Shown here piece after piece: positions 1 through 64,000 of a stretch of DNA of 64,000 bases; position 1 is the stretch's first letter; each line of letters begins with the position of its first letter. The notes beneath the pieces are model-generated. The model saw only the letters and a list, made by a program, of their open reading frames with translations. It searched no databases and had not been told where the DNA came from. Position numbers and translations under genes: made by a program. Origin of the DNA: Chryseobacterium sp. (GTDB taxonomy: Bacteria > Bacteroidota > Bacteroidia > Flavobacteriales > Weeksellaceae); the NCBI RefSeq assembly GCF_008831505.1, contig NZ_CP044507.1, positions 1,488,001-1,552,000 on the forward strand, read 5' to 3'.

Positions 1-873
1 CCTGCCCAGGCTTTTCGAATGACCAAAACCGAACTGAAATCACTAAAGCCCGATGAAAACGTGTTTATCTGGATGGGACACTCGTCCTATTATATGCAGA
101 TTGACGGCCTGAAAATCCTGGTAGACCCGGTGCTGAGCGGCAACGCTTCACCATTCACTTTTACGACCAAAGCTTTTGAAGGAAGTGACCTGTACACTGC
201 AGATGATATTCCAACATTGGATCTTCTCATCATAACGCATGATCACTGGGACCACCTGGACTATAAAACAGTTAAGGAACTGCAGCACAAAACGCGGAGA
301 GTCGTTACCGGACTGGGTACGGGCGAACATCTGGAATATTGGGGCTACAGTCCGGACCTCATAACGGAACTGGACTGGTTTGAGAATTCTGATCTGGGCA
401 ATGGTTTCAGAATATATTGTGAGCCGGCTCGCCATTTTTCAGGCCGGGGACTCAAGCGCGACCAGGCCATCTGGGCAAGCTTTGTACTGGAATCGCCCAC
501 GCAGAGAATCTATATTGGCGGCGACAGTGGTTACGATGATCATTACAAAAAAATCGGCGAAAAGTACGGCAGTTTTGACCTCGCCATTCTTGAGAACGGA
601 CAGTACAACAGGGACTGGCGGTATATCCATTTCCTTCCCGGCGAAAATATTAAGGCGATGAAGGAACTTAACGCCGAGAGAATGATTCCGGTTCACAATT
701 CAAAATTCGCACTTGCTGTACATTCCTGGAACGAACCCCTGAAAAAGATAACAGAACTTAACACTGAAAATCTCAGGATAATCACCCCTGCAATCGGACA
801 GAAAGTCCCCTGGCTGGACGACTCCAAAATCTATAAAAAGTGGTGGGAAGACTATGACACTCATTTGGAATGA
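1..873 (+). CDS. MBL-fold metallohydrolase, NAPE-PLD/UlaG-like (5' partial)
   Basis: Zinc-dependent metallo-beta-lactamase-fold hydrolase resembling the bacterial relatives of N-acyl-phosphatidylethanolamine phospholipase D. Counting from the ATG at 19, the metal-binding motif HDHWDH lies at residues 74-79; WMGHSS near residue 18 and the IGGDSG and PVHNS motifs further on supply the remaining metal ligands of the fold. The frame is open from base 1 without a stop, and family members normally have more N-terminal sequence before the WxGHSS strand, so the gene probably begins upstream of the window. Substrate cannot be told from sequence; cytoplasmic location is inferred from the absence of a visible signal peptide. 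Confidence 0.85.
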   Translation, partial: PAQAFRMTKTELKSLKPDENVFIWMGHSSYYMQIDGLKILVDPVLSGNASPFTFTTKAFEGSDLYTADDIPTLDLLIITHDHWDHLDYKTVKELQHKTRRVVTGLGTGEHLEYWGYSPDLITELDWFENSDLGNGFRIYCEPARHFSGRGLKRDQAIWASFVLESPTQRIYIGGDSGYDDHYKKIGEKYGSFDLAILENGQYNRDWRYIHFLPGENIKAMKELNAERMIPVHNSKFALAVHSWNEPLKKITELNTENLRIITPAIGQKVPWLDDSKIYKKWWEDYDTHLE

Positions 874-947
874 TTTTTTCTGCGTGATGAAGGGCTGATG
901 CATCGGTGCCGGATTTTCCCGGCCAAACAGCTTTCAAACTTCTGAGT

Positions 948-1709
948 ATGAAAAGAACATTACAGATTGCCAACGGCGTGGCTTTAGTGGCCACCATCAT
1001 CTTCAACTACCTGAGTAACACCGGAATCTTCGACGGTAAAACCATAGGCGATGTTTCGGACCAGTACCACACCTCCATTACGCCGGCGGGCTACGCTTTC
1101 TCTATCTGGGGCCTCATTTATCTCCTTCTATTTGTTTTCGTGATCTATACAGGACGCGGCTTATTCCGGACTGATATAGATGATGCCGATGAAATCGTAG
1201 AGCGAATTGGATGGTGGTTTGTAGTTTCGTGCTTCGCCAATTGTGCCTGGATCGTGGTCTGGCTGAACGGCTGGAGTGGGCTGTCTGTTTTGCTGTTGGT
1301 AATTGCCATGATTTCGCTGACCAAAATTCTGCTTGAAACCAAACAATTTGCAGATACAGCAGGTAAAAAATGGATGGTGAACGTACCTTTCCAAATTTAT
1401 GCGGGCTGGATGAGCGTTGCGCTGATAGTTGCCACGGCCGCCTGGCTGGGCAAGATCGGTTGGGATGGTTGGGGAATTTCAGGTGAAATATGGACAGTTA
1501 TCCTGATTACAACTGCAACTGTGATCCATTTACTGATGACCTGGCGCCGGGACTCACCAATATTTGCACTGGTGGGAACTTGGGCGTTTGTTGCAATAGC
1601 GCAGGCTAATATTGACAATTCTTCAACGATATACATTTTTGCCCTGATCTGTGCTGTGGTTCTGTTCGGCAGCAGCCTTATCAATATCATCCGAAGAAAA
1701 TCTGTTTAA
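948..1709 (+). CDS. TspO/MBR-like tryptophan-rich membrane protein
   Basis: Integral membrane protein of 253 residues with about seven hydrophobic segments and many tryptophans. The stretch TPAGYAFSIWGLIYL near residue 45 is typical of the long tryptophan-rich sensory (TspO-related) proteins of Bacteroidota, which are longer than classical TspO (about 160 residues). Its physiological ligand is unknown; tetrapyrrole or lipid handling is only a family association. A GTG at 906 would add 14 residues, but the ATG at 948 followed by MKRTLQIANG is the better start. Confidence 0.75.
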   Translation: MKRTLQIANGVALVATIIFNYLSNTGIFDGKTIGDVSDQYHTSITPAGYAFSIWGLIYLLLFVFVIYTGRGLFRTDIDDADEIVERIGWWFVVSCFANCAWIVVWLNGWSGLSVLLLVIAMISLTKILLETKQFADTAGKKWMVNVPFQIYAGWMSVALIVATAAWLGKIGWDGWGISGEIWTVILITTATVIHLLMTWRRDSPIFALVGTWAFVAIAQANIDNSSTIYIFALICAVVLFGSSLINIIRRKSV

Positions 1710-1737
1710 TGCCTTCCGGGCAGATTATTAAACAGAT
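1700..1737. terminator. 11-bp inverted repeat after the TspO-like gene
   Basis: ATCTGTTTAAT (1700-1710) and ATTAAACAGAT (1727-1737) form a perfect 11-bp stem with a 16-nt loop, and the stem includes the TAA stop codon of the gene before it. No long T run follows, so termination is uncertain. Confidence 0.4.
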
Positions 1738-1766
1738 ATTTGCGTCTAATTTTTAAGAAATTTCAA

Positions 1767-2768
1767 ATGAACATCAAAATAATTCTGTTTTTAATATTTT
1801 CTTTTCTATCGGTTTTCATGAATGCGCAGGAACCGAAAGCTCTAAAGCCTTTGGATGCAGAACTCAGCACAGTTGCATATCCGTTTCCGGTCCAGTTTAA
1901 AGAACTGAAAAACCAGGGACAGAAACTTAGGATGGCTTATATGGATGTAAAGCCAGCAAAACCCAATGGTAAAACAGTTGTCCTTCTGCACGGAAAAAAT
2001 TTTAACGGTTACTATTTTGAAGAAACTGCACGAGCCCTGACGAAAGAGGGTTACCGTGTAATAATGCCGGACCAGATCGGATTCGGGAAATCATCAAAAC
2101 CTAAGCAGTTCCAGTTCAGTTTTCAGCAGCTGGCTGAAAACACAAAAAGCATTATGGATGACCTCGAAATCAGCACTTTTGTGGTTTTGGGCCATTCCAT
2201 GGGTGGCATGCTGGCTACGAAAATGGCGGTAATGTATCCAGAAAAGGTAGAGAAACTCATTCTTGCCAATCCAATAGGTCTGGAAGATTACCGTAAATTT
2301 TCACCTTACCAGAATATCGACAAACTGTACGCCTCCGAACTCAGGAACACCTACGATAGTTACAGGGACTATCAGCTGAAATTTTATTACGACGGTAAAT
2401 GGAAGCCTGAGTATGATAAATGGCTGAATTTACTTGCCGGTTGGACGATCCATCCTGATTTTCCGGTTACAGCCTGGAATGCAGCGTTAACCACTGATAT
2501 GATTTACACGCAACCAGTTGTCGCTGATTTCGAAAAAATCACTTCTCCTACCCTCCTTATCATAGGCACGCGGGACCGCACGGCCATCGGAAAGCCTAAC
2601 GCACCTAAGGAATTGCAGCCTCTGATGGGTCTCTACCAAAATCTTGGCAAGGAAACCCAGAAGAAAATCAAAGGATCAACACTGGTTGAGCTGGAGAATG
2701 TAGGACATTCACCACACATCGAAGTTTTTGACCTCTTTATTGCCCCCCTTCTAAAATTCCTGAAGTAG
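1767..2768 (+). CDS. exported alpha/beta hydrolase
   Basis: Serine hydrolase of the alpha/beta fold, 333 residues, with an N-terminal signal peptide ending near MNAQ, so it acts outside the cytoplasm. The nucleophile elbow GHSMGG puts the catalytic Ser at about residue 144; the acid is probably the Asp of IGTRDRT and the His that of VGHSPHIE. The oxyanion region reads LLHGKNFNG. It resembles epoxide-hydrolase/haloperoxidase-like esterases, but the substrate is not evident. A TTG at 1740 would put charged residues ahead of the signal peptide, so the ATG at 1767 is preferred. Its 3' end overlaps the convergent menC gene by 18 bp. Confidence 0.85.
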   Translation: MNIKIILFLIFSFLSVFMNAQEPKALKPLDAELSTVAYPFPVQFKELKNQGQKLRMAYMDVKPAKPNGKTVVLLHGKNFNGYYFEETARALTKEGYRVIMPDQIGFGKSSKPKQFQFSFQQLAENTKSIMDDLEISTFVVLGHSMGGMLATKMAVMYPEKVEKLILANPIGLEDYRKFSPYQNIDKLYASELRNTYDSYRDYQLKFYYDGKWKPEYDKWLNLLAGWTIHPDFPVTAWNAALTTDMIYTQPVVADFEKITSPTLLIIGTRDRTAIGKPNAPKELQPLMGLYQNLGKETQKKIKGSTLVELENVGHSPHIEVFDLFIAPLLKFLK

Positions 2769-3785
2769 AGTAACCTTATCCGGATTAAAGGTCAGTGATT
2801 CACCATTTAAGATTAATGCGCTTTCAAAATTATTGGTATAGAGTCCGCCTGTACCCAGGCCCTGAGGCAAAGGACTATTCTTTGTAAAAGTGTACTGCGC
2901 AATAGCGTTCAGGCCTATATTACTTTCGAGCGCAGATGTGATCCAGTAGCCTATTCCCAAATTTTCTGACAGTTCAATCCATTCGTCGCAACCCGAAAAT
3001 CCTCCAACTAGCGATGGCTTCAGAATGATGTACTGGGGCATGACCGCCTTTAACAGTGTCTCCTTATCTTGTTTATTCAATACACCGATAAGTTCTTCAT
3101 CCAACGCCACCGGTGTAGGAGTACTCCGGCACAATCCGGCCATTTGTGAAACATTTCCCGCCTTGATGGGCTGTTCTATGGAATGGATATTCAACTCTGC
3201 AAGTTCGGCCAAAACTGTCTGTGCTTCTTCAAAAGAAAAGGCGCCGTTGGCATCAACCCTGATTTCAAGTTGCTCCTGCGGAAAAGCCGATCTTAACTGT
3301 TTCAATATTACCTTCTCAGTGAGCCAGTCTACACCGATTTTCAGTTTCAAACATGTAAAGCCTTTCTCCAACTTGTCTGAAATCTGCTTTCGCATATGTT
3401 CTGCATTTCCCATCCATATCAAACCGTTGATCCGAATGGCACCTACGCCCTCAGTAAACTTCGACGGAAAGTAGATATTTCCGCCAAATTCCAGATTACG
3501 GATGGCCTGTTCATATCCAAACCACACCGATGGAAAAGCCAGCAGTTCCGCTTTCAGGATCTCTTCAGTTTCATTGATATGTTCACAAAGCCAATTCAGT
3601 TTCTCCTCATAACCGGGCACATCATCGTAGCTAAGGCCCCTGAAAATACCGCACTCACCTACTCCTGCCTGACCGCCTTCGGATATTTTCAGAATATAGG
3701 TTTCTTTAGTATTTAAAACCCCTCGGGAAGTACCGCCCGGTGTCTCAAATTCCAGGACATGTTTGAAATATTCCGCCGTTTTCAT
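2751..3785 (-). CDS. menC: o-succinylbenzoate synthase
   Basis: Enolase-superfamily enzyme of menaquinone biosynthesis that dehydrates SHCHC to o-succinylbenzoate. The 344-residue protein shows the expected landmarks in order: a capping N-terminal domain, the KLK catalytic motif in FTCLKLKIG, metal-ligand Asp in RVDANGAF, Glu in IEQPIK, acidic ligands in ALDEELIG, and the second catalytic Lys in ILKPSLVGG. Dipeptide epimerases share the fold, but the combination fits Bacteroidota MenC best. It lies downstream of fbp on the same strand, separated by a hairpin terminator. Confidence 0.9.
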   Translation of the reverse strand: MKTAEYFKHVLEFETPGGTSRGVLNTKETYILKISEGGQAGVGECGIFRGLSYDDVPGYEEKLNWLCEHINETEEILKAELLAFPSVWFGYEQAIRNLEFGGNIYFPSKFTEGVGAIRINGLIWMGNAEHMRKQISDKLEKGFTCLKLKIGVDWLTEKVILKQLRSAFPQEQLEIRVDANGAFSFEEAQTVLAELAELNIHSIEQPIKAGNVSQMAGLCRSTPTPVALDEELIGVLNKQDKETLLKAVMPQYIILKPSLVGGFSGCDEWIELSENLGIGYWITSALESNIGLNAIAQYTFTKNSPLPQGLGTGGLYTNNFESALILNGESLTFNPDKVTLLQEF

Positions 3786-3795
3786 AAAATTCGCC

Positions 3796-3826
3796 TTAAA
3801 AAGAAAGACGCGAAAAATCGCGCCTT
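3796..3826 (-). terminator. rho-independent terminator after fbp
   Basis: On the minus strand AAGGCGCG (3826-3819) pairs with CGCGTCTT (3812-3805) across a T-rich loop and is followed by a T-rich tail. It sits between the fbp stop and the menC start, so menC may need its own promoter or partial readthrough. Confidence 0.65.
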
Positions 3827-3849
3827 CCTGTATGTTACAAATCTGCTTA

Positions 3850-4869
3850 TTAGTCTTTTACAACATCAATGCGCATAAATTCTTCTGCCTTTTCCACCAT
3901 TTCGGTGTTACCGCAAAAGAAAGGTGTGCGTTGGTGAAGTTCCGTTGGCTCAAGCTCCATAATCCGGTTGAATCCATCGGAAGCCTTACCACCAGCCTGC
4001 TCGGCAAGGAACGCCATAGGGTTACATTCGTACAGCAAACGTAATTTACCATTGGGTGCGTTGGCATAAGAAGGATAGATATAGATTCCGCCTTTTATCA
4101 TATTGCGGTGGAAATCCGACACCAAAGATCCGATATACCGCGAAGTATACGGTCTGTCGCCCTCCATCATCTGACAGTATTTCAGGTAATTTTTCACTCC
4201 CTGCGGAAACTTGGAATAATTCCCTTCGTTGATGGAATAAATTTTACCTTTTTCAGGGAACCTCATATTAGGATGGGACAGATAGTAGGTCCCTAAACTT
4301 GGATCGAGTGTAAATCCGTTTACTCCATTCCCGGTGGTATAAACTATCATCGTAGATGAACCATAAACCACATAACCGGCGGCCACCTGGTCCACTCCCC
4401 GCTGCAGGAAATCTTCCAGCTGCACAGGAGTTCCCGGTTCCGTTACCCGGCGGTAAATGGAGAAAATCGTCCCCACTGAAACATTCACATCAATATTTGA
4501 TGAACCGTCCAGTGGATCGATCAGTACCACGTACTTACTTAAATGTCCGTTAGGACCGCATTTGATATCAATAAAATCATCATTTTCCTCTGATGCGATA
4601 CCGCAAACGACCTCACGCTGAGACAGTGCGGTAATGAAAATCTCATTTGCCAGTACATCCAGTTTCTGCTGCTGCTCCCCCTGGACATTGGTCATACCTA
4701 CGTGACCTACAATATCTGCGATACCGGCCTTGTTTACATCGCGGTTCACTACCTTGGAAGCTAACCGGATGGCACTTAAGAGGCGGGAAAATTCGCCCGT
4801 AGAATACTGAAAGTCGTCCTGTTTATCAATTATAAATTCACCTAGGGTCTGTAATGCGTTTTCTGACAT
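3850..4869 (-). CDS. fbp: fructose-1,6-bisphosphatase class I
   Basis: Gluconeogenic phosphatase converting fructose-1,6-bisphosphate to fructose-6-phosphate. The 339-residue protein matches the usual length of class I enzymes and carries the metal-binding signature [12 protein letters not shown], the region SEENDD upstream of it, and the C-terminal motif [16 protein letters not shown] that forms the substrate pocket. The start chosen is [10 protein letters not shown] at 4869; a longer frame begins 90 bp upstream, but that extension has no family counterpart. Transcribed away from the aspartokinase gene. Confidence 0.95.
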
Positions 4870-5077
4870 TTGTGGGTTTTTGATTTTGCACAAATTTCGG
4901 AAAATTCTTTGAATATAGCAGGCTAATTCAGCAAAATGATTCAGACCGGCAGACGGCATAAAACCCTGTGTTCAGGCGTTTTCATTTATCAGCCAAAATC
5001 ACTAATTTTGAAAATTATTCCCATCGTCGTACTGCACCACGGTATTTTAATTTTTCAACTGATTACCAATACGTTAA

Positions 5078-6316
5078 ATGAAGGTATTTAAATTTGGAGG
5101 CGCATCTGTGAAGGATGCAGAAGGAGTAAGGAATGTTGCCACTGTGCTGCAGCGCCAGGATGTGCATCCGTGTCTTTTGGTAGTATCGGCCATGGGCAAA
5201 ACGACAAATGCACTGGAAGAAGTCATAAAACTCTACTTTGAAAAAGGTGATTACTTCTCGGCGGTGGATAAGATCATAAACAGTCATCTGCAAACGGCTG
5301 CTGAACTTTTTACAAAGGATGCTCCCATTATGCGTGAACTGCAGGAAATAGCAGATGATTTGCTGAATTTCCTCAGGAAGAACAAATCACCAAACTACAG
5401 CTATGTATACGATCAGACCGTAAGCACAGGTGAACTGCTTTCTTCCAGAATTTTGAGCGAATACCTGAACTCTGCCGGGTATTCCAACCAGTGGCTGGAC
5501 GCGCGGGAATATATCAAGACCGACGAAAATTACCGCGAAGGTAATGTTCAGTGGCAGATCACCCTTGGCAATATCGGTGACCTGAACCGGAGTCAGAGCT
5601 ATGTTACCCAGGGTTTTATAGGCTCGGATCCCAATAATTTCACCACCACGCTGGGCCGCGAAGGTTCGGATTACAGTGCGGCTGTTTTTGCCTATGGCCT
5701 GGATGCCGAATCGCTGACTATCTGGAAGGATGTACCCGGCGTGATGACGGGCGACCCGCGTAAATTCTCAGACGTTCAGCTGCTGGACAGCATCTCTTAC
5801 GAAGATGCCATTGAAATGGCCTATTTCGGTGCCTCGGTAATCCACCCGAAAACCCTGCAGCCGCTTCAGAAGAAAAATATACCCTTTTACGTTAAATCTT
5901 TCCTGGAACCGGACCAAGCCGGCACCCGTGTAAGCGGCTCCGGCAACAGCAGCAACCTGCCGTCCTATATCCTGAAAGAAAACCAGTTTCTGGTGCACAT
6001 CGCTACCCGTGATTTTTCCTTCATTGCAGAAGAGCATATCAGCCAGATCTTCAACCTTCTCGCCAAATACCAGATCAAAGTGTCCCTTATGCAGAATACA
6101 GCCATATCACTGGCCTTGTGCCTGGAGGATAAATATGGCCACCTCGAGGATTTCAACAGAGATCTGAACGCCGGATTCACAACGGAGATGACGGCAGGAG
6201 TGTCACTTTTTACCGTACGCAACGCAGGACCTGAGGATGTCACCAGGTATTGCGCAGACAAGGAAATTCTGCTGGAACAGATTTCTCACAATACCGTGCA
6301 GATGGTGATCCGATAA
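5078..6316 (+). CDS. aspartate kinase (monofunctional)
   Basis: Phosphorylates aspartate, the first step towards lysine, threonine, methionine and diaminopimelate. The 412-residue protein starts with the nucleotide-binding KFGGASV motif, has the GREGSDYSA and WKDVPGVMTGDPR substrate-binding segments of the amino acid kinase fold, and ends with an ACT-type regulatory region of about 110 residues. There is no homoserine dehydrogenase domain, so it is not a ThrA-type fusion. Only 20 bp separate it from the OlsF-like gene, suggesting co-transcription. Confidence 0.92.
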   Translation: MKVFKFGGASVKDAEGVRNVATVLQRQDVHPCLLVVSAMGKTTNALEEVIKLYFEKGDYFSAVDKIINSHLQTAAELFTKDAPIMRELQEIADDLLNFLRKNKSPNYSYVYDQTVSTGELLSSRILSEYLNSAGYSNQWLDAREYIKTDENYREGNVQWQITLGNIGDLNRSQSYVTQGFIGSDPNNFTTTLGREGSDYSAAVFAYGLDAESLTIWKDVPGVMTGDPRKFSDVQLLDSISYEDAIEMAYFGASVIHPKTLQPLQKKNIPFYVKSFLEPDQAGTRVSGSGNSSNLPSYILKENQFLVHIATRDFSFIAEEHISQIFNLLAKYQIKVSLMQNTAISLALCLEDKYGHLEDFNRDLNAGFTTEMTAGVSLFTVRNAGPEDVTRYCADKEILLEQISHNTVQMVIR

Positions 6317-6336
6317 CTAATTCCCCTTCGATAAAA

Positions 6337-8187
6337 ATGAGCTTAATTTCCAAACAGGATCTGATAAATGCATCGGGCATGAGCAGACTGGGTTTCATAA
6401 AAAACCCACTTTCCGCCGCCATTATGCGTCTGACCAATATAGACAGGGTAAATAATCTTTATGATAAGGTAAAGAATAAAGAAGGCAAGGAATTTTTTGA
6501 TGCTTTTGTACGGGAGCGAAACCTTAAATACATCGTATTTGCTGAAGATTTGGCAAAAATTCCCAGAACCGGCCCCTTTATCCTGGTAGCCAACCACCCC
6601 CTGGGAGCTATAGACGGCATCCTGATGACCAAGATACTTTCTGAGATACGGCCGGATTTCAAGATCATGGGAAATTTTCTGCTGTCGCGCATCAAGCCAA
6701 TGGAACCTTATGTCATTTCCGTAAATCCGTTTGAGAACCGCAAAGAACTTCACAGCAGTTCCGGTGGAATGCGCGACACATTGCGTCACCTGGCTGAAGG
6801 CGGCTGTGTAGGCATTTTTCCCGCCGGTGAGGTTTCAAACAGAAACAATGCATTCAATGAAATAATGGACAAGGAATGGCAAAAACCTGCCATTAAGCTG
6901 ATTCGGAAGGCGAAAGTTCCGGTGGTTCCGATGTACTTCCATGCCAAGAACAGTAAAGCATTTTACAGGCTTGCAAAACTGCATCCCAATCTGCAGACCA
7001 TGTTGCTGCCGTCTGAAATGATGCATCATCGTGAAAAACCCATCCGGATGCGAATTGGAAAGCCAATTTCTGTAAAAGTGATTGAGGAGCAGGAAGATGC
7101 GGAAGAACTCGGCGAATTCCTGAAACGCAAGGTTTATATGCTCAAATCCTATTATGAGCGTCGTAAGTCCCTGCCGGATATCCTGAAACTGCCCAACCTG
7201 AACATTAAGTTTCCGCTGCTACTGAAGGAGGAAAACATTATCCAGAATATTATTGATGAAACCCCCACGGAAGACATCGTAAAGGAGATCGCCACCCTGC
7301 GGGCCAACGACAAGATGTTTTTCAGCAACGGAAACTATGAAGTCTATTTTGCGGCTTACGACGAGATCCCGTCCATTATGCGGGAGATCGGGCGCCAGCG
7401 TGAGCTTACCTTCCGTGCTATTGGCGAGGGCAGCAACCTGCCTTATGACCTGGACGAATTTGACCAGCATTACTACCATCTTTTCCTCTGGGACAGTGAG
7501 GCGAAGAAAATCGCCGGTGCCTACCGCATGGGTCTGGGCCGGGAAATTATGAAGAAACACGGCGTGGGAGGCTTCTATACCAATTCGCTCTTTGAGTTTG
7601 ACCAGGAAATCCATCCTTTCTTCCGGAAGGTTATAGAAATGGGCCGTGCCTACATCCTGCAGGAATATCAGATGAAGCCCCTGCCCCTTTTCCTGCTTTG
7701 GCGCGGCATTGTGCATGTATGCCTCCGCAATCCTGATCATAAGTTCCTAATGGGAGGTGTTAGCATCTCCGATAAATTCTCGGATTTCTCCAAATCACTG
7801 ATCATTGAATTTATGCGCTCCAATTATTACGACTCGGCAGTGGCCCAGTACATTCATCCCAAACATGAGTTCAAGATCAAACTCAGGGACCGCGACAAGC
7901 ACCTTTTTCTGGACGAAGTGGAATCGGACCTGAACAAGCTGGATAAAATCATCGACGACCTGGAGCCGGAGCTCAGGCTGCCCGTACTGATTAAGAAATA
8001 TATTAAGCAGAACGCGAAGGTAGTTGCCTTTAATGTAGACCCGAAGTTTAATGATGCCATAGACGGACTGATGTACATCCGGATAAGCGACCTGCCGGAA
8101 AGCACCATAAAGCCGGTTCTGGAAGAGATGAGTGAAGAAATGCGCAAGGAACAGGAAAATAATAAATCTGAAAATCAGGCAGTTTAG
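6337..8187 (+). CDS. olsF: bifunctional O-/N-acyltransferase, OlsF-like aminolipid synthase
   Basis: Two acyltransferase domains in one 616-residue chain. Residues about 60-290 are a lysophospholipid acyltransferase domain with NHPLGAIDGI at 86-95 (His-x5-Asp rather than the PlsC His-x4-Asp) and the FPAGEVS motif. Residues about 330-600 are a GNAT domain of the hemolysin/OlsB type (RELTFRAIGEG, GAYRMGLG). The order matches OlsF, described in Flavobacterium johnsoniae and Serratia, which makes ornithine lipids by N- then O-acylation; glycine or other aminolipids are equally possible here. Start at 6337 (MSLISKQDL) rather than the frame opening inside the aspartokinase gene. Confidence 0.82.
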   Translation: MSLISKQDLINASGMSRLGFIKNPLSAAIMRLTNIDRVNNLYDKVKNKEGKEFFDAFVRERNLKYIVFAEDLAKIPRTGPFILVANHPLGAIDGILMTKILSEIRPDFKIMGNFLLSRIKPMEPYVISVNPFENRKELHSSSGGMRDTLRHLAEGGCVGIFPAGEVSNRNNAFNEIMDKEWQKPAIKLIRKAKVPVVPMYFHAKNSKAFYRLAKLHPNLQTMLLPSEMMHHREKPIRMRIGKPISVKVIEEQEDAEELGEFLKRKVYMLKSYYERRKSLPDILKLPNLNIKFPLLLKEENIIQNIIDETPTEDIVKEIATLRANDKMFFSNGNYEVYFAAYDEIPSIMREIGRQRELTFRAIGEGSNLPYDLDEFDQHYYHLFLWDSEAKKIAGAYRMGLGREIMKKHGVGGFYTNSLFEFDQEIHPFFRKVIEMGRAYILQEYQMKPLPLFLLWRGIVHVCLRNPDHKFLMGGVSISDKFSDFSKSLIIEFMRSNYYDSAVAQYIHPKHEFKIKLRDRDKHLFLDEVESDLNKLDKIIDDLEPELRLPVLIKKYIKQNAKVVAFNVDPKFNDAIDGLMYIRISDLPESTIKPVLEEMSEEMRKEQENNKSENQAV

Positions 8188-8216
8188 AAAAAACACGATA
8201 AAAAGCGCGAAAATAC

Positions 8217-8247
8217 TTGCGCCGCATGCAAAAAGATTCTATTTTTG
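8217..8247 (+). promoter_or_regulatory. Bacteroidota promoter of tRNA-Phe
   Basis: TTG at 8217-8219, a 20-bp spacer, and TATTTTTG (TAnnTTTG) at 8240-8247: a full match to the Bacteroidota -33/-7 consensus. The predicted transcript starts near 8253, about 20 nt before the tRNA. Confidence 0.85.
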
Positions 8248-8273
8248 CAGCACTTAAAACAACAGAAGTTAAC

Positions 8274-8346
8274 GGTTTCTTAGCTCAGTTGGTAGAGCAA
8301 CGGATTGAAAATCCGTGTGTCCCTGGTTCGATCCCTGGAGAAACCA
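8274..8346 (+). tRNA. tRNA-Phe (GAA)
   Basis: Full cloverleaf: acceptor GGTTTCT (8274-8280) pairs with AGAAACC (8339-8345), discriminator A at 8346; D arm GCTCAGTTGGTAGAGC; anticodon stem CGGAT/ATCCG around the loop TTGAAAA, giving anticodon GAA; T arm CCTGGTTCGATCCCTGG. The 3' CCA is not encoded (C A A follows). A monocistronic unit with promoter and terminator. Confidence 0.97.
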
Positions 8347-8347
8347 C

Positions 8348-8380
8348 AAACCACTTACAGCAATGTAGGTGGTTTTTTTT
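8348..8380 (+). terminator. terminator of tRNA-Phe
   Basis: AACCACTTAC (8349-8358) pairs with GTAGGTGGTT (8365-8374) including one G-T pair, loop of six, then a run of eight T from 8373. Confidence 0.9.
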
Positions 8381-8569
8381 ATGCAGTTTTTTTCACGCGG
8401 CGGGACATGAAAGCGGCGATGTTCAAAAGTTGTGAAATGTGTTTGTATTTGACTTTTTTAAAGTCGCAGAGGTTAGACCTAAGAGCCAGTTAACCCCGCG
8501 GCACAAGTGGAACCGACGGTGATTTTTTAACATTCGATGAAGTAGTCGGTATTACGATTTAGGATCCCA

Positions 8570-8829
8570 ATGCAGTTTTTAGAGAGACTTTTCATTTTAA
8601 CGGTTTTATTGTTTTTTTTACCAAAATTCTAAACAGAAGAGAGGCAAGGCCGCGGTTGGTATTATTTAACATGCTACTTCTTTTAGCGGGAATGAAGGTA
8701 AATAATACGGCGATTTTAGTTATTATCCTTTTTGTTATCTTTACAAACACCGCTATCATAACCTTCTATTACAAAAATACCCGGCAGTTAGCTGTCAACT
8801 CCCAAGAAATACAAAAATTAATGATATGA
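8570..8829 (+). pseudogene. small membrane protein ORF broken at a T8 run
   Basis: An AGGA ribosome-binding site (8561-8564) lies five bases before the ATG at 8570, which opens MQFLERLFILTVLLFF and then meets a stop at 8630. At the run of eight T (8612-8619) a shift of one frame leads into an open frame reading TKILNRREARPRLVLF and on through two strongly hydrophobic segments to a TGA at 8827-8829 that overlaps the ATG of the next gene as ATGA. The joined product would be about 86 residues with two or three membrane spans. It may be a decayed gene, a sequencing error in the homopolymer, or transcriptional slippage. I do not recognise the family. The upstream 8381-8560 holds no gene. Confidence 0.5.
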
Positions 8830-9464
8830 AAGACAAACTAATGATCCTGTTTTTATTTATGACCATTGATCTGTCCTTCGCTCAACTAAATTGCTATCAG
8901 CAGAATAATGGTTTGTATCAGTATTATGCAAAATTGGAAAATATCCCAAATTTGAATTCAAATTTTAATAAAACTGATTTTATGAATTATGTGACAACAT
9001 ATGGTAATATGACCACTGGAAATCTTTCAACATTAAACACAAGCGTAATATTGGTTTCAAAATCCTTTCCTACTTCTCAAACACCTTTCTTGCAAAATGT
9101 TGTTAGTATAGATTCAGATTCAGACATTTATCCAATTATTCTAAACTCTAATAATTCTGTTACTACAATTGAATGCAGAAACAATCCGATTTTATTAAAT
9201 GTTCAAAATTTTGAGAAGAAGAACCTTAAACTAACTATTACAAAAAACCCAATTGATGAAACTTCAAAAATCGTAATCGATCCTAAAGTCAGGTTTTTTA
9301 AAATTGTAATAACCAATACTGCTGGTCAAATTATCTACGAAAATCAATTTAAAAGTGTAGACAGCATTTTTCTGAATGAAATAATACTAGATCGTGGATT
9401 GTACATTTTAACTGTAACTGATCTAGATGACAATCAAACAGAATCAACTAAATTAATCAAATAG
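8826..9464 (+). CDS. secreted protein with T9SS type A sorting domain
   Basis: 212 residues, AT-rich compared with flanking core genes. It begins with a signal peptide ending at LSFAQ, continues with a low-complexity Asn/Ser/Thr-rich body that I cannot assign, and ends with about 70 residues (from FFKIVITNTAGQIIYENQ to TKLIK) that match the type A C-terminal domain used by the type IX secretion system for export and anchoring. The body seems too short for an enzyme; an adhesin-like or surface role is only a guess. Its ATG overlaps the stop of the small membrane ORF upstream. Confidence 0.75.
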   Translation: MKDKLMILFLFMTIDLSFAQLNCYQQNNGLYQYYAKLENIPNLNSNFNKTDFMNYVTTYGNMTTGNLSTLNTSVILVSKSFPTSQTPFLQNVVSIDSDSDIYPIILNSNNSVTTIECRNNPILLNVQNFEKKNLKLTITKNPIDETSKIVIDPKVRFFKIVITNTAGQIIYENQFKSVDSIFLNEIILDRGLYILTVTDLDDNQTESTKLIK

Positions 9465-9480
9465 AGAGACTACACCTTAT

Positions 9481-9530
9481 AGCTAAGCTTTCATTGGGCT
9501 TGGCAGACCAACAATGAAAGCTCGTTAAAA
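9481..9530. repeat. inverted repeat downstream of the T9SS gene, possibly attC-like
   Basis: AGCTTTCATTG (9486-9496) and CAATGAAAGCT (9512-9522) form a perfect 11-bp stem with a 15-nt loop, followed by CGTTAAAA rather than a T run. The remaining stretch to the next gene (9531-9814) shows no convincing gene or motif. AGCTAAG just inside the left end is one base off the complement of GTTAGCT at 8789; see findings. Confidence 0.5.
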
Positions 9531-9814
9531 GGAAGTTTCGGCAGCTTTTTGACCGTCTGTGAAAGTTTCGATTTTAGAATTAAACCTATAAAGCAGTCTT
9601 TCAGAAGGATTTCTTTCTTTATTAACTCCGGATGTTGAAAAATTTCGACGTCGCAGTCCAGTCCAAAGGGACAAATGTTCCCTTACGCAATTCCTAAAGA
9701 GAGCTAACTGGAAGTTTATGCTTTCATGCAGTTGCCAATGCAAACTCAAACAGTTCAACTTATTTTTCCAAAAAATATTAATTATCTTCGCTCTCCAAAC
9801 CTTTAAATCAGAGA

Positions 9815-10987
9815 ATGAAAAATATATTTGCAGCTCTTGCGCTGCTTCTGTCCCTCAGTTTTTCCGCACAGGACGGCATACAGTTCCGGAAAAACACCTT
9901 CAGTGAAATGCTGGCGCAGGCCAAAAAAGAAAACAAACTTATTTTTATCGATGCCATGGCCGTGTGGTGCGGTCCCTGTAAGCTCATGGACAAGAATGTC
10001 TTCAGCCAGAAAACGGTGGGCGATTACTATAACGCCAATTTCATTAACGGAAAATTTGATATGGAAAAGGGTGAAGGCCTGGAGCTGGCAGCCCGTTACG
10101 GTGTACGCTCCTACCCCACTTTTCTCTTCATCAATGGTGACGGACAGCTGGTATCGCGAAACATGGGGTATATGCCGGAATCTACTTTTCTGGAGTTAGG
10201 AAAGGAAGCCCATTCAGCCGTAAAAAATATGGGTTCCATGAAAGCCCGTTTTGAAAAAGGCGAAAAAGACCCGCAATTCCTCATCAACATCATCAAACTG
10301 CATGCTGAGACCGACTATGATTTTGCAAAGCAGGCGTCGGAAAGGTATTTTAAAAACAAGATGACCCCAGAATTTACCAAGGAGGAGGTTGGATACCTGA
10401 TGTTCGCAATCAAAAGCGTGGATGACCCCAATTACAGTGTCTTCAAGAAAAACCAGAGTGCATTACTGCAGCATTTTCCGGCGCAGACCTTTAAGCAGTT
10501 CGATAATCAGCTGAAAATCCAGAAGTCCTGGGAAACTTCAGTTGACATGAAAACCAAAACCGTGAACACGAGGCAGTTTTTAAAGGAAACTGAACCCCTG
10601 GTTGGAAAGGAAGCTGCCGAAAGGGAGCTGAACCGCCGTAAACTGGACTTTTACGAACAAGCCGACAATTTCGCGGCCTATCAGGCAGCTGCCCTGGCTT
10701 ACTTTCAGAACAATACAAAGGCAGATCCTACTGAGCAACTGAAGGCGGCCTGGATATTTTCTGCAAAAGCCACTGACCCGGCCGCTCTGAAAGCCGCACA
10801 GCAATGGGCCGAGCGTTCGGTGCAGATGCGTGAAACTCCGGAAAACAGCTATATCCTGGCCAAACTTTACCAGAAATCCGGCAAGAAGGCGGAAGCAAAA
10901 ATGTATGCTGAGGCTGCTGTAAGGCTGGCAAAACAAAAAGGGGCCGACAGCAGCGCGGCTGAAAAATTACTAACCGAGCTAAACTGA
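9815..10987 (+). CDS. exported thioredoxin-family protein
   Basis: 390 residues. A signal peptide (to FSAQ, about residue 19) is followed by a thioredoxin-fold domain with the redox motif WCGPCK (Cys52 and Cys55) and the cis-Pro region RSYPTFLFING. The remaining about 220 residues are helical and end in an alanine-rich TPR-like segment (AAQWAERSV to AEAAVRLAKQK), probably a protein-binding platform. Likely a periplasmic thiol:disulfide reductase or isomerase. It is the first gene of a compact set with the DUF3575 barrel and a small membrane protein. Confidence 0.85.
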   Translation: MKNIFAALALLLSLSFSAQDGIQFRKNTFSEMLAQAKKENKLIFIDAMAVWCGPCKLMDKNVFSQKTVGDYYNANFINGKFDMEKGEGLELAARYGVRSYPTFLFINGDGQLVSRNMGYMPESTFLELGKEAHSAVKNMGSMKARFEKGEKDPQFLINIIKLHAETDYDFAKQASERYFKNKMTPEFTKEEVGYLMFAIKSVDDPNYSVFKKNQSALLQHFPAQTFKQFDNQLKIQKSWETSVDMKTKTVNTRQFLKETEPLVGKEAAERELNRRKLDFYEQADNFAAYQAAALAYFQNNTKADPTEQLKAAWIFSAKATDPAALKAAQQWAERSVQMRETPENSYILAKLYQKSGKKAEAKMYAEAAVRLAKQKGADSSAAEKLLTELN

Positions 10988-10992
10988 ATTAT

Positions 10993-11601
10993 TTGAAAAA
11001 ACTATACTCCGCACTCCTTGTGTGTACTGTGGTGCTGGCTGCGGCACAGGATTCCAGAACGCTTTACATTAAAGGAAATGCACTCTTGCTGCCTGTAGGC
11101 GTAGTGAATGTGGGCGCAGAATACCAGCTCAGCGGGAAGTTTACAGTACAGGCCGATGCCCTGGTCTCACCCTGGAAATCTTTTTCGGGTCATCAGGCAC
11201 AACTTTACATGGCAGGACTGGAGGGCCGGTATTACTTCAAAGGCGCTTTCAGCAAGTGGTATGTAGGTGCCAACATCAGCGGAATACGTTTTATTGCTCA
11301 AAAATGGAACCATTGGGGCGAAGGACCTTATCAGCTTACACCGAGTTCACCTGTCTACAACAAGGCAGAACTTTACCAGGATGGATATGGAATACTTTTG
11401 GGAGCCACAATTGGATATCAGCTGCAACTGTCTGACAACTGGAATATTGATCTTTTTGCGGGAGGTGGGAATGCGCAGTCAGTCTACAAAGGCTATCACG
11501 AAAGCCTGGGGGTCAGATATGATGAAATTACAGGCTGGAACCGCAGCGGCGAATGGCTGCCCTACCGCGCCGGCGTAATGCTCTCTTATAAAATAAAATA
11601 A
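10993..11601 (+). CDS. DUF3575-type outer membrane beta-barrel protein
   Basis: 202 residues with a signal peptide (ending AAAQD) and alternating hydrophobic/aromatic strands throughout, e.g. GLEGRYYFKGAFSKWYVGA and GATIGYQLQLSDNWNIDLFA, the pattern of DUF3575 proteins found in the outer membrane of Bacteroidota. Function unknown. The start is a TTG at 10993 (KKLYSALLV), since no ATG precedes the signal peptide. It lies 5 bp after the thioredoxin gene and overlaps the next start. Confidence 0.75.
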   Translation: MKKLYSALLVCTVVLAAAQDSRTLYIKGNALLLPVGVVNVGAEYQLSGKFTVQADALVSPWKSFSGHQAQLYMAGLEGRYYFKGAFSKWYVGANISGIRFIAQKWNHWGEGPYQLTPSSPVYNKAELYQDGYGILLGATIGYQLQLSDNWNIDLFAGGGNAQSVYKGYHESLGVRYDEITGWNRSGEWLPYRAGVMLSYKIK

Positions 11602-11810
11602 TGAATATTAAAAGTTACAGATTCCTGATCGTTGCTGCGATAACCTTTATCATCCTTTTTATGATGAATTATATAGGCAATCCTGAAACCGACAGACTGC
11701 AACGGGCACTGATGACGGCTGGGGCAGGTGTGGCGGGTCTTACGATAGGTATGTGGTTTGTATACCGCAACCGCAACGACGGCGACAGGCCGCCGCATGA
11801 TTTTGATTAG
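11601..11810 (+). CDS. small two-span membrane protein
   Basis: 69 residues with two hydrophobic segments (about 9-25 and 40-55) and a basic/acidic tail RNRNDGDRPPHDFD. The ATG overlaps the preceding TAA by one base (TAATG), implying translational coupling with the DUF3575 gene. I do not recognise a family. Confidence 0.7.
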   Translation: MNIKSYRFLIVAAITFIILFMMNYIGNPETDRLQRALMTAGAGVAGLTIGMWFVYRNRNDGDRPPHDFD

Positions 11811-11823
11811 AAAGAGACTGCAG

Positions 11824-12981
11824 CTAGCGTATGGATAACTCGTACGTCTTGCCTGTCTTCTGGTTTACCGCCCGAATGAGCTTTACACCGGCAAACAATC
11901 CGTCGCGGTTTTTCAGTGAGGTACAGAGATCCATGGGCAGCACCTCCACCTGATCCAGTGCCACAACATCGTCACCCACCGAAGCCGTTTTCAGGAGAGG
12001 CCCCCATAGGGAAGCGATTTTCAGCTTTTTTCCGTCGGCGACCGTGGCTATATTTCTCTTTTCGGCATACATCTGCTGGGGAGTGGCCAGCAAATAGACT
12101 TCTTTTCTTTCAAAATCAAAAATAGGGTTCAGTTTTTCCATGATCTCATTGCCTATCTTACTGTCATTGTCTTTGGAGATGAAAACATAATCGTCATGAC
12201 GGGAAAGGCCGGCAAAGGTGAGAGGATTCTTCAGCCGTACGCGCATCAGGTTCTGGTCATCATTCTGTCCGAACAAAGAATATGCAACCGTACCGCGACC
12301 GGTCTCAGTTTCAGCAATCGCGTCCTTCTTCTGCAGTTTCTTACGGTCTGCTTCAGCAAGATAGACGGCACCGGAAAAGCCACTGTCCAGCAGGTAGTTC
12401 ACCTCTACCGACCCCGAACCCTGATGGCCAAAATAAACAAAAGGGAGCAGCTGCCTGCTCTTGCTGTTCATGCGGAACAGGTTGTGCCTGCTAAGGTCCA
12501 GTTTGCTGCGGTCATTGGTTACAATAATGAGCTTCCGGCCAAAATCAATCTGTACAGCGGACTTTGCAAATGAATTAGGCCCGATAATACCTTTCACGCC
12601 GAAACATTTGCTAAGGATATTTTCTTCAGGATAATGAATGAAAGTCATGCCGTCAAAATCCAGACTGCCGATCCTGAACTGCTGAGCGGTGATCATGCCC
12701 GCCTGAACCTGGTTATTATTAGAGTCACGAATTTTGACAGATGTGCCGGATGCGCTGACGCTGCTTTCACCAAAAAGCACATTGGCAGCTCCCGTATCAA
12801 ACAGGAATTTTTCAGTATTGTCCCTGTAAAGCACCTCAATAATGATAAACCGGTTTTCATACTCAAAGGGAATTTCCTCGTAATAATTTTCCGCCGTAAT
12901 TCTGCCCGCATTAAGTGAGGTTTGTGCACTCAGGGCAAACCACTGCATAAAGACAAAAGAAAAGACAATTAAACGGCGCAT
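11824..12981 (-). CDS. exported retropepsin-like aspartic protease with PDZ-like end
   Basis: 385 residues with a signal peptide ending ALSAQ. Two half-lobes follow: the first with the catalytic motif FDTGAAN (Asp62), the second with LLDSGFSGAV, each characteristic of clan AA proteases, so the enzyme may be active as a monomer built from two lobes. The last about 90 residues (SLWGPLLKTASVGDDVVAL) resemble a PDZ domain. It is probably a periplasmic or surface protease of unknown substrate. Oriented with the NamZ gene and 11 bp downstream of it. Confidence 0.85.
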   Translation of the reverse strand: MRRLIVFSFVFMQWFALSAQTSLNAGRITAENYYEEIPFEYENRFIIIEVLYRDNTEKFLFDTGAANVLFGESSVSASGTSVKIRDSNNNQVQAGMITAQQFRIGSLDFDGMTFIHYPEENILSKCFGVKGIIGPNSFAKSAVQIDFGRKLIIVTNDRSKLDLSRHNLFRMNSKSRQLLPFVYFGHQGSGSVEVNYLLDSGFSGAVYLAEADRKKLQKKDAIAETETGRGTVAYSLFGQNDDQNLMRVRLKNPLTFAGLSRHDDYVFISKDNDSKIGNEIMEKLNPIFDFERKEVYLLATPQQMYAEKRNIATVADGKKLKIASLWGPLLKTASVGDDVVALDQVEVLPMDLCTSLKNRDGLFAGVKLIRAVNQKTGKTYELSIR

Positions 12982-12992
12982 AAACGGAAATT

Positions 12993-14162
12993 TTAATTGG
13001 GGTATAGAAGGTATCGGGTCCTGATTTTCTCAAATTCAGCCAGGCCCTCCTTCCAGCTGGCCCTGATCTCTTCTTCAGATTTTCCTGCAATGATCTGCCT
13101 GCGCAGTTCGTCTGTACCGGCAAGTTTATCAAAAAAGAGATTCTTCAGGAAGAAATCCTGCTGTGGGCTCTTATACTCTTTGTAAGCCTTCAGCAACCAC
13201 TCCAGATTAATCCTGCGCAAAATTTCACTGTTATCAGATAAGTTCTCACCGTAGCAAAGTTTTCCGTTCAGGAAAGGGTCTTTGGCACCTTCGGTTGGCC
13301 GGGGTGTGAACTGATAAGGTAAACTTCTGGTCCAGGGCGAGCCATAGATCTGAAACGGCAATGCTGTACCGCGACCCACAGAAACCTGTGTACCTTCAAA
13401 AAAGCAGAGACTTGGATAGAGGTTGACCGCTTTTTCATTTGGAAGGTTGGGCGAAGGTTTTTCCAGCATACCGTAACGCTGGGTCTTATGATACCCCAGC
13501 ATCGGAATAACGGTATATTTTGCCTTAACTCCGTTTTTCAGCCATTTTTCACCATTCACCATATTTCCGTATTCACCCATAGTAAGTCCATATACCACCG
13601 GAACCTTATGCATACCTACAAAACTCGTGAACTTTTCCTTCAGCACAGGGCCATCGGTATAACCGTCGTGCGGGTTGGGCCTGTCCAGCACGATCACTTC
13701 CACATTGTTTTCAGCACCTGCTTCCATTACATAGGTCAGTGTGGAGATATACGTATAAAAGCGCACACCGACATCCTGGATGTCGAAAAGGATAACGTCC
13801 AGACCTTTCATCTGGTCGGGTGTGGGTTTTTTATTGTTACCGTAGAGGGAAACGATGCGGATACCTGTTCTGGTATCTACTCCGCTCTTTACATGTTCAC
13901 CAGCATCTGCAGTTCCGCGAAAGCCGTGTTCCGGCGCAAAGATGGACTTGATTTTAATGTCATTCTTTACCAGGAAATCCACAAGGTGTGTGCGGTCTTT
14001 CAGCAGGCCTGTCTGGTTGGTTACTATTCCTACATTTTTATTTTTAAGAAGAGGAAGATAGAGCTCATGCCTGTCGGCAGCAGCCAGAAAACAGTCTGTC
14101 TTTTGGGCACTTAAGGGGTTTATTGCTAAAAATATTAGGCAAATAAGAACTAAATCTCTAAT
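12993..14162 (-). CDS. DUF1343 / NamZ-type exo-beta-N-acetylmuramidase
   Basis: Peptidoglycan-recycling hydrolase family that removes non-reducing terminal N-acetylmuramic acid. Family landmarks are present: VGIVTNQTGLL, FAPEHGFRG, LFDIQDVGVRFYTYISTL and YGLTMGEYGNMV. The mature part follows a clear signal peptide (IRDLVLICLIFLAINPLSAQ). Initiation is unclear: no ATG, GTG or TTG lies between the signal peptide and a TTG at 14210, so either ATT at 14162 or that TTG is used, and the latter would overlap the divergent permease gene by 26 bp. Coordinates given use the ATT. Confidence 0.8.
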   Translation of the reverse strand: MRDLVLICLIFLAINPLSAQKTDCFLAAADRHELYLPLLKNKNVGIVTNQTGLLKDRTHLVDFLVKNDIKIKSIFAPEHGFRGTADAGEHVKSGVDTRTGIRIVSLYGNNKKPTPDQMKGLDVILFDIQDVGVRFYTYISTLTYVMEAGAENNVEVIVLDRPNPHDGYTDGPVLKEKFTSFVGMHKVPVVYGLTMGEYGNMVNGEKWLKNGVKAKYTVIPMLGYHKTQRYGMLEKPSPNLPNEKAVNLYPSLCFFEGTQVSVGRGTALPFQIYGSPWTRSLPYQFTPRPTEGAKDPFLNGKLCYGENLSDNSEILRRINLEWLLKAYKEYKSPQQDFFLKNLFFDKLAGTDELRRQIIAGKSEEEIRASWKEGLAEFEKIRTRYLLYPN

Positions 14163-14166
14163 TTTG
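14159..14166 (+). promoter_or_regulatory. -7 element TAATTTTG of the permease gene
   Basis: TAATTTTG matches TAnnTTTG. It would start transcription near 14172, 13 nt before the TTG chosen for the permease, and it lies over the start region of the divergent NamZ gene. No good TTG is seen at the ideal -33 distance. Confidence 0.5.
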
Positions 14167-14184
14167 GCAGCTAAAATTATCTGC

Positions 14185-15414
14185 TTGAAGTTTCCGTTAT
14201 ATTTTTCCAAAAAAATAGCTTTTTCCAAAGATAACAAAAATAATCTCTCACGGATTATCATCTTTATCGGCAGGCTTTCTGTAGCTCTCGGCATCATTGT
14301 CTCCCTGCTCACAGTTTCTGTAGGATTCGGCTCCAAGGAAGCCATCAAACTGCGGATGGCCGATTTCAGCGGACATATTAACATAAAATCCAAGCGCTCC
14401 AATTCTTCTTACGATTCCTCGGTTCTGGACAAAAACGGTCTCGACCTCAAGAAAATAAGGGCCAATCCCGATGTAGCTACAGCGCAGAACTATGTAAGCG
14501 CAAGCGGCATTCTTCGGAATGAGCACAACTTTGCCGGCGTGGTAATGAAGGGCATTGGAAAAGATTTTGATCACGACCGCTTCAGGAAATTCATCATTAG
14601 CGGTACAACGCCAAAGGTCACCGAAGATGGCTATAATAACGGTGTGGTAATTTCTGAGAAGATTGCCAGTGACCTGCATTTAGGTGTGAAAGACAGCATA
14701 GTTGCTATATTTTCAAAACAGAACCAACAGCCCATTTACAGGAATTTTGAGGTGGTGGGCATTTACAAGACCGACATCAAGATGATTGACGACCAGTTTA
14801 TCCTGGGCGACATCAACCATGCGCGCAAAATCCTGGATATGAAAAAGGATGACGTGGGCGGCATTGATATTTTCCTGAAAAATGTTGATGACATTGAAAA
14901 CGCAGCGCCCGAAATTGAACGCAGTGTAGGCCTGAAGAACTATACCGAAAAAGCTACTGAAAAATACCCGCAAATCGTAGACTGGATCAATATCTTCGAC
15001 AATAATATCGCGGTAATCATCGTCATCATGCTCATTGTAGTGATCATTAACATCGTAATGGTGCTGCTGATCCTGATTATTGAAAGGACGAATTCCATAG
15101 GTTTGCTTAAGACTTTGGGTGCCAGCAACGCTCAGATCCGGATGCTATTCATTTATTACACCTTGCTGATCATGGTACCGGGACTGGTGTTTGGCAATCT
15201 GATCGGTCTGGTCCTGCTTGGGCTACAGGAGGTTTTCGGAATTATTGAGCTTAATCCGGAGAACTATTATATCAGTACAGTTCCGGTGGACCTTAATCCG
15301 CTGATTCCCCTGGTTATTTCGGCAGGAATCCTTTTGGTGTCGGCATTCGCTATGATATTCCCGAGCTATCTGATCTCCAAGATATCGCCGGCCAAATCCA
15401 TTAAATACACATAA
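14185..15414 (+). CDS. ABC transporter permease, FtsX/LolCE-like
   Basis: Inner-membrane permease of 409 residues: one N-terminal membrane helix, a large periplasmic MacB-like domain (about 60-240), then three helices that make up the FtsX domain (LIIERTNSIGLLKTLGA is the typical coupling segment). In Bacteroidota such proteins pair with an unlinked ATPase to release lipoproteins from the inner membrane (LolCDE-like) or work in other mechanotransmission exporters. The TTG at 14185 (KFPLYFSKKIAFSK) is taken because that N-terminus fits the family; a TTG at 14164 would add seven residues. Confidence 0.85.
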   Translation: MKFPLYFSKKIAFSKDNKNNLSRIIIFIGRLSVALGIIVSLLTVSVGFGSKEAIKLRMADFSGHINIKSKRSNSSYDSSVLDKNGLDLKKIRANPDVATAQNYVSASGILRNEHNFAGVVMKGIGKDFDHDRFRKFIISGTTPKVTEDGYNNGVVISEKIASDLHLGVKDSIVAIFSKQNQQPIYRNFEVVGIYKTDIKMIDDQFILGDINHARKILDMKKDDVGGIDIFLKNVDDIENAAPEIERSVGLKNYTEKATEKYPQIVDWINIFDNNIAVIIVIMLIVVIINIVMVLLILIIERTNSIGLLKTLGASNAQIRMLFIYYTLLIMVPGLVFGNLIGLVLLGLQEVFGIIELNPENYYISTVPVDLNPLIPLVISAGILLVSAFAMIFPSYLISKISPAKSIKYT

Positions 15415-15431
15415 AAATAAAAAGTTCAGAT

Positions 15432-16415
15432 ATGAAATTTGCAAATAATATATTAGAAACCATTGGCAATACACCTCTGGTAAAACTCAATAAAGTTTTG
15501 GGCGAAGATTTCCCGGCTTTGGTTTTGGCGAAAGTGGAGACCTTTAACCCCGGAAACTCCGTGAAAGACCGTATGGCCGTAAAGATGATTGAGGATGCGG
15601 AAAAAGACGGCCGTCTGAAACCCGGCGGAACGATCGTGGAAGGAACTTCCGGAAATACAGGAATGGGACTGGCCCTGGCAGCAATCGTAAAAGGTTATAA
15701 ATGTATTTTCGTAACTAACGACAAGCAGTCCAAGGAGAAATGTGATATCCTTCGCGCCGTAGGTGCCGAGGTGATTGTTTGCCCTACTGATGTGACGCCG
15801 GATGATCCGCGTTCCTACTACTCTGTTTCCAAAAGTCTGGCAGAGCAGACAGAAAATGGCTGGTACGTGAACCAATATGACAACCTTTCCAACCGCGAGA
15901 CCCATTATGAACAAACAGCACCGGAAATCTGGGAACAGACAGAAGGTAAACTGACGCATTTTGTGGCCGGCGCCGGAACAGGAGGTACCGTTACAGGCTG
16001 CGGCAGATTCTTTAAAGAGCGCAATCCCAATATCCACATTACTGGTGTGGATACTTACGGTTCCATACTGAAGGAAATTCACGAAACCGGTGAAATCCAT
16101 CCGGAAAATGCTTATGCCTATATTACTGAAGGGATTGGTGAAGACATTCTGCCGGAAAACTACGACATGAGCGTCATTGACCATTTTGAAAAGGTGACGG
16201 ACAAGGACGGTGCCGTCTATGCCAGGAAACTGGCTAAAGAAGAGGGTATTTTCTGCGGCTATTCAGCAGGAAGCGCCATCGCTGCACTGAAGCAGATGCA
16301 GGATAAATTCACGAAGGACGATATCATTGTAGTGCTGCTGCACGATCACGGCTCCCGTTATGTAGGCAAGATCTATAACGACGACTGGATGAAACAGATG
16401 GGCTGGCTGGATTAA
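15432..16415 (+). CDS. PLP-dependent cysteine synthase / cystathionine beta-synthase-like enzyme
   Basis: Fold-type II PLP enzyme of 327 residues. The cofactor lysine is Lys45 in NPGNSVKDRM and the substrate loop is EGTSGNTGMG; the phosphate-binding loop reads GAGTGGTVTG and the C-terminal serine motif FCGYSAGSA. These are shared by O-acetylserine sulfhydrylase (CysK/CysM) and the catalytic core of cystathionine beta-synthase; no CBS regulatory domain is attached. Cysteine synthesis from O-acetylserine and sulfide is the most likely role. It follows the permease by 17 bp. Confidence 0.85.
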   Translation: MKFANNILETIGNTPLVKLNKVLGEDFPALVLAKVETFNPGNSVKDRMAVKMIEDAEKDGRLKPGGTIVEGTSGNTGMGLALAAIVKGYKCIFVTNDKQSKEKCDILRAVGAEVIVCPTDVTPDDPRSYYSVSKSLAEQTENGWYVNQYDNLSNRETHYEQTAPEIWEQTEGKLTHFVAGAGTGGTVTGCGRFFKERNPNIHITGVDTYGSILKEIHETGEIHPENAYAYITEGIGEDILPENYDMSVIDHFEKVTDKDGAVYARKLAKEEGIFCGYSAGSAIAALKQMQDKFTKDDIIVVLLHDHGSRYVGKIYNDDWMKQMGWLD

Positions 16416-16440
16416 TTTTAAGAAAACAAGATTTCATAAT

Positions 16441-16478
16441 AAACCCCTTTGGCTTTTGCTTAAGGGGTTTTATCTTAT
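16441..16478. terminator. bidirectional terminator between cysteine synthase-like gene and cbpM
   Basis: AAACCCCTT (16441-16449) pairs with AAGGGGTTT (16462-16470), with a T-rich tail on the plus side. It lies between convergent genes. Confidence 0.8.
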
Positions 16479-16518
16479 GTGGTGATCTTTAATTAGCTGC
16501 AACTTCAGATCGACTAAG

Positions 16519-16824
16519 CTATTCTTCTTCATTTCCGAAAATGAAATTGTGTCCTTTCCGGTAGAAAAGGTTTCTTTTCTCTGCCTGCAGCGTTTCAATC
16601 TGGTCCAGCAAATGGCTGATGACTTCCAGTCCCGGCAGGTTCACCTCCAGGTCATAATGCCAGTTTACAAAGCGTTCAAACGCCGGTAAATCGTCATAAT
16701 ACAGGTATTTCACCTCGTCTTCAGTTTCCGTTTTCAACAGTCCGGATTCTTCAAGCTCATCAAAAAAATTGATTTCTATATTGTAGAGCGTTACAAGCTC
16801 CTCACGTGATATTCTCTGGCTCAT
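16519..16824 (-). CDS. cbpM: chaperone modulator CbpM-like
   Basis: 101-residue protein with the MerR-like helix-turn-helix layout of CbpM ([21 protein letters not shown], then the [11 protein letters not shown] segment and a C-terminal helix). CbpM binds the J domain of CbpA and inhibits its co-chaperone and DNA-binding activities. The gene starts within the last codons of cbpA (ATGA overlap), so the two are translated together, as in other bacteria. Confidence 0.85.
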
Positions 16825-17744
16825 TTCCTAAGTTTTTGAAGTTCTGCAAACAGTTCCTTTTCCCGCGCCGTCAGATTTTTCGGCAACTCAATATTGTAGC
16901 TAACATATAGGTCACCATATTGACCCTCTTTTTTGTAGACCGGAAATCCTTTACCTTTCAGCCGGGCTTTTGTACAATTTTGGGTTTCGGGTTTCACCTT
17001 CAGGTTTACTTCACCATCCAGGGTTTTCACCTTTACGTCGCCTCCTAACATCGCGGTATAAAGATCGATTGTAACCACAGCGGCCAGGTCATCCCCGTTT
17101 CGTGTAAAATGGGGGTCTTCCGCTATGGCGAAAGTGATATAGAGGTCGCCGCTGGGTCCGCCGTTATATCCGGGATTTCCGTGCCCGGCAAGTTTTATCT
17201 TTTGCCCGTCATGAACTCCGGCCGGAATGGTGATCCTGACTTTCTTACCGTTGATTTCAAACGTTTGCTGATGCGTTCGTGCGGCATCTCTCAAATGAAG
17301 CTGCAGTTCTGCAGAAATATCCTGCCCCCTGAATTTCCCGGAGGCAGAGCCACGCGCATTCCTGAAGCCTCCTCCACCGCCACCAAACATGCTCTGAAAG
17401 AAATCTGAAAAGTCTTCGCCCTCACCAAAATCAGCACCTGAAAATCCACCGAAATCACCGGTGCCCTGTGCCTGCTTTTGCCTGCGTTGCTGTTGCTGTG
17501 CTCTTTCGTACTCTTCGCCGTGCTGCCAGTGCTCGCCGTATTTATCATATTTTGAACGGTTTTCAGCGTTGCTCAGGACTTCATTGGCCTCATTGATTTC
17601 CTTAAATTTTCTCTCGGCCTCTTTATCGCCCGGATTCACATCCGGGTGATACTTGCGGGCCAGTTTTCTGTAGGCCTTTTTTACCTCCTCGGGCGTGGCT
17701 GTTTTGGCTATTCCAAGTATTTTGTAGTAATCTATATATGCCAT
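16821..17744 (-). CDS. cbpA: DnaJ-type co-chaperone CbpA
   Basis: 307 residues: J domain (1-70) with the HPD motif at 33-35 that stimulates DnaK ATPase, a Gly/Phe-rich linker (about 85-130), and a C-terminal substrate-binding and dimerization region. The Cys-rich zinc domain of DnaJ is missing, which defines the CbpA class. A longer frame starting at 17765 exists, but the promoter found at 17763-17793 would place the RNA start at about 17757, leaving [11 protein letters not shown] at 17744 as the start. Confidence 0.92.
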
Positions 17745-17762
17745 TTTATGTGGGGCTTTCTT

Positions 17763-17793
17763 CAAAATTACAGATTTTACAACATAATTTCAA
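17763..17793 (-). promoter_or_regulatory. cbpA-cbpM promoter
   Basis: Read on the minus strand: TTG (17793-17791), exactly 20 bp, then TAATTTTG (17770-17763), a full TTG-N20-TAnnTTTG match. Transcription would start near 17757. It overlaps the control region of the divergent symporter gene. Confidence 0.85.
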
Positions 17794-17794
17794 T

Positions 17795-17802
17795 TAACTT
17801 TG
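17795..17802 (+). promoter_or_regulatory. -7 element TAACTTTG of the symporter gene
   Basis: TAACTTTG matches TAnnTTTG. The RNA would start near 17808, only about 8 nt before the ATG at 17816. It lies directly beside the -33 box of the divergent cbpA promoter; no clear -33 TTG for this one. Confidence 0.55.
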
Positions 17803-17815
17803 AAAAAAAGTCTTT

Positions 17816-19039
17816 ATGAATTCAGTGCTGAAAAACTATTCAGGCCTTCTGCTTTTACTGGCCGGGATAATTGCGGGCAGTCTTTTGGGCATTTTCTGGC
17901 CGCAGGCAGTAGAATATCTTAAACCGCTGGGCGATATTTTCCTGAATCTCCTTTTCGTAAGTGTAGTACCGCTGGTATTTTTCGCGGTGGCCAATTCCAT
18001 TGCGTCACTGGAGCAGCAGTCGCGTTTCGGCCGCATTATTTTCAGCATGGCCGGTACCTTTCTTTTTACCATCCTTATTGCGGCTATTTTTACAGTAGGT
18101 GTGGTTTACTTCTTCCCTACCGAAGCGCTGCCTTCAACTGGGGAAGCTTTACCTGCTTCAGACGACAGCTGGAGCGACCGATTGGTCAGGTTTTTCTCAG
18201 TGGGCGAATTCACAGAACTCTTTTCCAGGCGAAATATGCTGGCGCTGCTCATCTTTGCCTTTCTTACCGGAATGGCAGCGCGCAAAAGCGGCGCGGCAGG
18301 CCAACCTTTCAGCCTTTTTCTGGCTTCAGGGTACGAGGTGATGAAGGAACTGCTGTTAATGGTGATGAAAGCTGCGCCAATAGGTTTGGGTGCTTATTTC
18401 GCCTATCAGGTAGCAACTGTTGGTCCTCAGCTTTTTGGGTTCTATGCGAAGCCACTCGGACTTTATTATGCCGCCGGTACTGTTTATTTCATTGTCTTCT
18501 TCTCCCTTTATGCATTTATGGCTATGGGTCCGGATGGTATCCGCAGATTCTGGAAAAACAATATCTATCCGGGTCTTACTGCAATTTCCACCTGCAGCAG
18601 TTTTGCAACGATGCCGGCTAACCTGCAGGCAGCATCAAGGATAGGAGTACCGGCTACCATAGCGAATATTGTGATTCCACTGGGCAGCACCCTGCACAAA
18701 GACGGTTCGTCCATGTCGTCCATCATCAAGATCTATGTGGCGTTCCTGATTATCGGGCAGGATTTTTTTGACCCAATTAACTTACTCTTAGCCTTAGGAA
18801 TTACTGTCTTTGTTAGCATTGTTGCCGGAGGTATACCCAATGGCGGATATGTAGGCGAAATGCTGATGATTTCAGTATACCAGCTGCCGGTAGAAGCCAT
18901 TCCCGCGGTTATGATTTTGGGCACACTGGTAGATCCGCTGGCTACGCTTTTGAATTCAACCGGCGATACAGTGGCCTCCATGCTGGTAACCCGAATTACA
19001 GGCGAGAAATTCATTGAAGGTGAGGAAATACCTCTTTAA
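17816..19039 (+). CDS. dicarboxylate/amino acid:cation symporter (SDF family)
   Basis: 407-residue inner-membrane secondary transporter of the GltP/DctA family. Eight or so membrane spans, the serine-rich re-entrant motif STCSSFATMPANL, the downstream PLGSTLHKDGSSM helix, and the substrate-binding NSTGDTVASMLVTR segment near the C-terminus are all present. Cation-coupled uptake of glutamate, aspartate or C4-dicarboxylates is expected; sequence alone does not tell which. Confidence 0.9.
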   Translation: MNSVLKNYSGLLLLLAGIIAGSLLGIFWPQAVEYLKPLGDIFLNLLFVSVVPLVFFAVANSIASLEQQSRFGRIIFSMAGTFLFTILIAAIFTVGVVYFFPTEALPSTGEALPASDDSWSDRLVRFFSVGEFTELFSRRNMLALLIFAFLTGMAARKSGAAGQPFSLFLASGYEVMKELLLMVMKAAPIGLGAYFAYQVATVGPQLFGFYAKPLGLYYAAGTVYFIVFFSLYAFMAMGPDGIRRFWKNNIYPGLTAISTCSSFATMPANLQAASRIGVPATIANIVIPLGSTLHKDGSSMSSIIKIYVAFLIIGQDFFDPINLLLALGITVFVSIVAGGIPNGGYVGEMLMISVYQLPVEAIPAVMILGTLVDPLATLLNSTGDTVASMLVTRITGEKFIEGEEIPL

Positions 19040-19120
19040 TCTGAAACTTCTTACGGAATAATTTTTGAGTGTCGGTGCGCAACCGTAAACGGAACCTAAT
19101 TACACAAAAATATTTTTTTT

Positions 19121-20638
19121 ATGCAGATAGACATCAGACCCCTGGCAATTGAAGACTATGACGAGCTTCGCGAAACAATGAAGAAGGCTTATCCTACCAT
19201 GTCCGAGAGCATCTGGTCCAAAAAGAGCATACAAAAGTTGCTGCGAATCTTCCCGGACGGACAGATCTGTATCACCGTAGACGGTAAAATTGCGGCAGTA
19301 TCGCTGGCACTTATCGTTCAGTATAAAATGTTCGGCGACGATCATACTTATAAAGAAATTACCGGCAACTATACATTCAGCACTCACTCGGACACGGGTG
19401 ATGTGCTTTACGGAATTGAAGTTTTTGTGGATCCTGAGTACCGGAAATTAAGGCTTGCACGCCGGCTGTACGATGCACGGAAGGAACTTTGCGAAACCCG
19501 CAACCTGAAATCTATTATGGTGGGCGGACGGATCCCGAACTACCACCTGCACAGTGCCGAACTTTCGCCTCGTGAGTACATTCAGCAGGTGCGGAAAAAA
19601 GAAATTTACGATCCGGTCCTGAGTTTTCAGCTGTCCAATAACTTCCTGCCGGTACGCATTCTGAAAAATTACCTGCCGGAAGATTTGCATTCCAAGGAAA
19701 ACGCGGTACTTCTGCAATGGAATAATATATACTACAGCAACAAGCCCAATACAATGCAGGATTCCGTTATCCGTCTGGGACTTGTGCAGTGGCAGATGAG
19801 ACATTTCAAAACAGTTGATGCCTTTTATGAGCAGGTTGAATTCTTTGTGAATGTAATGGCCGATTATAAATCGGACTTCATTATGTTTCCTGAGTTTTTC
19901 AACACGCCGCTGCTGGCTCCTTTCAATCATCTTTCGGAAAGGGAAAGTATGTTTAAACTGGCGGAACTGACAGAAGAAATAAAGAATAAGATCTCCGAAC
20001 TGGCCATTGGCTATAATATCAACATTATCGCCGGCTCCATGCCGATTGTGGAAAATGATGACCTGTACAATATAAGCTATCTGCTGCACCGAGACGGTCG
20101 GATAGACGAGCACCGAAAAATCCACATTACCCCTAATGAGAAGAAATTTTATGGGATGAAAGGCGGTAACGAGATTAAAGTAATTGACACCGACTGCGGA
20201 AAAGTTGGTTTGGTGATCTGCTACGACGTAGAGTTTCCGGAACTGCCAAGAATCCTGGCCGACCAGGGCATGAAAATCCTTTTCGTTCCCTACCTCACCG
20301 ACACGCAAAACGCCTATACACGGGTGCGGCACTGCGCTGCGGCACGGGCGATTGAAAATGAGTGTTATGTGGCAATAGCCGGTTGTGTGGGCAACCTTCC
20401 GGGGGTTAACAATATGGACATCCAGTTTGGTCAGGCAGCCGTCTTTACGCCTTCCGACTTTGCTTTTCCGTCTAATGCCATTAAAGGAGAAGCTACCCCA
20501 AACACGGAAACGACCCTGATTGTAGATGTAGACCTCAATTTACTTAAGGAACTTCACCACTACGGCGCCGTACGTACCATGAGCGACCGAAGGACAGATC
20601 TTTACGATACGGTGAATTTAAAGGGTGAGGTGGACTGA
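19121..20638 (+). CDS. bifunctional GNAT acetyltransferase / carbon-nitrogen hydrolase
   Basis: 505 residues in two domains. Residues 1-200 are a GNAT N-acetyltransferase (core EVFVDPEYRKLRLARRLYDA binds acetyl-CoA). Residues about 215-500 are a nitrilase-superfamily domain with the Glu-Lys-Cys triad in FPEFFNTP, HRKIHITPNEKKF and VGLVICYDVEFPE. This fusion is a recurrent family in several phyla; its substrate is unsettled, though amide hydrolysis linked to acetylation of an amine is implied. Confidence 0.9.
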   Translation: MQIDIRPLAIEDYDELRETMKKAYPTMSESIWSKKSIQKLLRIFPDGQICITVDGKIAAVSLALIVQYKMFGDDHTYKEITGNYTFSTHSDTGDVLYGIEVFVDPEYRKLRLARRLYDARKELCETRNLKSIMVGGRIPNYHLHSAELSPREYIQQVRKKEIYDPVLSFQLSNNFLPVRILKNYLPEDLHSKENAVLLQWNNIYYSNKPNTMQDSVIRLGLVQWQMRHFKTVDAFYEQVEFFVNVMADYKSDFIMFPEFFNTPLLAPFNHLSERESMFKLAELTEEIKNKISELAIGYNINIIAGSMPIVENDDLYNISYLLHRDGRIDEHRKIHITPNEKKFYGMKGGNEIKVIDTDCGKVGLVICYDVEFPELPRILADQGMKILFVPYLTDTQNAYTRVRHCAAARAIENECYVAIAGCVGNLPGVNNMDIQFGQAAVFTPSDFAFPSNAIKGEATPNTETTLIVDVDLNLLKELHHYGAVRTMSDRRTDLYDTVNLKGEVD

Positions 20639-20700
20639 AATCCCGGGACCATATGAGGAAATTTATAAAGGTCTGAATGCTGAAAATCTGAAAAAGGGGT

Positions 20701-21376
20701 ATGACACTCAAAAGGAAAGAGGAGCGAACAGTTGGTAATTACGCAGGTTCTTATTTTGAGGTTGATCATAACATAAACAACTTGATTTTCTCAAAACATG
20801 TACTTGTTTATGGCGATGACAAATTTACTGTTATGATTAATGGAATTTTTCCTAAAGATTCTGTTGAGCTTGGCTGGCAAATCCATAACAGCATATTTAG
20901 TATCACTATTGACTCTTCGATAAATGTTGATCCGAGATCAGATTTGGACTATTCGTTGGATGAAAGTGGTACAAATCTTAGGTTTAAGTCAGTTATGGGG
21001 AATGGCATGCTGTTTAATCGGGACGGTAAAACTCCCACTGAATGTTATGATAAAGCTACCGTAATTACGGACAGGTCATTTGCAAAAATGACAATTGCAG
21101 ACAAAAAACTTTTTTCCATAACGCGGTTAAAGAAATATCCCTGAAGATTATTCCGTAATCGTTTCGAAAGGAATTAATAAAATAGAGATTGGTGGCTTAA
21201 TTGGATACGAACTTTTTGCGAAGAATAATGATAAACCTGAACAAGAAATCTACCAGGTAATACTATTCACGGAAGAAGGTCAGTATTATGTCTTTCTCGC
21301 GTCCTTTCTCGCATACAGTAAAGATGCAATACAGGACGTTAAAAAATTAATACAGTCATTTAGAGGAAAAAATTAA
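20701..21376 (+). pseudogene. frameshifted and 5'-decayed hypothetical gene
   Basis: Open frame 20701-21144 ends in RLKKYP and a TGA. Removing one C from the CCC at 21139-21141 gives KKYPEDYSV and continues as a plausible protein (GINKIEIGGLIGYELFA, then YQVILFTEEGQYYVFLAS) to a TAA at 21374-21376. Upstream, an ATG at 20653 opens MRKFIKV and stops at once, as if a signal-peptide start had also been lost. The joined product is about 220 residues, AT-rich relative to neighbours, of unknown family. A sequencing error at CCC is possible, but two lesions favour decay. The stretch 21377-21888 after it has no gene I can support. Confidence 0.55.
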
Positions 21377-21888
21377 AAAAATAAGAAGGTGACTCGTTAA
21401 GAATTTCCTTTCCTGAAGCCGGCATGCCGGCATGAACAAGCACCCAATCGGACCCAGGAAAGCCTGTCATCATTAGATTTACAATCTGGTTCGTGTCATA
21501 AGCAACATATGGTGTCACTTTACGAAACTTCCCACTGTCCACGGAGTCATATGGATTATTTTAGGATCTCAACTATGTCCATAACGCTGATTTTCAGATG
21601 CTACGGCAAAATTACTGCCATGGCACCCTCTTTCAAACCCTATAATGAAGAAGTAGAAACCTTTCGGAACAGATCTTTTCAAAATTATTACTTTCTTTAA
21701 TCACGAGATAAAAGTTGTATGACGGTAAGACGACGGCACTTCGTTTAGACCCCTGTGTCTGCGGGACGTATCGCGGGGGCAAAATAAGAGTATGGCAAGA
21801 AAAAATGCATGGTTTTTGTTAAAAGAAAGGCTTTAGCAGGAGTGGCATCAGCCGTTTGATGCATAACCCTAATCAAATAAAACTAACC

Positions 21889-23121
21889 ATGACTGACCTG
21901 TTTGTTCTGGAACCCTATAATTATTTCCTGCTGGCCGCAGGAGTCATAACGTTGCTTGCGGCATTAATTCCGAACGTTTTCCGAAAGACACACCTTACAC
22001 CCCCTATTGTTTATCTGGTGGTCGGAGCTCTGATTGCTTTTACCGGAAGGGAGTACACCGATTTTGACGTCATGCAGCATTCGGACATTATCCGGAGGTT
22101 ATCGGAATTTGTGGTAATTGTCGCATTAACCAATGCAGGATTAAAGATAAGAGAACCATTTTCCTGGAAGAGTTGGAAATATGCCTTTCGGTTGCTTGTC
22201 ATTACCATGCCACTTACCATCATTGGCGCAGCATATGCGGGTTGGTGGTTCATGGGTCTTGCGCCCGCTGCCGCTGTTCTCTTTGGTGCATTGATCTCTC
22301 CCACTGATCCGGTACTGGCCGCTGATTTACAGACCAGCCGTCCCAGCAAAAAAGATCTTTCACCTATCCGTTTGGGGCTTACTTCGGAGGCAGGGCTGAA
22401 CGATGGCCTGGCCTTCCCCTTCACCTATTTCGCTATTTTTATGGCAGCACAGGGACTGGACTACACCCAGTGGATTTCCGAGTGGTTCTATATAGAAGTT
22501 CTGTACAAAATTGTAGCCGGAACACTTATTGGCGGCATTACGGGGTGGCTTTTGTATATACTGATTTTCACAATGACTTCTGATAATCATCATTCGCACA
22601 TCAGCCGGGGAATACTGTCGCTGGCCGTTACGCTTATCCCCTATGGGATTACGGAGCTTATGGGCGGCTACGGATTTATTGCCGTTTTCGTAGCTGCATG
22701 CGTTTTCAGTTATCGTGAGGAGAAGGTAAAGCACATGGATAACCTGCACGACTTTACCGAGGAAATTGAACGCATCTTCGTAGCCCTGCTTTTTGTTGTC
22801 ATTGGAATTTACGTCTATGCCACCTTTGAGAACCTGTTGGTTTGGAAAACGATTGTGACTGCTTTGGCAGTACTGCTGTTCATAAGGCCACTTGCGGGAT
22901 GGATTGCCCTGCGAGGAACCGACCTGTCTGCTTTTCAGAAATTTGTCCTTTCCTTCTACGGAATCCGTGGCGTCGGGTCAATTTTCTACCTCATGTATGC
23001 GTTTGGCCAAGCAGATTTCCCGAATTCTACGGAGCTTATTCAGGTTACTACGGTAGTAATTGTTTTATCAGTGCTTATTCACGGTCTCTCGGCTGCAGCC
23101 ATCCAGAAAAGGCTCAGTTAA
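21889..23121 (+). CDS. cation:proton antiporter (CPA1-type)
   Basis: 410-residue polytopic membrane protein with about 12 spans. The ion-binding elements DPVLAADLQTS (helix TM4 region) and SEAGLNDGLAFPF (the ND motif of electroneutral CPA1-type Na+/H+ exchangers) are present. Expected to exchange Na+ or K+ for protons in pH and salt homeostasis. ATG at 21889 (MTDLFVLEPYNYF) is preferred; earlier TTG 21856 and ATG 21859 would add a polar extension. Confidence 0.88.
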   Translation: MTDLFVLEPYNYFLLAAGVITLLAALIPNVFRKTHLTPPIVYLVVGALIAFTGREYTDFDVMQHSDIIRRLSEFVVIVALTNAGLKIREPFSWKSWKYAFRLLVITMPLTIIGAAYAGWWFMGLAPAAAVLFGALISPTDPVLAADLQTSRPSKKDLSPIRLGLTSEAGLNDGLAFPFTYFAIFMAAQGLDYTQWISEWFYIEVLYKIVAGTLIGGITGWLLYILIFTMTSDNHHSHISRGILSLAVTLIPYGITELMGGYGFIAVFVAACVFSYREEKVKHMDNLHDFTEEIERIFVALLFVVIGIYVYATFENLLVWKTIVTALAVLLFIRPLAGWIALRGTDLSAFQKFVLSFYGIRGVGSIFYLMYAFGQADFPNSTELIQVTTVVIVLSVLIHGLSAAAIQKRLS

Positions 23122-23264
23122 CGGAGTTGTTTTATAAAAGTCGATGTTGAAACGAATGGACTGACTGATCTAACTCTTTATAAGGATAAATTTATTATAA
23201 TCCTGCCGAAGCGGAAGTTACAGGTTTTCCGTATCAAGCGATGGAATTGTAAGAAAACTGAATA

Positions 23265-23296
23265 CTAAAAAAGGCTGCTCCCTGGGGAACAGCCTT
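23265..23296 (-). terminator. terminator of the M1 aminopeptidase operon
   Basis: On the minus strand AAGGCTGTTCC pairs with GGGAGCAGCCTT and is followed by a run of six T, 22 bp after the aminopeptidase stop. Confidence 0.85.
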
Positions 23297-23317
23297 CTGC
23301 GTTTATCTATATTATAA

Positions 23318-25825
23318 TTACTTATAGGCCTCAATGGCTTTATTGATAAGATCTACCTGCTGATTGATGGTTGGGCTTGCCGGATTGGCTTTCAGCACAC
23401 CCATCTTTTTCTGCAGCCCGTCCTTCAGCATCTGGCTGATCATCATTTTAGCCTGCGGGTTCTGGCCGATCTGCCCCTTGGCCTGCATCAGAATCTTGGT
23501 CAGGTTTTCGGTAGCTTTCAGATTGTCGGAGGTCATGATCCAGTTGAATCCTTCCTCCGCGCTGGTGCCCAACTGTGGATTCTGGAATTTAATAAAAGGA
23601 TAAAAGGCCACTGTAGAAGCGATGGCGTGCATCTGCTTTTCTATCTTATTCTTTACGATCAGTGGCAGAAGCTCGGTCATCAGATCTTCCCCTGCGCTCT
23701 CCAGGTCAATTTTGTCGGCCAGGGCACCTACACGCGAAGGATCGATTCCGGCGATTGCGGCCAGTGAACTGGCTTTAACCGAATTGGAAACAGCGCTTAT
23801 GCCTTTCTCGAATACCGGCAGGTACTTCTTGTTCTTTGTCTTTGCCAATGCTGAAATGGCCGCAGCCTGTACCAGCGTCTTCGGATCGTTTGAGGCCAGC
23901 TTTTCAACTTCGCCCAATGCAGCTTTACAGTGATCAGCTTTAGAAAGGTCCAGACCGGCCAGAGCGCGCATCCGGATTCGGAAGTTGGGATCTTTAAGTG
24001 CCGCAGTTATGGTTTTTAAAGATGCCGCCTGTGCGGAATTCTCTGCAGCATTATCTACGGCTTTATAACGGCTTAAAAACTCTTTGGAGCCGGAATACTG
24101 CATGAAATACTGCTCCGGAGTTTTGTTCTCAGTAATTTCCGCCAGCAGCACACCGTCCGCATTCAGATTGATGAAATCCGGGTTTTTCGCTACAGGAAAG
24201 CTGAAGATATTACGTGATTTGGCATTCACCCATACATTGCGGCGCGTGGGCTTTCCGTTTTCGTAAACATCAACCGCCAGTGGAAATTCGAAAGCGTCGC
24301 CTGCCTGGTTTTGGCTTAAAGTGACCGTTACCTGCTTTTTAACAGGCTCATACGTGGTTGTATAAGACAGTTTTGGATGTCCGCTGCCATAAAACCACTG
24401 ATTGAAGAACCAGTTCAGGTCCTTACCCGAAACTTTCTCCAGCGAAAGTCTTACCTGTGAGGCTTCGCCGGTGCCATATTCATTGGTTTTCAGGTAATCA
24501 TTTAGTCCAGCGTAAAAAGCGTCATCACCCAGATAATTCCTGAGCATATGCAGGATGGAACCGCCTTTATTGTAAGAAACACCGTCGAACATATCCTCTT
24601 TGGAGTGATAGTTAAATCGGACAAGGTCTTTGGTAATGTTGGCAGGATCCGCATAATAACCCTGAGCAGCCTTCATCAGCGTATAATCGGCGTAATCCTT
24701 CCCGTACTTATGCTCATTCCAGAGGTATTCCGAATAATTGGCGAAAGATTCATTCACGGTCAGGTTGCTCCAGCTTTCTGTGGTCACGATATTTCCGAAC
24801 CAATGATGGAACGCTTCATGGGCAATCACATCTTCCCAGCGGTTTTCATCAATAAGGTCGCCGGGCTTCTGCTGGGCAGCTTCCTGGTGCAGCACAGCTG
24901 TGGTGTTTTCCATGGCACCCGATACATAATCGCGGGCAGTGATCTGTGCATACTTTGACCAGGGATAGTCATATTTAAGTTTAGTGGAGAAAAATTCCAG
25001 CATTTCCGGCGTATTCCCGAAAATCTGTTTTGCATAAGGCTCGTATTCCTTCTCCACATAATAATCTACGGCAATATTTCTCCATTTGTCTTTCACAATG
25101 GCATAATCGCCTACCCCCATAAAGAAAAGGTAAGGCGCATGCTTTTTGTCCTGCACCCAATGGTCGGTACGCATTCCTTTGCCGTCCTTGACTGAAGATT
25201 TCATCAGGCCGTTGGAAAGGGTCACATACTTATCAGGAACTGTCATGTAAATTTCCTGCGTGGTTTTCTGGTTAGGTTTATCCACGGTTGGGAACCAGGC
25301 GGAGCTGGCTTCGGTTTCACCCTGGGTCCAGATCTGCACCGGTTTATCTGGGTCAGTACCCTGTGCATTTACAAAATAAAGCCCTTTTGCATCAGTAATC
25401 GCGGCACTGCCGGTCTGTGTAACCTCATTGGGTCTGGCCGTGTACTTTATGTACATCGTATAATCCTGGGTCCTGTTGTAGCTTTTATCCAGATTGATCT
25501 TCAGTATATCATTGCTGTAGGTATATTTAAGCGGAGATCTGGCACCGCTTTTTTCCAGCGCAACTTCGTGAATGAGCATGGCTTTCGCGTCCAGGACCAG
25601 GGAGTCGGAGTTGTAAAAATAAGGAGATGCCGTAATCCAGGCCTCGCCGTTCATTTGCTCCTTTGCATAGTCAAAGTTTACGCGCAGTTTGGTATGCTTA
25701 AGTTCTGTAGATTTGGTATGTGTGGCACGGTAGATTTCATTTCTGCCTGAAGTTTCGGTCTGCGCGCGCAGCTGTCCCGTAAACAGGATTCCGAGCAGCG
25801 AAACCGCTACAATTAATTTCTTCAT
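23318..25825 (-). CDS. exported M1-family zinc aminopeptidase
   Basis: 835 residues with a signal peptide (MKKLIVAVS to LRAQ). The catalytic domain contains the exopeptidase motif GAMEN, the zinc site HEAFHHWFGN (HExxH) and, downstream, the third ligand Glu in NESFANYSEY. The C-terminal about 250 residues are helical and HEAT-like, as in other M1 enzymes. Probably a periplasmic aminopeptidase used in peptide nutrition. An upstream frame to 25882 exists, but the signal peptide sets the start at 25825. Last gene of a three-gene operon. Confidence 0.93.
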   Translation of the reverse strand: MKKLIVAVSLLGILFTGQLRAQTETSGRNEIYRATHTKSTELKHTKLRVNFDYAKEQMNGEAWITASPYFYNSDSLVLDAKAMLIHEVALEKSGARSPLKYTYSNDILKINLDKSYNRTQDYTMYIKYTARPNEVTQTGSAAITDAKGLYFVNAQGTDPDKPVQIWTQGETEASSAWFPTVDKPNQKTTQEIYMTVPDKYVTLSNGLMKSSVKDGKGMRTDHWVQDKKHAPYLFFMGVGDYAIVKDKWRNIAVDYYVEKEYEPYAKQIFGNTPEMLEFFSTKLKYDYPWSKYAQITARDYVSGAMENTTAVLHQEAAQQKPGDLIDENRWEDVIAHEAFHHWFGNIVTTESWSNLTVNESFANYSEYLWNEHKYGKDYADYTLMKAAQGYYADPANITKDLVRFNYHSKEDMFDGVSYNKGGSILHMLRNYLGDDAFYAGLNDYLKTNEYGTGEASQVRLSLEKVSGKDLNWFFNQWFYGSGHPKLSYTTTYEPVKKQVTVTLSQNQAGDAFEFPLAVDVYENGKPTRRNVWVNAKSRNIFSFPVAKNPDFINLNADGVLLAEITENKTPEQYFMQYSGSKEFLSRYKAVDNAAENSAQAASLKTITAALKDPNFRIRMRALAGLDLSKADHCKAALGEVEKLASNDPKTLVQAAAISALAKTKNKKYLPVFEKGISAVSNSVKASSLAAIAGIDPSRVGALADKIDLESAGEDLMTELLPLIVKNKIEKQMHAIASTVAFYPFIKFQNPQLGTSAEEGFNWIMTSDNLKATENLTKILMQAKGQIGQNPQAKMMISQMLKDGLQKKMGVLKANPASPTINQQVDLINKAIEAYK

Positions 25826-25841
25826 ATAAAAATTGGTTGGA

Positions 25842-26069
25842 TTATTTTGATTTTGGATGAATGAGGATGTCGAAGATGTCATTCACAATATCCTCGTACT
25901 GCCCTTTCTTCAGTTGCTCCTTACTCTTGTTGAATGCTTTCTTCAATTCACTCTCAGGGTTTTCCTCATCGACCGTTTCCACAGTTGCGACCCCTTTAAT
26001 GTTGAGCAGGATTTCCTGAAGTTTGTCTGTGTCGTAATCATCTTCAGGAACGATTTTCAGGTACTTCAT
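25842..26069 (-). CDS. small conserved acidic/basic protein
   Basis: 75 residues, no cysteines, no membrane segment. Predicted beta-alpha-beta start (MKYLKIVPEDDYDTDKLQEI then VATVETVDEEN) followed by a charged helix (KKAFNKSKEQLKKGQYED), a layout like small ferredoxin-fold or antitoxin-like proteins. I do not recognise a named family. It overlaps the stop of the serine hydrolase gene by 4 bp (ATGA) and lies 16 bp before the aminopeptidase start, so it is an operon member. Confidence 0.65.
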   Translation of the reverse strand: MKYLKIVPEDDYDTDKLQEILLNIKGVATVETVDEENPESELKKAFNKSKEQLKKGQYEDIVNDIFDILIHPKSK

Positions 26070-27385
26070 TTCTTGTCTTTTGTAAAAGGGATTTTCATTC
26101 CGGACTGCAGCAGGGTCATTTCATTTTTGGAGGTATTGAAATGCAGCTCGATACCGGCAGATTCAAATTTGAAAACGGTCGCGCTTTCAGCATCCAGCGC
26201 AAATTCGCTTTGACCGGTAGCCTGCGCAAACAGTTTGCCGTCTCTGGAACGAACGTCAATTTTCAGCGGAATCTGCGTAGACGAATATGTACCTGTAAGT
26301 TTATTCAGGTCATCTGTTTTTACAGCAACTGATTTAAATGTTGGGATGTCAAAATCCTTTCCGGTGGCGGCACTTAAGGCGGCGATGGCAATCCTGTTAC
26401 TGTCGAAGGCACTGCCATTCGAAAGCATGACATAAGTGGTCTTGTTTCCAGGAAAATGATACAGAGCCGAGGTGAACCCGTCAATGCCGCCTGTATGGCC
26501 GTAGCCGGTAAGACCGTTGAACGGCACAGAGAAAAGCCCGTAGCCATAACCATCCGTCATCTTCATCATTTTCTCAAGACTTGCTGCTGAAACAACTTTA
26601 CCGCCGAAGAGCGCGTTGGCAAACTTCAACAGGTCACCGGTTGTGGACACTACGGCACCGGCACCTGTGGGCACCGACATGTCCGTTTCGGCATCTTTAA
26701 CAAAATTTTCAGCAAAGACATAGGAATAGGCTTCTTTGTTGGCGGGATCAATCGCTTTACCAAAATAGGTATTGTTAAGACCCAGTGGTTTTGTTATTTT
26801 CTCCTCAAGCAGTTTAGCATAGGTTTTCCGGTATGCTGTTTCCAGGATATAATTGAGCAGGATGTAATTGGAATTACTGTAACTCATTGACTTACCGGGT
26901 TCGAAGTCACTGCCGGCTGCTGTAATTTTGGCCACCATATCTTTTGGTGTAATTGCTTTACTGTTCCAGGTCAGATAATCGGGCAGTGCGGTCACGTTGT
27001 GAATTCCGCTCCGGTGGTTCAGCAGATGTTCCAGCGTGATTTTATCGGCATTTTTTATTTGAGGAAAGTATTTGGAAAGCTTTTCGTCAAGTTTCAGTTT
27101 ATTCTCCTCCACTGCCTTCATGACCAACACGGAGGTAAAGGTTTTAGTGATGGAACCGATCCTGAATCTGGTTTCAGGTGTATTTTTTATCTTATTCTCC
27201 ACATCAGCATCCCCGAATGCGTTACTGTAAACCGTCTTTCCGTTCTCTGCTACAGCAACAGTTCCCATAAATTTGCGGTTCTGGTCCAGAGCCTGCATAA
27301 AACTGTTCATTTTTTGGGTATTGAAACTCTGTGCAAATACCGCCGAAAAAGCAAACACGGCCGAAAGTGTAGCAATTTTATTCAT
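26066..27385 (-). CDS. exported serine hydrolase, class C beta-lactamase family
   Basis: 439 residues with a signal peptide ending VFAQS. The active-site motif SITK (Ser78, Lys81) in RIGSITKTFTSV, YSN in SMSYSNSNY and the HTGG equivalent of the KTG motif in GYGHTGGIDGF define a penicillin-binding-protein/beta-lactamase class C fold. A C-terminal about 110-residue beta-rich domain (LTGTYSS and on) is typical of D-aminopeptidase or esterase relatives. A true beta-lactamase is less likely than a peptidase or esterase. First gene of the operon with the 75-residue protein and the M1 enzyme. Confidence 0.85.
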   Translation of the reverse strand: MNKIATLSAVFAFSAVFAQSFNTQKMNSFMQALDQNRKFMGTVAVAENGKTVYSNAFGDADVENKIKNTPETRFRIGSITKTFTSVLVMKAVEENKLKLDEKLSKYFPQIKNADKITLEHLLNHRSGIHNVTALPDYLTWNSKAITPKDMVAKITAAGSDFEPGKSMSYSNSNYILLNYILETAYRKTYAKLLEEKITKPLGLNNTYFGKAIDPANKEAYSYVFAENFVKDAETDMSVPTGAGAVVSTTGDLLKFANALFGGKVVSAASLEKMMKMTDGYGYGLFSVPFNGLTGYGHTGGIDGFTSALYHFPGNKTTYVMLSNGSAFDSNRIAIAALSAATGKDFDIPTFKSVAVKTDDLNKLTGTYSSTQIPLKIDVRSRDGKLFAQATGQSEFALDAESATVFKFESAGIELHFNTSKNEMTLLQSGMKIPFTKDKK

Positions 27386-27571
27386 AATGTGGATTTTTGA
27401 TGTAGAATATTAGTCTGCAAGATCAACTTTAAGTTACAAACGAAAATCCTGAAAAATAACTACAATGACACAATAAGGTGATGAATAAACAGGTCAAACC
27501 GCCACAAACTATATCAAACCTTATTCGGGCATGATATTTCAAACTTACACCCGCAGGTACTTTATAACTGA

Positions 27572-28366
27572 TTAAATGGCCACCGGCGCCTTAATACCCG
27601 GATAAGGATCGTAATTCTCCAGAGTAAAATCCTCAAAATCAAAACTGAAGATATCCATAACCTCCGGATTAAGCTTCATGATAGGCAAAGCACGGGGCGT
27701 GCGCGAAAGCTGTTTATTTACCTGTTCAAAATGGTTGTTGTAGATGTGAACATCACCAAACGTGTGTACATATTCCCCTACTTCCAGGCCGCAGACCTGA
27801 GCCACCATCATCTGCAGCAGGGCGTAACTTGCGATATTGAAAGGAACCCCCAGAAACACATCGGCACTGCGCTGATAAAGCTGCAGCGATAGCTTACCGT
27901 CGGCCACATAAAACTGGAAAAGGGCGTGACAGGGCGCCAGCGCCATATTAGGGATTTCGGAAACATTCCAGGCGGAAACGATCAGCCTTCGTGAGTCCGG
28001 ATTTTTCTTTATCTGGTCAATCACCTCGCTGATCTGGTCCACCACTTTACCGTCGGCACCTGTCCAGCTGCGCCACTGTGCGCCGTAAACGGGACCCAGA
28101 TCGCCATTTTCATCCGCCCACTCGTTCCAGATGGTAACGCCGTTGTCCGTGAGGTATTTGATATTGGTATCACCTTTCAGGAACCAAAGCAATTCGTAGA
28201 TAATTGATTTTAAGTGAACTTTCTTAGTTGTCACCAACGGGAAGCCTTCGCTAAGGTCATAACGGAGCTGATAACCGAAAACACTCCTTGTACCCGTACC
28301 GGTACGGTCGGTTTTGTCGGTTCCGTGGTCGATGATATGCTGAAGAAGATCCTGGTAGTTACGCAT
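27572..28366 (-). CDS. thyA: thymidylate synthase
   Basis: Methylates dUMP to dTMP using methylenetetrahydrofolate. At 264 residues it has the same length as the E. coli enzyme, and the nucleophile is Cys146 in [12 protein letters not shown], the same number as in E. coli. The phosphate-binding RR pair ([12 protein letters not shown]) and the [17 protein letters not shown] segment are intact, as is the C-terminal PVAI closing the active site. Preceded by the GreA-like gene 49 bp upstream on the same strand. Confidence 0.97.
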
Positions 28367-28415
28367 GAGGAGGAATAGAATATTAGACTGTAAAAAACCT
28401 CAAAAATACGGAATT

Positions 28416-28856
28416 TCAATCGATACCAACAACCTTTTGAGTGCTGTTATTGAGTGAAAATGTATCGCCGGACCTGCAACCCTGCATGGCTTTTATCAGT
28501 GGGGCTTCCGGCGAAACTGTCATAATCTTTCTCCCCTCCAGCTCCAGCTGACCTACAGGCGCGGAAACATAAAACAGCCCGGCGCCGGTTTCCACAAGGG
28601 CACCAAGCTCCGCCAATTGACACGGAGCATTGTTAAGCCTTGCAAGTGCATCCATCTGGTTCCGGACCTCGCTGAGTTGGCTCTGCAGGTTACGGATTTC
28701 CTGGGCAACCATTTCGCGGCTGGTCTCGTACTTATCACCCATTGAGCTTTTGGTCTCCGAGTTGGCTTCCTGGGTTTGCCGGATGAGTTCATCAAGGGTC
28801 CCTGCCTTGGCTGCCAGGCGTTCCTTAACAGTTTTCACGAGTTTTGTTTTATCCAT
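28416..28856 (-). CDS. GreA/GreB-like protein
   Basis: 146 residues: an N-terminal antiparallel coiled coil (about 1-75, rich in Gln, Glu and Lys) and a C-terminal FKBP-like domain with SPEAPLIKAMQGCRSGDTF, close to the C-terminal motif of transcription elongation factor GreA. The coiled-coil tip lacks an obvious pair of acidic residues where GreA would stimulate RNA cleavage (tip near REMVAQEI), so it may act on RNA polymerase without cleavage activity. Related Bacteroidota proteins are often mislabelled 3-oxoacyl-ACP synthase. Confidence 0.7.
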   Translation of the reverse strand: MDKTKLVKTVKERLAAKAGTLDELIRQTQEANSETKSSMGDKYETSREMVAQEIRNLQSQLSEVRNQMDALARLNNAPCQLAELGALVETGAGLFYVSAPVGQLELEGRKIMTVSPEAPLIKAMQGCRSGDTFSLNNSTQKVVGID

Positions 28857-29113
28857 TATTTTGGAAATGAATTCTATTGCCTGGCAATTTAAGGATTTTT
28901 AAAATCATTAGGAAAATCACCGTCATTCAACCATTAGATGCGCATTTTGGATATGTTAAAATTTCCAAAAAAACCGGGTTTATCAATCGGAACAATACAA
29001 AATGCGGACTTCAAATATAAGCATATAGCCTTAATAATCGGTTAGGTATTGAAGTTTAATAATTTTTTAACAAATAACATTACGACATCAGATAATATAC
29101 ATATATTTACGTG
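28857..29113. other. left flank of the cassette array
   Basis: AT-rich, no gene. Just before the first cassette border, CAGATAA (29089-29095) is an inverted copy of TTATCTG (29114-29120), the first bases of cassette 1. There is no large palindrome here, so this could be the place of a primary (attI-like) site or simply a chance border. No integrase gene is nearby. Confidence 0.4.
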
Positions 29114-29151
29114 TTATCTGCAATGTTAGAAAAAAACATAAAATATTTGAC

Positions 29152-29763
29152 ATGAAAAAAATATTCAGATTTTTACAAATTACTGTATTGATGCACATTT
29201 TGATGTCAACTGATTGTGGAGGATTTCCTGAAAATCTCAACACACAGGTTGAAAGTGAAACGAAAATTTATATGAATAATTCTATAAACTTTAAGATAAA
29301 CGATACAATCTGGATTAATGGTTTTCGCTCTATGAAAAATTATGACACAAGTATTAGTGACTCTATTATTCAAAATTTTACGCCATATACAAATATAGGC
29401 ATTTCAAAACTTGTTCATAATACTAATTATAATTTAGTTAGAGCAGCAAACAAATTTGAAATTATCTCAATCCAAATGTCACCAGAAGATTTTTGTGAAA
29501 ACAATTCAATCAGAATAATGTCTTCAAACGATGATCTAAATAAACTTTTTAGATATAAAATAGGACTAATTCCTACAGAAAAAGGTGACTTTGTTATAAG
29601 TTTAAATGATAAATTTCTATTCCAAAACATTAATAAAAGAAATGATATTTTAGTAGATTATCCTATAAACGATCCATATAAAATGGTTTGGGAAATATGT
29701 AATCAAACTGTCCCTCGAAGAGATTTACTTAAAGGAGATATTTTTGTGAAAATTATTGAATAA
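29152..29763 (+). CDS. cassette 1 gene: secreted hypothetical protein
   Basis: 203 residues, very AT-rich. N-terminus KKIFRFLQITVLMHILM is a signal peptide; the following STDC could be a degenerate lipobox (Cys23), making a lipoprotein possible. The rest is mixed alpha/beta with no motif I recognise. The stop codon lies 7 bp before the right box AGATAAC of its cassette, the tight spacing typical of cassette genes. Confidence 0.65.
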   Translation: MKKIFRFLQITVLMHILMSTDCGGFPENLNTQVESETKIYMNNSINFKINDTIWINGFRSMKNYDTSISDSIIQNFTPYTNIGISKLVHNTNYNLVRAANKFEIISIQMSPEDFCENNSIRIMSSNDDLNKLFRYKIGLIPTEKGDFVISLNDKFLFQNINKRNDILVDYPINDPYKMVWEICNQTVPRRDLLKGDIFVKIIE

Positions 29764-29770
29764 ACACTGC

Positions 29771-29967
29771 AGATAACATTGTATTTATGTTATGCGGGGT
29801 TGAATACTAAATATGAACATTTGTCAAAATAATTCCGCAAAAAATGCTTTTTCTTTTCCTAAGTTTCGTATTTTAGCAAAAGAAAAAAGCATTTTTGCTA
29901 AGGTTGGAAATCACTGAAAACCCAGTCATAGAAAGCCCGCACAACAAAAATACTTTTTCCGTTGTAG
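29771..29967 (+). repeat. attC-like site 1
   Basis: R'' AGATAAC 29771-29777; L'' GTATTTATGTTATGCGGGG from 29781; L' AAGCCCGCACAACAAAAATA from 29933 to 29953; R' GTTGTAG 29961-29967. The two L arms pair at 18 of 21 positions. Spacers are 3 and 7 nt, asymmetric as in attC. The centre holds a second hairpin (AAAAATGCTTTTT near 29840 with its complement near 29880). Confidence 0.75.
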
Positions 29968-30250
29968 GTAACGCCACTGACAGTCTTGCCGCCGATAGTA
30001 AATCCCAAAAACACCCTTCTTTTCTCCCGAAACCGACCTGAAATCGACCAACCTCATGAGCTTAAACTGGATAGTCATGCAGCGCACTTTGCAGCCGGAT
30101 TCAAGATCCTGAAAAATAACGCTACCTACAACACGGCATTTCTGTAACCGGGGCTGAAGTTTACCTCATGAAGACTTTCGCCGACTGTTCTTTTTGTTAT
30201 ATTTACAAAAACTTACCTTAAAAGTCCCGGCTACAGAAATGCCCGGGACG
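29962..30250 (+). mobile_element. cassette 2, no convincing gene
   Basis: 289-bp unit starting TTGTAGGTAACGCC and ending after the site at 30126-30256. Only very short frames are present; a small ORF that is intact in the second copy (cassette 5) is broken here by an indel and a stop. Gene-less cassettes are common in known integrons. Confidence 0.65.
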
Positions 30251-30256
30251 TTATAG
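30126..30256 (+). repeat. attC-like site 2
   Basis: R'' CTACAAC 30126-30132; L'' GGCATTTCTGTAACCGGG 30135-30152; L' CCCGGCTACAGAAATGCC 30226-30243; R' GTTATAG 30250-30256. L arms pair at 17 of 18, the single mismatch being a G-T wobble on the bottom strand. Total 131 bp, within the size range of classical attC. Confidence 0.8.
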
Positions 30257-30438
30257 CCAATGGTAGAAAGACGACATAGCAAATTCGGACAGACACACGT
30301 AAAAATAATTCGATGTGACAGTCCTTGATTTGAATTCCACAACTTATGGATAAAAAGTGGATACCAGCAACCACTCGAAAAAAACGGGGCGTATCCGAAA
30401 AGCCATACGAGTAGGACAAACAATTAAAATTCAAAAAA

Positions 30439-30840
30439 ATGAGAACAATTAAAAATTTAGCAATTATCGGAGTTGTTGCACTAATGACATCTTGTGCATC
30501 AACCGCAAAGTTTCCAATTTCAAGCACTGTTCCTGCTGCTGATATCACAGCAAAGAAAAAGCAAGACAAGAACAAAAATTATATGATTGAAGTAACTGCA
30601 AAGAATTTAGCAGAGGCAATTAGATTAAACCCTCCAAAAAACAATTACAGTGTTTGGATAGTTGCAGAAAACGGAACCACTAAAAATTTAGGTCAATTAG
30701 TTAATAAAAATGCAAAAGAAGCATCTTTAAAAACAACCACTCCATTTAATGTAAAAGAAATTTTCATCACTGCTGAGGAACAAGGAAATTTAAACTATCC
30801 TTCGGGTATTGAAATCTCTAGGACTACTTTCAAAAAGTAG
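30439..30840 (+). CDS. cassette 3 gene: small lipoprotein with RskA-like domain
   Basis: 133 residues. Signal peptide with lipobox LMTSC (Cys19). The segment NYSVWIVAENGTTKNLGQLV and the ending FITAEEQGNLNYPSGIEI resemble the extracytoplasmic C-terminal domain of anti-sigma-K factors (RskA), without the N-terminal cytoplasmic part or a membrane helix. It could be a stand-alone periplasmic protein of that fold; function unknown. Cassette 3 has a 188-bp untranslated leader before the ATG. Confidence 0.65.
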   Translation: MRTIKNLAIIGVVALMTSCASTAKFPISSTVPAADITAKKKQDKNKNYMIEVTAKNLAEAIRLNPPKNNYSVWIVAENGTTKNLGQLVNKNAKEASLKTTTPFNVKEIFITAEEQGNLNYPSGIEISRTTFKK

Positions 30841-30864
30841 AACTGAAGATAAGATAACCACTGG

Positions 30865-30996
30865 CTATAACAGGGGTTTTGCAAAAAAGCGGCTTCAGTG
30901 CTAACTTAAACATTAGGAAGTCTAATAAACATTTGTGCAAAATTGAACATTTGTGCTTCTAATTCCGCTTCTTCGCAAAGCCCCTAGCCGTTAGCT
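30865..30996 (+). repeat. attC-like site 3
   Basis: R'' CTATAAC 30865-30871; L'' AGGGGTTTTGCAAAAAAGCG from 30872 to 30892; L' CCGCTTCTTCGCAAAGCCCC from 30965 to 30985; R' GTTAGCT 30990-30996. L arms pair at 18 of 21. Sequence unrelated to sites 1 and 2, same layout. The box pairing extends to 13 of 14 with the start of its own cassette at 30250-30263. Confidence 0.8.
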
Positions 30997-31013
30997 ACAA
31001 TTTTATGAAAAAA

Positions 31014-31044
31014 TTGTTCAAATTAGAAAACTTTAATACATTTG
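31014..31044 (+). promoter_or_regulatory. promoter inside cassette 4
   Basis: TTG 31014-31016, 20-bp spacer, TACATTTG 31037-31044: a perfect Bacteroidota promoter lying between the cassette border and the gene. The RNA would start near 31050, about 8 nt before the ATG. Confidence 0.85.
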
Positions 31045-31057
31045 AAAAAAATATTTT

Positions 31058-31912
31058 ATGAATAAAATTTTATTTTTTGGGATTATTGCAATACCTTTTC
31101 TGGGATTTTCTCAAGTGACTTTGAATCAAAAAGATGATTTTGAAAGTTACACGACCGCCAATTGGACTAAAGTTGCGGGGAGTACTTTATCTAATCAAAA
31201 TGTAACTACCGGTGGTCCTTTGGGAATCGATGATAACTTTTTAAGAGTTCAAGCCAATGGTGGAACTGGAGCAGATTCACAGCTATTAACTTTTAATAAT
31301 GCTCAATGGATGGGCGATTACATTACAGCTGGAATTACCTACATATCTATGGACGTCAGAAATTCTGGTTCAAATATTATTACTTTGCGATTATCCTTTC
31401 GAACAGATTGGACAGACAATGCTCAGTATAGCTCTACAACTCCAATAGCAGTAGTTCCAGGTCAAGGATGGAAAACCATTATCTTTCCTATTGATCAAAA
31501 TTCTTTAACTAGAATAGGCAATTTTAGTGGTCCTCCTTATTACAACCAAGTTCTTGGAGATGCAAGTGAAGTACGTATTTTACATAATGATGCACCTAGT
31601 TGGACAGGAGACCCAATTGTCGGAGTATTAGATATAGATAATATTCAAGCTAGAAATACAAACTTAGATGTTGTTGACTTGGAAAAACTAAAAAATGATA
31701 TCCTTCTTCATCCAAACCCTTCTTCCGATTTTTTAATGATTCAAGGTATTTCAAAAGAAGAAGATTATAAAATTGTCGATTTAACTGGTAAAATTGTAAA
31801 AAAAGGTATAATTAAAAGTTCGGAAAAAATTGATATTAAAGATTTGGGAGAGGGAGTATATTTTTTAAGTTTAAACTCAGGCAGAAATATAAAGTTCATA
31901 AAAAAACTGTAG
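31058..31912 (+). CDS. cassette 4 gene: T9SS-exported carbohydrate-binding-like protein
   Basis: 284 residues. Signal peptide ending LGFSQ; a beta-sandwich-like body (DDFESYTTANWTKVAG, then WMGDYITAGITYISMDVRN and GWKTIIFPID) resembling laminin-G or carbohydrate-binding modules; and a C-terminal T9SS type A sorting domain (LHPNPSSDFLMIQG to FIKKL). Likely a surface or secreted protein. The TAG stop overlaps the right box AGCTAAC of its cassette. It carries its own promoter at 31014-31044. Confidence 0.8.
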   Translation: MNKILFFGIIAIPFLGFSQVTLNQKDDFESYTTANWTKVAGSTLSNQNVTTGGPLGIDDNFLRVQANGGTGADSQLLTFNNAQWMGDYITAGITYISMDVRNSGSNIITLRLSFRTDWTDNAQYSSTTPIAVVPGQGWKTIIFPIDQNSLTRIGNFSGPPYYNQVLGDASEVRILHNDAPSWTGDPIVGVLDIDNIQARNTNLDVVDLEKLKNDILLHPNPSSDFLMIQGISKEEDYKIVDLTGKIVKKGIIKSSEKIDIKDLGEGVYFLSLNSGRNIKFIKKL

Positions 31913-32108
31913 CTAACATAGTATTTATGTTATGCGGGGTTGAATACAAAATATAAACATTCGTCAAAATAATTCCGCAAAAAATGCTTTTTTCTTTTCC
32001 TAAGTTTTGTATTTTAGCAAAAGAAAAAAGCATTTTTGCTAAGGTTGGAAACCGCTGAAAACTCAGTCATAGAAAGCCCGCACAACAAAAATACTTTTCT
32101 CGTTGTAG
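31911..32108 (+). repeat. attC-like site 4 (near-copy of site 1)
   Basis: R'' AGCTAAC 31911-31917; L'' GTATTTATGTTATGCGGGG 31921-31939; L' from 32074 to 32094; R' GTTGTAG 32102-32108. The sequence from just after R'' to the end is close to site 1 (about 95% by eye), but the R'' box differs (AGCTAAC against AGATAAC), each matching its own cassette. Confidence 0.78.
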
Positions 32109-32393
32109 GTAACGCCACTGGCAGTCTTGCCGCCGATAGTAAATCCCGAAAACCCCCTTCTTTTCTCCCGAAACCGACCTGAACTCGACCAAACTCATGA
32201 GCTTAAACTGGATAAGCATTGCAGCGCACTTTGCGGCCGGATTCAAGATCCTGGAAAAATGGCGCTACCTACAACACGGCATTTCTGTAACCGGGGTTGA
32301 GGTTTACCTCATGAAGACTTTCGCCGACTGTTCTTTTTGTTATATTTACAAAAACTTACCTTAAAAGTCCCGGCTACAGAAATGCCCAAAACG
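32103..32393 (+). mobile_element. cassette 5, second copy of cassette 2
   Basis: 291 bp, about 94% identical by eye to cassette 2. An ORF of 55 codons (ATG 32197 to TAA 32364) runs into the attC-like site; the first copy lacks it because of an indel. Its reality is doubtful. Confidence 0.65.
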
Positions 32394-32399
32394 TTATAC
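32269..32399 (+). repeat. attC-like site 5 (near-copy of site 2)
   Basis: R'' CTACAAC 32269-32275, L'' GGCATTTCTGTAACCGGGG from 32278, L' CCCGGCTACAGAAATGCC up to 32386, R' GTTATAC 32393-32399. Same arms as site 2 but followed by the start of a different cassette (GTTATAC instead of GTTATAG). Confidence 0.78.
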
Positions 32400-32426
32400 G
32401 ACATTTATTAAAACATTCCTAACCAA

Positions 32427-32948
32427 ATGACAAATACAATTGAAATTTTAAAAAAGATAAAAGTTGATGCAGTATATGGCAAAAAAAAGCATTTTAACGC
32501 TGCTGACAGAAAACATAATTATAATCTTTGCTTAGGTATTCCAAACTTAATTCTAAACATTATATCAGGTTCTATTCTTTTTTATGTACTAACTGACGGT
32601 ATCGATTCTTGGATAAAATATATCCCATTGATCTTGACATTAATAATTGCAATATTAGGAGGAATCCAAACATTTAATAATTACGAAAAAAAAATTGAAG
32701 GACATAAAAGAGTTGGTAACAAATATTTAGCAATAATGAAAAAATGCATTAGACTAGATAGTTATATTAAAGACAATGCAATTTCGAATGATAAACTTAT
32801 AGAAGAAATTGAAATACTTTCTAAACAAATAGACGAAACAAATGTTGAAGCTGAAGCTTTTCCTACTAATCAAAATGATTATTTAAAGGCAAAAAAAGGA
32901 ATAGAAAATGGAGAAGAAAGTTATACTATAGAAGAATTAAGTATTTAA
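32427..32948 (+). CDS. cassette 6 gene a: SLATT-domain two-span membrane protein
   Basis: 173 residues: an N-terminal amphipathic helix, two membrane helices (about residues 34-58 and 63-83, joined by a short loop), and a helical cytoplasmic tail rich in Glu and Lys. This is the layout of SLATT proteins, predicted pore-forming effectors that accompany nucleotide-producing SMODS enzymes. Only 3 bp separate it from the nucleotidyltransferase gene. Expected role: membrane disruption upon sensing the cyclic nucleotide made by its partner, leading to abortive infection. AT-rich like the rest of the array. Confidence 0.75.
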   Translation: MTNTIEILKKIKVDAVYGKKKHFNAADRKHNYNLCLGIPNLILNIISGSILFYVLTDGIDSWIKYIPLILTLIIAILGGIQTFNNYEKKIEGHKRVGNKYLAIMKKCIRLDSYIKDNAISNDKLIEEIEILSKQIDETNVEAEAFPTNQNDYLKAKKGIENGEESYTIEELSI

Positions 32949-32951
32949 TTT

Positions 32952-33758
32952 ATGGCAAGTTCTCTTAATAATTATTTAAGACAATTATCTTCTGATTATT
33001 ATCTTAAAAATGACTCTACAGAATTAGCAAAAATTAATAGTTCTGTTGCTAATTTGTTTCAAAAATTAGATAAAGATTTAGGTCTCTTAATAAAACGAAA
33101 ATTCATATTTGGTTCATTCGAAAGAGATACTATCTTACCAAGAAAATTTGATTCTGATTCTGATATTGATATTATGGTTGTATTTAATCATACAGAATAT
33201 GAAAGAACACCTAATACATATAGAGCTTGGTTGAAAAATTTTGCTGATAAACATTATAAAGATAGATATGGTTCAGAAGTTTACAAATCATTTCCAACAG
33301 TTACAATTAAACTTAATAATATAAAATATGATTTAGTTCCAGCTAAGGAAGAAACATTATTTTTTAGTCCTCAACTTTATATCCCGAACGATTATGGTTG
33401 GATTAGTACTAATCCAAATGATGTAAAAGATAACCTTCTAAACATTAATAAAAAATATAATTATATTGTTAAGCCAATAATTAGATTACTCAAAGCTTGG
33501 AATAGTAAGGCTGGAAATCCATTAGATTCTTATAATCTTGAATTGCAAATTGCTAAAATGAATTTTTCAGGAGATAATATTGAAAGTGGCTTCTATTGGG
33601 CAGCAAAAAGATTGACAATATCAAGCTTAGCAGCTCAGTGGAAAAAAGATAAAATTTCACAATTATCTAAATCAATATATTCAATCGAAGAATACTTAGC
33701 TAAAGATCAACTGTTTAGTGCAAAACTAGAACTTCATAAACTTCTACCTTACACCTAA
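32952..33758 (+). CDS. cassette 6 gene b: SMODS / CD-NTase-like nucleotidyltransferase
   Basis: 268 residues of the polymerase-beta superfamily. GSF at 54-56 in the IFGSFERDT motif; DSDIDIMVVF gives metal-binding Asp71 and Asp73; the third Asp is Asp127 in KYDLVPA. A helical C-terminal half (IVKPIIRLLKAWN and on) matches SMODS/OAS-like second messenger synthases of CBASS antiphage systems. With the SLATT protein it forms a two-gene, minimal CBASS; no Cap2/Cap3 or HORMA-TRIP13 ancillary genes are present. The stop lies 5 bp before the right box GTATAAC. Confidence 0.82.
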   Translation: MASSLNNYLRQLSSDYYLKNDSTELAKINSSVANLFQKLDKDLGLLIKRKFIFGSFERDTILPRKFDSDSDIDIMVVFNHTEYERTPNTYRAWLKNFADKHYKDRYGSEVYKSFPTVTIKLNNIKYDLVPAKEETLFFSPQLYIPNDYGWISTNPNDVKDNLLNINKKYNYIVKPIIRLLKAWNSKAGNPLDSYNLELQIAKMNFSGDNIESGFYWAAKRLTISSLAAQWKKDKISQLSKSIYSIEEYLAKDQLFSAKLELHKLLPYT

Positions 33759-33763
33759 ACGTA

Positions 33764-33800
33764 GTATAACATTGGTAATCGTTGCGCAACCTCAGATTTC
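33764..33800 (+). repeat. attC-like site 6, truncated
   Basis: R'' GTATAAC (33764-33770) is the exact complement of the cassette 6 start GTTATAC. It is followed by ATTGGTAATCGTTGCGCAAC, but I find no matching left arm or closing GTT box downstream, so the site appears cut off; the array ends here. Confidence 0.55.
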
Positions 33801-33833
33801 AGCGGCAAGGTCTGAAAATTCAATAAAAAACAG

Positions 33834-33870
33834 CCTCTTTTAAAGCGATTTAAAGGAGGTCTTTGTTTTA
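33834..33870 (+). terminator. hairpin after the array
   Basis: CCTCTTTTAAA (33834-33844), loop GCGA, TTTAAAGGAGG (33849-33859), with one G-T pair, then a T-rich tail. It could terminate transcription of the CBASS-like pair. Confidence 0.7.
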
Positions 33871-34009
33871 GTAATGAAAAATTTCCGGGATTTTAGGTGG
33901 CCTTAAACAAAGGATATTGAAGCCGTGGGAAAGAGGTTCTGCCAAAACCAAAACTTCCCTTTTCGAAGGTTCATGATTTGAGCATTTCGGTACGCTTTTC
34001 GGGTGATGA

Positions 34010-34446
34010 ATTTCAAGTATTTTTCAGGTTATAAGTGAGCGCAGCCATTAATATCCCGTCCGGAACGGGACAGGCTATGTTTGTTGGCCTGAGCCATGCC
34101 GCGCGAGTTGATTATTTTACTCACTAGTTTTTATTTCTTTATTGGTGTTCGTGAATGCTTCGCATTTCATGTTGTGATGGTTGATGAGGGTTCCCAGAAC
34201 CGGTTCTACGCGCGAACTCCGGCGTTTGGTGAGAAAACGGGTGTATTTCTTGTCCCGGTTTAGTTTCTTGTGCATGGCATCGTAGAGCGGTTTGTGGATG
34301 CTGTCATCCAGTTTCTTGAACCTGGTGACCTTTCCGCAGCATTCAGCCCGTAACGGACATTTGCCGCAATCTTTTTCGCTGCTTCTGTAGATGTTCTTCG
34401 AGTAGCCTTTGCTGTAAAACTGAAAACAGCGCCGGTTACACCACAC
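34010..34446 (-). pseudogene. remnant of an IS1182-type transposase
   Basis: The open part (34446-34117) encodes the C-terminal region of a DDE transposase: zinc-like CGKCPLRAECC, DDSIHKPLYDAMHKKL and RRSSRVEPVLGTLIN, close to IS1182-family ends. The frame then breaks, and the expected continuation SRGMAQANKH and LMAALTYNLK is found in another frame down to about 34010, separated by an extra 23 bp containing the palindrome TCCCGTTCCGGACGGGA. The N-terminal two thirds is missing. It is inactive, and marks past transposition beside the cassette array. Confidence 0.75.
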
Positions 34447-34878
34447 AGATTACACAGATTTGCACAGAAAATAAGCGCGGAATCAGCGGAATCAGCGGGA
34501 GCTTAAACAGTTTTTCCGCCAAAACACAGATTTCACAACCATGACCGATAATACGCATTATAGTATTTTATACTTCTCTAAACCGAAATTATCTTTTTTG
34601 TACTATTTAGGATTTATACTAAAGCAGCTAATGGTTTTTGGTTATTTTAACTAAACATTTGTTATCATAATGACTTTCAATTACAACTAAATATAACTGG
34701 CACTTTAATTGCTGGATATTATTTAAAGTTCTACCGTCGTCCTGCGATTTCTAGATCCAATTTTAGTCGACTTCGGATTTCCAGGATCACCCATTTTCGG
34801 ACCGGTGGTTTTTTTTGTGCCTGAATTTTTATTCGTGCACTAAGAAGCATTAAACATTAAAACACTAAATATATTATT
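34447..34878. other. intergenic stretch before the glycan operon
   Basis: 432 bp without a gene. AT-rich from 34560. Short imperfect direct repeats (CACAGATTACACAGATTTGC and GGAATCAGCGGAATCAGCGG) occur near 34443-34500. It should contain the promoter of the operon that follows, but I see no clear TAnnTTTG with spaced TTG. Confidence 0.4.
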
Positions 34879-35967
34879 ATGGTTAATCATGACTATCCGA
34901 AACCGGCAAACTACGATATGATCGTCTTTTGTCATCTGCGCTGGGATTTTGTCTATCAGCGTCCTCAACACCTGATCAGCCGTTTGGCAAAGGACTATAA
35001 GGTGTTAGTAATTGAGGAGCCCGTACCTACACGTCTGAACGGAAAAGGACCCTTTGAAATAAAGGAAGTTTATCCAAATGTGCATGTGTGCCGTCCACCG
35101 GTAAACAGTATGAACGACATTGGGCGCTACCTTCGTAAGAAACTCCCGAAGAACAGCTTCCGGGTGGGCTGGTTTTACTCTCCCGCATTCGTATCAGTAT
35201 TGGAAGAACTTGATTTTGACACTGTAGTTTACGACTGCATGGACGAACTCACCCTTTTCCGTGGCGCTTCTCCCGAACTTGTAGGTCAGGAAAAAGCGCT
35301 GATGTCAGCGGCAGACGTGGTGTATACGGGTGGAAAATCACTCTACGAATCCAAAGCAAAAAAGCATCATAACGTGCACTGCTTCCCAAGCTCTGTTGAT
35401 ATTGAGCACTTCTCCGGTAAAAATGGTGTCCAGGCTGAAAAACCGGCTGATATGTTGGGAATTCCCGGAACAGTTGTAGGATATTATGGCGTTATTGATG
35501 AGCGTATTGACCTTAATCTCCTAAAAAAAACGGCCGCGCTGGCGCCTGAAATTTCCTTCGTAATGGTTGGTCCACTCTGCAAGATCAGTGAAAATGACCT
35601 GCCAAAAGCGGAAAACATTTACTATCTGGGTATGAAGTCATACGAAGAATTACCTGCCTATCTGCACCATTTCGACATTGCAATGATGCCGTTTGCGCTT
35701 AATGATTCTACGAGGTTTATAAGTCCAACGAAAACCCTGGAGTATATGGCAGCAAACAAACCTATTATCTCCACCCGGATTAAGGATGTGGAGAGAGATT
35801 ACAGCCATTGCATTATGCTCATAGATAACGAACAGGATTTTCTGAAAGCGATTACAAATCCGGAGCGTAATTTCAGTGGCAGCTACGCTGAAATTCTTAT
35901 GAACACCTCCTGGGACCGTACCGCAAAAAAAATGGGCGCAATCATTGAAAAAACACTGGCGGTATGA
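34879..35967 (+). CDS. glycosyltransferase, GT-B fold (TuaH-like)
   Basis: 362 residues. The opening MIVFCHLRWDFVYQRPQHL and the later VGYYGVIDERIDLNLL, MVGPL and SPTKTLEYMAANKPIIST segments fit a GT-B glycosyltransferase like TuaH of teichuronic acid synthesis, with the acceptor site in the N-terminal lobe and the nucleotide-sugar site around SPTKTLEYMA. Cytoplasmic, no membrane helix. First gene of an operon; its stop overlaps the mutase start by 4 bp. A galactofuranosyl transfer is suggested by that neighbour only. Confidence 0.82.
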   Translation: MVNHDYPKPANYDMIVFCHLRWDFVYQRPQHLISRLAKDYKVLVIEEPVPTRLNGKGPFEIKEVYPNVHVCRPPVNSMNDIGRYLRKKLPKNSFRVGWFYSPAFVSVLEELDFDTVVYDCMDELTLFRGASPELVGQEKALMSAADVVYTGGKSLYESKAKKHHNVHCFPSSVDIEHFSGKNGVQAEKPADMLGIPGTVVGYYGVIDERIDLNLLKKTAALAPEISFVMVGPLCKISENDLPKAENIYYLGMKSYEELPAYLHHFDIAMMPFALNDSTRFISPTKTLEYMAANKPIISTRIKDVERDYSHCIMLIDNEQDFLKAITNPERNFSGSYAEILMNTSWDRTAKKMGAIIEKTLAV

Positions 35968-37088
35968 AGGCAGATATCCTGATCATAGGGGCAGGCATCT
36001 CCGGTGCTACATTAGCAGAGCGATATGCCAATGCCGGCAAAAAAGTGCTCATTATTGAAAAAAGAGATCATATAGCAGGAAACTGTTATGATCATTACGA
36101 TGAAAACGGAATTCTTGTATCCAAATATGGTGCCCACCTCTTTCACACCAACGATGCGGAGGTTTGGGAATATGTAAACCGGTTTGGCGAATGGTACCCC
36201 TGGGAACACCGCGTAGTAGCACGTGTTGACGATAAAACTGTTCCAATTCCTGTTAATATTTCAACTGTTAATATCCTCTTTGGCGAAAACCTGGAAACAG
36301 AAGAACAAATGAAGCAGTGGCTGGAAGCGAACCGCATTCCGTTTGAAACACCTGCCAATGGTGAGGAGGCCGTCCTGAACCGCGTAGGTCCGGTGCTGTA
36401 TGATAAAATGTTTAAACATTATACAAAGAAACAGTGGGACAAATATCCGGCAGAACTGCACGCATCCGTACTGGAACGGATACCTGTACGTTCAAGTTAT
36501 GACGACCGCTACTTTTCCGACACCTACCAGGCACTTCCGAAAGGTGGATATACCAAAGTTTTTGAAAATATGCTCAGCCATCCAAACATTACCGTACTTC
36601 TGAATACAGATTATTTTGATGTGAAGGACCAGTATGACGGCTATGAGAAACTGTTTTACACGGGTCCTATTGACCGATTTTTTGAGTTTGAGGAGGAACT
36701 GACCGAAAAACTGGAGTACAGGTCCATCAACTTTGTAACAGAGCAGGTAGATGCAGAATATTTTCAGGAGAACTCCGTGGTGAATTATCCCGGACGCGAG
36801 GTGGATTTTACACGTATTGTGGAATACAAGTATTTCGGAAATCAAAAATCCGCTAAAACCAGTATAGTGAAGGAATTTACCGTGGATGAAGGTGAACCCT
36901 ACTATCCGGTTCCCAACGAGAAAAACCAACTGATTTACGAGAAGTATAAAGCCCGGGCAGACCAGCTTACAGATGTTTACTTCGTAGGACGCCTGGCGAA
37001 CTATAAGTACTTCAATATGGACCAGGCATTTAAAAACGCACTGGACCTTTACCGGACACTTGAGCACGCAAAAGCTGACGCCTTATGA
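35964..37088 (+). CDS. glf: UDP-galactopyranose mutase
   Basis: Flavoenzyme of 374 residues that interconverts UDP-galactopyranose and UDP-galactofuranose, the donor for galactofuranose in surface glycans. FAD-binding motif IIGAGISGATLAERYA at the N-terminus with the acidic residue in IIEKR; KYGAHLFHTND and YTKKQWDKYP are UGM signatures, and FVGRLANYKYFNMDQ is the conserved C-terminal motif. Overlaps both neighbours by 4 bp (ATGA), so all three are translationally coupled. Confidence 0.95.
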   Translation: MKADILIIGAGISGATLAERYANAGKKVLIIEKRDHIAGNCYDHYDENGILVSKYGAHLFHTNDAEVWEYVNRFGEWYPWEHRVVARVDDKTVPIPVNISTVNILFGENLETEEQMKQWLEANRIPFETPANGEEAVLNRVGPVLYDKMFKHYTKKQWDKYPAELHASVLERIPVRSSYDDRYFSDTYQALPKGGYTKVFENMLSHPNITVLLNTDYFDVKDQYDGYEKLFYTGPIDRFFEFEEELTEKLEYRSINFVTEQVDAEYFQENSVVNYPGREVDFTRIVEYKYFGNQKSAKTSIVKEFTVDEGEPYYPVPNEKNQLIYEKYKARADQLTDVYFVGRLANYKYFNMDQAFKNALDLYRTLEHAKADAL

Positions 37089-38212
37089 GAAGTCCGCAGA
37101 TTTTCAAAAGTTATTGGCAGGGCGGCTTTGAATGCGCAGACCATATCAACCGGCATGGCGACCGTGTAAACCTGCTGCAGGAAACCCAGCACGACCTGCG
37201 GGTAGCTGAAGATTACCGGCTACTGACCGATCTGGAAATATACACCGTAAGGGAAGGTATTTGCTGGAGTAATGTTGAAAAAACACCCGGCATCTATGAT
37301 TTTTCAGAAGTTCTAAGAAGGATGAGGGCGGCGCAGGACTTGGGAATCCAACAGGTTTGGGACCTTATTCATTTTGGATACCCGGACGGACTGTTCCCCA
37401 CCCATCCCCATTTTGCTGCAAGATTTGAACAGCTTTGCCGGGCTTTTGCACGCTTTTATAAAGAACACAGCAACGACACGCTCTTCGTAGTACCGATCAA
37501 CGAGATTAGTTTCCTTTCGTGGATGTCCGGCGAAAACAGAGGTACAGTTCCGTTTGCAGCACATAACGGCTGGGACATCAAGTATCATTTGTGCAACGCG
37601 GCCATCCGCGGAATCCGTGCATTGAAGGAAGAGGTGCCGGAATGCAGGATCGTGCTTGTGGAACCGCTTATTCGCATTCACAGTCATGGCGGCTGCGAGC
37701 TGGATCTACAGCGCAGGAATGAGTATCAGTTTGAGGCAATGGACATTATCGGAGGACGTATGTGTCCCGAACTGGGAGGTGAAGAAGGTTTCCTGGACAT
37801 ACTCGGTTTCAATTATTACTGGAACTGCCAGTGGCGCGGTGAAGGCGAAAGTCTGTGCTGGCCGGATCTGACTGATGAAAGAATTCCTCTTCATCAATTG
37901 CTCCTACAGGCCTATGGCCGGTATAAGAAACCAATATTTCTTTCGGAAACGGGGCATTTTGGTGAGGGCCGCGCTGAATGGATAAATGAAATTGCCAATG
38001 AAACCCGTATGGCAGCTGAGATGGGTGCCGATTTTCACGGAATATGCATTTATCCTGTAACCGACCGGCCGGACTGGGACAACCTCTCCAACTACAGCAA
38101 TTGCGGCCTTTTCGATTTGGATGAACAATGTAACCGCATAGCCCACACGCAATCTATAGCTGAACTCCGGCAAATTATGGAATTACAGAACACCCCGGAA
38201 CACGTTAACTAA
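37085..38212 (+). CDS. clan A glycoside hydrolase-like protein (COG2723-type)
   Basis: 375 residues forming a TIM barrel. Candidate acid/base Glu in VVPINEISF and nucleophile Glu in FLSETGHFGEG fit clan GH-A spacing; early barrel strand DLEIYTVREGICWSNVEKTPG also matches beta-glucosidase-like proteins. No signal peptide, so it would act in the cytoplasm, unusual for a polysaccharide hydrolase. It may be an inactive or transglycosylating relative serving the glycan made by its neighbours. Its start overlaps glf by 4 bp. Confidence 0.72.
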   Translation: MRSPQIFKSYWQGGFECADHINRHGDRVNLLQETQHDLRVAEDYRLLTDLEIYTVREGICWSNVEKTPGIYDFSEVLRRMRAAQDLGIQQVWDLIHFGYPDGLFPTHPHFAARFEQLCRAFARFYKEHSNDTLFVVPINEISFLSWMSGENRGTVPFAAHNGWDIKYHLCNAAIRGIRALKEEVPECRIVLVEPLIRIHSHGGCELDLQRRNEYQFEAMDIIGGRMCPELGGEEGFLDILGFNYYWNCQWRGEGESLCWPDLTDERIPLHQLLLQAYGRYKKPIFLSETGHFGEGRAEWINEIANETRMAAEMGADFHGICIYPVTDRPDWDNLSNYSNCGLFDLDEQCNRIAHTQSIAELRQIMELQNTPEHVN

Positions 38213-38226
38213 TAAACAAATCTACA

Positions 38227-38709
38227 ATGGAAAATTCAAAAACTATAGGTATTACTTTCAGCTGTTTCGACCTGCTGCATGCGGGTCATGTACGGATGCT
38301 CGCCGAAGCGCGTGCTCAGTGCGATTACCTTATCGTAGGCCTGCAAACGGATCCCACCATAGACCGGCCGGAGAAAAACAAGCCCACACAGACAGTGGTT
38401 GAGCGCTATATACAGCTGAAAGGCTGCAGGTATGTAGATGAGATTATCCCCTACACCACCGAAAAGGACCTGGAAGATATACTTCAGCTGTACTCCATAG
38501 ACGTACGGATTGTGGGCTCCGAATATAAGGACAAAGACTTTACCGGTAGGGATTATTGTGACGAAAACAACATCGTTCTCTACTTCAATGAAAGGCGGCA
38601 CCGCTTTTCCAGCACGAATCTGCGGAAGGAAATCTACCGTATGGAAAACCAAAAAGTACAAGAAAATTTACCGGAACTGAACGGCGTACACCGCAAAGCC
38701 CTTTCATAA
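38227..38709 (+). CDS. cytidylyltransferase family protein (TagD-like)
   Basis: 160 residues. The nucleotidyltransferase motif HAGH in FDLLHAGHVRML, then RYIQLKGC, RIVGSEYKDKDFTGRD and SSTNLRKEI correspond to the CTP-binding motifs of glycerol-3-phosphate cytidylyltransferase and relatives. It would make CDP-glycerol or a similar activated alcohol. Last gene of the operon, 14 bp after the hydrolase-like gene and followed by a strong palindromic terminator. Confidence 0.82.
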   Translation: MENSKTIGITFSCFDLLHAGHVRMLAEARAQCDYLIVGLQTDPTIDRPEKNKPTQTVVERYIQLKGCRYVDEIIPYTTEKDLEDILQLYSIDVRIVGSEYKDKDFTGRDYCDENNIVLYFNERRHRFSSTNLRKEIYRMENQKVQENLPELNGVHRKALS

Positions 38710-38711
38710 AC

Positions 38712-38745
38712 CGGAGCGCAGGAATATTCCTGCGCTCCGATTTTA
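38712..38745. terminator. 28-bp perfect palindrome terminator
   Basis: CGGAGCGCAGGAAT (38712-38725) and its exact complement ATTCCTGCGCTCCG (38726-38739), followed by ATTTTAT. It lies between convergent genes and can serve both strands. Confidence 0.8.
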
Positions 38746-39135
38746 TATAAAATGTTTCTGTTCAGAATCGTCTTCATCATCATCTTCATCATCAAGGTCT
38801 TCCAGATCCCATTCATCATAACCAAACTCATCATCTTCATCCAAAGTCCAGGAATCCTGTTCATTAGCCATATTTTCCATCACCAACTCATGAAACTCCT
38901 GAAAACGGAAGTTGTAAGTTTCGTCCAGTAAGGCCAGTTCATTTTCAACATCGATTAGGAGATCCTCGTCTTCGTCCGTTAATTCTTCAGGGGCGGCCAC
39001 GTTATACAGCCAGATCTTATCTCGCTGGAGGATGCAGTATACTTTGTATATTACCTTTTCTGCCGTGGTACGGTCCGAGCCGATTAATTCATCAAATGCG
39101 GTGAGGTTTTCGAGATAAAAATTTCTGTCAATCAT
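38743..39135 (-). CDS. hypothetical protein with very acidic tail
   Basis: 130 residues. The first about 95 form a helical domain of unknown family (DELIGSDRTTAEKVIYKVYC and on). The last about 35 are almost all Asp and Glu (EDLDDEDDDEDDSEQ). Such tails occur in nucleic acid mimics and in proteins that bind basic partners, but nothing here proves a role. A TATATTTG -7 element lies on the minus strand at 39203-39196, giving a leader of about 55 nt. Confidence 0.7.
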   Translation of the reverse strand: MIDRNFYLENLTAFDELIGSDRTTAEKVIYKVYCILQRDKIWLYNVAAPEELTDEDEDLLIDVENELALLDETYNFRFQEFHELVMENMANEQDSWTLDEDDEFGYDEWDLEDLDDEDDDEDDSEQKHFI

Positions 39136-39325
39136 TTATTTTGGAATAACAAACATTGGGATGCATCAGTACCAACGGTGCATGAAATGTCTTTGCAAAT
39201 ATACTAAAGATTAAAGACAGCAGCACTTAGCAGCAGCTCAGTGATGGGTTTTATGAAAGGGTAAGACAATTCAGCGCGCGATGGTCACATTTTTGCATAA
39301 TTTTCTCCAAATCAATTTACGAGTA

Positions 39326-39610
39326 ATGAAAAGAAAATCCGTGCTTGTAGGCCTGGCCACAGCTACTCTATTGCTGGCTTCCTGCAAAGAAAATGAAGTG
39401 GACCGTTTACGCCAGGAGAATGAAGAACTGAAAGAAACGAAGGGACTTACGCGCTCCGATTCTGTGGAAATTTACAATGCCATACAGCATGACAGCAAGA
39501 GGCGTTTTGCCACAGGATTTCTGGACAGCATTAAAAAGCGCGACATCAAACTTTACGAGGCTTTCATAGAGGAAGCAGAATCACGCAACACGTTGCTTTT
39601 GCCGGATTAG
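39326..39610 (+). CDS. small lipoprotein
   Basis: 94 residues with signal peptide and lipobox LLASC (Cys20), then a short coiled coil (NEVDRLRQENEELKE) and a charged helical tail. Coiled-coil lipoproteins of this size can act as periplasmic spacers, but no family is recognised. The ATG at 39326 is chosen because the lipobox lies at the right distance from it. Confidence 0.7.
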   Translation: MKRKSVLVGLATATLLLASCKENEVDRLRQENEELKETKGLTRSDSVEIYNAIQHDSKRRFATGFLDSIKKRDIKLYEAFIEEAESRNTLLLPD

Positions 39611-39615
39611 TCGGT

Positions 39616-40296
39616 TTATTTATCCCCCTTTTTAAGGAATTTAGCATTCACATACTCCCACACCATGGGTAACAGAGAGATTCCTATAATTGCGAAGATT
39701 ACTGTTTCAAAATTTTCCTGCACGACGGGAAGGTTGCCGAAGAAATAACCCATCAGCGTCAGGCTCCACACCCAAACAAAAGCCCCAATCACATTGTACT
39801 TGATAAAGGTTGAATAGTTCATGGATCCAATTCCGGCCACAAACGGTGCGAACGTCCGCACAATAGGTACAAACCGGGCAATGATGATTGTTTTTGGACC
39901 ATTTTTGCTGTAAAACGCCTGTGTTTGCTCAATATACTTTGGGTTTACAAGCTGCTTATCTCCTAATTTAAAGCTCAGCATCCTGAGTCCCACATTTTTT
40001 CCAAGATAGTAATTCAGCGTATCCCCCAGGATGGCCGCTATAGTGAGCAAGGCCAGAATAAGCCAAAGGTTGAGACTGGCAGTTTCGCCTGTGGCTCCAA
40101 TTACCCCCGCACAGAAGGTTCCGGCAGCGAAAAGCAGTGAATCGCCGGGAAGGAATGGCATCACTACCAGTCCGGTTTCCACAAAAATAATCAGGAAGAG
40201 GATGAGGTAAATCCATAATCCATAATCCAAAATCATGGTGTACAGATGCTTATCGAGGTTCAGGAAAAAATCAAGTACAGTTTGTAAAAACTCCAT
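39616..40296 (-). CDS. DedA-family membrane protein
   Basis: 226 residues with about five hydrophobic segments. The family motifs are present: FVETGLVVMPFLPGDSLLF (first re-entrant helix), GDTLNYYLGKNVG, and RFVPIVRTFAPFVAGIGSMNY. DedA proteins are required for membrane homeostasis, and some act as undecaprenyl-phosphate or phospholipid flippases. The start at 40296 is supported by a TATTTTTG -7 element 25-32 bp upstream; a frame extending to 40362 would reach past that promoter. Confidence 0.9.
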   Translation of the reverse strand: MEFLQTVLDFFLNLDKHLYTMILDYGLWIYLILFLIIFVETGLVVMPFLPGDSLLFAAGTFCAGVIGATGETASLNLWLILALLTIAAILGDTLNYYLGKNVGLRMLSFKLGDKQLVNPKYIEQTQAFYSKNGPKTIIIARFVPIVRTFAPFVAGIGSMNYSTFIKYNVIGAFVWVWSLTLMGYFFGNLPVVQENFETVIFAIIGISLLPMVWEYVNAKFLKKGDK

Positions 40297-40320
40297 ATTC
40301 AGTGCAGGTTTAGATGGCTG

Positions 40321-40328
40321 CAAAAATA
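40321..40328 (-). promoter_or_regulatory. -7 element TATTTTTG of the DedA gene
   Basis: Minus-strand TATTTTTG fits TAnnTTTG. RNA start near 40315, giving a leader of about 19 nt before the ATG at 40296. No -33 TTG at 20 bp. The rest of the gap (40329-40739) shows only a small hairpin (ACCGGCTCAAGCCGGT near 40527) and no gene. Confidence 0.5.
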
Positions 40329-40739
40329 CGGTAAAGAATTGAAGGTAAAGATACTTCCGCACGACAAATATGCAGCTATTAATAATTTCCTATACCTTCC
40401 GGTCCGTTCGTGATGAAGGGCTGATTGCATTTTGCTACATTCCTTAAAGGCCGCCAACTTCCCTATTGTTTTGGGTTTCAAAAGTTGAATTAGATCCCCG
40501 CTTTGCTGAATTTCATTGAAGACACCGGCTCAAGCCGGTAAATTGCAACCGTAAAAGGTAATCCAAAACTTCACTGTTTATCCGGTTATCATTTGATATT
40601 GCAGTCCAATCGCATCAGCAAAATTATTACAGACTGAGAACTGTTGAATTTTATGCCGACTTCAGCACCTAAGTGGTAGGTCCCGGGAATCCGTTGCCAA
40701 TTACTTGATCTAATCAAGATATTCCAGAGCTATTATTAT

Positions 40740-40747
40740 TAAATTTG
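40740..40747 (+). promoter_or_regulatory. -7 element TAAATTTG of the SDR gene
   Basis: TAAATTTG fits TAnnTTTG; the RNA would start near 40753, 37 nt before the ATG at 40790. It argues against the TTG start inside the box at 40745. Confidence 0.5.
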
Positions 40748-40789
40748 ATACACCAACGAAATCAAAACCAATCAATAAAATTTAACAGA

Positions 40790-41545
40790 ATGAAAAAATT
40801 AGAGAACAAAGTAGCAGTGATCACGGGCGCAGGATCCGGTATCGGAAAGTCAACTGCGCTTCTTTTTGCACGCGAAGGTGCCAGAGTAGTTGTAAGTGAC
40901 ATCAACGCTGAGCATGGCAATCAGGTCGTGTCAGAAATTGAAGGTATGGGCGGTGAAGCTTTTTTTGTAATGGCAGATTCGTCCAGCCCCGGAGACAATG
41001 AAAGGCTGGTATCGGAAACGGTGAAAAAATACGGCAGACTGGACATTGCGGTAAACAATGCGGGTATCGGCGGAGAAATAAACAAGGCCGGAGACATGAC
41101 CGTTGAGGGTTGGAAAAAAGTGATTGACATCAACCTTTCCAGTGTATTTTACGGCGTAAAGTACCAGGCTCCCCAAATGGTGAAAGACGGTGGCGGCAGC
41201 ATCATCAACATAGCCTCAATATTGGGTCAGGCGGGATTTGCTAGCTCCAGCGGATATGTGGCAGCCAAGCATGGCGTGGTGGGATTGACAAAAGCTGTAG
41301 CCTGGGAATATGCCAAGGAGAATGTCCGCATCAATGCGGTAGGTCCGGGTTTTGTATACAGTGGAATGGTGAACGAAGAATCCATGGGCAAAGAAGCACT
41401 CACTTTTCTGGAAACCAAGCATGCTTTCGGCAGATTAGGACAACCAGAAGAAATAGCGGCCATGCTGCTGTTCCTGGCCTCAGATGATGCCTCCTTTGTG
41501 ACCGGATCCTATTATCCTGTAGACGGCGGCTATCTTGCTGTTTAA
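40790..41545 (+). CDS. short-chain dehydrogenase/reductase
   Basis: NAD(P)-dependent oxidoreductase of 251 residues, classical SDR: cofactor motif TGAGSGIG near the N-terminus, NNAGIGG in strand 4, catalytic Ser in INIASILGQ, YVAAK catalytic Tyr-Lys pair, and the typical ending FVTGSYYPVDGGYLAV. An Asp (VSDIN) at the end of strand 2 favours NAD(H). Substrate unknown. It is followed 40 bp later by an FMN reductase. Confidence 0.9.
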   Translation: MKKLENKVAVITGAGSGIGKSTALLFAREGARVVVSDINAEHGNQVVSEIEGMGGEAFFVMADSSSPGDNERLVSETVKKYGRLDIAVNNAGIGGEINKAGDMTVEGWKKVIDINLSSVFYGVKYQAPQMVKDGGGSIINIASILGQAGFASSSGYVAAKHGVVGLTKAVAWEYAKENVRINAVGPGFVYSGMVNEESMGKEALTFLETKHAFGRLGQPEEIAAMLLFLASDDASFVTGSYYPVDGGYLAV

Positions 41546-41585
41546 AAACAGGTGCAATCCTTAACTACTAATCAATCACTATATT

Positions 41586-42131
41586 ATGGCAAAAAAAATC
41601 GCAGTAATTGTAGGTTCTCTCAGGAAAGAATCCTACAACAGAAAAATCGCTCAAGAAATGATCCGGCTTTCCGAAGGTAAACTGGAGATGAAGATCGTGG
41701 AGATCGCAGACTTACCGCTTTATACGGAGGACCTTGACCAGAATCCACCGGAAGCGTGGACTTCTTTTCGGGAGCAGATTAAGGGTGCAGACGGCCTGCT
41801 AATTGTCTCGCCGGAGTACAATCGTACCATTCCGGGAGCACTAAAAAATGCAGTTGATGTGGGCTCGCGCCCTTACGGCAGTTCCGTCTGGCCGGGAAAA
41901 CCGGGAGCTGTAGTGACCTCATCTATAAGTTCGCTGGGTGGTCTGGCCGCCAACCATCATATCCGTCAGGCTTTTGTATTTGTAGATGTACCCTTGATGC
42001 AACAGCCCGAAGCCTATATCGGAAATGCAGCTGAAATATTTAAAGAAGACGGTAAAACGCTTGTTGCCGATACCGAAAAATTCCTCAGCGATTTTATTGA
42101 TGCCTTCCATCAATGGGTTATGAAATTTTAA
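41586..42131 (+). CDS. NADPH-dependent FMN reductase family protein
   Basis: 181-residue flavodoxin-like quinone, chromate or azo reductase. The FMN phosphate loop is GSLRKESYN, and SPEYNRTIPGALKNAVD is the family signature for the FMN ring and dimer contact. Likely protects against quinone and redox stress. It forms a pair with the SDR gene and ends at a strong terminator. Confidence 0.9.
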   Translation: MAKKIAVIVGSLRKESYNRKIAQEMIRLSEGKLEMKIVEIADLPLYTEDLDQNPPEAWTSFREQIKGADGLLIVSPEYNRTIPGALKNAVDVGSRPYGSSVWPGKPGAVVTSSISSLGGLAANHHIRQAFVFVDVPLMQQPEAYIGNAAEIFKEDGKTLVADTEKFLSDFIDAFHQWVMKF

Positions 42132-42154
42132 CATCTTCATTCACGGTATTCAAG

Positions 42155-42182
42155 GCCTTATTCTTCGTAATAAGGCTTTTTT
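42155..42182 (+). terminator. terminator after the FMN reductase gene
   Basis: GCCTTATT (42155-42162), short loop, AATAAGGC (42169-42176), then six T. Confidence 0.9.
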
Positions 42183-42252
42183 ATGTCCGAACAACCATCG
42201 CTGTTTTCATAATTATGCCTAATTTTAAGGTGTCATCCCCGAACAGCAGAAT

Positions 42253-44901
42253 ATGTGGTTTACAAAATCAATTGATGAAACTTTAAATGAACTGAATGTA
42301 AATCCTGAATCCGGTCTCACCGGCGCTGAAGCTGAGGCCCGCCAAAAATCTTTCGGACCCAACCGCCTTGAGTCCAAAAAAAAGAAATCCATTCTTCAGA
42401 TTTTCATTTCGCAACTCAATGACTGGCTGATTTATGTGCTCTTTGCCGCAGTGATAATTACTTTTATTATGGCGGAATATATTGACTCGGTAATCATCCT
42501 GCTCGTGATACTTATCAATGCAGCTATCGGTGTATTTCAGGAAGTTAAAGCGGGCCTGGCCATAGACGCCCTGAAACAACTTTCGGTACCCAAAGCCCTG
42601 GTAAAGCGCGATTCGCACGTTTCCGAAATCAGCAGTGTAGATCTTGTACCTGGTGATATTGTCATTCTGGAAGCAGGAAGAGTTGTTCCTGCCGACCTCA
42701 GACTTATAGAAGCGGTAAACCTGCAGACTGAAGAATCGGCACTTACCGGTGAATCTCTTCCCGTTACGAAAGATGCTGCCGCAGTTCACACAGATTCCGC
42801 AACTCCGCTGGGTGACAGGAATAATCAGGCTTTTATGTCGTCTACAGTAACGTATGGGCGCGGAACTGGAATTGCCGTAGCCACAGCAATGGATACAGAA
42901 GTAGGAAAGATCGCACACCTCATAGGAAATGAAGCTGAATCCAAAACGCCACTTGAAAAGAGGCTGAATGAGTTGGGGAAAATGCTGGGTAAAATTGCTG
43001 TCGCCGTTTGCGTTTTCATCTTTGTACTTTCGTGGCTGCAGGGCCGGAATCTGGGTGAGATGTTCCTGACGGCGGTTTCCCTGGCTGTAGCTTCCATCCC
43101 CGAAGGACTGGCTGCAATTGTGGCCGTCGTTCTTTCCATTGGTGTTACTGCAATGTCCCGGAAAAACGCGATCATCCGCAAGCTGCCGGCTGTTGAAACG
43201 CTGGGATCTGTAAATATCATCTGTTCCGACAAAACCGGCACATTGACCCACAACAAAATGACGGTTACACAGGTCTATACCTCAGAAGGTCTCTATGATT
43301 TGGAAAAGGACGGCACAGATGCTGCAAGCGACACAGTGAAGTTTGCAGCAACAGCAATGATCCTTTGTTCCGATGCCACGCTGCAGGACGGTGAGGCTAC
43401 CGGTGACCCTACAGAAGTCGCCTTGCTTGCGCTGGGCGACAGTATCGGTATAGACCGGACGCACTTGGCTCATATTACATCCCGAAAAGATGAAAAAGGA
43501 TTCGATAGTGACCGGAAAATGATGTCGGTACTCGTGCGCACTGAAGATGATTATAAAGTCTTCAGCAAGGGAGCGTTGGGAAGTCTGAAAAAACTGGTTA
43601 CACATGTCTGGGCCAACGGGAAAAGCCGCGAAATTACTGATGATGACCTGCAGAGTTTCAGTGAGGCTGCACGGCAGATGTCAGATTTGGCACTCCGAAC
43701 ACTGGCAGTAGCCTATAAGCCTGCCAATTCCGGTACCGGCCAGGAGGAAATGGAGAAAGACTTGGTACTGCTGGGGCTTGTGGGGATGATGGATCCGGCA
43801 CGGGACGAGGTAAAACCGTCCATAAAAACAGCTAAGGAAGCAGGCATAAAAACAGTGATGATTACCGGTGACCACAGGAATACCGCTTTGGCCATAGCCA
43901 AAGACCTTGATATTGCTACGGGGTCGGCGCAGGTTATTACAGGTCCCGAAATTGAAAAGCTGACCGGGGATGAGCTGGAAGCCATGGTAGACAATTACTC
44001 GGTTTTCGCCCGCGTTTCGCCTGAGCACAAAGTTCGGATCGTACATGCGCTGAAAGCCAAAGGAAACATCGTTTCAATGACCGGCGACGGCGTAAATGAT
44101 GCCCCTTCTCTGCAGGCTGCAGATATTGGCGTGGCCATGGGAATCACGGGGACTGATGTAGCCAAAGGTGCTGCGGACATGATTCTTACCGACGATAATT
44201 TTTCCACCATCGTGAAAGCCATTGAACAAGGCCGGAACATCTACAACAATATCAGGAAATCGGTCATTTTTCTTTTAACCTGTAATCTCGGAGAGGTAGT
44301 CCTGATGGTGGCTGCATTGCTTGCAGGCTGGCCCTCCCCACTTATTGCAACGCAGCTGCTTTGGATTAACCTTCTTACAGACACCCTGCCCGCCATCGCT
44401 CTGGGCATGGACAAGGGCGATCCGGAAGTGATGAAGGAAAAGCCGCGCCCGGTAGATGAGAGTTTTTTCTCAGACGGTGCCGGCAAATCTGCCGTAATAG
44501 GTGGAATCTTCATTGGACTTATTACCACCTTTGGTTACTGGTATGGCTACCATGAACTCGGTTATATGCCTTGGGATGACCAGGTGCCGGATGAAGTGGT
44601 GAAAAATGCAAGAACGCTGGCCTTCATGATACTCGTATGTTCACAGCTTTTTTATTCACTGGGCATGAGAAACCGGAAAAAACTCCTTTTTAAGTCAGGA
44701 ATTTTTGGCAATAAGTATCTGATTGGTGCCATCGGGCTGGGCCTGCTGTTACAGGTGATGGTCATTTTTATTCCGGCGCTGCGCGATGCTTTTAAATTAC
44801 ATATGCTGGATGCGAGGGGCTGGATCATGGCAGTTGCGTTGGGTCTTTTGCCTTTAGTTGCTCTCGAAATCAGCAAAATTATTCGGCATCTCAAAAAATA
44901 A
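42253..44901 (+). CDS. P-type cation-transporting ATPase (Ca2+-ATPase-like)
   Basis: 882-residue P2-type pump. TGES of the actuator domain near residue 165; PEGL in membrane helix 4 (SIPEGLAAIVAVVLS) places it with Ca2+/Na+,K+-type pumps and not heavy-metal P1B pumps; phosphorylation motif DKTGTLTHNKM with Asp326; MTGDGVNDAP near residue 610. Ten membrane helices, N-terminal cation_ATPase_N domain, C-terminal four-helix extension. Calcium efflux is the best guess; Mn2+ or Na+ cannot be excluded. Confidence 0.9.
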   Translation: MWFTKSIDETLNELNVNPESGLTGAEAEARQKSFGPNRLESKKKKSILQIFISQLNDWLIYVLFAAVIITFIMAEYIDSVIILLVILINAAIGVFQEVKAGLAIDALKQLSVPKALVKRDSHVSEISSVDLVPGDIVILEAGRVVPADLRLIEAVNLQTEESALTGESLPVTKDAAAVHTDSATPLGDRNNQAFMSSTVTYGRGTGIAVATAMDTEVGKIAHLIGNEAESKTPLEKRLNELGKMLGKIAVAVCVFIFVLSWLQGRNLGEMFLTAVSLAVASIPEGLAAIVAVVLSIGVTAMSRKNAIIRKLPAVETLGSVNIICSDKTGTLTHNKMTVTQVYTSEGLYDLEKDGTDAASDTVKFAATAMILCSDATLQDGEATGDPTEVALLALGDSIGIDRTHLAHITSRKDEKGFDSDRKMMSVLVRTEDDYKVFSKGALGSLKKLVTHVWANGKSREITDDDLQSFSEAARQMSDLALRTLAVAYKPANSGTGQEEMEKDLVLLGLVGMMDPARDEVKPSIKTAKEAGIKTVMITGDHRNTALAIAKDLDIATGSAQVITGPEIEKLTGDELEAMVDNYSVFARVSPEHKVRIVHALKAKGNIVSMTGDGVNDAPSLQAADIGVAMGITGTDVAKGAADMILTDDNFSTIVKAIEQGRNIYNNIRKSVIFLLTCNLGEVVLMVAALLAGWPSPLIATQLLWINLLTDTLPAIALGMDKGDPEVMKEKPRPVDESFFSDGAGKSAVIGGIFIGLITTFGYWYGYHELGYMPWDDQVPDEVVKNARTLAFMILVCSQLFYSLGMRNRKKLLFKSGIFGNKYLIGAIGLGLLLQVMVIFIPALRDAFKLHMLDARGWIMAVALGLLPLVALEISKIIRHLKK

Positions 44902-44932
44902 TTGTATTTCAATTTACCTAACTCACTTTTTT

Positions 44933-46000
44933 ATGCAAAAACTGTTCAGCAAAATAAGCGTGCAGAAAGCGCTTCTCTTCATCTCACTCTTTCTTGTTGG
45001 GATTATCCTGTTTGAGTTAAAATACTTTGTGTCCGGAATTATGGGTGCGGTCACACTTTATATACTGACCCGGCGCTTTTACCTGAATCTTACCGAAAAA
45101 AAGAAATGGAACAGCAACCTTACCATAACACTTATCCTGTTTATGATAGTCATCTCCTTTGCAGTGCCGCTTTGGATCCTTATCGAAATCCTGATTCCTA
45201 AGATCAATGAACTGATTAACGACCATGATGCAATTATTGAAAACTACAATACCGTACGCAAATTCCTGGAAAACAACGAATTTCTGAAACGTTTTGACCT
45301 TCAATTCTCTGATCAAAGAATCCTGCAGCTCGTCAATAAGGTTATTTCCTACATTCCGTCTACATTAAACTGGGTAGGTCAGACATTTGGAAATATTTTC
45401 GTAGCTCTGTTCATTCTGTACTTTATGCTGAGGCAGTCCCGGGAAATGGAAGAGCGGCTGAAGGAACTGCTTCCACTTTCACGCGGGAGCAAAAAGTACC
45501 TCATCCGTCACACTGCAGCACTTATCAGGTCCAATGCGTATGGTGTTCCTATCCTGGGTTTCAGTCAGGGTGTCATAGCCATGGTGGGCTATTATATATT
45601 TGGTGTGGAGAATGCCATATTTTGGGGCCTTCTAACAGGTGCCGCCTCAATTGTACCGGTTCTGGGTACCATGCTCATCTATATGCCTGTCTGCATTTAT
45701 CAGATTGCCACCGGCGATGTGCAAGGTGGACTTCTCCTTGCTTTGTACTGTCTTGTTTTGGTTGGCGGTATTGATAATGTGCTGCGTTTTACACTTTTAA
45801 AGAAGATGGCGGATATCCATCCGCTCATTACCGTATTTGGAGTAGTGCTGGGACTTCAGCTGTTTGGTGCAATGGGACTTGTCTTTGGGCCTGTCCTGCT
45901 TTCCCTGCCGGGAATACTGTACCGTGTTTTTGAAATGGAGCGGAGTTTAAAGGACCTGCAGGAACATGGCGGCCAGGATGCCGAAAATCACATTTCTTAA
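44933..46000 (+). CDS. AI-2E family transporter
   Basis: 355 residues, about eight membrane helices: two near the N-terminus, one after a cytoplasmic segment, and a block of five at the C-terminus with the family pattern (GAASIVPVLGTMLIYMP). Members export autoinducer-2 or act as Na+(Li+)/H+ antiporters; the substrate here is open. ATG at 44933 (MQKLFSKISVQKAL) is chosen over a frame that starts inside the ATPase gene. Confidence 0.82.
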   Translation: MQKLFSKISVQKALLFISLFLVGIILFELKYFVSGIMGAVTLYILTRRFYLNLTEKKKWNSNLTITLILFMIVISFAVPLWILIEILIPKINELINDHDAIIENYNTVRKFLENNEFLKRFDLQFSDQRILQLVNKVISYIPSTLNWVGQTFGNIFVALFILYFMLRQSREMEERLKELLPLSRGSKKYLIRHTAALIRSNAYGVPILGFSQGVIAMVGYYIFGVENAIFWGLLTGAASIVPVLGTMLIYMPVCIYQIATGDVQGGLLLALYCLVLVGGIDNVLRFTLLKKMADIHPLITVFGVVLGLQLFGAMGLVFGPVLLSLPGILYRVFEMERSLKDLQEHGGQDAENHIS

Positions 46001-46033
46001 CATAGGTCAAGCCGGTCCGAAGAGCTTCCACTA

Positions 46034-46041
46034 TATCTTTG
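46034..46041 (+). promoter_or_regulatory. -7 element TATCTTTG of the YceI gene
   Basis: TATCTTTG fits TAnnTTTG; RNA start near 46047, about 19 nt before the ATG at 46066. No ideal -33 TTG. Confidence 0.5.
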
Positions 46042-46065
46042 CCGAAAATTTAACAAGTAAAGACA

Positions 46066-46737
46066 ATGAAAAATTTATCAATTCTCGCACTTAGCGCAGT
46101 TCTTACACTGGCAGCATGTAAGGAATCCAAGACAGACACCGCCACCACTTCCGGCGAACAAACCGTAGCTGCTGCTGTGGGTGACACTTTTACCGTAAAT
46201 ACAGCAGCCAGTACAGTGAAATGGACAGCTTACCACAAGGGAGGTCTGAACCCGCGTTTTGGAACTACGCAGGCTACCGGAACGTTTACCGTGGAAAACG
46301 GTGCACTTACGGCCGGTTCCCTTACTTCAGATATCAATACACTTACAACAGATCCAAAGGCTGTAGATCCTGCATTGAGTGATGGAAAAACATCCGCAGA
46401 CCTGGATGCGCACCTGAAAAATGAGGATTTCTTCGATGTTGCGAAATATCCTTCGGTGAAATTTGACATCACGAAGGTAGAAGATTTAGCTGCCGGAACG
46501 GAAAGCAAAGTTGCCGGTGCCAATAAAACCGTGAGCGGCAATCTTACCATTAAGGACAAAACAGTGAACGTTTCTTTCCCGGCGAAAGTAGAGGTAACCG
46601 AAAACGGTCTCACAATGGTATCAAGCTTCACCATCAACCGCCAGGACTGGGGACTAACCTACGGTACTGAAGGTGATGCTAAAGACTGGATGATTTCCCA
46701 GGAAGTGGATCTGGAACTGAACATAGTTGCTTCATAG
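46066..46737 (+). CDS. YceI-family lipoprotein
   Basis: 223 residues with lipobox LAAC (Cys18), then a Thr/Ser/Ala linker and a YceI lipocalin-like beta barrel (from DTFTVNTAASTVKWTAYHKG onwards; TLTSDINTLTTDPK and FFDVAKYPSVKFDIT are typical segments). YceI proteins bind long isoprenoid lipids in the periplasm and are often induced by stress or alkaline pH. Anchored in a membrane facing the periplasm. Confidence 0.9.
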   Translation: MKNLSILALSAVLTLAACKESKTDTATTSGEQTVAAAVGDTFTVNTAASTVKWTAYHKGGLNPRFGTTQATGTFTVENGALTAGSLTSDINTLTTDPKAVDPALSDGKTSADLDAHLKNEDFFDVAKYPSVKFDITKVEDLAAGTESKVAGANKTVSGNLTIKDKTVNVSFPAKVEVTENGLTMVSSFTINRQDWGLTYGTEGDAKDWMISQEVDLELNIVAS

Positions 46738-46763
46738 TAATCATACTTACTCACATACGAGAC

Positions 46764-46790
46764 AGGCCGCAGTATTGCGGCCTTCTTTAT
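46764..46790 (+). terminator. terminator of the YceI gene
   Basis: AGGCCGCA (46764-46771), loop GTAT, TGCGGCCT (46776-46783), then a T-rich tail. Confidence 0.85.
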
Positions 46791-46851
46791 CTTACAGATA
46801 TATGACAATATCTCTTAAACACTTTAGCGTCCTTTAGTATACCTACAAAAA

Positions 46852-46931
46852 TAAAAACCCCAAAGTAAAGTTACTTCGGGATTCCTATTAATATGGTTAT
46901 TAGTTTCAATAGGTCTTCACGGTTATTGATC
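46852..46931 (-). ncRNA. candidate small RNA, about 80 nt
   Basis: Between a full minus-strand promoter (46937-46967) and a rho-independent terminator there is no ORF. Terminator on the minus strand: CCCGAAGTA (46880-46872), loop ACTT, TACTTTGGG (46867-46859), then GTTTTTATTTTT. Inside, ATAGG (around 46931) can pair with CCTAT (around 46910), and that CCTATT can instead pair with AATAGG (around 46887), giving two competing hairpins. I cannot match it to a named family; Flavo-1-type RNAs would be one group to compare. Confidence 0.65.
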
Positions 46932-46936
46932 CTATA

Positions 46937-46967
46937 CAAATGTACTTACATGCCTTTATTTGTACAA
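46937..46967 (-). promoter_or_regulatory. promoter of the candidate small RNA
   Basis: Minus strand: TTG (46967-46965), exactly 20 bp, TACATTTG (46944-46937). Perfect Bacteroidota consensus with no coding gene downstream before the terminator. The gap 46981-47170 shows nothing else. Confidence 0.8.
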
Positions 46968-47173
46968 CAGGAAAAACACCCTTTTTCAGTTGCAAATTTG
47001 AGTTAATTGAAAGCGGCATCAACTGAACTTCCAGCGTATGTTAAATTTTATCTAAGCCGCAGATTTCAGTTAAAATAATTAAAAATAGCAGACAGAATTT
47101 AGATTAATATCAATATTTAATCTTAAATTTGATACAGTACTGAACCCTTTGTGTAATAATAAAAACAGATGTG

Positions 47174-47383
47174 ATGACTATTTCAGATTGGAGTACGGTT
47201 GTAATTTTCGGTTTACTGTTATTTATCTGGCTGTTGCCGTTCATTATCATCCTCTCATCAAACAGGACACATGGTAAGGAAAAACTTGCCTGGATTTTAG
47301 CGGTCATTTTTATCTCATGGTTTGCCTGGATCTTCTACCTGCTGCTTGCACCGGTCTCCAGACAAAGGACCCGTGTGGATTAA
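47174..47383 (+). CDS. small two-span membrane protein, PLD-N/immunity-like
   Basis: 69 residues. Two membrane helices (about 9-28 and 39-60) separated by SSNRTHGKEKLAW. The pattern of a first helix, polar loop with Lys-x-x-W, and second helix ending in Phe-Tyr-Leu-Leu-Leu resembles the phospholipase D-like N-terminal (PLDc_N) and superinfection-immunity small domains. No catalytic part is attached. The ATG at 47174 directly follows an alternative GTG. Confidence 0.55.
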   Translation: MTISDWSTVVIFGLLLFIWLLPFIIILSSNRTHGKEKLAWILAVIFISWFAWIFYLLLAPVSRQRTRVD

Positions 47384-47412
47384 GTGACTTACCATGCTCA
47401 AACAATCCTGAT

Positions 47413-47440
47413 AAAAAAAATCCCCGAAAGTATTTTCGGG
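47413..47440 (-). terminator. terminator of the DUF4142 gene
   Basis: Minus strand CCCGAAA and TTTCGGG (47440-47434 and 47429-47423) around a 4-nt loop, followed by a run of eight T. Confidence 0.88.
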
Positions 47441-47466
47441 AACCTGTGACCTGTAAAATAAAAGTC

Positions 47467-48060
47467 CTATTTTACTGCATCCATCGCAGCTTTTGATTCC
47501 TGAAGATGACGTTCCAGTGTTGGCAGCGTCTTTTCAGCAAAAGATTTGAGTGATGCATCACTGCCTCCTGAAATCTGCTGTTTGAATTTCTCAATCGATT
47601 GCGTGTGATGTTGGACCATCATGTCGGCATAGGAGCGGTCAAACTCAGCACCCGACTTTGCCTGCAGGTCATCATGCTGTTTCTTTTGATTATCATCAAC
47701 CGCAGCAGGCAGAGTGAAGCCTGCACCCGTAGCCCATGATTTAAGTTCGTCACCGGCGGCGGTATGATCGCGCACCATCATATCGGCCAAAGCCTTAACC
47801 TTCGCATTCGTGGCCTTTCCAGCGGCCATATTTCCTAACATAACTTCCATCATACTTCCTTTTGCTGCATCGTTTGCAAATGTCCTGTCCTGTTCATTCA
47901 TTTGCATACTTCCGGCCACCATTGCTGTATCCACCGTAACAGAATCTACAGGATAAGCCATATCCATACTGTCCGTGGACGTATCGGTTACAGTGGTTTC
48001 ATTTTTTTTGCAGGCTGTTAAAGCCGCGACACAGAATAACGCTAAAACAGAATTCTTCAT
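47467..48060 (-). CDS. DUF4142 lipoprotein
   Basis: 197 residues with lipobox LTAC (Cys17) and a Thr/Asp/Met-rich linker, then a four-helix DUF4142 domain (ferritin-like, paired His in VRDHTAAGDELKSWA and VQHHTQSIEKFKQQI). Periplasmic; related proteins are stress- or metal-linked but undefined. The lipobox sets the start at 48060; a longer frame reaches 48150. Confidence 0.85.
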   Translation of the reverse strand: MKNSVLALFCVAALTACKKNETTVTDTSTDSMDMAYPVDSVTVDTAMVAGSMQMNEQDRTFANDAAKGSMMEVMLGNMAAGKATNAKVKALADMMVRDHTAAGDELKSWATGAGFTLPAAVDDNQKKQHDDLQAKSGAEFDRSYADMMVQHHTQSIEKFKQQISGGSDASLKSFAEKTLPTLERHLQESKAAMDAVK

Positions 48061-48233
48061 AATAAAATATTTTGTGGGATTAATGTTAGAGTGCTGATTT
48101 ATAAGCACATCAACAATTCTGCCAAATAAAAAAGCAGTATATAGAGACAAATTTATCAGGTATAGACAGTAATTAATTGTAAACTTTTAAAAAAAAAGCC
48201 TGCAACTCATCCATTGTTTAAAATACATATCGT

Positions 48234-48247
48234 AATATTGCAATATT
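48234..48247. promoter_or_regulatory. palindromic operator candidate upstream of arsR
   Basis: AATATTGCAATATT is a perfect 14-bp palindrome 11 bp before the arsR ATG, followed by a further ATTAAATATTG half. ArsR repressors bind such AT-rich inverted repeats, so autoregulation is likely. Confidence 0.6.
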
Positions 48248-48258
48248 AAATATTGAAA

Positions 48259-48591
48259 ATGGGAGTTACGAAAACGGAGCATTATACGGACGCACAAAAT
48301 GAAACAGCCAACCTGCTTAAAGCCATTGCCCACCCCGCCAGAGTGGCAATCATTGAATTCCTGATCCAAACCAATTCCTGCATCTGCAACGATATCGTAG
48401 GCCATCTCCCTCTCTCGCAGGCCACGGTTTCGCAGCATTTAAGGGAATTAAAGAATGCCGGGATCATCCAGGGGACTGTGGAAGGTAAGGCGATTAACTA
48501 TTGCATAAACAAAGAAGCGGTTCAGAAACTGGAACTCTATTTCAGCGGTATTTTTCGCGCAGCGGCCAAGCTGGAAAACCGTTGCTGTTAA
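48259..48591 (+). CDS. arsR: ArsR-family metalloregulator
   Basis: 110-residue winged-helix repressor. Cys-x-Cys in NSCICNDIVGHLPLSQ is at the position of the ArsR arsenite-sensing ELCVCDL motif, and the recognition helix is SQATVSQHLRELK. The protein ends in CC. It should repress the downstream operon and be released by As(III). The TTG two codons upstream (48253) is an alternative start. Confidence 0.88.
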   Translation: MGVTKTEHYTDAQNETANLLKAIAHPARVAIIEFLIQTNSCICNDIVGHLPLSQATVSQHLRELKNAGIIQGTVEGKAINYCINKEAVQKLELYFSGIFRAAAKLENRCC

Positions 48592-48619
48592 AATTAACAA
48601 CACTTTTAAACTAAATAAA

Positions 48620-49084
48620 ATGAAACTTTCAGAAATCAAGGACATCCTAACAAACTTACAGGAACTGCATTTCGTACTGGAAAATGGCGAACAGGTTCCT
48701 GAACATTTCCATGTAACCGAAGTGGGCCAGATCAACAAGAGGTTCATTGACTGTGGCGGCGTTATACGCGACGAAAAGGCCATCAACTTCCAGCTTTGGT
48801 TTTCTACCGATAATGACCACCGCCTGGAGGCCGAGAAACTAAAAAAAATCATTGCCCTTTCCGAGGACCAGCTGGGCCTGGAAGATGCTGAAATTGAAGT
48901 TGAATACCAGCAGTCTACCATCGGTAAATTCGGTCTCGAGTTCAACGGAAGTGCCTTTGTTCTCACCAAGAAAACCACTGCCTGTCTGGCGCAGGATGCC
49001 TGTGGAGTGCCTCAGGAAAAACCTAGGGTAAAACTTTCCGATCTTCAATCCTCAAGCTGTGCTCCGGGATCCGGTTGCTGCTAG
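48620..49084 (+). CDS. DUF6428 protein of the arsenic operon
   Basis: 154 residues, soluble. Most of the chain is a mixed alpha/beta domain (ELHFVLENGEQVPEHFHVTE) known from Bacteroidota arsenic loci as DUF6428. The end is cysteine-rich (SSSCAPGSGCC) plus CLAQDAC before it, suitable for binding arsenite or another thiophilic metal, possibly as a chaperone for the exporter. Function unproven. Second gene of the operon. Confidence 0.75.
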   Translation: MKLSEIKDILTNLQELHFVLENGEQVPEHFHVTEVGQINKRFIDCGGVIRDEKAINFQLWFSTDNDHRLEAEKLKKIIALSEDQLGLEDAEIEVEYQQSTIGKFGLEFNGSAFVLTKKTTACLAQDACGVPQEKPRVKLSDLQSSSCAPGSGCC

Positions 49085-49136
49085 AGTTTCAGATCGCTGA
49101 AAACAGTATTAATCTGCTGATATTCTTAATAAAACC

Positions 49137-49775
49137 ATGTTCAAAAAAATCAAGCTAAGCATTGAAGACATTGCCGTAATGCCCGTTTCCGAAGAGCGAA
49201 AGGAAATCCTGCAGCCTCTTGCTGAGTTTATAATGAAAAAAGCAGATGCGGGGGAAAGGATTAACCTGAACTTCATCTGTACCCACAATTCGCGAAGAAG
49301 TCATCTTTCCCAGATCTGGGCACAGGTGATGGCGGAACATTTTAGCCTTAAAAACGTATTCTGCTATTCCGGGGGAACCGAAGCCACTGCCATGTTTCCG
49401 AAAATAGCCGAGACCCTGCACACTCAGGGAATGGAAATCCAGAAACTCTCTGAAACTGATAATCCGGTATATGCTGTTAAATATTCAGAGAACGCCCATC
49501 CTGTGATTTGTTTTTCAAAAAGATATGATGATTCTTTTAATCCGGTTTCCGGTTTTGCCGCGGTGATGACCTGCTCGAACGCCGATGCAGGCTGCCCTTT
49601 CATAGCAGGTGCAGAAAAGCGCTTTGCCGTGAAATTTGATGATCCGAAATCCAGCGATGGCACCCATAAGATGGACCGTGTTTACTTTGAGCGAAGCCTG
49701 GAGATTGCGGCTGAAATGTATTTTGTTATGAATCTTGCGTCAGGCCCAAATCAGAATACCGATGGCAGCAAATAA
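49137..49775 (+). CDS. low-molecular-weight phosphatase fold protein, arsenate reductase-like
   Basis: 212 residues. The P-loop [14 protein letters not shown] has the Cys-x5-Arg pattern with Cys48, as in LMW protein tyrosine phosphatases and thioredoxin-linked arsenate reductases. A second Cys pair occurs in [12 protein letters not shown]. Sitting between DUF6428 and acr3, it probably reduces As(V) to As(III) for export. It overlaps the acr3 start by 14 bp. Confidence 0.82.
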
Positions 49776-50826
49776 CTGCGCACCTCATGAAAGAAAAAAG
49801 CTTTCTTTCCTGGATAAAAACCTTACGCTCTGGATCTTCCTGGCCATGTTCCTGGGAGTGGCGATAGGATATCTTTTTCCTGATTCCTCTACCGTGATCA
49901 ATACCTTTTCCTACGGTACTACAAATATTCCGCTGGCGATCGGTCTTATCCTCATGATGTATCCGCCCTTTACCAAAGTGCGGTACCGTGAGCTTCCGAA
50001 AGTCTTTAAAAACACGAAAATCCTGGGGATTTCCCTGCTGCTGAACTGGGTGATAGGTCCTGTTCTTATGTTTGCATTGGCCATCATTTTCCTGCACGAT
50101 TATCCCGAATACATGATCGGATTAATTCTGATCGGCCTTGCCCGCTGCATCGCTATGGTAATGGTCTGGAACGAGCTGGCTGATGGTAACCGTGAATACG
50201 CCGCCGGCCTTGTAGCCATAAACAGTATTTTTCAGGTGGTTTTTTACAGTTTTTATGCCTATCTTTTCATTACAGTTTTGCCTCCGCTGTTCGGAATCAC
50301 CGGCTCTGAAGTAGATATCACCATCGCTCAGATCGCCGAAAGTGTAGCAATTTATCTGGGTATTCCTTTCGCCCTGGGATTTCTGACCCGATATTTTCTG
50401 CTGAAAGCCAAAGGTGAGGAATGGTATAACGGTGTCTTCATTCCAAAGGTCTCTCCAGTTACTTTAATCGCGCTGTTGTTCACGATTGTTATCATGTTCA
50501 GCCTGAAAGGGGAAATGATCGTTCAGATTCCATTTGATGTGCTTCGCATCGCAGTGCCTCTGGTGATTTATTTTGCACTTATGTTTCTGCTGAGTTTCTT
50601 TGTGGGAAAAAAACTGGGCGCCGATTATTCCAGAAACGCAGCCGTTTCGTTCACCGCGGCGGGTAATAATTTTGAGCTGGCCATTGCCGTAGCCATTGGC
50701 GTTTACGGTATCAATTCCGGACAGGCATTTGCGGGTGTGATTGGCCCACTGGTCGAAGTTCCCGCATTAATTGCCCTGGTAAGCATCGCATTCTGGCTGA
50801 AAAAAAGGTGGTATAAAAACAGTTAG
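49762..50826 (+). CDS. acr3: Acr3-type arsenite efflux transporter
   Basis: 354-residue inner-membrane exporter with ten membrane helices. The conserved Cys in [19 protein letters not shown] and the [18 protein letters not shown] motif are the two signature regions of Acr3. It exports As(OH)3 using proton motive force. ATG at 49762 ([13 protein letters not shown]) is preferred over a TTG at 49735. Last gene of the arsenic operon. Confidence 0.93.
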
Positions 50827-50908
50827 TTTCAGATGAACCCAATGCTTTTCCCGGAATTACGAAAAAGGAAGAATATCATAAGCTCCTGAAATTAGTTATC
50901 TTTGATGT

Positions 50909-51532
50909 ATGCAATCACTGGAACAGATAACTGAACTTAAGAATTCCCCCGAACTAATTTCAAAACTGACACAGTACGGGGCAGTACGGCATTACAAAGC
51001 CGGCGAAATGATTCTGGACGAAAACTCACACATCCGCGCCATCCCGATTGTTATAAGCGGAACTCTGAAGGTGATGCGCACCGAAGAGGATGGCCGCGAA
51101 ATTCTTCTTTACTATATCAAAGCGGGCGAAAGCTGCATTATGTCTTTCCTGGGCGGCCTGCACGACGAAACGAGTAAGGTACGTGCCGAGGTGGAGGAAG
51201 ATGCAGAAATCCTTTTCCTCCCCGTGGAGAAGGTCTCGCTTTTCATCCGTGAATACCCGGAATGGCTGGACTATATTTTCAGGCTTTACCATAAACGATT
51301 CGAAGAACTGTTAGAGATCGTAAATGCCATCGCTTTCAGAAAAGTGGACGAGCGCTTATTGGATCTTCTTCAGAAAAAGAAACTGGTTTCGGGCAGCAAC
51401 ACCCTACAGGTCACTCATGAACAGCTGGCCAATGAATTGGGAACCGCACGTGTAGTGGTCTCCAGACTGCTCAAACAGCTGGAAGAAAGGGGCCAGCTGC
51501 AGCTGGGCCGGAACAGAATCACGCTATTGTAA
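50909..51532 (+). CDS. Crp/Fnr-family regulator
   Basis: 207 residues: cyclic-nucleotide-binding-like beta barrel (about 20-120), dimer helix, and winged helix-turn-helix with recognition region ELGTARVVVSRLLKQLEE. No Cys set for an iron-sulfur cluster, so not Fnr proper. A TATCTTTG -7 element ends only 4 bp before the ATG, implying a leaderless or nearly leaderless mRNA. It probably controls the sulfur genes that follow 58 bp downstream. Confidence 0.85.
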   Translation: MQSLEQITELKNSPELISKLTQYGAVRHYKAGEMILDENSHIRAIPIVISGTLKVMRTEEDGREILLYYIKAGESCIMSFLGGLHDETSKVRAEVEEDAEILFLPVEKVSLFIREYPEWLDYIFRLYHKRFEELLEIVNAIAFRKVDERLLDLLQKKKLVSGSNTLQVTHEQLANELGTARVVVSRLLKQLEERGQLQLGRNRITLL

Positions 51533-51590
51533 CCTAAGTAGCGGTGTGCGTTTCTCCTTTGATGCAATTTTGCAGCATCAAAAAATCATC

Positions 51591-52388
51591 ATGGAAATAC
51601 TGGGTTACGCAGCATCACTTCTTATCGGAATTTCATTAGGGCTTATCGGCGGAGGAGGCAGTATACTTACCGTACCGGTACTTGTCTATCTCTTCCGTGT
51701 GGATGCAGCCCTGGCTACTTTTTATTCCCTCTTTGTGGTAGGGATCACCAGTCTGGTGGGTTCGGTTTCATTTTTCCGGAAAGGCCAGATTGATCTCCGC
51801 ACCGCAGTGATCTTCGGAATTCCCTCTGTCGTTACGGTGTACCTTACCCGGCTATATATTTTTCCCGCCGTACCGGACACAATCATCTCCGCCGGCAACT
51901 GGGTACTCAGTAAGGATATGTTCCTGATGGTCACTTTTGCCGTCTTAATGGTAGCAGCATCCTACAGCATGATAAAAAAATGTCGTGGCGCCAACTGTGA
52001 CGAGGAGAAGACGATCACCAAAAAAACCTTACCTGTTCTGCTCTATGGTGCCGCTACAGGACTGATTACTGGCATGCTGGGTGCCGGTGGCGGCTTCATC
52101 ATCATTCCAGCACTGGTTACGCTGCTGGGGCTGGACATCCGAAAAGCCATTGGCACTTCCCTTTTTATCATCGCCGTCAATTCGCTAATTGGATTCAGCG
52201 TCTCAATCACACAATTCAGCATAGAATGGGCCTTCATCATTAAAATCGCCTTACTGGCCGTAGCCGGACTTTTTGCGGGCATGTATATTTCGGCCAGAAC
52301 TGACGGCAAAAAATTAAAACCTGCCTTTGGTTATTTTGTCCTGGTGATGGGCGTCTATATTCTCCTTAAAGAAATCTCAAACTTTTAA
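51591..52388 (+). CDS. TauE/SafE-family sulfite or sulfonate exporter
   Basis: 265 residues, about eight membrane helices in two halves, each opening with a glycine-rich stretch (LIGGGGSILTVPVL and MLGAGGGFIIIPALV), the family hallmark. Moves sulfite, sulfoacetate, thiosulfate or similar anions. Start at 51591 (MEILGYAAS) follows the first hydrophobic segment best. Second gene of the sulfur locus. Confidence 0.88.
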   Translation: MEILGYAASLLIGISLGLIGGGGSILTVPVLVYLFRVDAALATFYSLFVVGITSLVGSVSFFRKGQIDLRTAVIFGIPSVVTVYLTRLYIFPAVPDTIISAGNWVLSKDMFLMVTFAVLMVAASYSMIKKCRGANCDEEKTITKKTLPVLLYGAATGLITGMLGAGGGFIIIPALVTLLGLDIRKAIGTSLFIIAVNSLIGFSVSITQFSIEWAFIIKIALLAVAGLFAGMYISARTDGKKLKPAFGYFVLVMGVYILLKEISNF

Positions 52389-52410
52389 CTAAAAAATAAA
52401 TAATTAAGAT

Positions 52411-52731
52411 ATGTTCAATTTACTAAAAAACCTTTTTTCAGCACCGGATCAGACGGAGCTTTTGGAAATCATGAAAAACAAGCCTTTCCTTGTGGATGTA
52501 CGGTCGCGCGAAGAATTTCAGGGCGGCTCTGTGCAGGGTGCAGTAAACATCCCGTTGAGTTCTGTTTCCCGGGATTTAAAGCGATTTGCCGGAAAGAATA
52601 ACATCGTGGTATTTTGCCGCAGTGGCAATCGCAGCAGCCAGGCTAAAATGATCCTGGAACAGGCGGGCATTTCCAATGTCTATAATGGCGGCAGCCTTCA
52701 AAATGTTCAAAACACCTTAAACAAAATTTAA
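52411..52731 (+). CDS. single-domain rhodanese
   Basis: 106-residue sulfurtransferase. The active-site loop [13 protein letters not shown] carries the catalytic Cys that holds a persulfide, and [23 protein letters not shown] is the N-terminal CH2 motif. Likely moves sulfane sulfur from thiosulfate or polysulfide in the cytoplasm. Its stop abuts the next ATG (TAAATG). Confidence 0.9.
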
Positions 52732-53295
52732 ATGACGGAATTATTATCATCCCCCTGGCCCTGGTATGTAGCCGGACCGCTTATTGGACTTACAGTGCCT
52801 GCACTGCTTATACTGGGAAATAAATCATTCGGAATTTCCTCTTCATTGCGGCACATCTGTGCCTCCTGTATGCCGGCAGGCATCCCGTTCTTTAAATACA
52901 ACTGGCAGAAGGAAATATGGAATCTGGTTTTTGTACTGGGTATCCTTATCGGCGGGATTATCTCGGTTACGTTATGGTCCAGCTCTCAGCCAGTGAATGT
53001 GCATCCGGATTTGGCTCAGGAACTCGCAGGTTACGGCATTACGGATTTCAGCAATCTGGTACCGCTTGAACTGATGAACTGGGAATCGCTGTTCACAGTC
53101 CGTGGTCTGATAATGATGGTGGGCGGCGGCCTTCTGGTAGGTTTCGGAACGCGTTACGCAGGCGGTTGCACCAGTGGGCATTCCATTATGGGTATTGCTA
53201 ACCTTCAGTTGCCAAGCCTGATCGCTACCATATTCTTTATGATTGGTGGTTTCATTATGGCCAACTTCATTTTACCTCTCATTTTATCACTTTAA
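52732..53295 (+). CDS. YeeE/YedE-family sulfur transporter, N-terminal half type
   Basis: 187 residues, about five membrane segments. The motif [17 protein letters not shown] carries the conserved Cys of YeeE/YedE (TsuA-like) thiosulfate transporters. In many Proteobacteria and Bacteroidota the transporter is split into two genes, as here with the following gene. Translation is probably coupled to the rhodanese. Confidence 0.88.
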
Positions 53296-53300
53296 ATTAA

Positions 53301-53807
53301 ATGAAAATGCAAAAACCAACAGACAATAGTGCCGACCTGGAAGTGCGGTCGCTGGACACAATGTGCGTGAATGAAAGTGCCCTGGAACACCGCTGGTACC
53401 ACAACCTAAAGTATTTGCTTGTAGGAATTTTCTTCGGCATTGTTTTTATTAAAGCTGAAGTGATCAGCTGGTTCCGTATTCAGGAGATGTTCAGGCTGCA
53501 GTCCTTCCATATGTACGGCATCATAGGCTCGGCGATACTTGTCGCCATGGCTTCAATATTTCTGATTAAGAAATTCAGGGTAAAAACCGTTTATGGTGAG
53601 GAAATCATATTTCACGATAAGAAATTCAATAAAGGACAGATTTATGGAGGATTGATTTTCGGATTTGGCTGGGCCCTTACCGGCGCCTGTCCCGGACCGC
53701 TCTTTGCGCAGATAGGCACCGGCGCTACTGCTGTCGCAGTAACCCTTTTAAGTGCCATTGCGGGAACATGGATTTACGGATATTTCCGCGATAAACTGCC
53801 GCATTAA
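53301..53807 (+). CDS. YeeE/YedE-family sulfur transporter, second half (DUF6691-like)
   Basis: 168 residues, four membrane segments after a 35-residue hydrophilic N-terminus that contains LDTMCVNES. The conserved motif LTGACPGPLFAQIGTG supplies the second Cys of the split transporter. Together with its neighbour it likely takes up thiosulfate or another reduced sulfur species. Ends at a bidirectional terminator. Confidence 0.88.
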   Translation: MKMQKPTDNSADLEVRSLDTMCVNESALEHRWYHNLKYLLVGIFFGIVFIKAEVISWFRIQEMFRLQSFHMYGIIGSAILVAMASIFLIKKFRVKTVYGEEIIFHDKKFNKGQIYGGLIFGFGWALTGACPGPLFAQIGTGATAVAVTLLSAIAGTWIYGYFRDKLPH

Positions 53808-53860
53808 TCGGATTGCCGCAGATAAGAAAATCCGGGCACCATCTATTTTTACATTCAGTC

Positions 53861-53900
53861 AAAAAAATCCGCCTCACCTTACAGTGAGACGGATTTTTTT
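53861..53900. terminator. bidirectional terminator between the sulfur locus and catalase
   Basis: AAATCCGCCTCAC (53865-53877) pairs with GTGAGACGGATTT (53884-53896) with one mismatch; A run on the left and T run on the right serve both convergent genes. Confidence 0.9.
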
Positions 53901-53914
53901 CATCAGTTTTCTTA

Positions 53915-56050
53915 TCAAACCGGCAACGGATTCATCTCGCGGTCCCAGAATCTGTGTAGAATAATGTCACTCACAAATTCGTCCAGGTTTCCGTCTGTAA
54001 CAATACCGTCTTCAGGATCATTAAGTCCGGGAATTGCCTTTTTAAGTAATTCGGCGCCGTTATCATCTGCGCCGATAGGCTTGCAGTGTTTATAGGCCTC
54101 AGCTACAAAATGAACCGCACCGGCATGCTCCATCAGGGTTTTCACACTGTCGCCACCTGCCACATAAACCGCATCAAATAAAACAGAATCTGCAGTAAGC
54201 AAACTGTCGTCAACAGGGTATTCATCACCTTTTTTAGTAGTTACAAAACCATGTCGTGGTGCAATTACGTGCACTACTGCACCCAATTCACATAGAACTT
54301 TCTGTGTTTTTGTAAATGCCTCATCGTTCACTCCGTTGGCGGTAAGCAAAGCGATGCGGCGTGCTTTTATATTAGTAGGAAGTTTATTGGCCATACTTAC
54401 AGACGGTGCTTCTGAAATAGGAAGTTCCACTTCAATTGAGTGATAGTCCGCGGGGTTCCCATCAGCAGGAATAGCACCTGTAATAGGCTGTGGGAGTCTG
54501 CTGGGCACAAGTCCCAGATGCTCACCTACTTTCTTTGCCAGCTCCTCATCAATCTCAAGCAACATGTCTACCATACGCTGTCTGATTGCTACAACCTGTA
54601 CCTTGCCAAGTTCAAATGAAAATGCGTTCTGGATATGCCGCTTTTCATGCATTGTCATACTGTTATAAAACAGCTTTGGCTGACTGAAATGATCGAAGAA
54701 ACTCTTGCTTCTTCTACGAATTTTTCCGGCGTCAATGCGTTCTTCAAAAGAAGTAAAGCCGCCTTCTTTCATCATGGCCTGGAAGGGACACCCTTGCGCG
54801 AGTGTGTTCGGATTGTAAGAAACCCGTCCTTTTGGAATTTGCATACGGTGTATACCATCCCGCTGGTTATTGGTAACGTCCGGAATGGAGCGGTTAATCG
54901 GGATTTCATGGAAATTGGGTCCGCCAAGACGTGAAAGCTGGGTATCTGTGTATGAGAAAAGTCTGCCCTGAAGCAGAGGATCATTGGTAAAATCGATACC
55001 GGGCACAATATGACCGGGATGGAAGGCGATCTGTTCAGTTTCGGCGAAGAAATTGTCAGGATTCCTGTTCAGGGTCATCTTGCCAATAATTTCCACTGGA
55101 ACAAGTTCTTCCGGAATCAGTTTTGTGGGATCCAACAGGTCAAACGGGAATTTATGCTCGTCTTCCTGCTTAACAATCTGTACACCCAATTCCCATTCAG
55201 GATAATGACCGTTGTCAATCGTTTCCCATAAGTCACGGCGGTGAAAATCGGTATCCTTACCCGCCAGCCTTTGCGCTTCGTCCCAGGCCAGGCCGAGGAC
55301 GCCTTGAAGGGGCTTCCAGTGAAACTTAACAAAATGTGACTCACCTTCTTCGTTGATAAACCTGAAAGTGTGGATTCCGAATCCTTCCATAGACCGTAAA
55401 GTTCTTGGTATCCCGCGGTCACTCATTTTCCAGATCACGTTGTGCATGGTTTCCGGCATCAGGGAGACAAAATCCCAAAATGTGTCATGTGCAGAGGCCG
55501 CCTGTGGAATCTCGTTATGAGGCTCCGGCTTTACAGCATGCACCAAATCCGGAAACTTCATGGCATCCTGGATGAAAAATACCGGCATATTATTACCTAC
55601 GAGGTCATAATTACCTTCCTGTGTGTAGAATTTCACTGCAAAACCGCGTACATCCCGTGGTAAGTCAGTAGACCCCCTGCTTCCCTGCACGGTAGAGAAC
55701 CTTGCAAAAACCGGAGTTTTAACGGTGGTATCATTCAGGAATTTGGCCCTCGTATACTTGGCCATAGATTTATAGAGCTGGAATTCACCATGAGCCCCGG
55801 AACCTCTGGCATGTACAATTCTTTCCGGAATCCTTTCATGGTCAAAATGAGTCATCTTCTCACGGAAGATAAAGTCCTCCAGCAGGGAGGGACCTCGCTC
55901 ACCCGCTTTCAGGGTATTCTGGTCGTCGTTGATCTTTACGCCATGGTCAGTGGTCATAAATTCGCCTTTGTCATCTACTGTATATTTACCCAACTGTTCG
56001 AGCTTGGGATTCGCACCATTCTCAAATGGTTCCTGTTCGTTCGCTTTCAT
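53915..56050 (-). CDS. katE: large-subunit catalase (HPII/KatE type)
   Basis: 711 residues, the size of clade II catalases. Active-site His in RIVHARGSGAHGEF, the NADPH/heme region RFSTVQGSRGSTDLPRDVRG, the DLVGNNMPVFFIQDAMKFPD motif, and proximal heme Tyr in RLFSYTDTQLSRLGGPN are all present. Residues about 560-711 form the extra flavodoxin/DJ-1-like domain (RIALLTANGVNDEAF) typical of this clade. Detoxifies hydrogen peroxide in the cytoplasm. It follows the YciE-like gene by 24 bp, a stress operon. Confidence 0.95.
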   Translation of the reverse strand: MKANEQEPFENGANPKLEQLGKYTVDDKGEFMTTDHGVKINDDQNTLKAGERGPSLLEDFIFREKMTHFDHERIPERIVHARGSGAHGEFQLYKSMAKYTRAKFLNDTTVKTPVFARFSTVQGSRGSTDLPRDVRGFAVKFYTQEGNYDLVGNNMPVFFIQDAMKFPDLVHAVKPEPHNEIPQAASAHDTFWDFVSLMPETMHNVIWKMSDRGIPRTLRSMEGFGIHTFRFINEEGESHFVKFHWKPLQGVLGLAWDEAQRLAGKDTDFHRRDLWETIDNGHYPEWELGVQIVKQEDEHKFPFDLLDPTKLIPEELVPVEIIGKMTLNRNPDNFFAETEQIAFHPGHIVPGIDFTNDPLLQGRLFSYTDTQLSRLGGPNFHEIPINRSIPDVTNNQRDGIHRMQIPKGRVSYNPNTLAQGCPFQAMMKEGGFTSFEERIDAGKIRRRSKSFFDHFSQPKLFYNSMTMHEKRHIQNAFSFELGKVQVVAIRQRMVDMLLEIDEELAKKVGEHLGLVPSRLPQPITGAIPADGNPADYHSIEVELPISEAPSVSMANKLPTNIKARRIALLTANGVNDEAFTKTQKVLCELGAVVHVIAPRHGFVTTKKGDEYPVDDSLLTADSVLFDAVYVAGGDSVKTLMEHAGAVHFVAEAYKHCKPIGADDNGAELLKKAIPGLNDPEDGIVTDGNLDEFVSDIILHRFWDREMNPLPV

Positions 56051-56074
56051 AAGATCTGTAATTGGTTTTTATGG

Positions 56075-56641
56075 TTATACGGCGTTCAGGTCTTTGGACT
56101 GATGTTTACCTGCTGCAGCCTGCGAGTTGAGGTTGGTATCAGCAATTGATGACAGAAGGCAGTCGGATTTTTTCTCTTCGCCCAGGGTACGAAGAAGCAG
56201 ATCCAGTGCAGGCCTTTCATTTAGTACTTTTGCATAGGCGCATAGTGTACCATAGCTGGCAATCTCGTAATGTTCCACTTTTTGTGAACTGCCTATAATT
56301 GCGGCATCGCGTACAGGACCCTCAGCAGCGCTAGCCACTGTTTCACGTCCTTCTTCCAGAATTCCCTCAATAGCCGGGCATTTCTTACCTTCGGCTTTCA
56401 TATCCATTGAGGAAAACACTTCCTCCAGACGTGCAACCTGCTGCTGGGTCTGTAAAAGATGATCCTTGATGGCAGTTTTGAGTTTGTGGTTAGATGCTTT
56501 CTCATACATTTCCGGAAGTGCTTTTACAAGAGCATTTTCAGCATAATAGATGTCCTTCAGACCATCTGTGAAAAGATCGCGCAGCTGCATGGCATCAGCC
56601 TTCGCAGTCTCGTGTTCTGACTTTGTTTTTTTCTTGTCCAT
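56075..56641 (-). CDS. YciE/DUF892 ferritin-like protein
   Basis: 188 residues. Helical bundle with the DUF892 pattern (LRDLFTDGLKDIYYAENALVKALPEMYEKA, later KVEHYEIASYGTLCAYAK) supplying Glu and His ligands for a di-iron site. Such proteins go with catalases and general stress genes, as here. It has a Lys-rich N-terminus (MDKKKTKSEHE). Confidence 0.88.
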   Translation of the reverse strand: MDKKKTKSEHETAKADAMQLRDLFTDGLKDIYYAENALVKALPEMYEKASNHKLKTAIKDHLLQTQQQVARLEEVFSSMDMKAEGKKCPAIEGILEEGRETVASAAEGPVRDAAIIGSSQKVEHYEIASYGTLCAYAKVLNERPALDLLLRTLGEEKKSDCLLSSIADTNLNSQAAAGKHQSKDLNAV

Positions 56642-56862
56642 TGATTTAATATTTAGTTAATGTTGGTGTTCAGTTTATACGGAGCATCAGCCGGATTTCA
56701 GCAGAAAAGTCGCGTGCCCCAACCGCATCAATTATTAAACCAAAAAAACATCCCGAAAATCCTGCAAAACAATGTCATCATATCGATACCGGCAGGATCC
56801 AAATAACTGATTTTCTGCGGAACAATACTTGCAATAGGCAGGTGGACCACCATAAATTGAGC

Positions 56863-57375
56863 ATGAAACTTAAAACCAACGTAACATTTAAGCAGTATCT
56901 GCAGCTGATGTTTAAACTCACCTATCAGAAAATCATGTTTCGCATTCTGGTGGGTATTGCCGCGCTTCTCTTTCTCTGGATTATCTTTTATCAGCTCGAT
57001 CTCTTCGGACTCCCGCAGCCCATCATCTATCAGTATATCACGCTGGGTCTTATTGGATTGGTGCAGCCTGCTATCGTTTTCAGCACGGTGCACCGCAATT
57101 ACTACTCCAGCAATCAGCTTAGGAAAACACTGGAAATGGAACTTACCGAAGACCGTATTAAAATACACGGCGAAACATTCTATATGGAAATCCTGTGGAA
57201 GCAGATTCACCGCTTCAGTGAACTTACCAGATGGTTTATGATCTATCAGAATAATCTTTCAGCCATTATCATCCCCAAAAGAAGTCTTACAACCGACCAG
57301 ATCCATGAACTACGGATTGTTTTGGCTGAGGCTGAGGAAAACTGTACAAAATACCGCAGGGAAGTCGGGGTTTAA
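56863..57375 (+). CDS. YcxB-like membrane protein
   Basis: 170 residues: short N-terminal amphipathic part, two membrane helices (about 30-50 and 60-78), then a cytoplasmic beta-rich YcxB-like domain (ELTEDRIKIHGETFYMEILWKQIHRF, ending in SAIIIPKRSLTTDQIHELR). Function unknown in the whole family. ATG at 56863 chosen; the longer frame to 56842 adds only a few polar residues. Confidence 0.72.
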   Translation: MKLKTNVTFKQYLQLMFKLTYQKIMFRILVGIAALLFLWIIFYQLDLFGLPQPIIYQYITLGLIGLVQPAIVFSTVHRNYYSSNQLRKTLEMELTEDRIKIHGETFYMEILWKQIHRFSELTRWFMIYQNNLSAIIIPKRSLTTDQIHELRIVLAEAEENCTKYRREVGV

Positions 57376-57520
57376 CCTTAGAAGAAGACCTTGAAACGAT
57401 TATAAGTTGACAATTTAGATAAAACGGGAAGTTCACGCTAACTAAGAATATTGCAAAAACTACCAAAAAAGTTTTACCATTTTACTGTATGGTTGATGTA
57501 TTATATACCTGTCAATACAG

Positions 57521-57557
57521 AAAGGCTGTCCCACGGTTTTGAGGACAGCCTTTTCTT
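57521..57557 (+). terminator. terminator between the YcxB-like gene and the gamma-lyase gene
   Basis: AAGGCTGTCC and GGACAGCCTT (around 57522-57531 and 57543-57552) with an 11-nt loop and TTCTTT tail; it may act on both strands. Confidence 0.75.
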
Positions 57558-57592
57558 TGTACTTTATCGTGTTGCGCCGGGCGCGATAGGTA

Positions 57593-58810
57593 TTAACTGT
57601 TTACGGCCTGCAGTACGCCGGTCTTCTCCATGCACCCGCGCATCTTCATATAAGTACGCTCAATATCCTGATCCAAACCAATGGAAAAACGGATAAGCCC
57701 CGGCGACAGCCCCATTTCTTTCTGCTCATCAGTAGGGATTTCGGACGAAGTTGATGTGCCCGAAGCACAGAAAAGCGTTTTGTAAAAGCCCAGACTTACG
57801 GCCAGATAGCCTATATTTTCCGCCTGCATAGCCTCCATCAGCTCATTGGCCTTCTCCACTGTTTCTACATCCAGAGCAATCAGTCCTCCGTAACCGAATT
57901 CATCATTCATCATTTCCGAAAACAGTGAATGCTGCGGATGACTTTCAAGACCCGGATATTTTACTTTTAGGCCGTCCTCCTGCCATCTTTCCGCCAGGTA
58001 CTGTGCATTCTCACTGTGTTTTTTCATCCTTAAATGGAGGGTGCGCAGGTTTTTCAGGATACTTGCGGCACGCAGGCTGTCCATGGTGGGTCCCAAAAGC
58101 ATGCAGGCACCACTGTTTACATCCTTCAGACTGTTGATGAAATCGGTGGTACCACAAATCACTCCACCTACGGCGTCGCTGCTGCCGTTGATGAATTTGG
58201 TAAGACTGTGAATGGTCACATCGGCTCCTAACCTTGTCGGAGAGACCATCAGTGGCGAAAAGGTATTATCTACCACCAGCTGTAAATTATGCTTTTTGGC
58301 AAGCTTAGAAAGTGCGGCGAGGTCGGCAACTTCAAGAAGAGGGTTGCTTACCGTTTCACAGTAAATCATACGTGTGTTTTCGGTTATAGCAGCCTCTACG
58401 GCGGCCAGGTCAGTGATATTCACAAAGGAACTACCGATCTTCAAACCGGGCAGAAAATTTTTCATAAAGGCATAGGTTCCACCGTAAATAGTTCGGCTGG
58501 AAACAATATGATCGCCCGACTTACAGATCTGAAGCAGAACTGAAGTGATGGCACCCATTCCCGAAGCAGTCACATTGGCACTTTCCGTTCCCTCCATCTG
58601 AGCCAGGGCTTCAGACAGATAAAGATTGCTGGGCGAGGTATGCCGTGAGTATAGATAATATCCTTCGGTCTGACCTTCAAAGGTGTCGGACATTGCTTTG
58701 GCGGTTAGGAAGGTGTAGGTGGAACTGTCGGAAATCGAAGGGTTTACACCACCAAATTCTCCAAAAAACTGCAGGTCCTGAATTTTGTTTGCTGCACTGA
58801 ATTCTTTCAT
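57593..58810 (-). CDS. Cys/Met metabolism PLP enzyme (methionine gamma-lyase-like)
   Basis: 405-residue fold-type I PLP enzyme. Cofactor lysine in VTIHSLTKFINGSSDAVGG, the SRHTSPSNLYLSEALAQMEG segment near the N-terminus, YCETVSNP for substrate/PLP contact and a C-terminal SLG...T motif are typical of cystathionine gamma-synthase/lyase and methionine gamma-lyase. The divergent Lrp-type regulator favours a catabolic amino acid lyase. Exact substrate uncertain. Confidence 0.85.
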   Translation of the reverse strand: MKEFSAANKIQDLQFFGEFGGVNPSISDSSTYTFLTAKAMSDTFEGQTEGYYLYSRHTSPSNLYLSEALAQMEGTESANVTASGMGAITSVLLQICKSGDHIVSSRTIYGGTYAFMKNFLPGLKIGSSFVNITDLAAVEAAITENTRMIYCETVSNPLLEVADLAALSKLAKKHNLQLVVDNTFSPLMVSPTRLGADVTIHSLTKFINGSSDAVGGVICGTTDFINSLKDVNSGACMLLGPTMDSLRAASILKNLRTLHLRMKKHSENAQYLAERWQEDGLKVKYPGLESHPQHSLFSEMMNDEFGYGGLIALDVETVEKANELMEAMQAENIGYLAVSLGFYKTLFCASGTSTSSEIPTDEQKEMGLSPGLIRFSIGLDQDIERTYMKMRGCMEKTGVLQAVNS

Positions 58811-58917
58811 ATCTTTTTATTTTCCATAAAAGTGCCGATAATCCGCCAAATAAACAATCAATGCGCTTTAATTCAGAAAATAACCACAACATACGGGCGT
58901 CTTATAAATTTTTATTC

Positions 58918-58925
58918 TATTTTTG
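58918..58925 (+). promoter_or_regulatory. -7 element TATTTTTG of the Lrp-type gene
   Basis: TATTTTTG fits TAnnTTTG; RNA start near 58932, about 29 nt before the ATG at 58961, which rules out the longer frame opening at 58832. No ideal -33 TTG. Confidence 0.55.
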
Positions 58926-58960
58926 AAAAAGATAGAGTAACAAATCCAAATTATTTTCTG

Positions 58961-59422
58961 ATGAATCTGGATGTAAAGGACCGGCAACTCCTGAATTTAC
59001 TGCAGGAAAATTCCAAAAGAACCACAAAAAGTCTGGCAGCCGAACTGAATCTGTCCGTCACTGCTGTTTTTGAGCGTATTAAAAAACTGGAAAAACAGCA
59101 GGTCATTGGCAGTTATGTGGCCATGGTAAACCGCCAGAAGGTAGACCGTGATTTTTTGGTCATCTGCCACGTAAAACTCATTCAGCACAGTAAGGAGTAC
59201 ATCACCCAGTTTGAGCGTGAAATTTGCCGGTTTCCGGAGGTGTTGGAATGTTTTCATGTAAGCGGCGATTACGACTACATCCTCAAAATCATAGTGAAAG
59301 ACATTGCAGAATACCGAGATTTTATGGTGACCAAATTAACCAACCTGCAGCATATTGCCAGTACACAGAGCGCATTCATGATCAAGGAAGTGAAAAGCAC
59401 CACAATTGTAGGCCTGGAATAA
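58961..59422 (+). CDS. Lrp/AsnC-family regulator
   Basis: 153 residues: N-terminal AsnC-type helix-turn-helix (LDVKDRQLLNLLQENSKRTT, recognition helix LSVTAVFERIKKLE) and C-terminal RAM domain for effector binding and oligomerization (CHVKLIQHSKEYITQF, ECFHVSGDYDYILKI). Divergent from the gamma-lyase gene across 150 bp, so it probably controls that gene in response to an amino acid. Confidence 0.9.
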   Translation: MNLDVKDRQLLNLLQENSKRTTKSLAAELNLSVTAVFERIKKLEKQQVIGSYVAMVNRQKVDRDFLVICHVKLIQHSKEYITQFEREICRFPEVLECFHVSGDYDYILKIIVKDIAEYRDFMVTKLTNLQHIASTQSAFMIKEVKSTTIVGLE

Positions 59423-59469
59423 GGTATGCCTTCCTGTGCATTTCATAGTGCCTACCCAATATGAAATCT

Positions 59470-59477
59470 TATTTTTG
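59470..59477 (+). promoter_or_regulatory. -7 element TATTTTTG of the following membrane protein gene
   Basis: TATTTTTG followed by CAGG; RNA start near 59484, 18 nt before the TTG at 59502. This favours the TTG start. Confidence 0.5.
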
Positions 59478-59501
59478 CAGGCTTAAATACAAAACCAACA
59501 A

Positions 59502-60254
59502 TTGACTAGATTTTTCTCCTCCCAGCTCTTCATCAACAGCAATCCCACCAGGTCCAATATGGCATTGGCCGGATGGCTGTTCCTGATACTTACCCCTCTG
59601 GTTCTCTGGCTGGATTCTGATTTTTTCCTGAATGATTACGGCTTCAACGGGCGCTGGCTGGCAAATGCATTTACAATAGCATATTTCCTGTGGCTTTTCT
59701 ATGTGTCGGGCACTGAGCTTCGGAAGCTGATGTTTACAATGGTTATCATCTCCTATATCGGTGAACTTATTTTCTGCAGCCTTCTAGGCATGTATCATTA
59801 CCGAACGGTGCACATACCGCTTTACGTGCCGCTGGGACATGCCATTGTGTATGCGTCGGGCTATATTTACGCCAATACGTTATGGGTGGTGAAAAACAAA
59901 ACCGCGCTCAAAAAGGCATTCCCTGTCTTATTTATATTGATTTTCCTGATACCCGTTATTTTTTTCAATGACATGTTCACACTGATTTTCAGTGTATTTT
60001 TCTTAGCCATCCTGCGCAGAAAGAAAGGCGATCCGCTTTACTATTTTATTGCATTGTGTGTGATTTACATTGAACTGCTGGGTACGGGTTTCAACTGCTG
60101 GAAGTGGGTTCCTGAAACCTTCGGTCTCATCCCTGCTGCCAATCCGCCCATGGGTGCCGTATTTTTTTATGCGGGTGGCGATGTGATTATCGCTAAACTG
60201 GTTAGTATTTGGGAAAACAGAAAAACGAGCCCAATTACTGAAATCGCTGATTAA
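59502..60254 (+). CDS. multi-span membrane protein of unknown function
   Basis: 250 residues (TTG start at 59502; ATG at 59559 would remove 19 residues). About seven membrane helices, aromatic-rich, with conserved-looking polar spots YHYRTVHIPLYVPLGHAIVYA and GFNCWKWVPETFGLIPAANPP between helices. His, Trp and Pro-rich loops suggest a carotenoid- or lipid-linked enzyme, but no family is recognised. Confidence 0.7.
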   Translation: MTRFFSSQLFINSNPTRSNMALAGWLFLILTPLVLWLDSDFFLNDYGFNGRWLANAFTIAYFLWLFYVSGTELRKLMFTMVIISYIGELIFCSLLGMYHYRTVHIPLYVPLGHAIVYASGYIYANTLWVVKNKTALKKAFPVLFILIFLIPVIFFNDMFTLIFSVFFLAILRRKKGDPLYYFIALCVIYIELLGTGFNCWKWVPETFGLIPAANPPMGAVFFYAGGDVIIAKLVSIWENRKTSPITEIAD

Positions 60255-60380
60255 CTGCTCGAAAGCAAATTCTCATCTTTCAGCTGAATCTGGAGAACCT
60301 GGCCTATTTAAAGACTTATTATCACATAATCCGGCCATCAGATCCTCTGTTTTTCCTTAGATTTGTCTGAAATCAGGCAA

Positions 60381-60938
60381 ATGGAACCCGTATTTTTTGA
60401 AACTCCGGCTCTTTTCCGCGAATGGCTGGCTAAAAACCACGCTGCAGAAAACGAACTCCTGGTTGGATTCTACAAAGTGAACAGCGGCAGACAGTCCATC
60501 AGCTGGTCCGAATCAGTGGATCAGGCGCTCTGCTTTGGCTGGATAGACGGCGTCCGGAAATCACTGGACTCTGACAGCTATACGATACGCTTTACGCCGA
60601 GGCGGCCCAAAAGTATTTGGAGTGACATTAATGTTAAAAAAGTAAAAGAGCTGAAAGAAGCGGGTTTGATGGAGCCCGCAGGATTAGAAGCCTTCAGCAA
60701 AAGGACAGCAGGCCGCTCCGGTATCTATTCGCATGAAAAACCTGCTGAGCAGCTTGCACCTCAATATGAAAAAACATTCAGCTCCCATCCTGTTGCCTGG
60801 GAATTTTTCTGCAAACAACCACCCTCCTACCGTAAAGTCATCATTCATTGGATCATGTCGGCCAAACGGGAAAACACCCGCTATGACAGGCTTCAGAAAG
60901 TAATTGACAGCAGTTTAAATCAGGAAAGGCTGCAATAG
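60381..60938 (+). CDS. YdeI/OmpD-associated family protein
   Basis: 185 residues. N-terminal domain with FFETPALFREWLAKNHA, SWSESVDQALCFGWIDGVRK and the RFTPRRPKSIWSDINV motif defines the YdeI (bacteriocin-protection) family; the C-terminal part (SYRKVIIHWIMSAKRENTR) is the usual helical YdeI ending. Reported roles relate to antimicrobial peptide resistance; mechanism unknown. TTG at 60363 is an alternative start. Confidence 0.88.
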   Translation: MEPVFFETPALFREWLAKNHAAENELLVGFYKVNSGRQSISWSESVDQALCFGWIDGVRKSLDSDSYTIRFTPRRPKSIWSDINVKKVKELKEAGLMEPAGLEAFSKRTAGRSGIYSHEKPAEQLAPQYEKTFSSHPVAWEFFCKQPPSYRKVIIHWIMSAKRENTRYDRLQKVIDSSLNQERLQ

Positions 60939-61034
60939 AATTTACAATTTATTGCACTGTAATTTATCACACTGACATAACCTGATCATTTTTGCCCGAA
61001 TTTTGATAGGTTAGATTGCCCCAGCCTGCTATAT

Positions 61035-62366
61035 ATGAACCAGTTACCACCGCATCCCTATCAGCCAAAAAAGTACGTCCAGATTGATAATCCGGACTGG
61101 GTGAAGAACGCCACTGTGTACGAGATGAATATCAGGCAGTTTTCCGCTGAGGGAACTTTTAGAGAAATAGAGAAACAGTTGCCGCGACTGAAGGAAATGG
61201 GGATTGATATAATATGGCTGATGCCCATACATCCAATAGGAGAACTGAACAGAAAAGGCAGTCTTGGCAGTCCTTACTCAGTGAAGAATTTTAAGGGAAT
61301 AAATCCTGAATTTGGAACGGAAGCAGACTTCCGGAATCTGGTTCAGGCTGTTCATCGTCAGGGCATGTATGTAATTCTGGATTGGGTAGCCAACCACAGC
61401 AGTCTGGACTGTAATCTTGTGGCCGAACATCCGGAGTTTTACAAAAAGTCCCGCAATGGCAGGTTCCGGCCGACGCCCTGGCGCGATTATGATGATATTA
61501 TTGAATTAGACTATGACCAGCCTGAACTACGGAAATACATGACGGAAGCGATGAAATATTGGGTCAGAGAATTTGACATTGATGGATTTCGCTGCGATAT
61601 GGCCAGTTTTGTTCCGCGTGATTTCTGGGAAAATGTTCGCACAGAACTTGAAACCTTAAAACCTGTTTTCATGTTGGCTGAAGCAGAGGACCGCGACCTT
61701 CACAGCAAAGCTTTTGATGCCACCTACAACTGGGCCTTGTGGAACCAACTGCATGCCATTGCTCAGGGGCGCAGTAATGCCAAGACCCTGGCCGAAGCAT
61801 ATCTGGCGGAGCATGTTTCCATTTTTCCAAAGGAGGGCATCAGGATGAATTTCATTGACAACCATGACAAAAATTCCTGGGAAGGTAATCCGGTCTCCAA
61901 TTTCGGCAACGCCCTGGAAGCTGCCACTGTCTTTACAGTATTGATAGACGGGATGCCGCTCGTGTACAACGGTCAGGAATCCGGACTGAGCCGTTCGCTC
62001 AAATTTTTTGACCGCGACCCCATTGAATGGAAAACACACCGCAACACCAACCTTTACACTACCCTGTTTAATTTAAAACATAGAAACCGCGGGCTTTGGA
62101 ACGGCAGGTACGGCGGTGAAATGGAGCGTATGACCAACGACTGCATGGAGCATATCATTTCGCTTGTTCGGGAGAAAAAGGGCGACAAGGTGCTGGCGGT
62201 CTTTAACCTCAGCCCCAAAAAAGTGAATGTCACCCTGGACACTTCGGAGCACGCAGGCACCTATACCGAACTTTTCAGCGGTTCAGATAAGATTCTGCTA
62301 AAAAGTTGTCACCTTGAACTGGAGCCCTGGGGATATTTGGTCCTGTTCAGATCCAACTTACGGTAA
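61035..62366 (+). CDS. GH13 alpha-amylase family enzyme
   Basis: 443 residues, no signal peptide, so probably intracellular. All four GH13 regions are visible: DWVANHSS (I), GFRCDMAS with the nucleophile Asp (II), LAEAEDRD with the acid/base Glu (III) and FIDNHDKNS (IV). A C-terminal beta domain (KVLAVFNLSPKKVNVTL) follows the barrel. Likely acts on maltodextrins or glycogen-derived glucans. Confidence 0.92.
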   Translation: MNQLPPHPYQPKKYVQIDNPDWVKNATVYEMNIRQFSAEGTFREIEKQLPRLKEMGIDIIWLMPIHPIGELNRKGSLGSPYSVKNFKGINPEFGTEADFRNLVQAVHRQGMYVILDWVANHSSLDCNLVAEHPEFYKKSRNGRFRPTPWRDYDDIIELDYDQPELRKYMTEAMKYWVREFDIDGFRCDMASFVPRDFWENVRTELETLKPVFMLAEAEDRDLHSKAFDATYNWALWNQLHAIAQGRSNAKTLAEAYLAEHVSIFPKEGIRMNFIDNHDKNSWEGNPVSNFGNALEAATVFTVLIDGMPLVYNGQESGLSRSLKFFDRDPIEWKTHRNTNLYTTLFNLKHRNRGLWNGRYGGEMERMTNDCMEHIISLVREKKGDKVLAVFNLSPKKVNVTLDTSEHAGTYTELFSGSDKILLKSCHLELEPWGYLVLFRSNLR

Positions 62367-62382
62367 TAAACTATAATCTCTG

Positions 62383-62445
62383 TCTGATTTCTGACATCTG
62401 ACATCTGACATCTGACATCTGACATCTGACGTCTGAAATCTGAAA
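62383..62445 (+). repeat. heptamer tandem repeat TCTGACA
   Basis: Nine consecutive 7-mers: TCTGATT, five TCTGACA, TCTGACG, two TCTGAAA. Located between the amylase gene and rlmF (gap 62367-62558). A heptamer does not keep reading frame, but it lies in non-coding DNA. Likely to vary in copy number between strains. Confidence 0.95.
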
Positions 62446-62558
62446 TCTTTAGATCTTACAAAATTCCACGAGCTATTAATCTTCCGATCGGAACCGCTGG
62501 GTCGGACAGTGTTTTTTAATTATTAAGCCTCATCTTTGCAGAATTAAATATTCAACCC

Positions 62559-63551
62559 ATGTCTACAGAAAAAACAAGACTTCATATACGCAATAAAAAC
62601 CGTGAACGTTACGACCTGAATGCCCTCAAAGAGGCTGAACCGGCACTCGGGAATTATATTAAACCCAATAAATACGGTGACGATTCGGTGGAATTTGCGA
62701 ATCCTGAAGCGGTTAAGTTGCTCAACAAAGCATTGCTGAGCCATTATTACGGAATAAAGCACTGGGACTTCCCGGCCGATAATCTCTGCCCTCCCATTCC
62801 GGGCCGTGCCGATTATCTGCATTATATGGCAGATTTGTTGGGTCAGAGTAATTTTGGGAGTATTCCGGAAGGAGAAAAGATCACTGTACTCGATATTGGC
62901 GTGGGTGCCAACTGCATTTACCCCGCCCTAGGCGTGAGTGAGTATGGCTGGAAATTCGTAGGTTCGGATGCGGATCCAAACTCCGTAGCTTCCGCGGGCA
63001 AAATTGCGGAGTCCAACGAACAGTTAAAGGACAATGTTGAAATTCGCCTCCAGCCTGATGCTGATTCTGTATTTCATGGCATAATCGGCGATGGTGAGCG
63101 CTTCGACTTCACGCTTTGCAACCCTCCTTTCCATTCCTCGGAAGAGGAGGCAGAAAAGGGTACACAGCGGAAAGTCCGCAACCTCACCGGAAAAAAGGCT
63201 GCAGAAGCGGAACTGAATTTTTCCGGAATCAGTCAGGAACTTATCTATCCCGGGGGTGAAATAGCCTTTATACGCAAAATGATTAAGGAGAGCCGTGCCT
63301 TTGGCAAAAACTGCTACTGGTTTACGACGCTGGTTTCTAAAGAGTCCAACCTGAAAAAGGTGTACAGCGCACTGGAAGAAGCCCAAATCGTGTACAGAAA
63401 AACCATTCCGATGGGTACCGGCAATAAGGTGAGCCGCATTGTAGCCTGGACTTTCCTGACCCGGGAGGAGCAAATGCAGTGGCGCGAAGACAGATGGAAA
63501 GTAAAGACAACGGACGAAAAACAAAAACAGCAGCCGGATAGCAGGGTTTAG
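62559..63551 (+). CDS. rlmF: 23S rRNA (adenine-1618-N6)-methyltransferase
   Basis: 330 residues. SAM-dependent methyltransferase: motif I VLDIGVGANCIYPALG and catalytic NPPFHSS (N6-adenine type) are both present, with the RlmF-specific opening RERYDLNALKEAEPALGNYI and the HWDFPADNLCPPIPGRADY segment. It modifies A1618 in 23S rRNA. The C-terminus ends in a Lys/Gln-rich tail. Confidence 0.95.
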   Translation: MSTEKTRLHIRNKNRERYDLNALKEAEPALGNYIKPNKYGDDSVEFANPEAVKLLNKALLSHYYGIKHWDFPADNLCPPIPGRADYLHYMADLLGQSNFGSIPEGEKITVLDIGVGANCIYPALGVSEYGWKFVGSDADPNSVASAGKIAESNEQLKDNVEIRLQPDADSVFHGIIGDGERFDFTLCNPPFHSSEEEAEKGTQRKVRNLTGKKAAEAELNFSGISQELIYPGGEIAFIRKMIKESRAFGKNCYWFTTLVSKESNLKKVYSALEEAQIVYRKTIPMGTGNKVSRIVAWTFLTREEQMQWREDRWKVKTTDEKQKQQPDSRV

Positions 63552-63668
63552 TTGGCCGCGGAATGCAATGGACCCACTAATCCATAACGGTGATACCTAG
63601 TATCTATATTTCTGCGGAAAAAATGGAATGAATTTTCCATACCTTGGCTGAAGATTAGCCATTAAGTA

Positions 63669-64000
63669 ATGAACCTCAGCAACTTTAACAGGAAAGGATT
63701 TACTTTTAAAAATCATACTCCGGAAGAGGTGTCTCACTTCGAGCGGATTTTTGATGTGTTTAAGGATCTACTGACACACACTTCAGGTGATCTGGAAGAG
63801 GCTTTTGAGTGGCTGGAAATGCTGGATAAGGAGTATGATATCTTCACCGATGAGTATACAATTGCCGATTTCGAAGAAGATCTTAAAAAACGCGGCTACA
63901 TTAAAGAAGAGATCAGACCCGAAGAAGGCAGTACGAGCAGCGGAAAGGGCCGGAATATTGTTACGCCCAAACTTGAGAAGGCACTCCGGGAATTTGCCCT
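63669..64000 (+). CDS. vWA-domain protein, N-terminal part (3' partial)
   Basis: Open from ATG 63669 to the end of the window (110 codons). The visible part, with GFTFKNHTPEEVSHFERIFD, THTSGDLEEAFEWLEMLDKE and TPKLEKALREFA, matches the N-terminal region of a Bacteroidota family of uncharacterised proteins that carry a von Willebrand A domain further on. That domain lies outside the window. Confidence 0.65.
   Translation, partial: MNLSNFNRKGFTFKNHTPEEVSHFERIFDVFKDLLTHTSGDLEEAFEWLEMLDKEYDIFTDEYTIADFEEDLKKRGYIKEEIRPEEGSTSSGKGRNIVTPKLEKALREFA

Follow-up and report, generated by a model that had tools for sequence, protein, structure and literature searches.

A predicted small RNA family in two genera of Weeksellaceae with a conserved 5' core and genus-specific operators

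What, if anything, is transcribed from the 433-bp gap between yceI (stop codon at 46737) and a gene for a PLDc_N-domain protein (47171) in Chryseobacterium sp.? The gap is in a stretch of 64,000 nucleotides (NCBI RefSeq contig NZ_CP044507.1, positions 1,488,001 to 1,552,000), the whole of which was analyzed and is referred to here as the window. A sequence-only reading had described an otherwise empty gap of 430 bp that contained an unannotated small RNA (sRNA) with a promoter and a terminator, and the elements were present as described. On the minus strand, TTG (46967-46965) is followed by 20 nt, TACATTTG (46944-46937), and a hairpin with a T tail (46888-46851). We believe that the locus is probably a stand-alone sRNA gene, encoding a trans-acting, base-pairing sRNA similar to GibS and under the control of an activator.

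The promoter elements were conserved and the sequence between them was not. By itself, the pattern TTG-N20-TANNTTTG is weak evidence of a promoter: there were 4 matches in the window, compared to 1.4 expected. Our sample of the genus consisted of four genomes, and two of them (G001 and G002) carry the unit beside yceI, with the same promoter architecture in G002 as in G001 and the window genome (G000). In a three-way alignment of these genomes, the -7 element TACATTTG (46937..46944, minus strand), which is of the sigma-ABfr or TAnnTTTG type and has that motif in 26/26 family members (see below), was identical at 8/8 (G000/G001) or 7/8 positions, and the first 19 nt after it were identical at 19/19 (G000/G001) or 18/19 positions. 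The 20-nt spacer between the near-invariant flanks (46945..46964, minus strand) appeared to be unconstrained, with identities of 2/20 (G000/G001) and 5/20 and 6/20 in the other pairs. A box, AAAAAGGGTGTTTTTCCTGTTG (46965..46986, minus strand), that abuts and includes the TTG of the -33 region is a putative operator and was identical at 22/22 positions in all three genomes. Judging from these comparisons, we consider the decisive evidence for a promoter to be the conserved 22-nt box abutting the -33 region, combined with the conservation across species of the box, the -7 element, the 5' end of the RNA, and the terminator around a randomized spacer.

The unit belongs to what appears to be a new sRNA family. 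A first covariance model, made from the three own-genus sequences only, identified a homologous locus in a second genus (g8), with a highest score of 48 bits (E 1.6e-6 per genome). A second model was made from 12 sequences. Searches covered 296 genomes of the family Weeksellaceae, and the refined model found 26 members with scores of 66.9-101.5 bits and a single copy in each genome: 3 of the 4 own-genus genomes and all 23 sampled genomes of the second genus. It did not find the RNA in G003, the remaining genome of the window genus. The next matches scored 47.8 bits or less, leaving a clean gap in scores below the 26 members; those under 48 bits outside both genera (L211-L214) were rejected because on reading they contained only the terminator. 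In BLAST searches of the 296 family genomes, full-length matches were confined to the genus, and the weak matches elsewhere were to the terminator or the box, or were due to chance. There was no related sequence in the plasmid and phage collections. No family in Rfam release 15 matched at the gathering score, including Flavo-1 and 6S, and the best sub-threshold matches to the region at E 10 were trpB (25.4 versus 59 bits) and VrrA (24.9 versus 50 bits). Flavo-1, likewise found in Flavobacteria and named in the sequence-only reading, differs in that it did not match the locus in any scan, even when the region was searched at E 10. Because there was no Rfam match, we call the family new, and the sequence comparisons indicate that it is real. 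The sRNA proposed by the sequence-only reading is strongly supported, and its promoter and hairpin have been kept together in 26 genomes of two genera.

The predicted sRNA stands apart from its neighbors. It would be ~82 nt long (46851..46932, minus strand), in the range of ~80-90 nt, with covariance homologues and no coding capacity. The motif TAnnTTTG spans -12 to -5 in Flavobacterium (PMC9723704), and from this position we placed the transcription start site, by prediction, at ~46932; the predicted 5' end of the RNA reads GGATCAATAACC. yceI is convergent with the sRNA and has its own terminator (46764..46783, plus strand), separate from the hairpin of the sRNA. The neighboring gene was also convergent in the loci examined. 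Therefore, the sRNA unit is neither a leader nor the terminator of yceI. There is no co-oriented gene downstream, where the strand of the sRNA runs antisense to yceI. As would be expected for an intergenic sRNA similar to GibS, the unit has a promoter and an intrinsic terminator of its own, is not followed by a co-oriented gene, and has no conserved open reading frame.

The last point bears on whether the transcript could instead be a minimal mRNA, or what is left of a gene that has decayed, and have no function at the RNA level. The sequence-only reading had reported no ORF, and we found nothing beyond GTG-AAG-ACC-TAT-TGA, which is a possible reading of the 5' end of the RNA in G000; G001 has the same four-codon frame. 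The frame is not kept in G002, most members in the second genus have no ATG, GTG, or TTG in the body of the RNA, and the 5' end is nearly invariant over 26 genomes. We give almost no credence to a coding or vestigial transcript.

The conserved 5' end of the RNA is predicted to be a single-stranded seed. The 5' core GATCAATAACCGTGAAGAC (46913..46931, minus strand) has the consensus GATYARTAACCRTRAARAC in the 26 members, and GATYAATAACCGTRAARAC is kept in 26/26. The consensus of the family is TAnnTTTG, 4 or 5 nt, and GATYARTAACCRTRAARAC, followed by a variable A-rich stretch and the terminator. If TAnnTTTG is at -12 to -5 as in Flavobacterium, then the core forms the extreme 5' end of the RNA. 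It is unlikely that the resemblance of the core between the two genera arose by convergence. By prediction, the sRNA thus has, like GibS, a conserved single-stranded seed close to its 5' end, and this unpaired end probably recognizes mRNAs. Duplex prediction with the genes of the window and the response-regulator operon described below gave no convincing mRNA target.

The core pattern was limited to the sRNA loci of the two genera, except for matches with two mismatches in gene starts, leaders, or coding sequence. Those in genera g20 and g23 fell in coding sequence, at gene starts, or in a superoxide dismutase leader, and were rejected. Separately, we noted that this superoxide dismutase leader, in L231 and L232, resembles the 5' core of the sRNA (TTTGCCACAGATTAATAACAATAAAAAA). 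Such matches speak for a decoy or sponge, in which the 5' end would mimic an mRNA leader (AATAACC before the start codon, then AAAAC) and titrate another RNA or an RNA-binding protein: several of the two-mismatch matches elsewhere in the family represent true gene starts with the sequence AATAACC-ATG-AAAAC, and one is the superoxide dismutase leader. However, AATAACC was not enriched before start codons in the window (0/13), and conservation of the sRNA runs beyond the part that resembles a leader. We consider it rather unlikely that the sRNA is a decoy.

A transcript that acts in cis, by antisense or convergent interference with the neighboring gene, would fit the consistently convergent orientation of the RNA and its neighbor, and read-through of the terminator would be antisense to yceI. 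However, the convergent gene is yceI here and in the second genus encodes a GNAT acetyltransferase, whereas the 5' core stays conserved. In addition, the terminators of the sRNA and yceI are separate and the conserved 5' end is the part farthest from the neighbor, making an action in cis a poor explanation of the locus, and we favor action in trans by the 5' core.

The terminator was the only conserved structure. The predicted intrinsic terminator hairpin, AUAGGAAUCCCGAAGUA-ACUU-UACUUUGGGGUUUUUAU (46851..46888, minus strand), has 17 bp, with A-U and G-U pairs around a 9-bp core. There is a terminal hairpin with a U tract in 26/26 members (11-18 bp; -12.8 to -23.8 kcal/mol). The fold of the 86-nt transcript has an energy of -25.6 kcal/mol (z -4.4 compared to shuffled sequences), nearly all of which is contributed by the terminator. 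Within the window genus, nearly all of the terminator pairs have been kept through changes (one position is C-G, U-G, or U-A), and covariation in these three sequences only, a number too small to reach significance, was not significant (192/500 shuffles). With 12 sequences, RNAalifold found double changes that kept pairing in 9/12 terminator pairs, the kind of compensatory change that the earlier reading had proposed looking for, and in another RNAalifold prediction in 8/10 pairs. It predicted no structure other than the terminator. The 57-nt body folded no better than shuffled sequences, and across the 26 members the unstructured body, ~45-56 nt in length, had less structure than did shuffled sequences (median z +0.82).

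These results do not support the suggestion that the transcript is a switching RNA, similar to a riboswitch or attenuator, that alternates between two mutually exclusive hairpins (ATAGG/CCTAT and CCTATT/AATAGG). The sequences of G000 and G001 allow both helices to be drawn, formation of the second would intrude on the lower stem of the terminator, and the z-score of the body in these two genomes is -1.9 to -2.3. However, the minimum-energy fold contains neither helix, G002 has lost three pairs of each, and both are absent from the second genus. Furthermore, RNAalifold gave only the terminator, the body across the family is unstructured, and no co-oriented gene follows; that is, we found no conserved alternative helices that would control a co-oriented gene. 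A switching RNA is very improbable, and we continue with the interpretation that the unstructured body is part of a base-pairing sRNA.

Expression of the sRNA appears to be controlled at the level of transcription. In 26/26 family members, exactly 21 nt separate the end of the operator from TAnnTTTG, and the operator sequence differs between the two genera. This conserved operator with its fixed spacing supports the proposal that the RNA is regulated, at the level of transcription. In all 26 members the operator is activator-like, as judged from sequence. In the window genus it reads AAAAAGGGTGTTTTTCCTGTT. The perfect 16-mer of the box has 4 copies in the window genome. Searching 395 genomes of the order for the box followed by 22 nt and TAnnTTTG, with no more than two mismatches, gave 19 matches compared to 0 with the reversed pattern as a control. 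Genes behind the AGGGTGTTTTTCCTGT box encode lipoproteins, Pvc16_N and DUF2589 proteins, and hypothetical proteins. In the literature, the sequence of the box gave only chance matches, in viral and vaccine papers.

We made several other observations about the box. AGGGTGTTTTTCCTGT marks an uncharacterized regulon across Flavobacteriales (also in Flavobacterium, Polaribacter, and Frigoriflavimonas), at a fixed distance from TAnnTTTG, and tandem boxes 23 bp apart occur. Besides 46965-46986, sites in the window genome are at G000:C1 1099388, 1443380, 1458250, and 1748638. In other genera, some short units with the box and promoter end in a terminator and have no ORF: L127:5355-5470 (Polaribacter), L023:1504-1627, L028:1504-1620, and L088 (minus strand). 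These cannot be aligned with the sRNA and are possibly further sRNAs of the same regulon. A family of hypothetical proteins with no Pfam match (motif ..VCFAQYP../..YFAAYP..) recurs behind the box (L122, L118, L124, and L125). In 4/4 genomes of the genus (L038, L092, L103, and L005), the box also lies directly behind corA or overlaps its end, with no clear promoter in that orientation.

The second genus has a different operator and a candidate activator encoded next to the sRNA. The operator in g8 is the palindrome TTACGG-N4-CCGTAA, with 2-11 copies per g8 genome compared to 0-2 for the reversed control, and it is near background in the window genus. The sRNA directly follows a gene for a response regulator in 22/23 g8 genomes; in the other (G086), the operator and the sRNA are present and the response regulator is not alongside. 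The response regulator aligns with RcsB over its whole length (residues 4-201; profile E 1.8e-6) and is an RcsB-like candidate for control of the sRNA in the second genus, a functional parallel to RcsB and RprA. A gene for a TPR-type histidine kinase precedes the response-regulator gene in the two g8 loci that were read further upstream. Based on the adjacency of the genes, the family of the response regulator, the recurrence of the operator, and its spacing from the promoter, the response regulator is most likely the activator of the sRNA in g8, acting from this operator. Other copies of TTACGG-N4-CCGTAA (L262-L281), several of them 21 nt before TAnnTTTG, are ahead of genes for secreted and hypothetical proteins.

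The window genus does not appear to have the same combination of response regulator and operator, and AGGGTGTTTTTCCTGT replaces the operator. A search of 4 window-genus genomes, made without a positive control, did not find the g8 response regulator. The simplest inference is that another regulator activates the sRNA in the window genus. We tentatively suggest, as a possibility somewhat short of an even chance, that one sRNA with one conserved seed has been rewired, so that two different activators act from an identical 21-nt promoter position: in g8 the RcsB-like two-component system encoded next to it, and in the window genus a regulator of the AGGGTGTTTTTCCTGT regulon that is either unrelated or strongly diverged. 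The latter would apparently also drive the orphan short RNAs in L023, L028, L088, and L127.

To our knowledge, few sRNAs have been described in Flavobacteriia and almost no circuits that link a regulator and an sRNA. Here, a single-copy family has a defined predicted seed and operator, with a candidate sensor kinase and response regulator adjoining in one genus, and simple knock-outs could be used to test every part of the circuit: the signal, the regulator, the RNA, and its targets. The operator has been swapped between genera while the core of the RNA stayed fixed, providing a clean case for studying rewired control of an sRNA. In our model, an activator over the -33 region would switch on the sRNA: in g8 the RcsB-like response regulator encoded immediately upstream, and in the window genus the regulator of the AGGGTGTTTTTCCTGT regulon. 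The single-stranded 5' core would then pair with mRNAs, probably near start codons, and pairing would alter their translation or stability without Hfq, as for GibS in Bacteroides.

The comparison to known sRNAs is by description. GibS of Bacteroides thetaiotaomicron has a terminator and a conserved single-stranded 5' seed that pairs with mRNAs near the start codon, and its phylum has no obvious Hfq (PMC7366714). The sRNA described here is likewise an intergenic sRNA of Bacteroidota with a conserved single-stranded 5' region, an intrinsic terminator, and a context without Hfq, but GibS differs in having known targets and two hairpins in its middle part, neither of which we found here, and the likeness is one of description. 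In the second genus, the sRNA is similar to RprA of Escherichia coli in being apparently under a response regulator of the RcsB family (PMC3465796, PMC12388358). The sRNA differs in that the response-regulator gene is adjacent in g8, the phylum is another one, the structure and targets of RprA are not shared, and the operator in the window genus is different. Rfp18 and the other Rfp sRNAs of Flavobacterium psychrophilum are also independent flavobacterial sRNAs with genus-wide conservation (PMC9723704); compared by description only, Rfp18 is strongly structured, in contrast to the unstructured body here.

Elsewhere in the window, the Rfam scan identified a DUF805 RNA motif (RF03081) at 30352-30421 on the plus strand (77.9 bits). 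From their translations only, ORFs at 48253-50826 resemble an arsenic-resistance cluster, with an ArsR-type regulator, an arsenate reductase-like protein, and an ACR3-like transporter.
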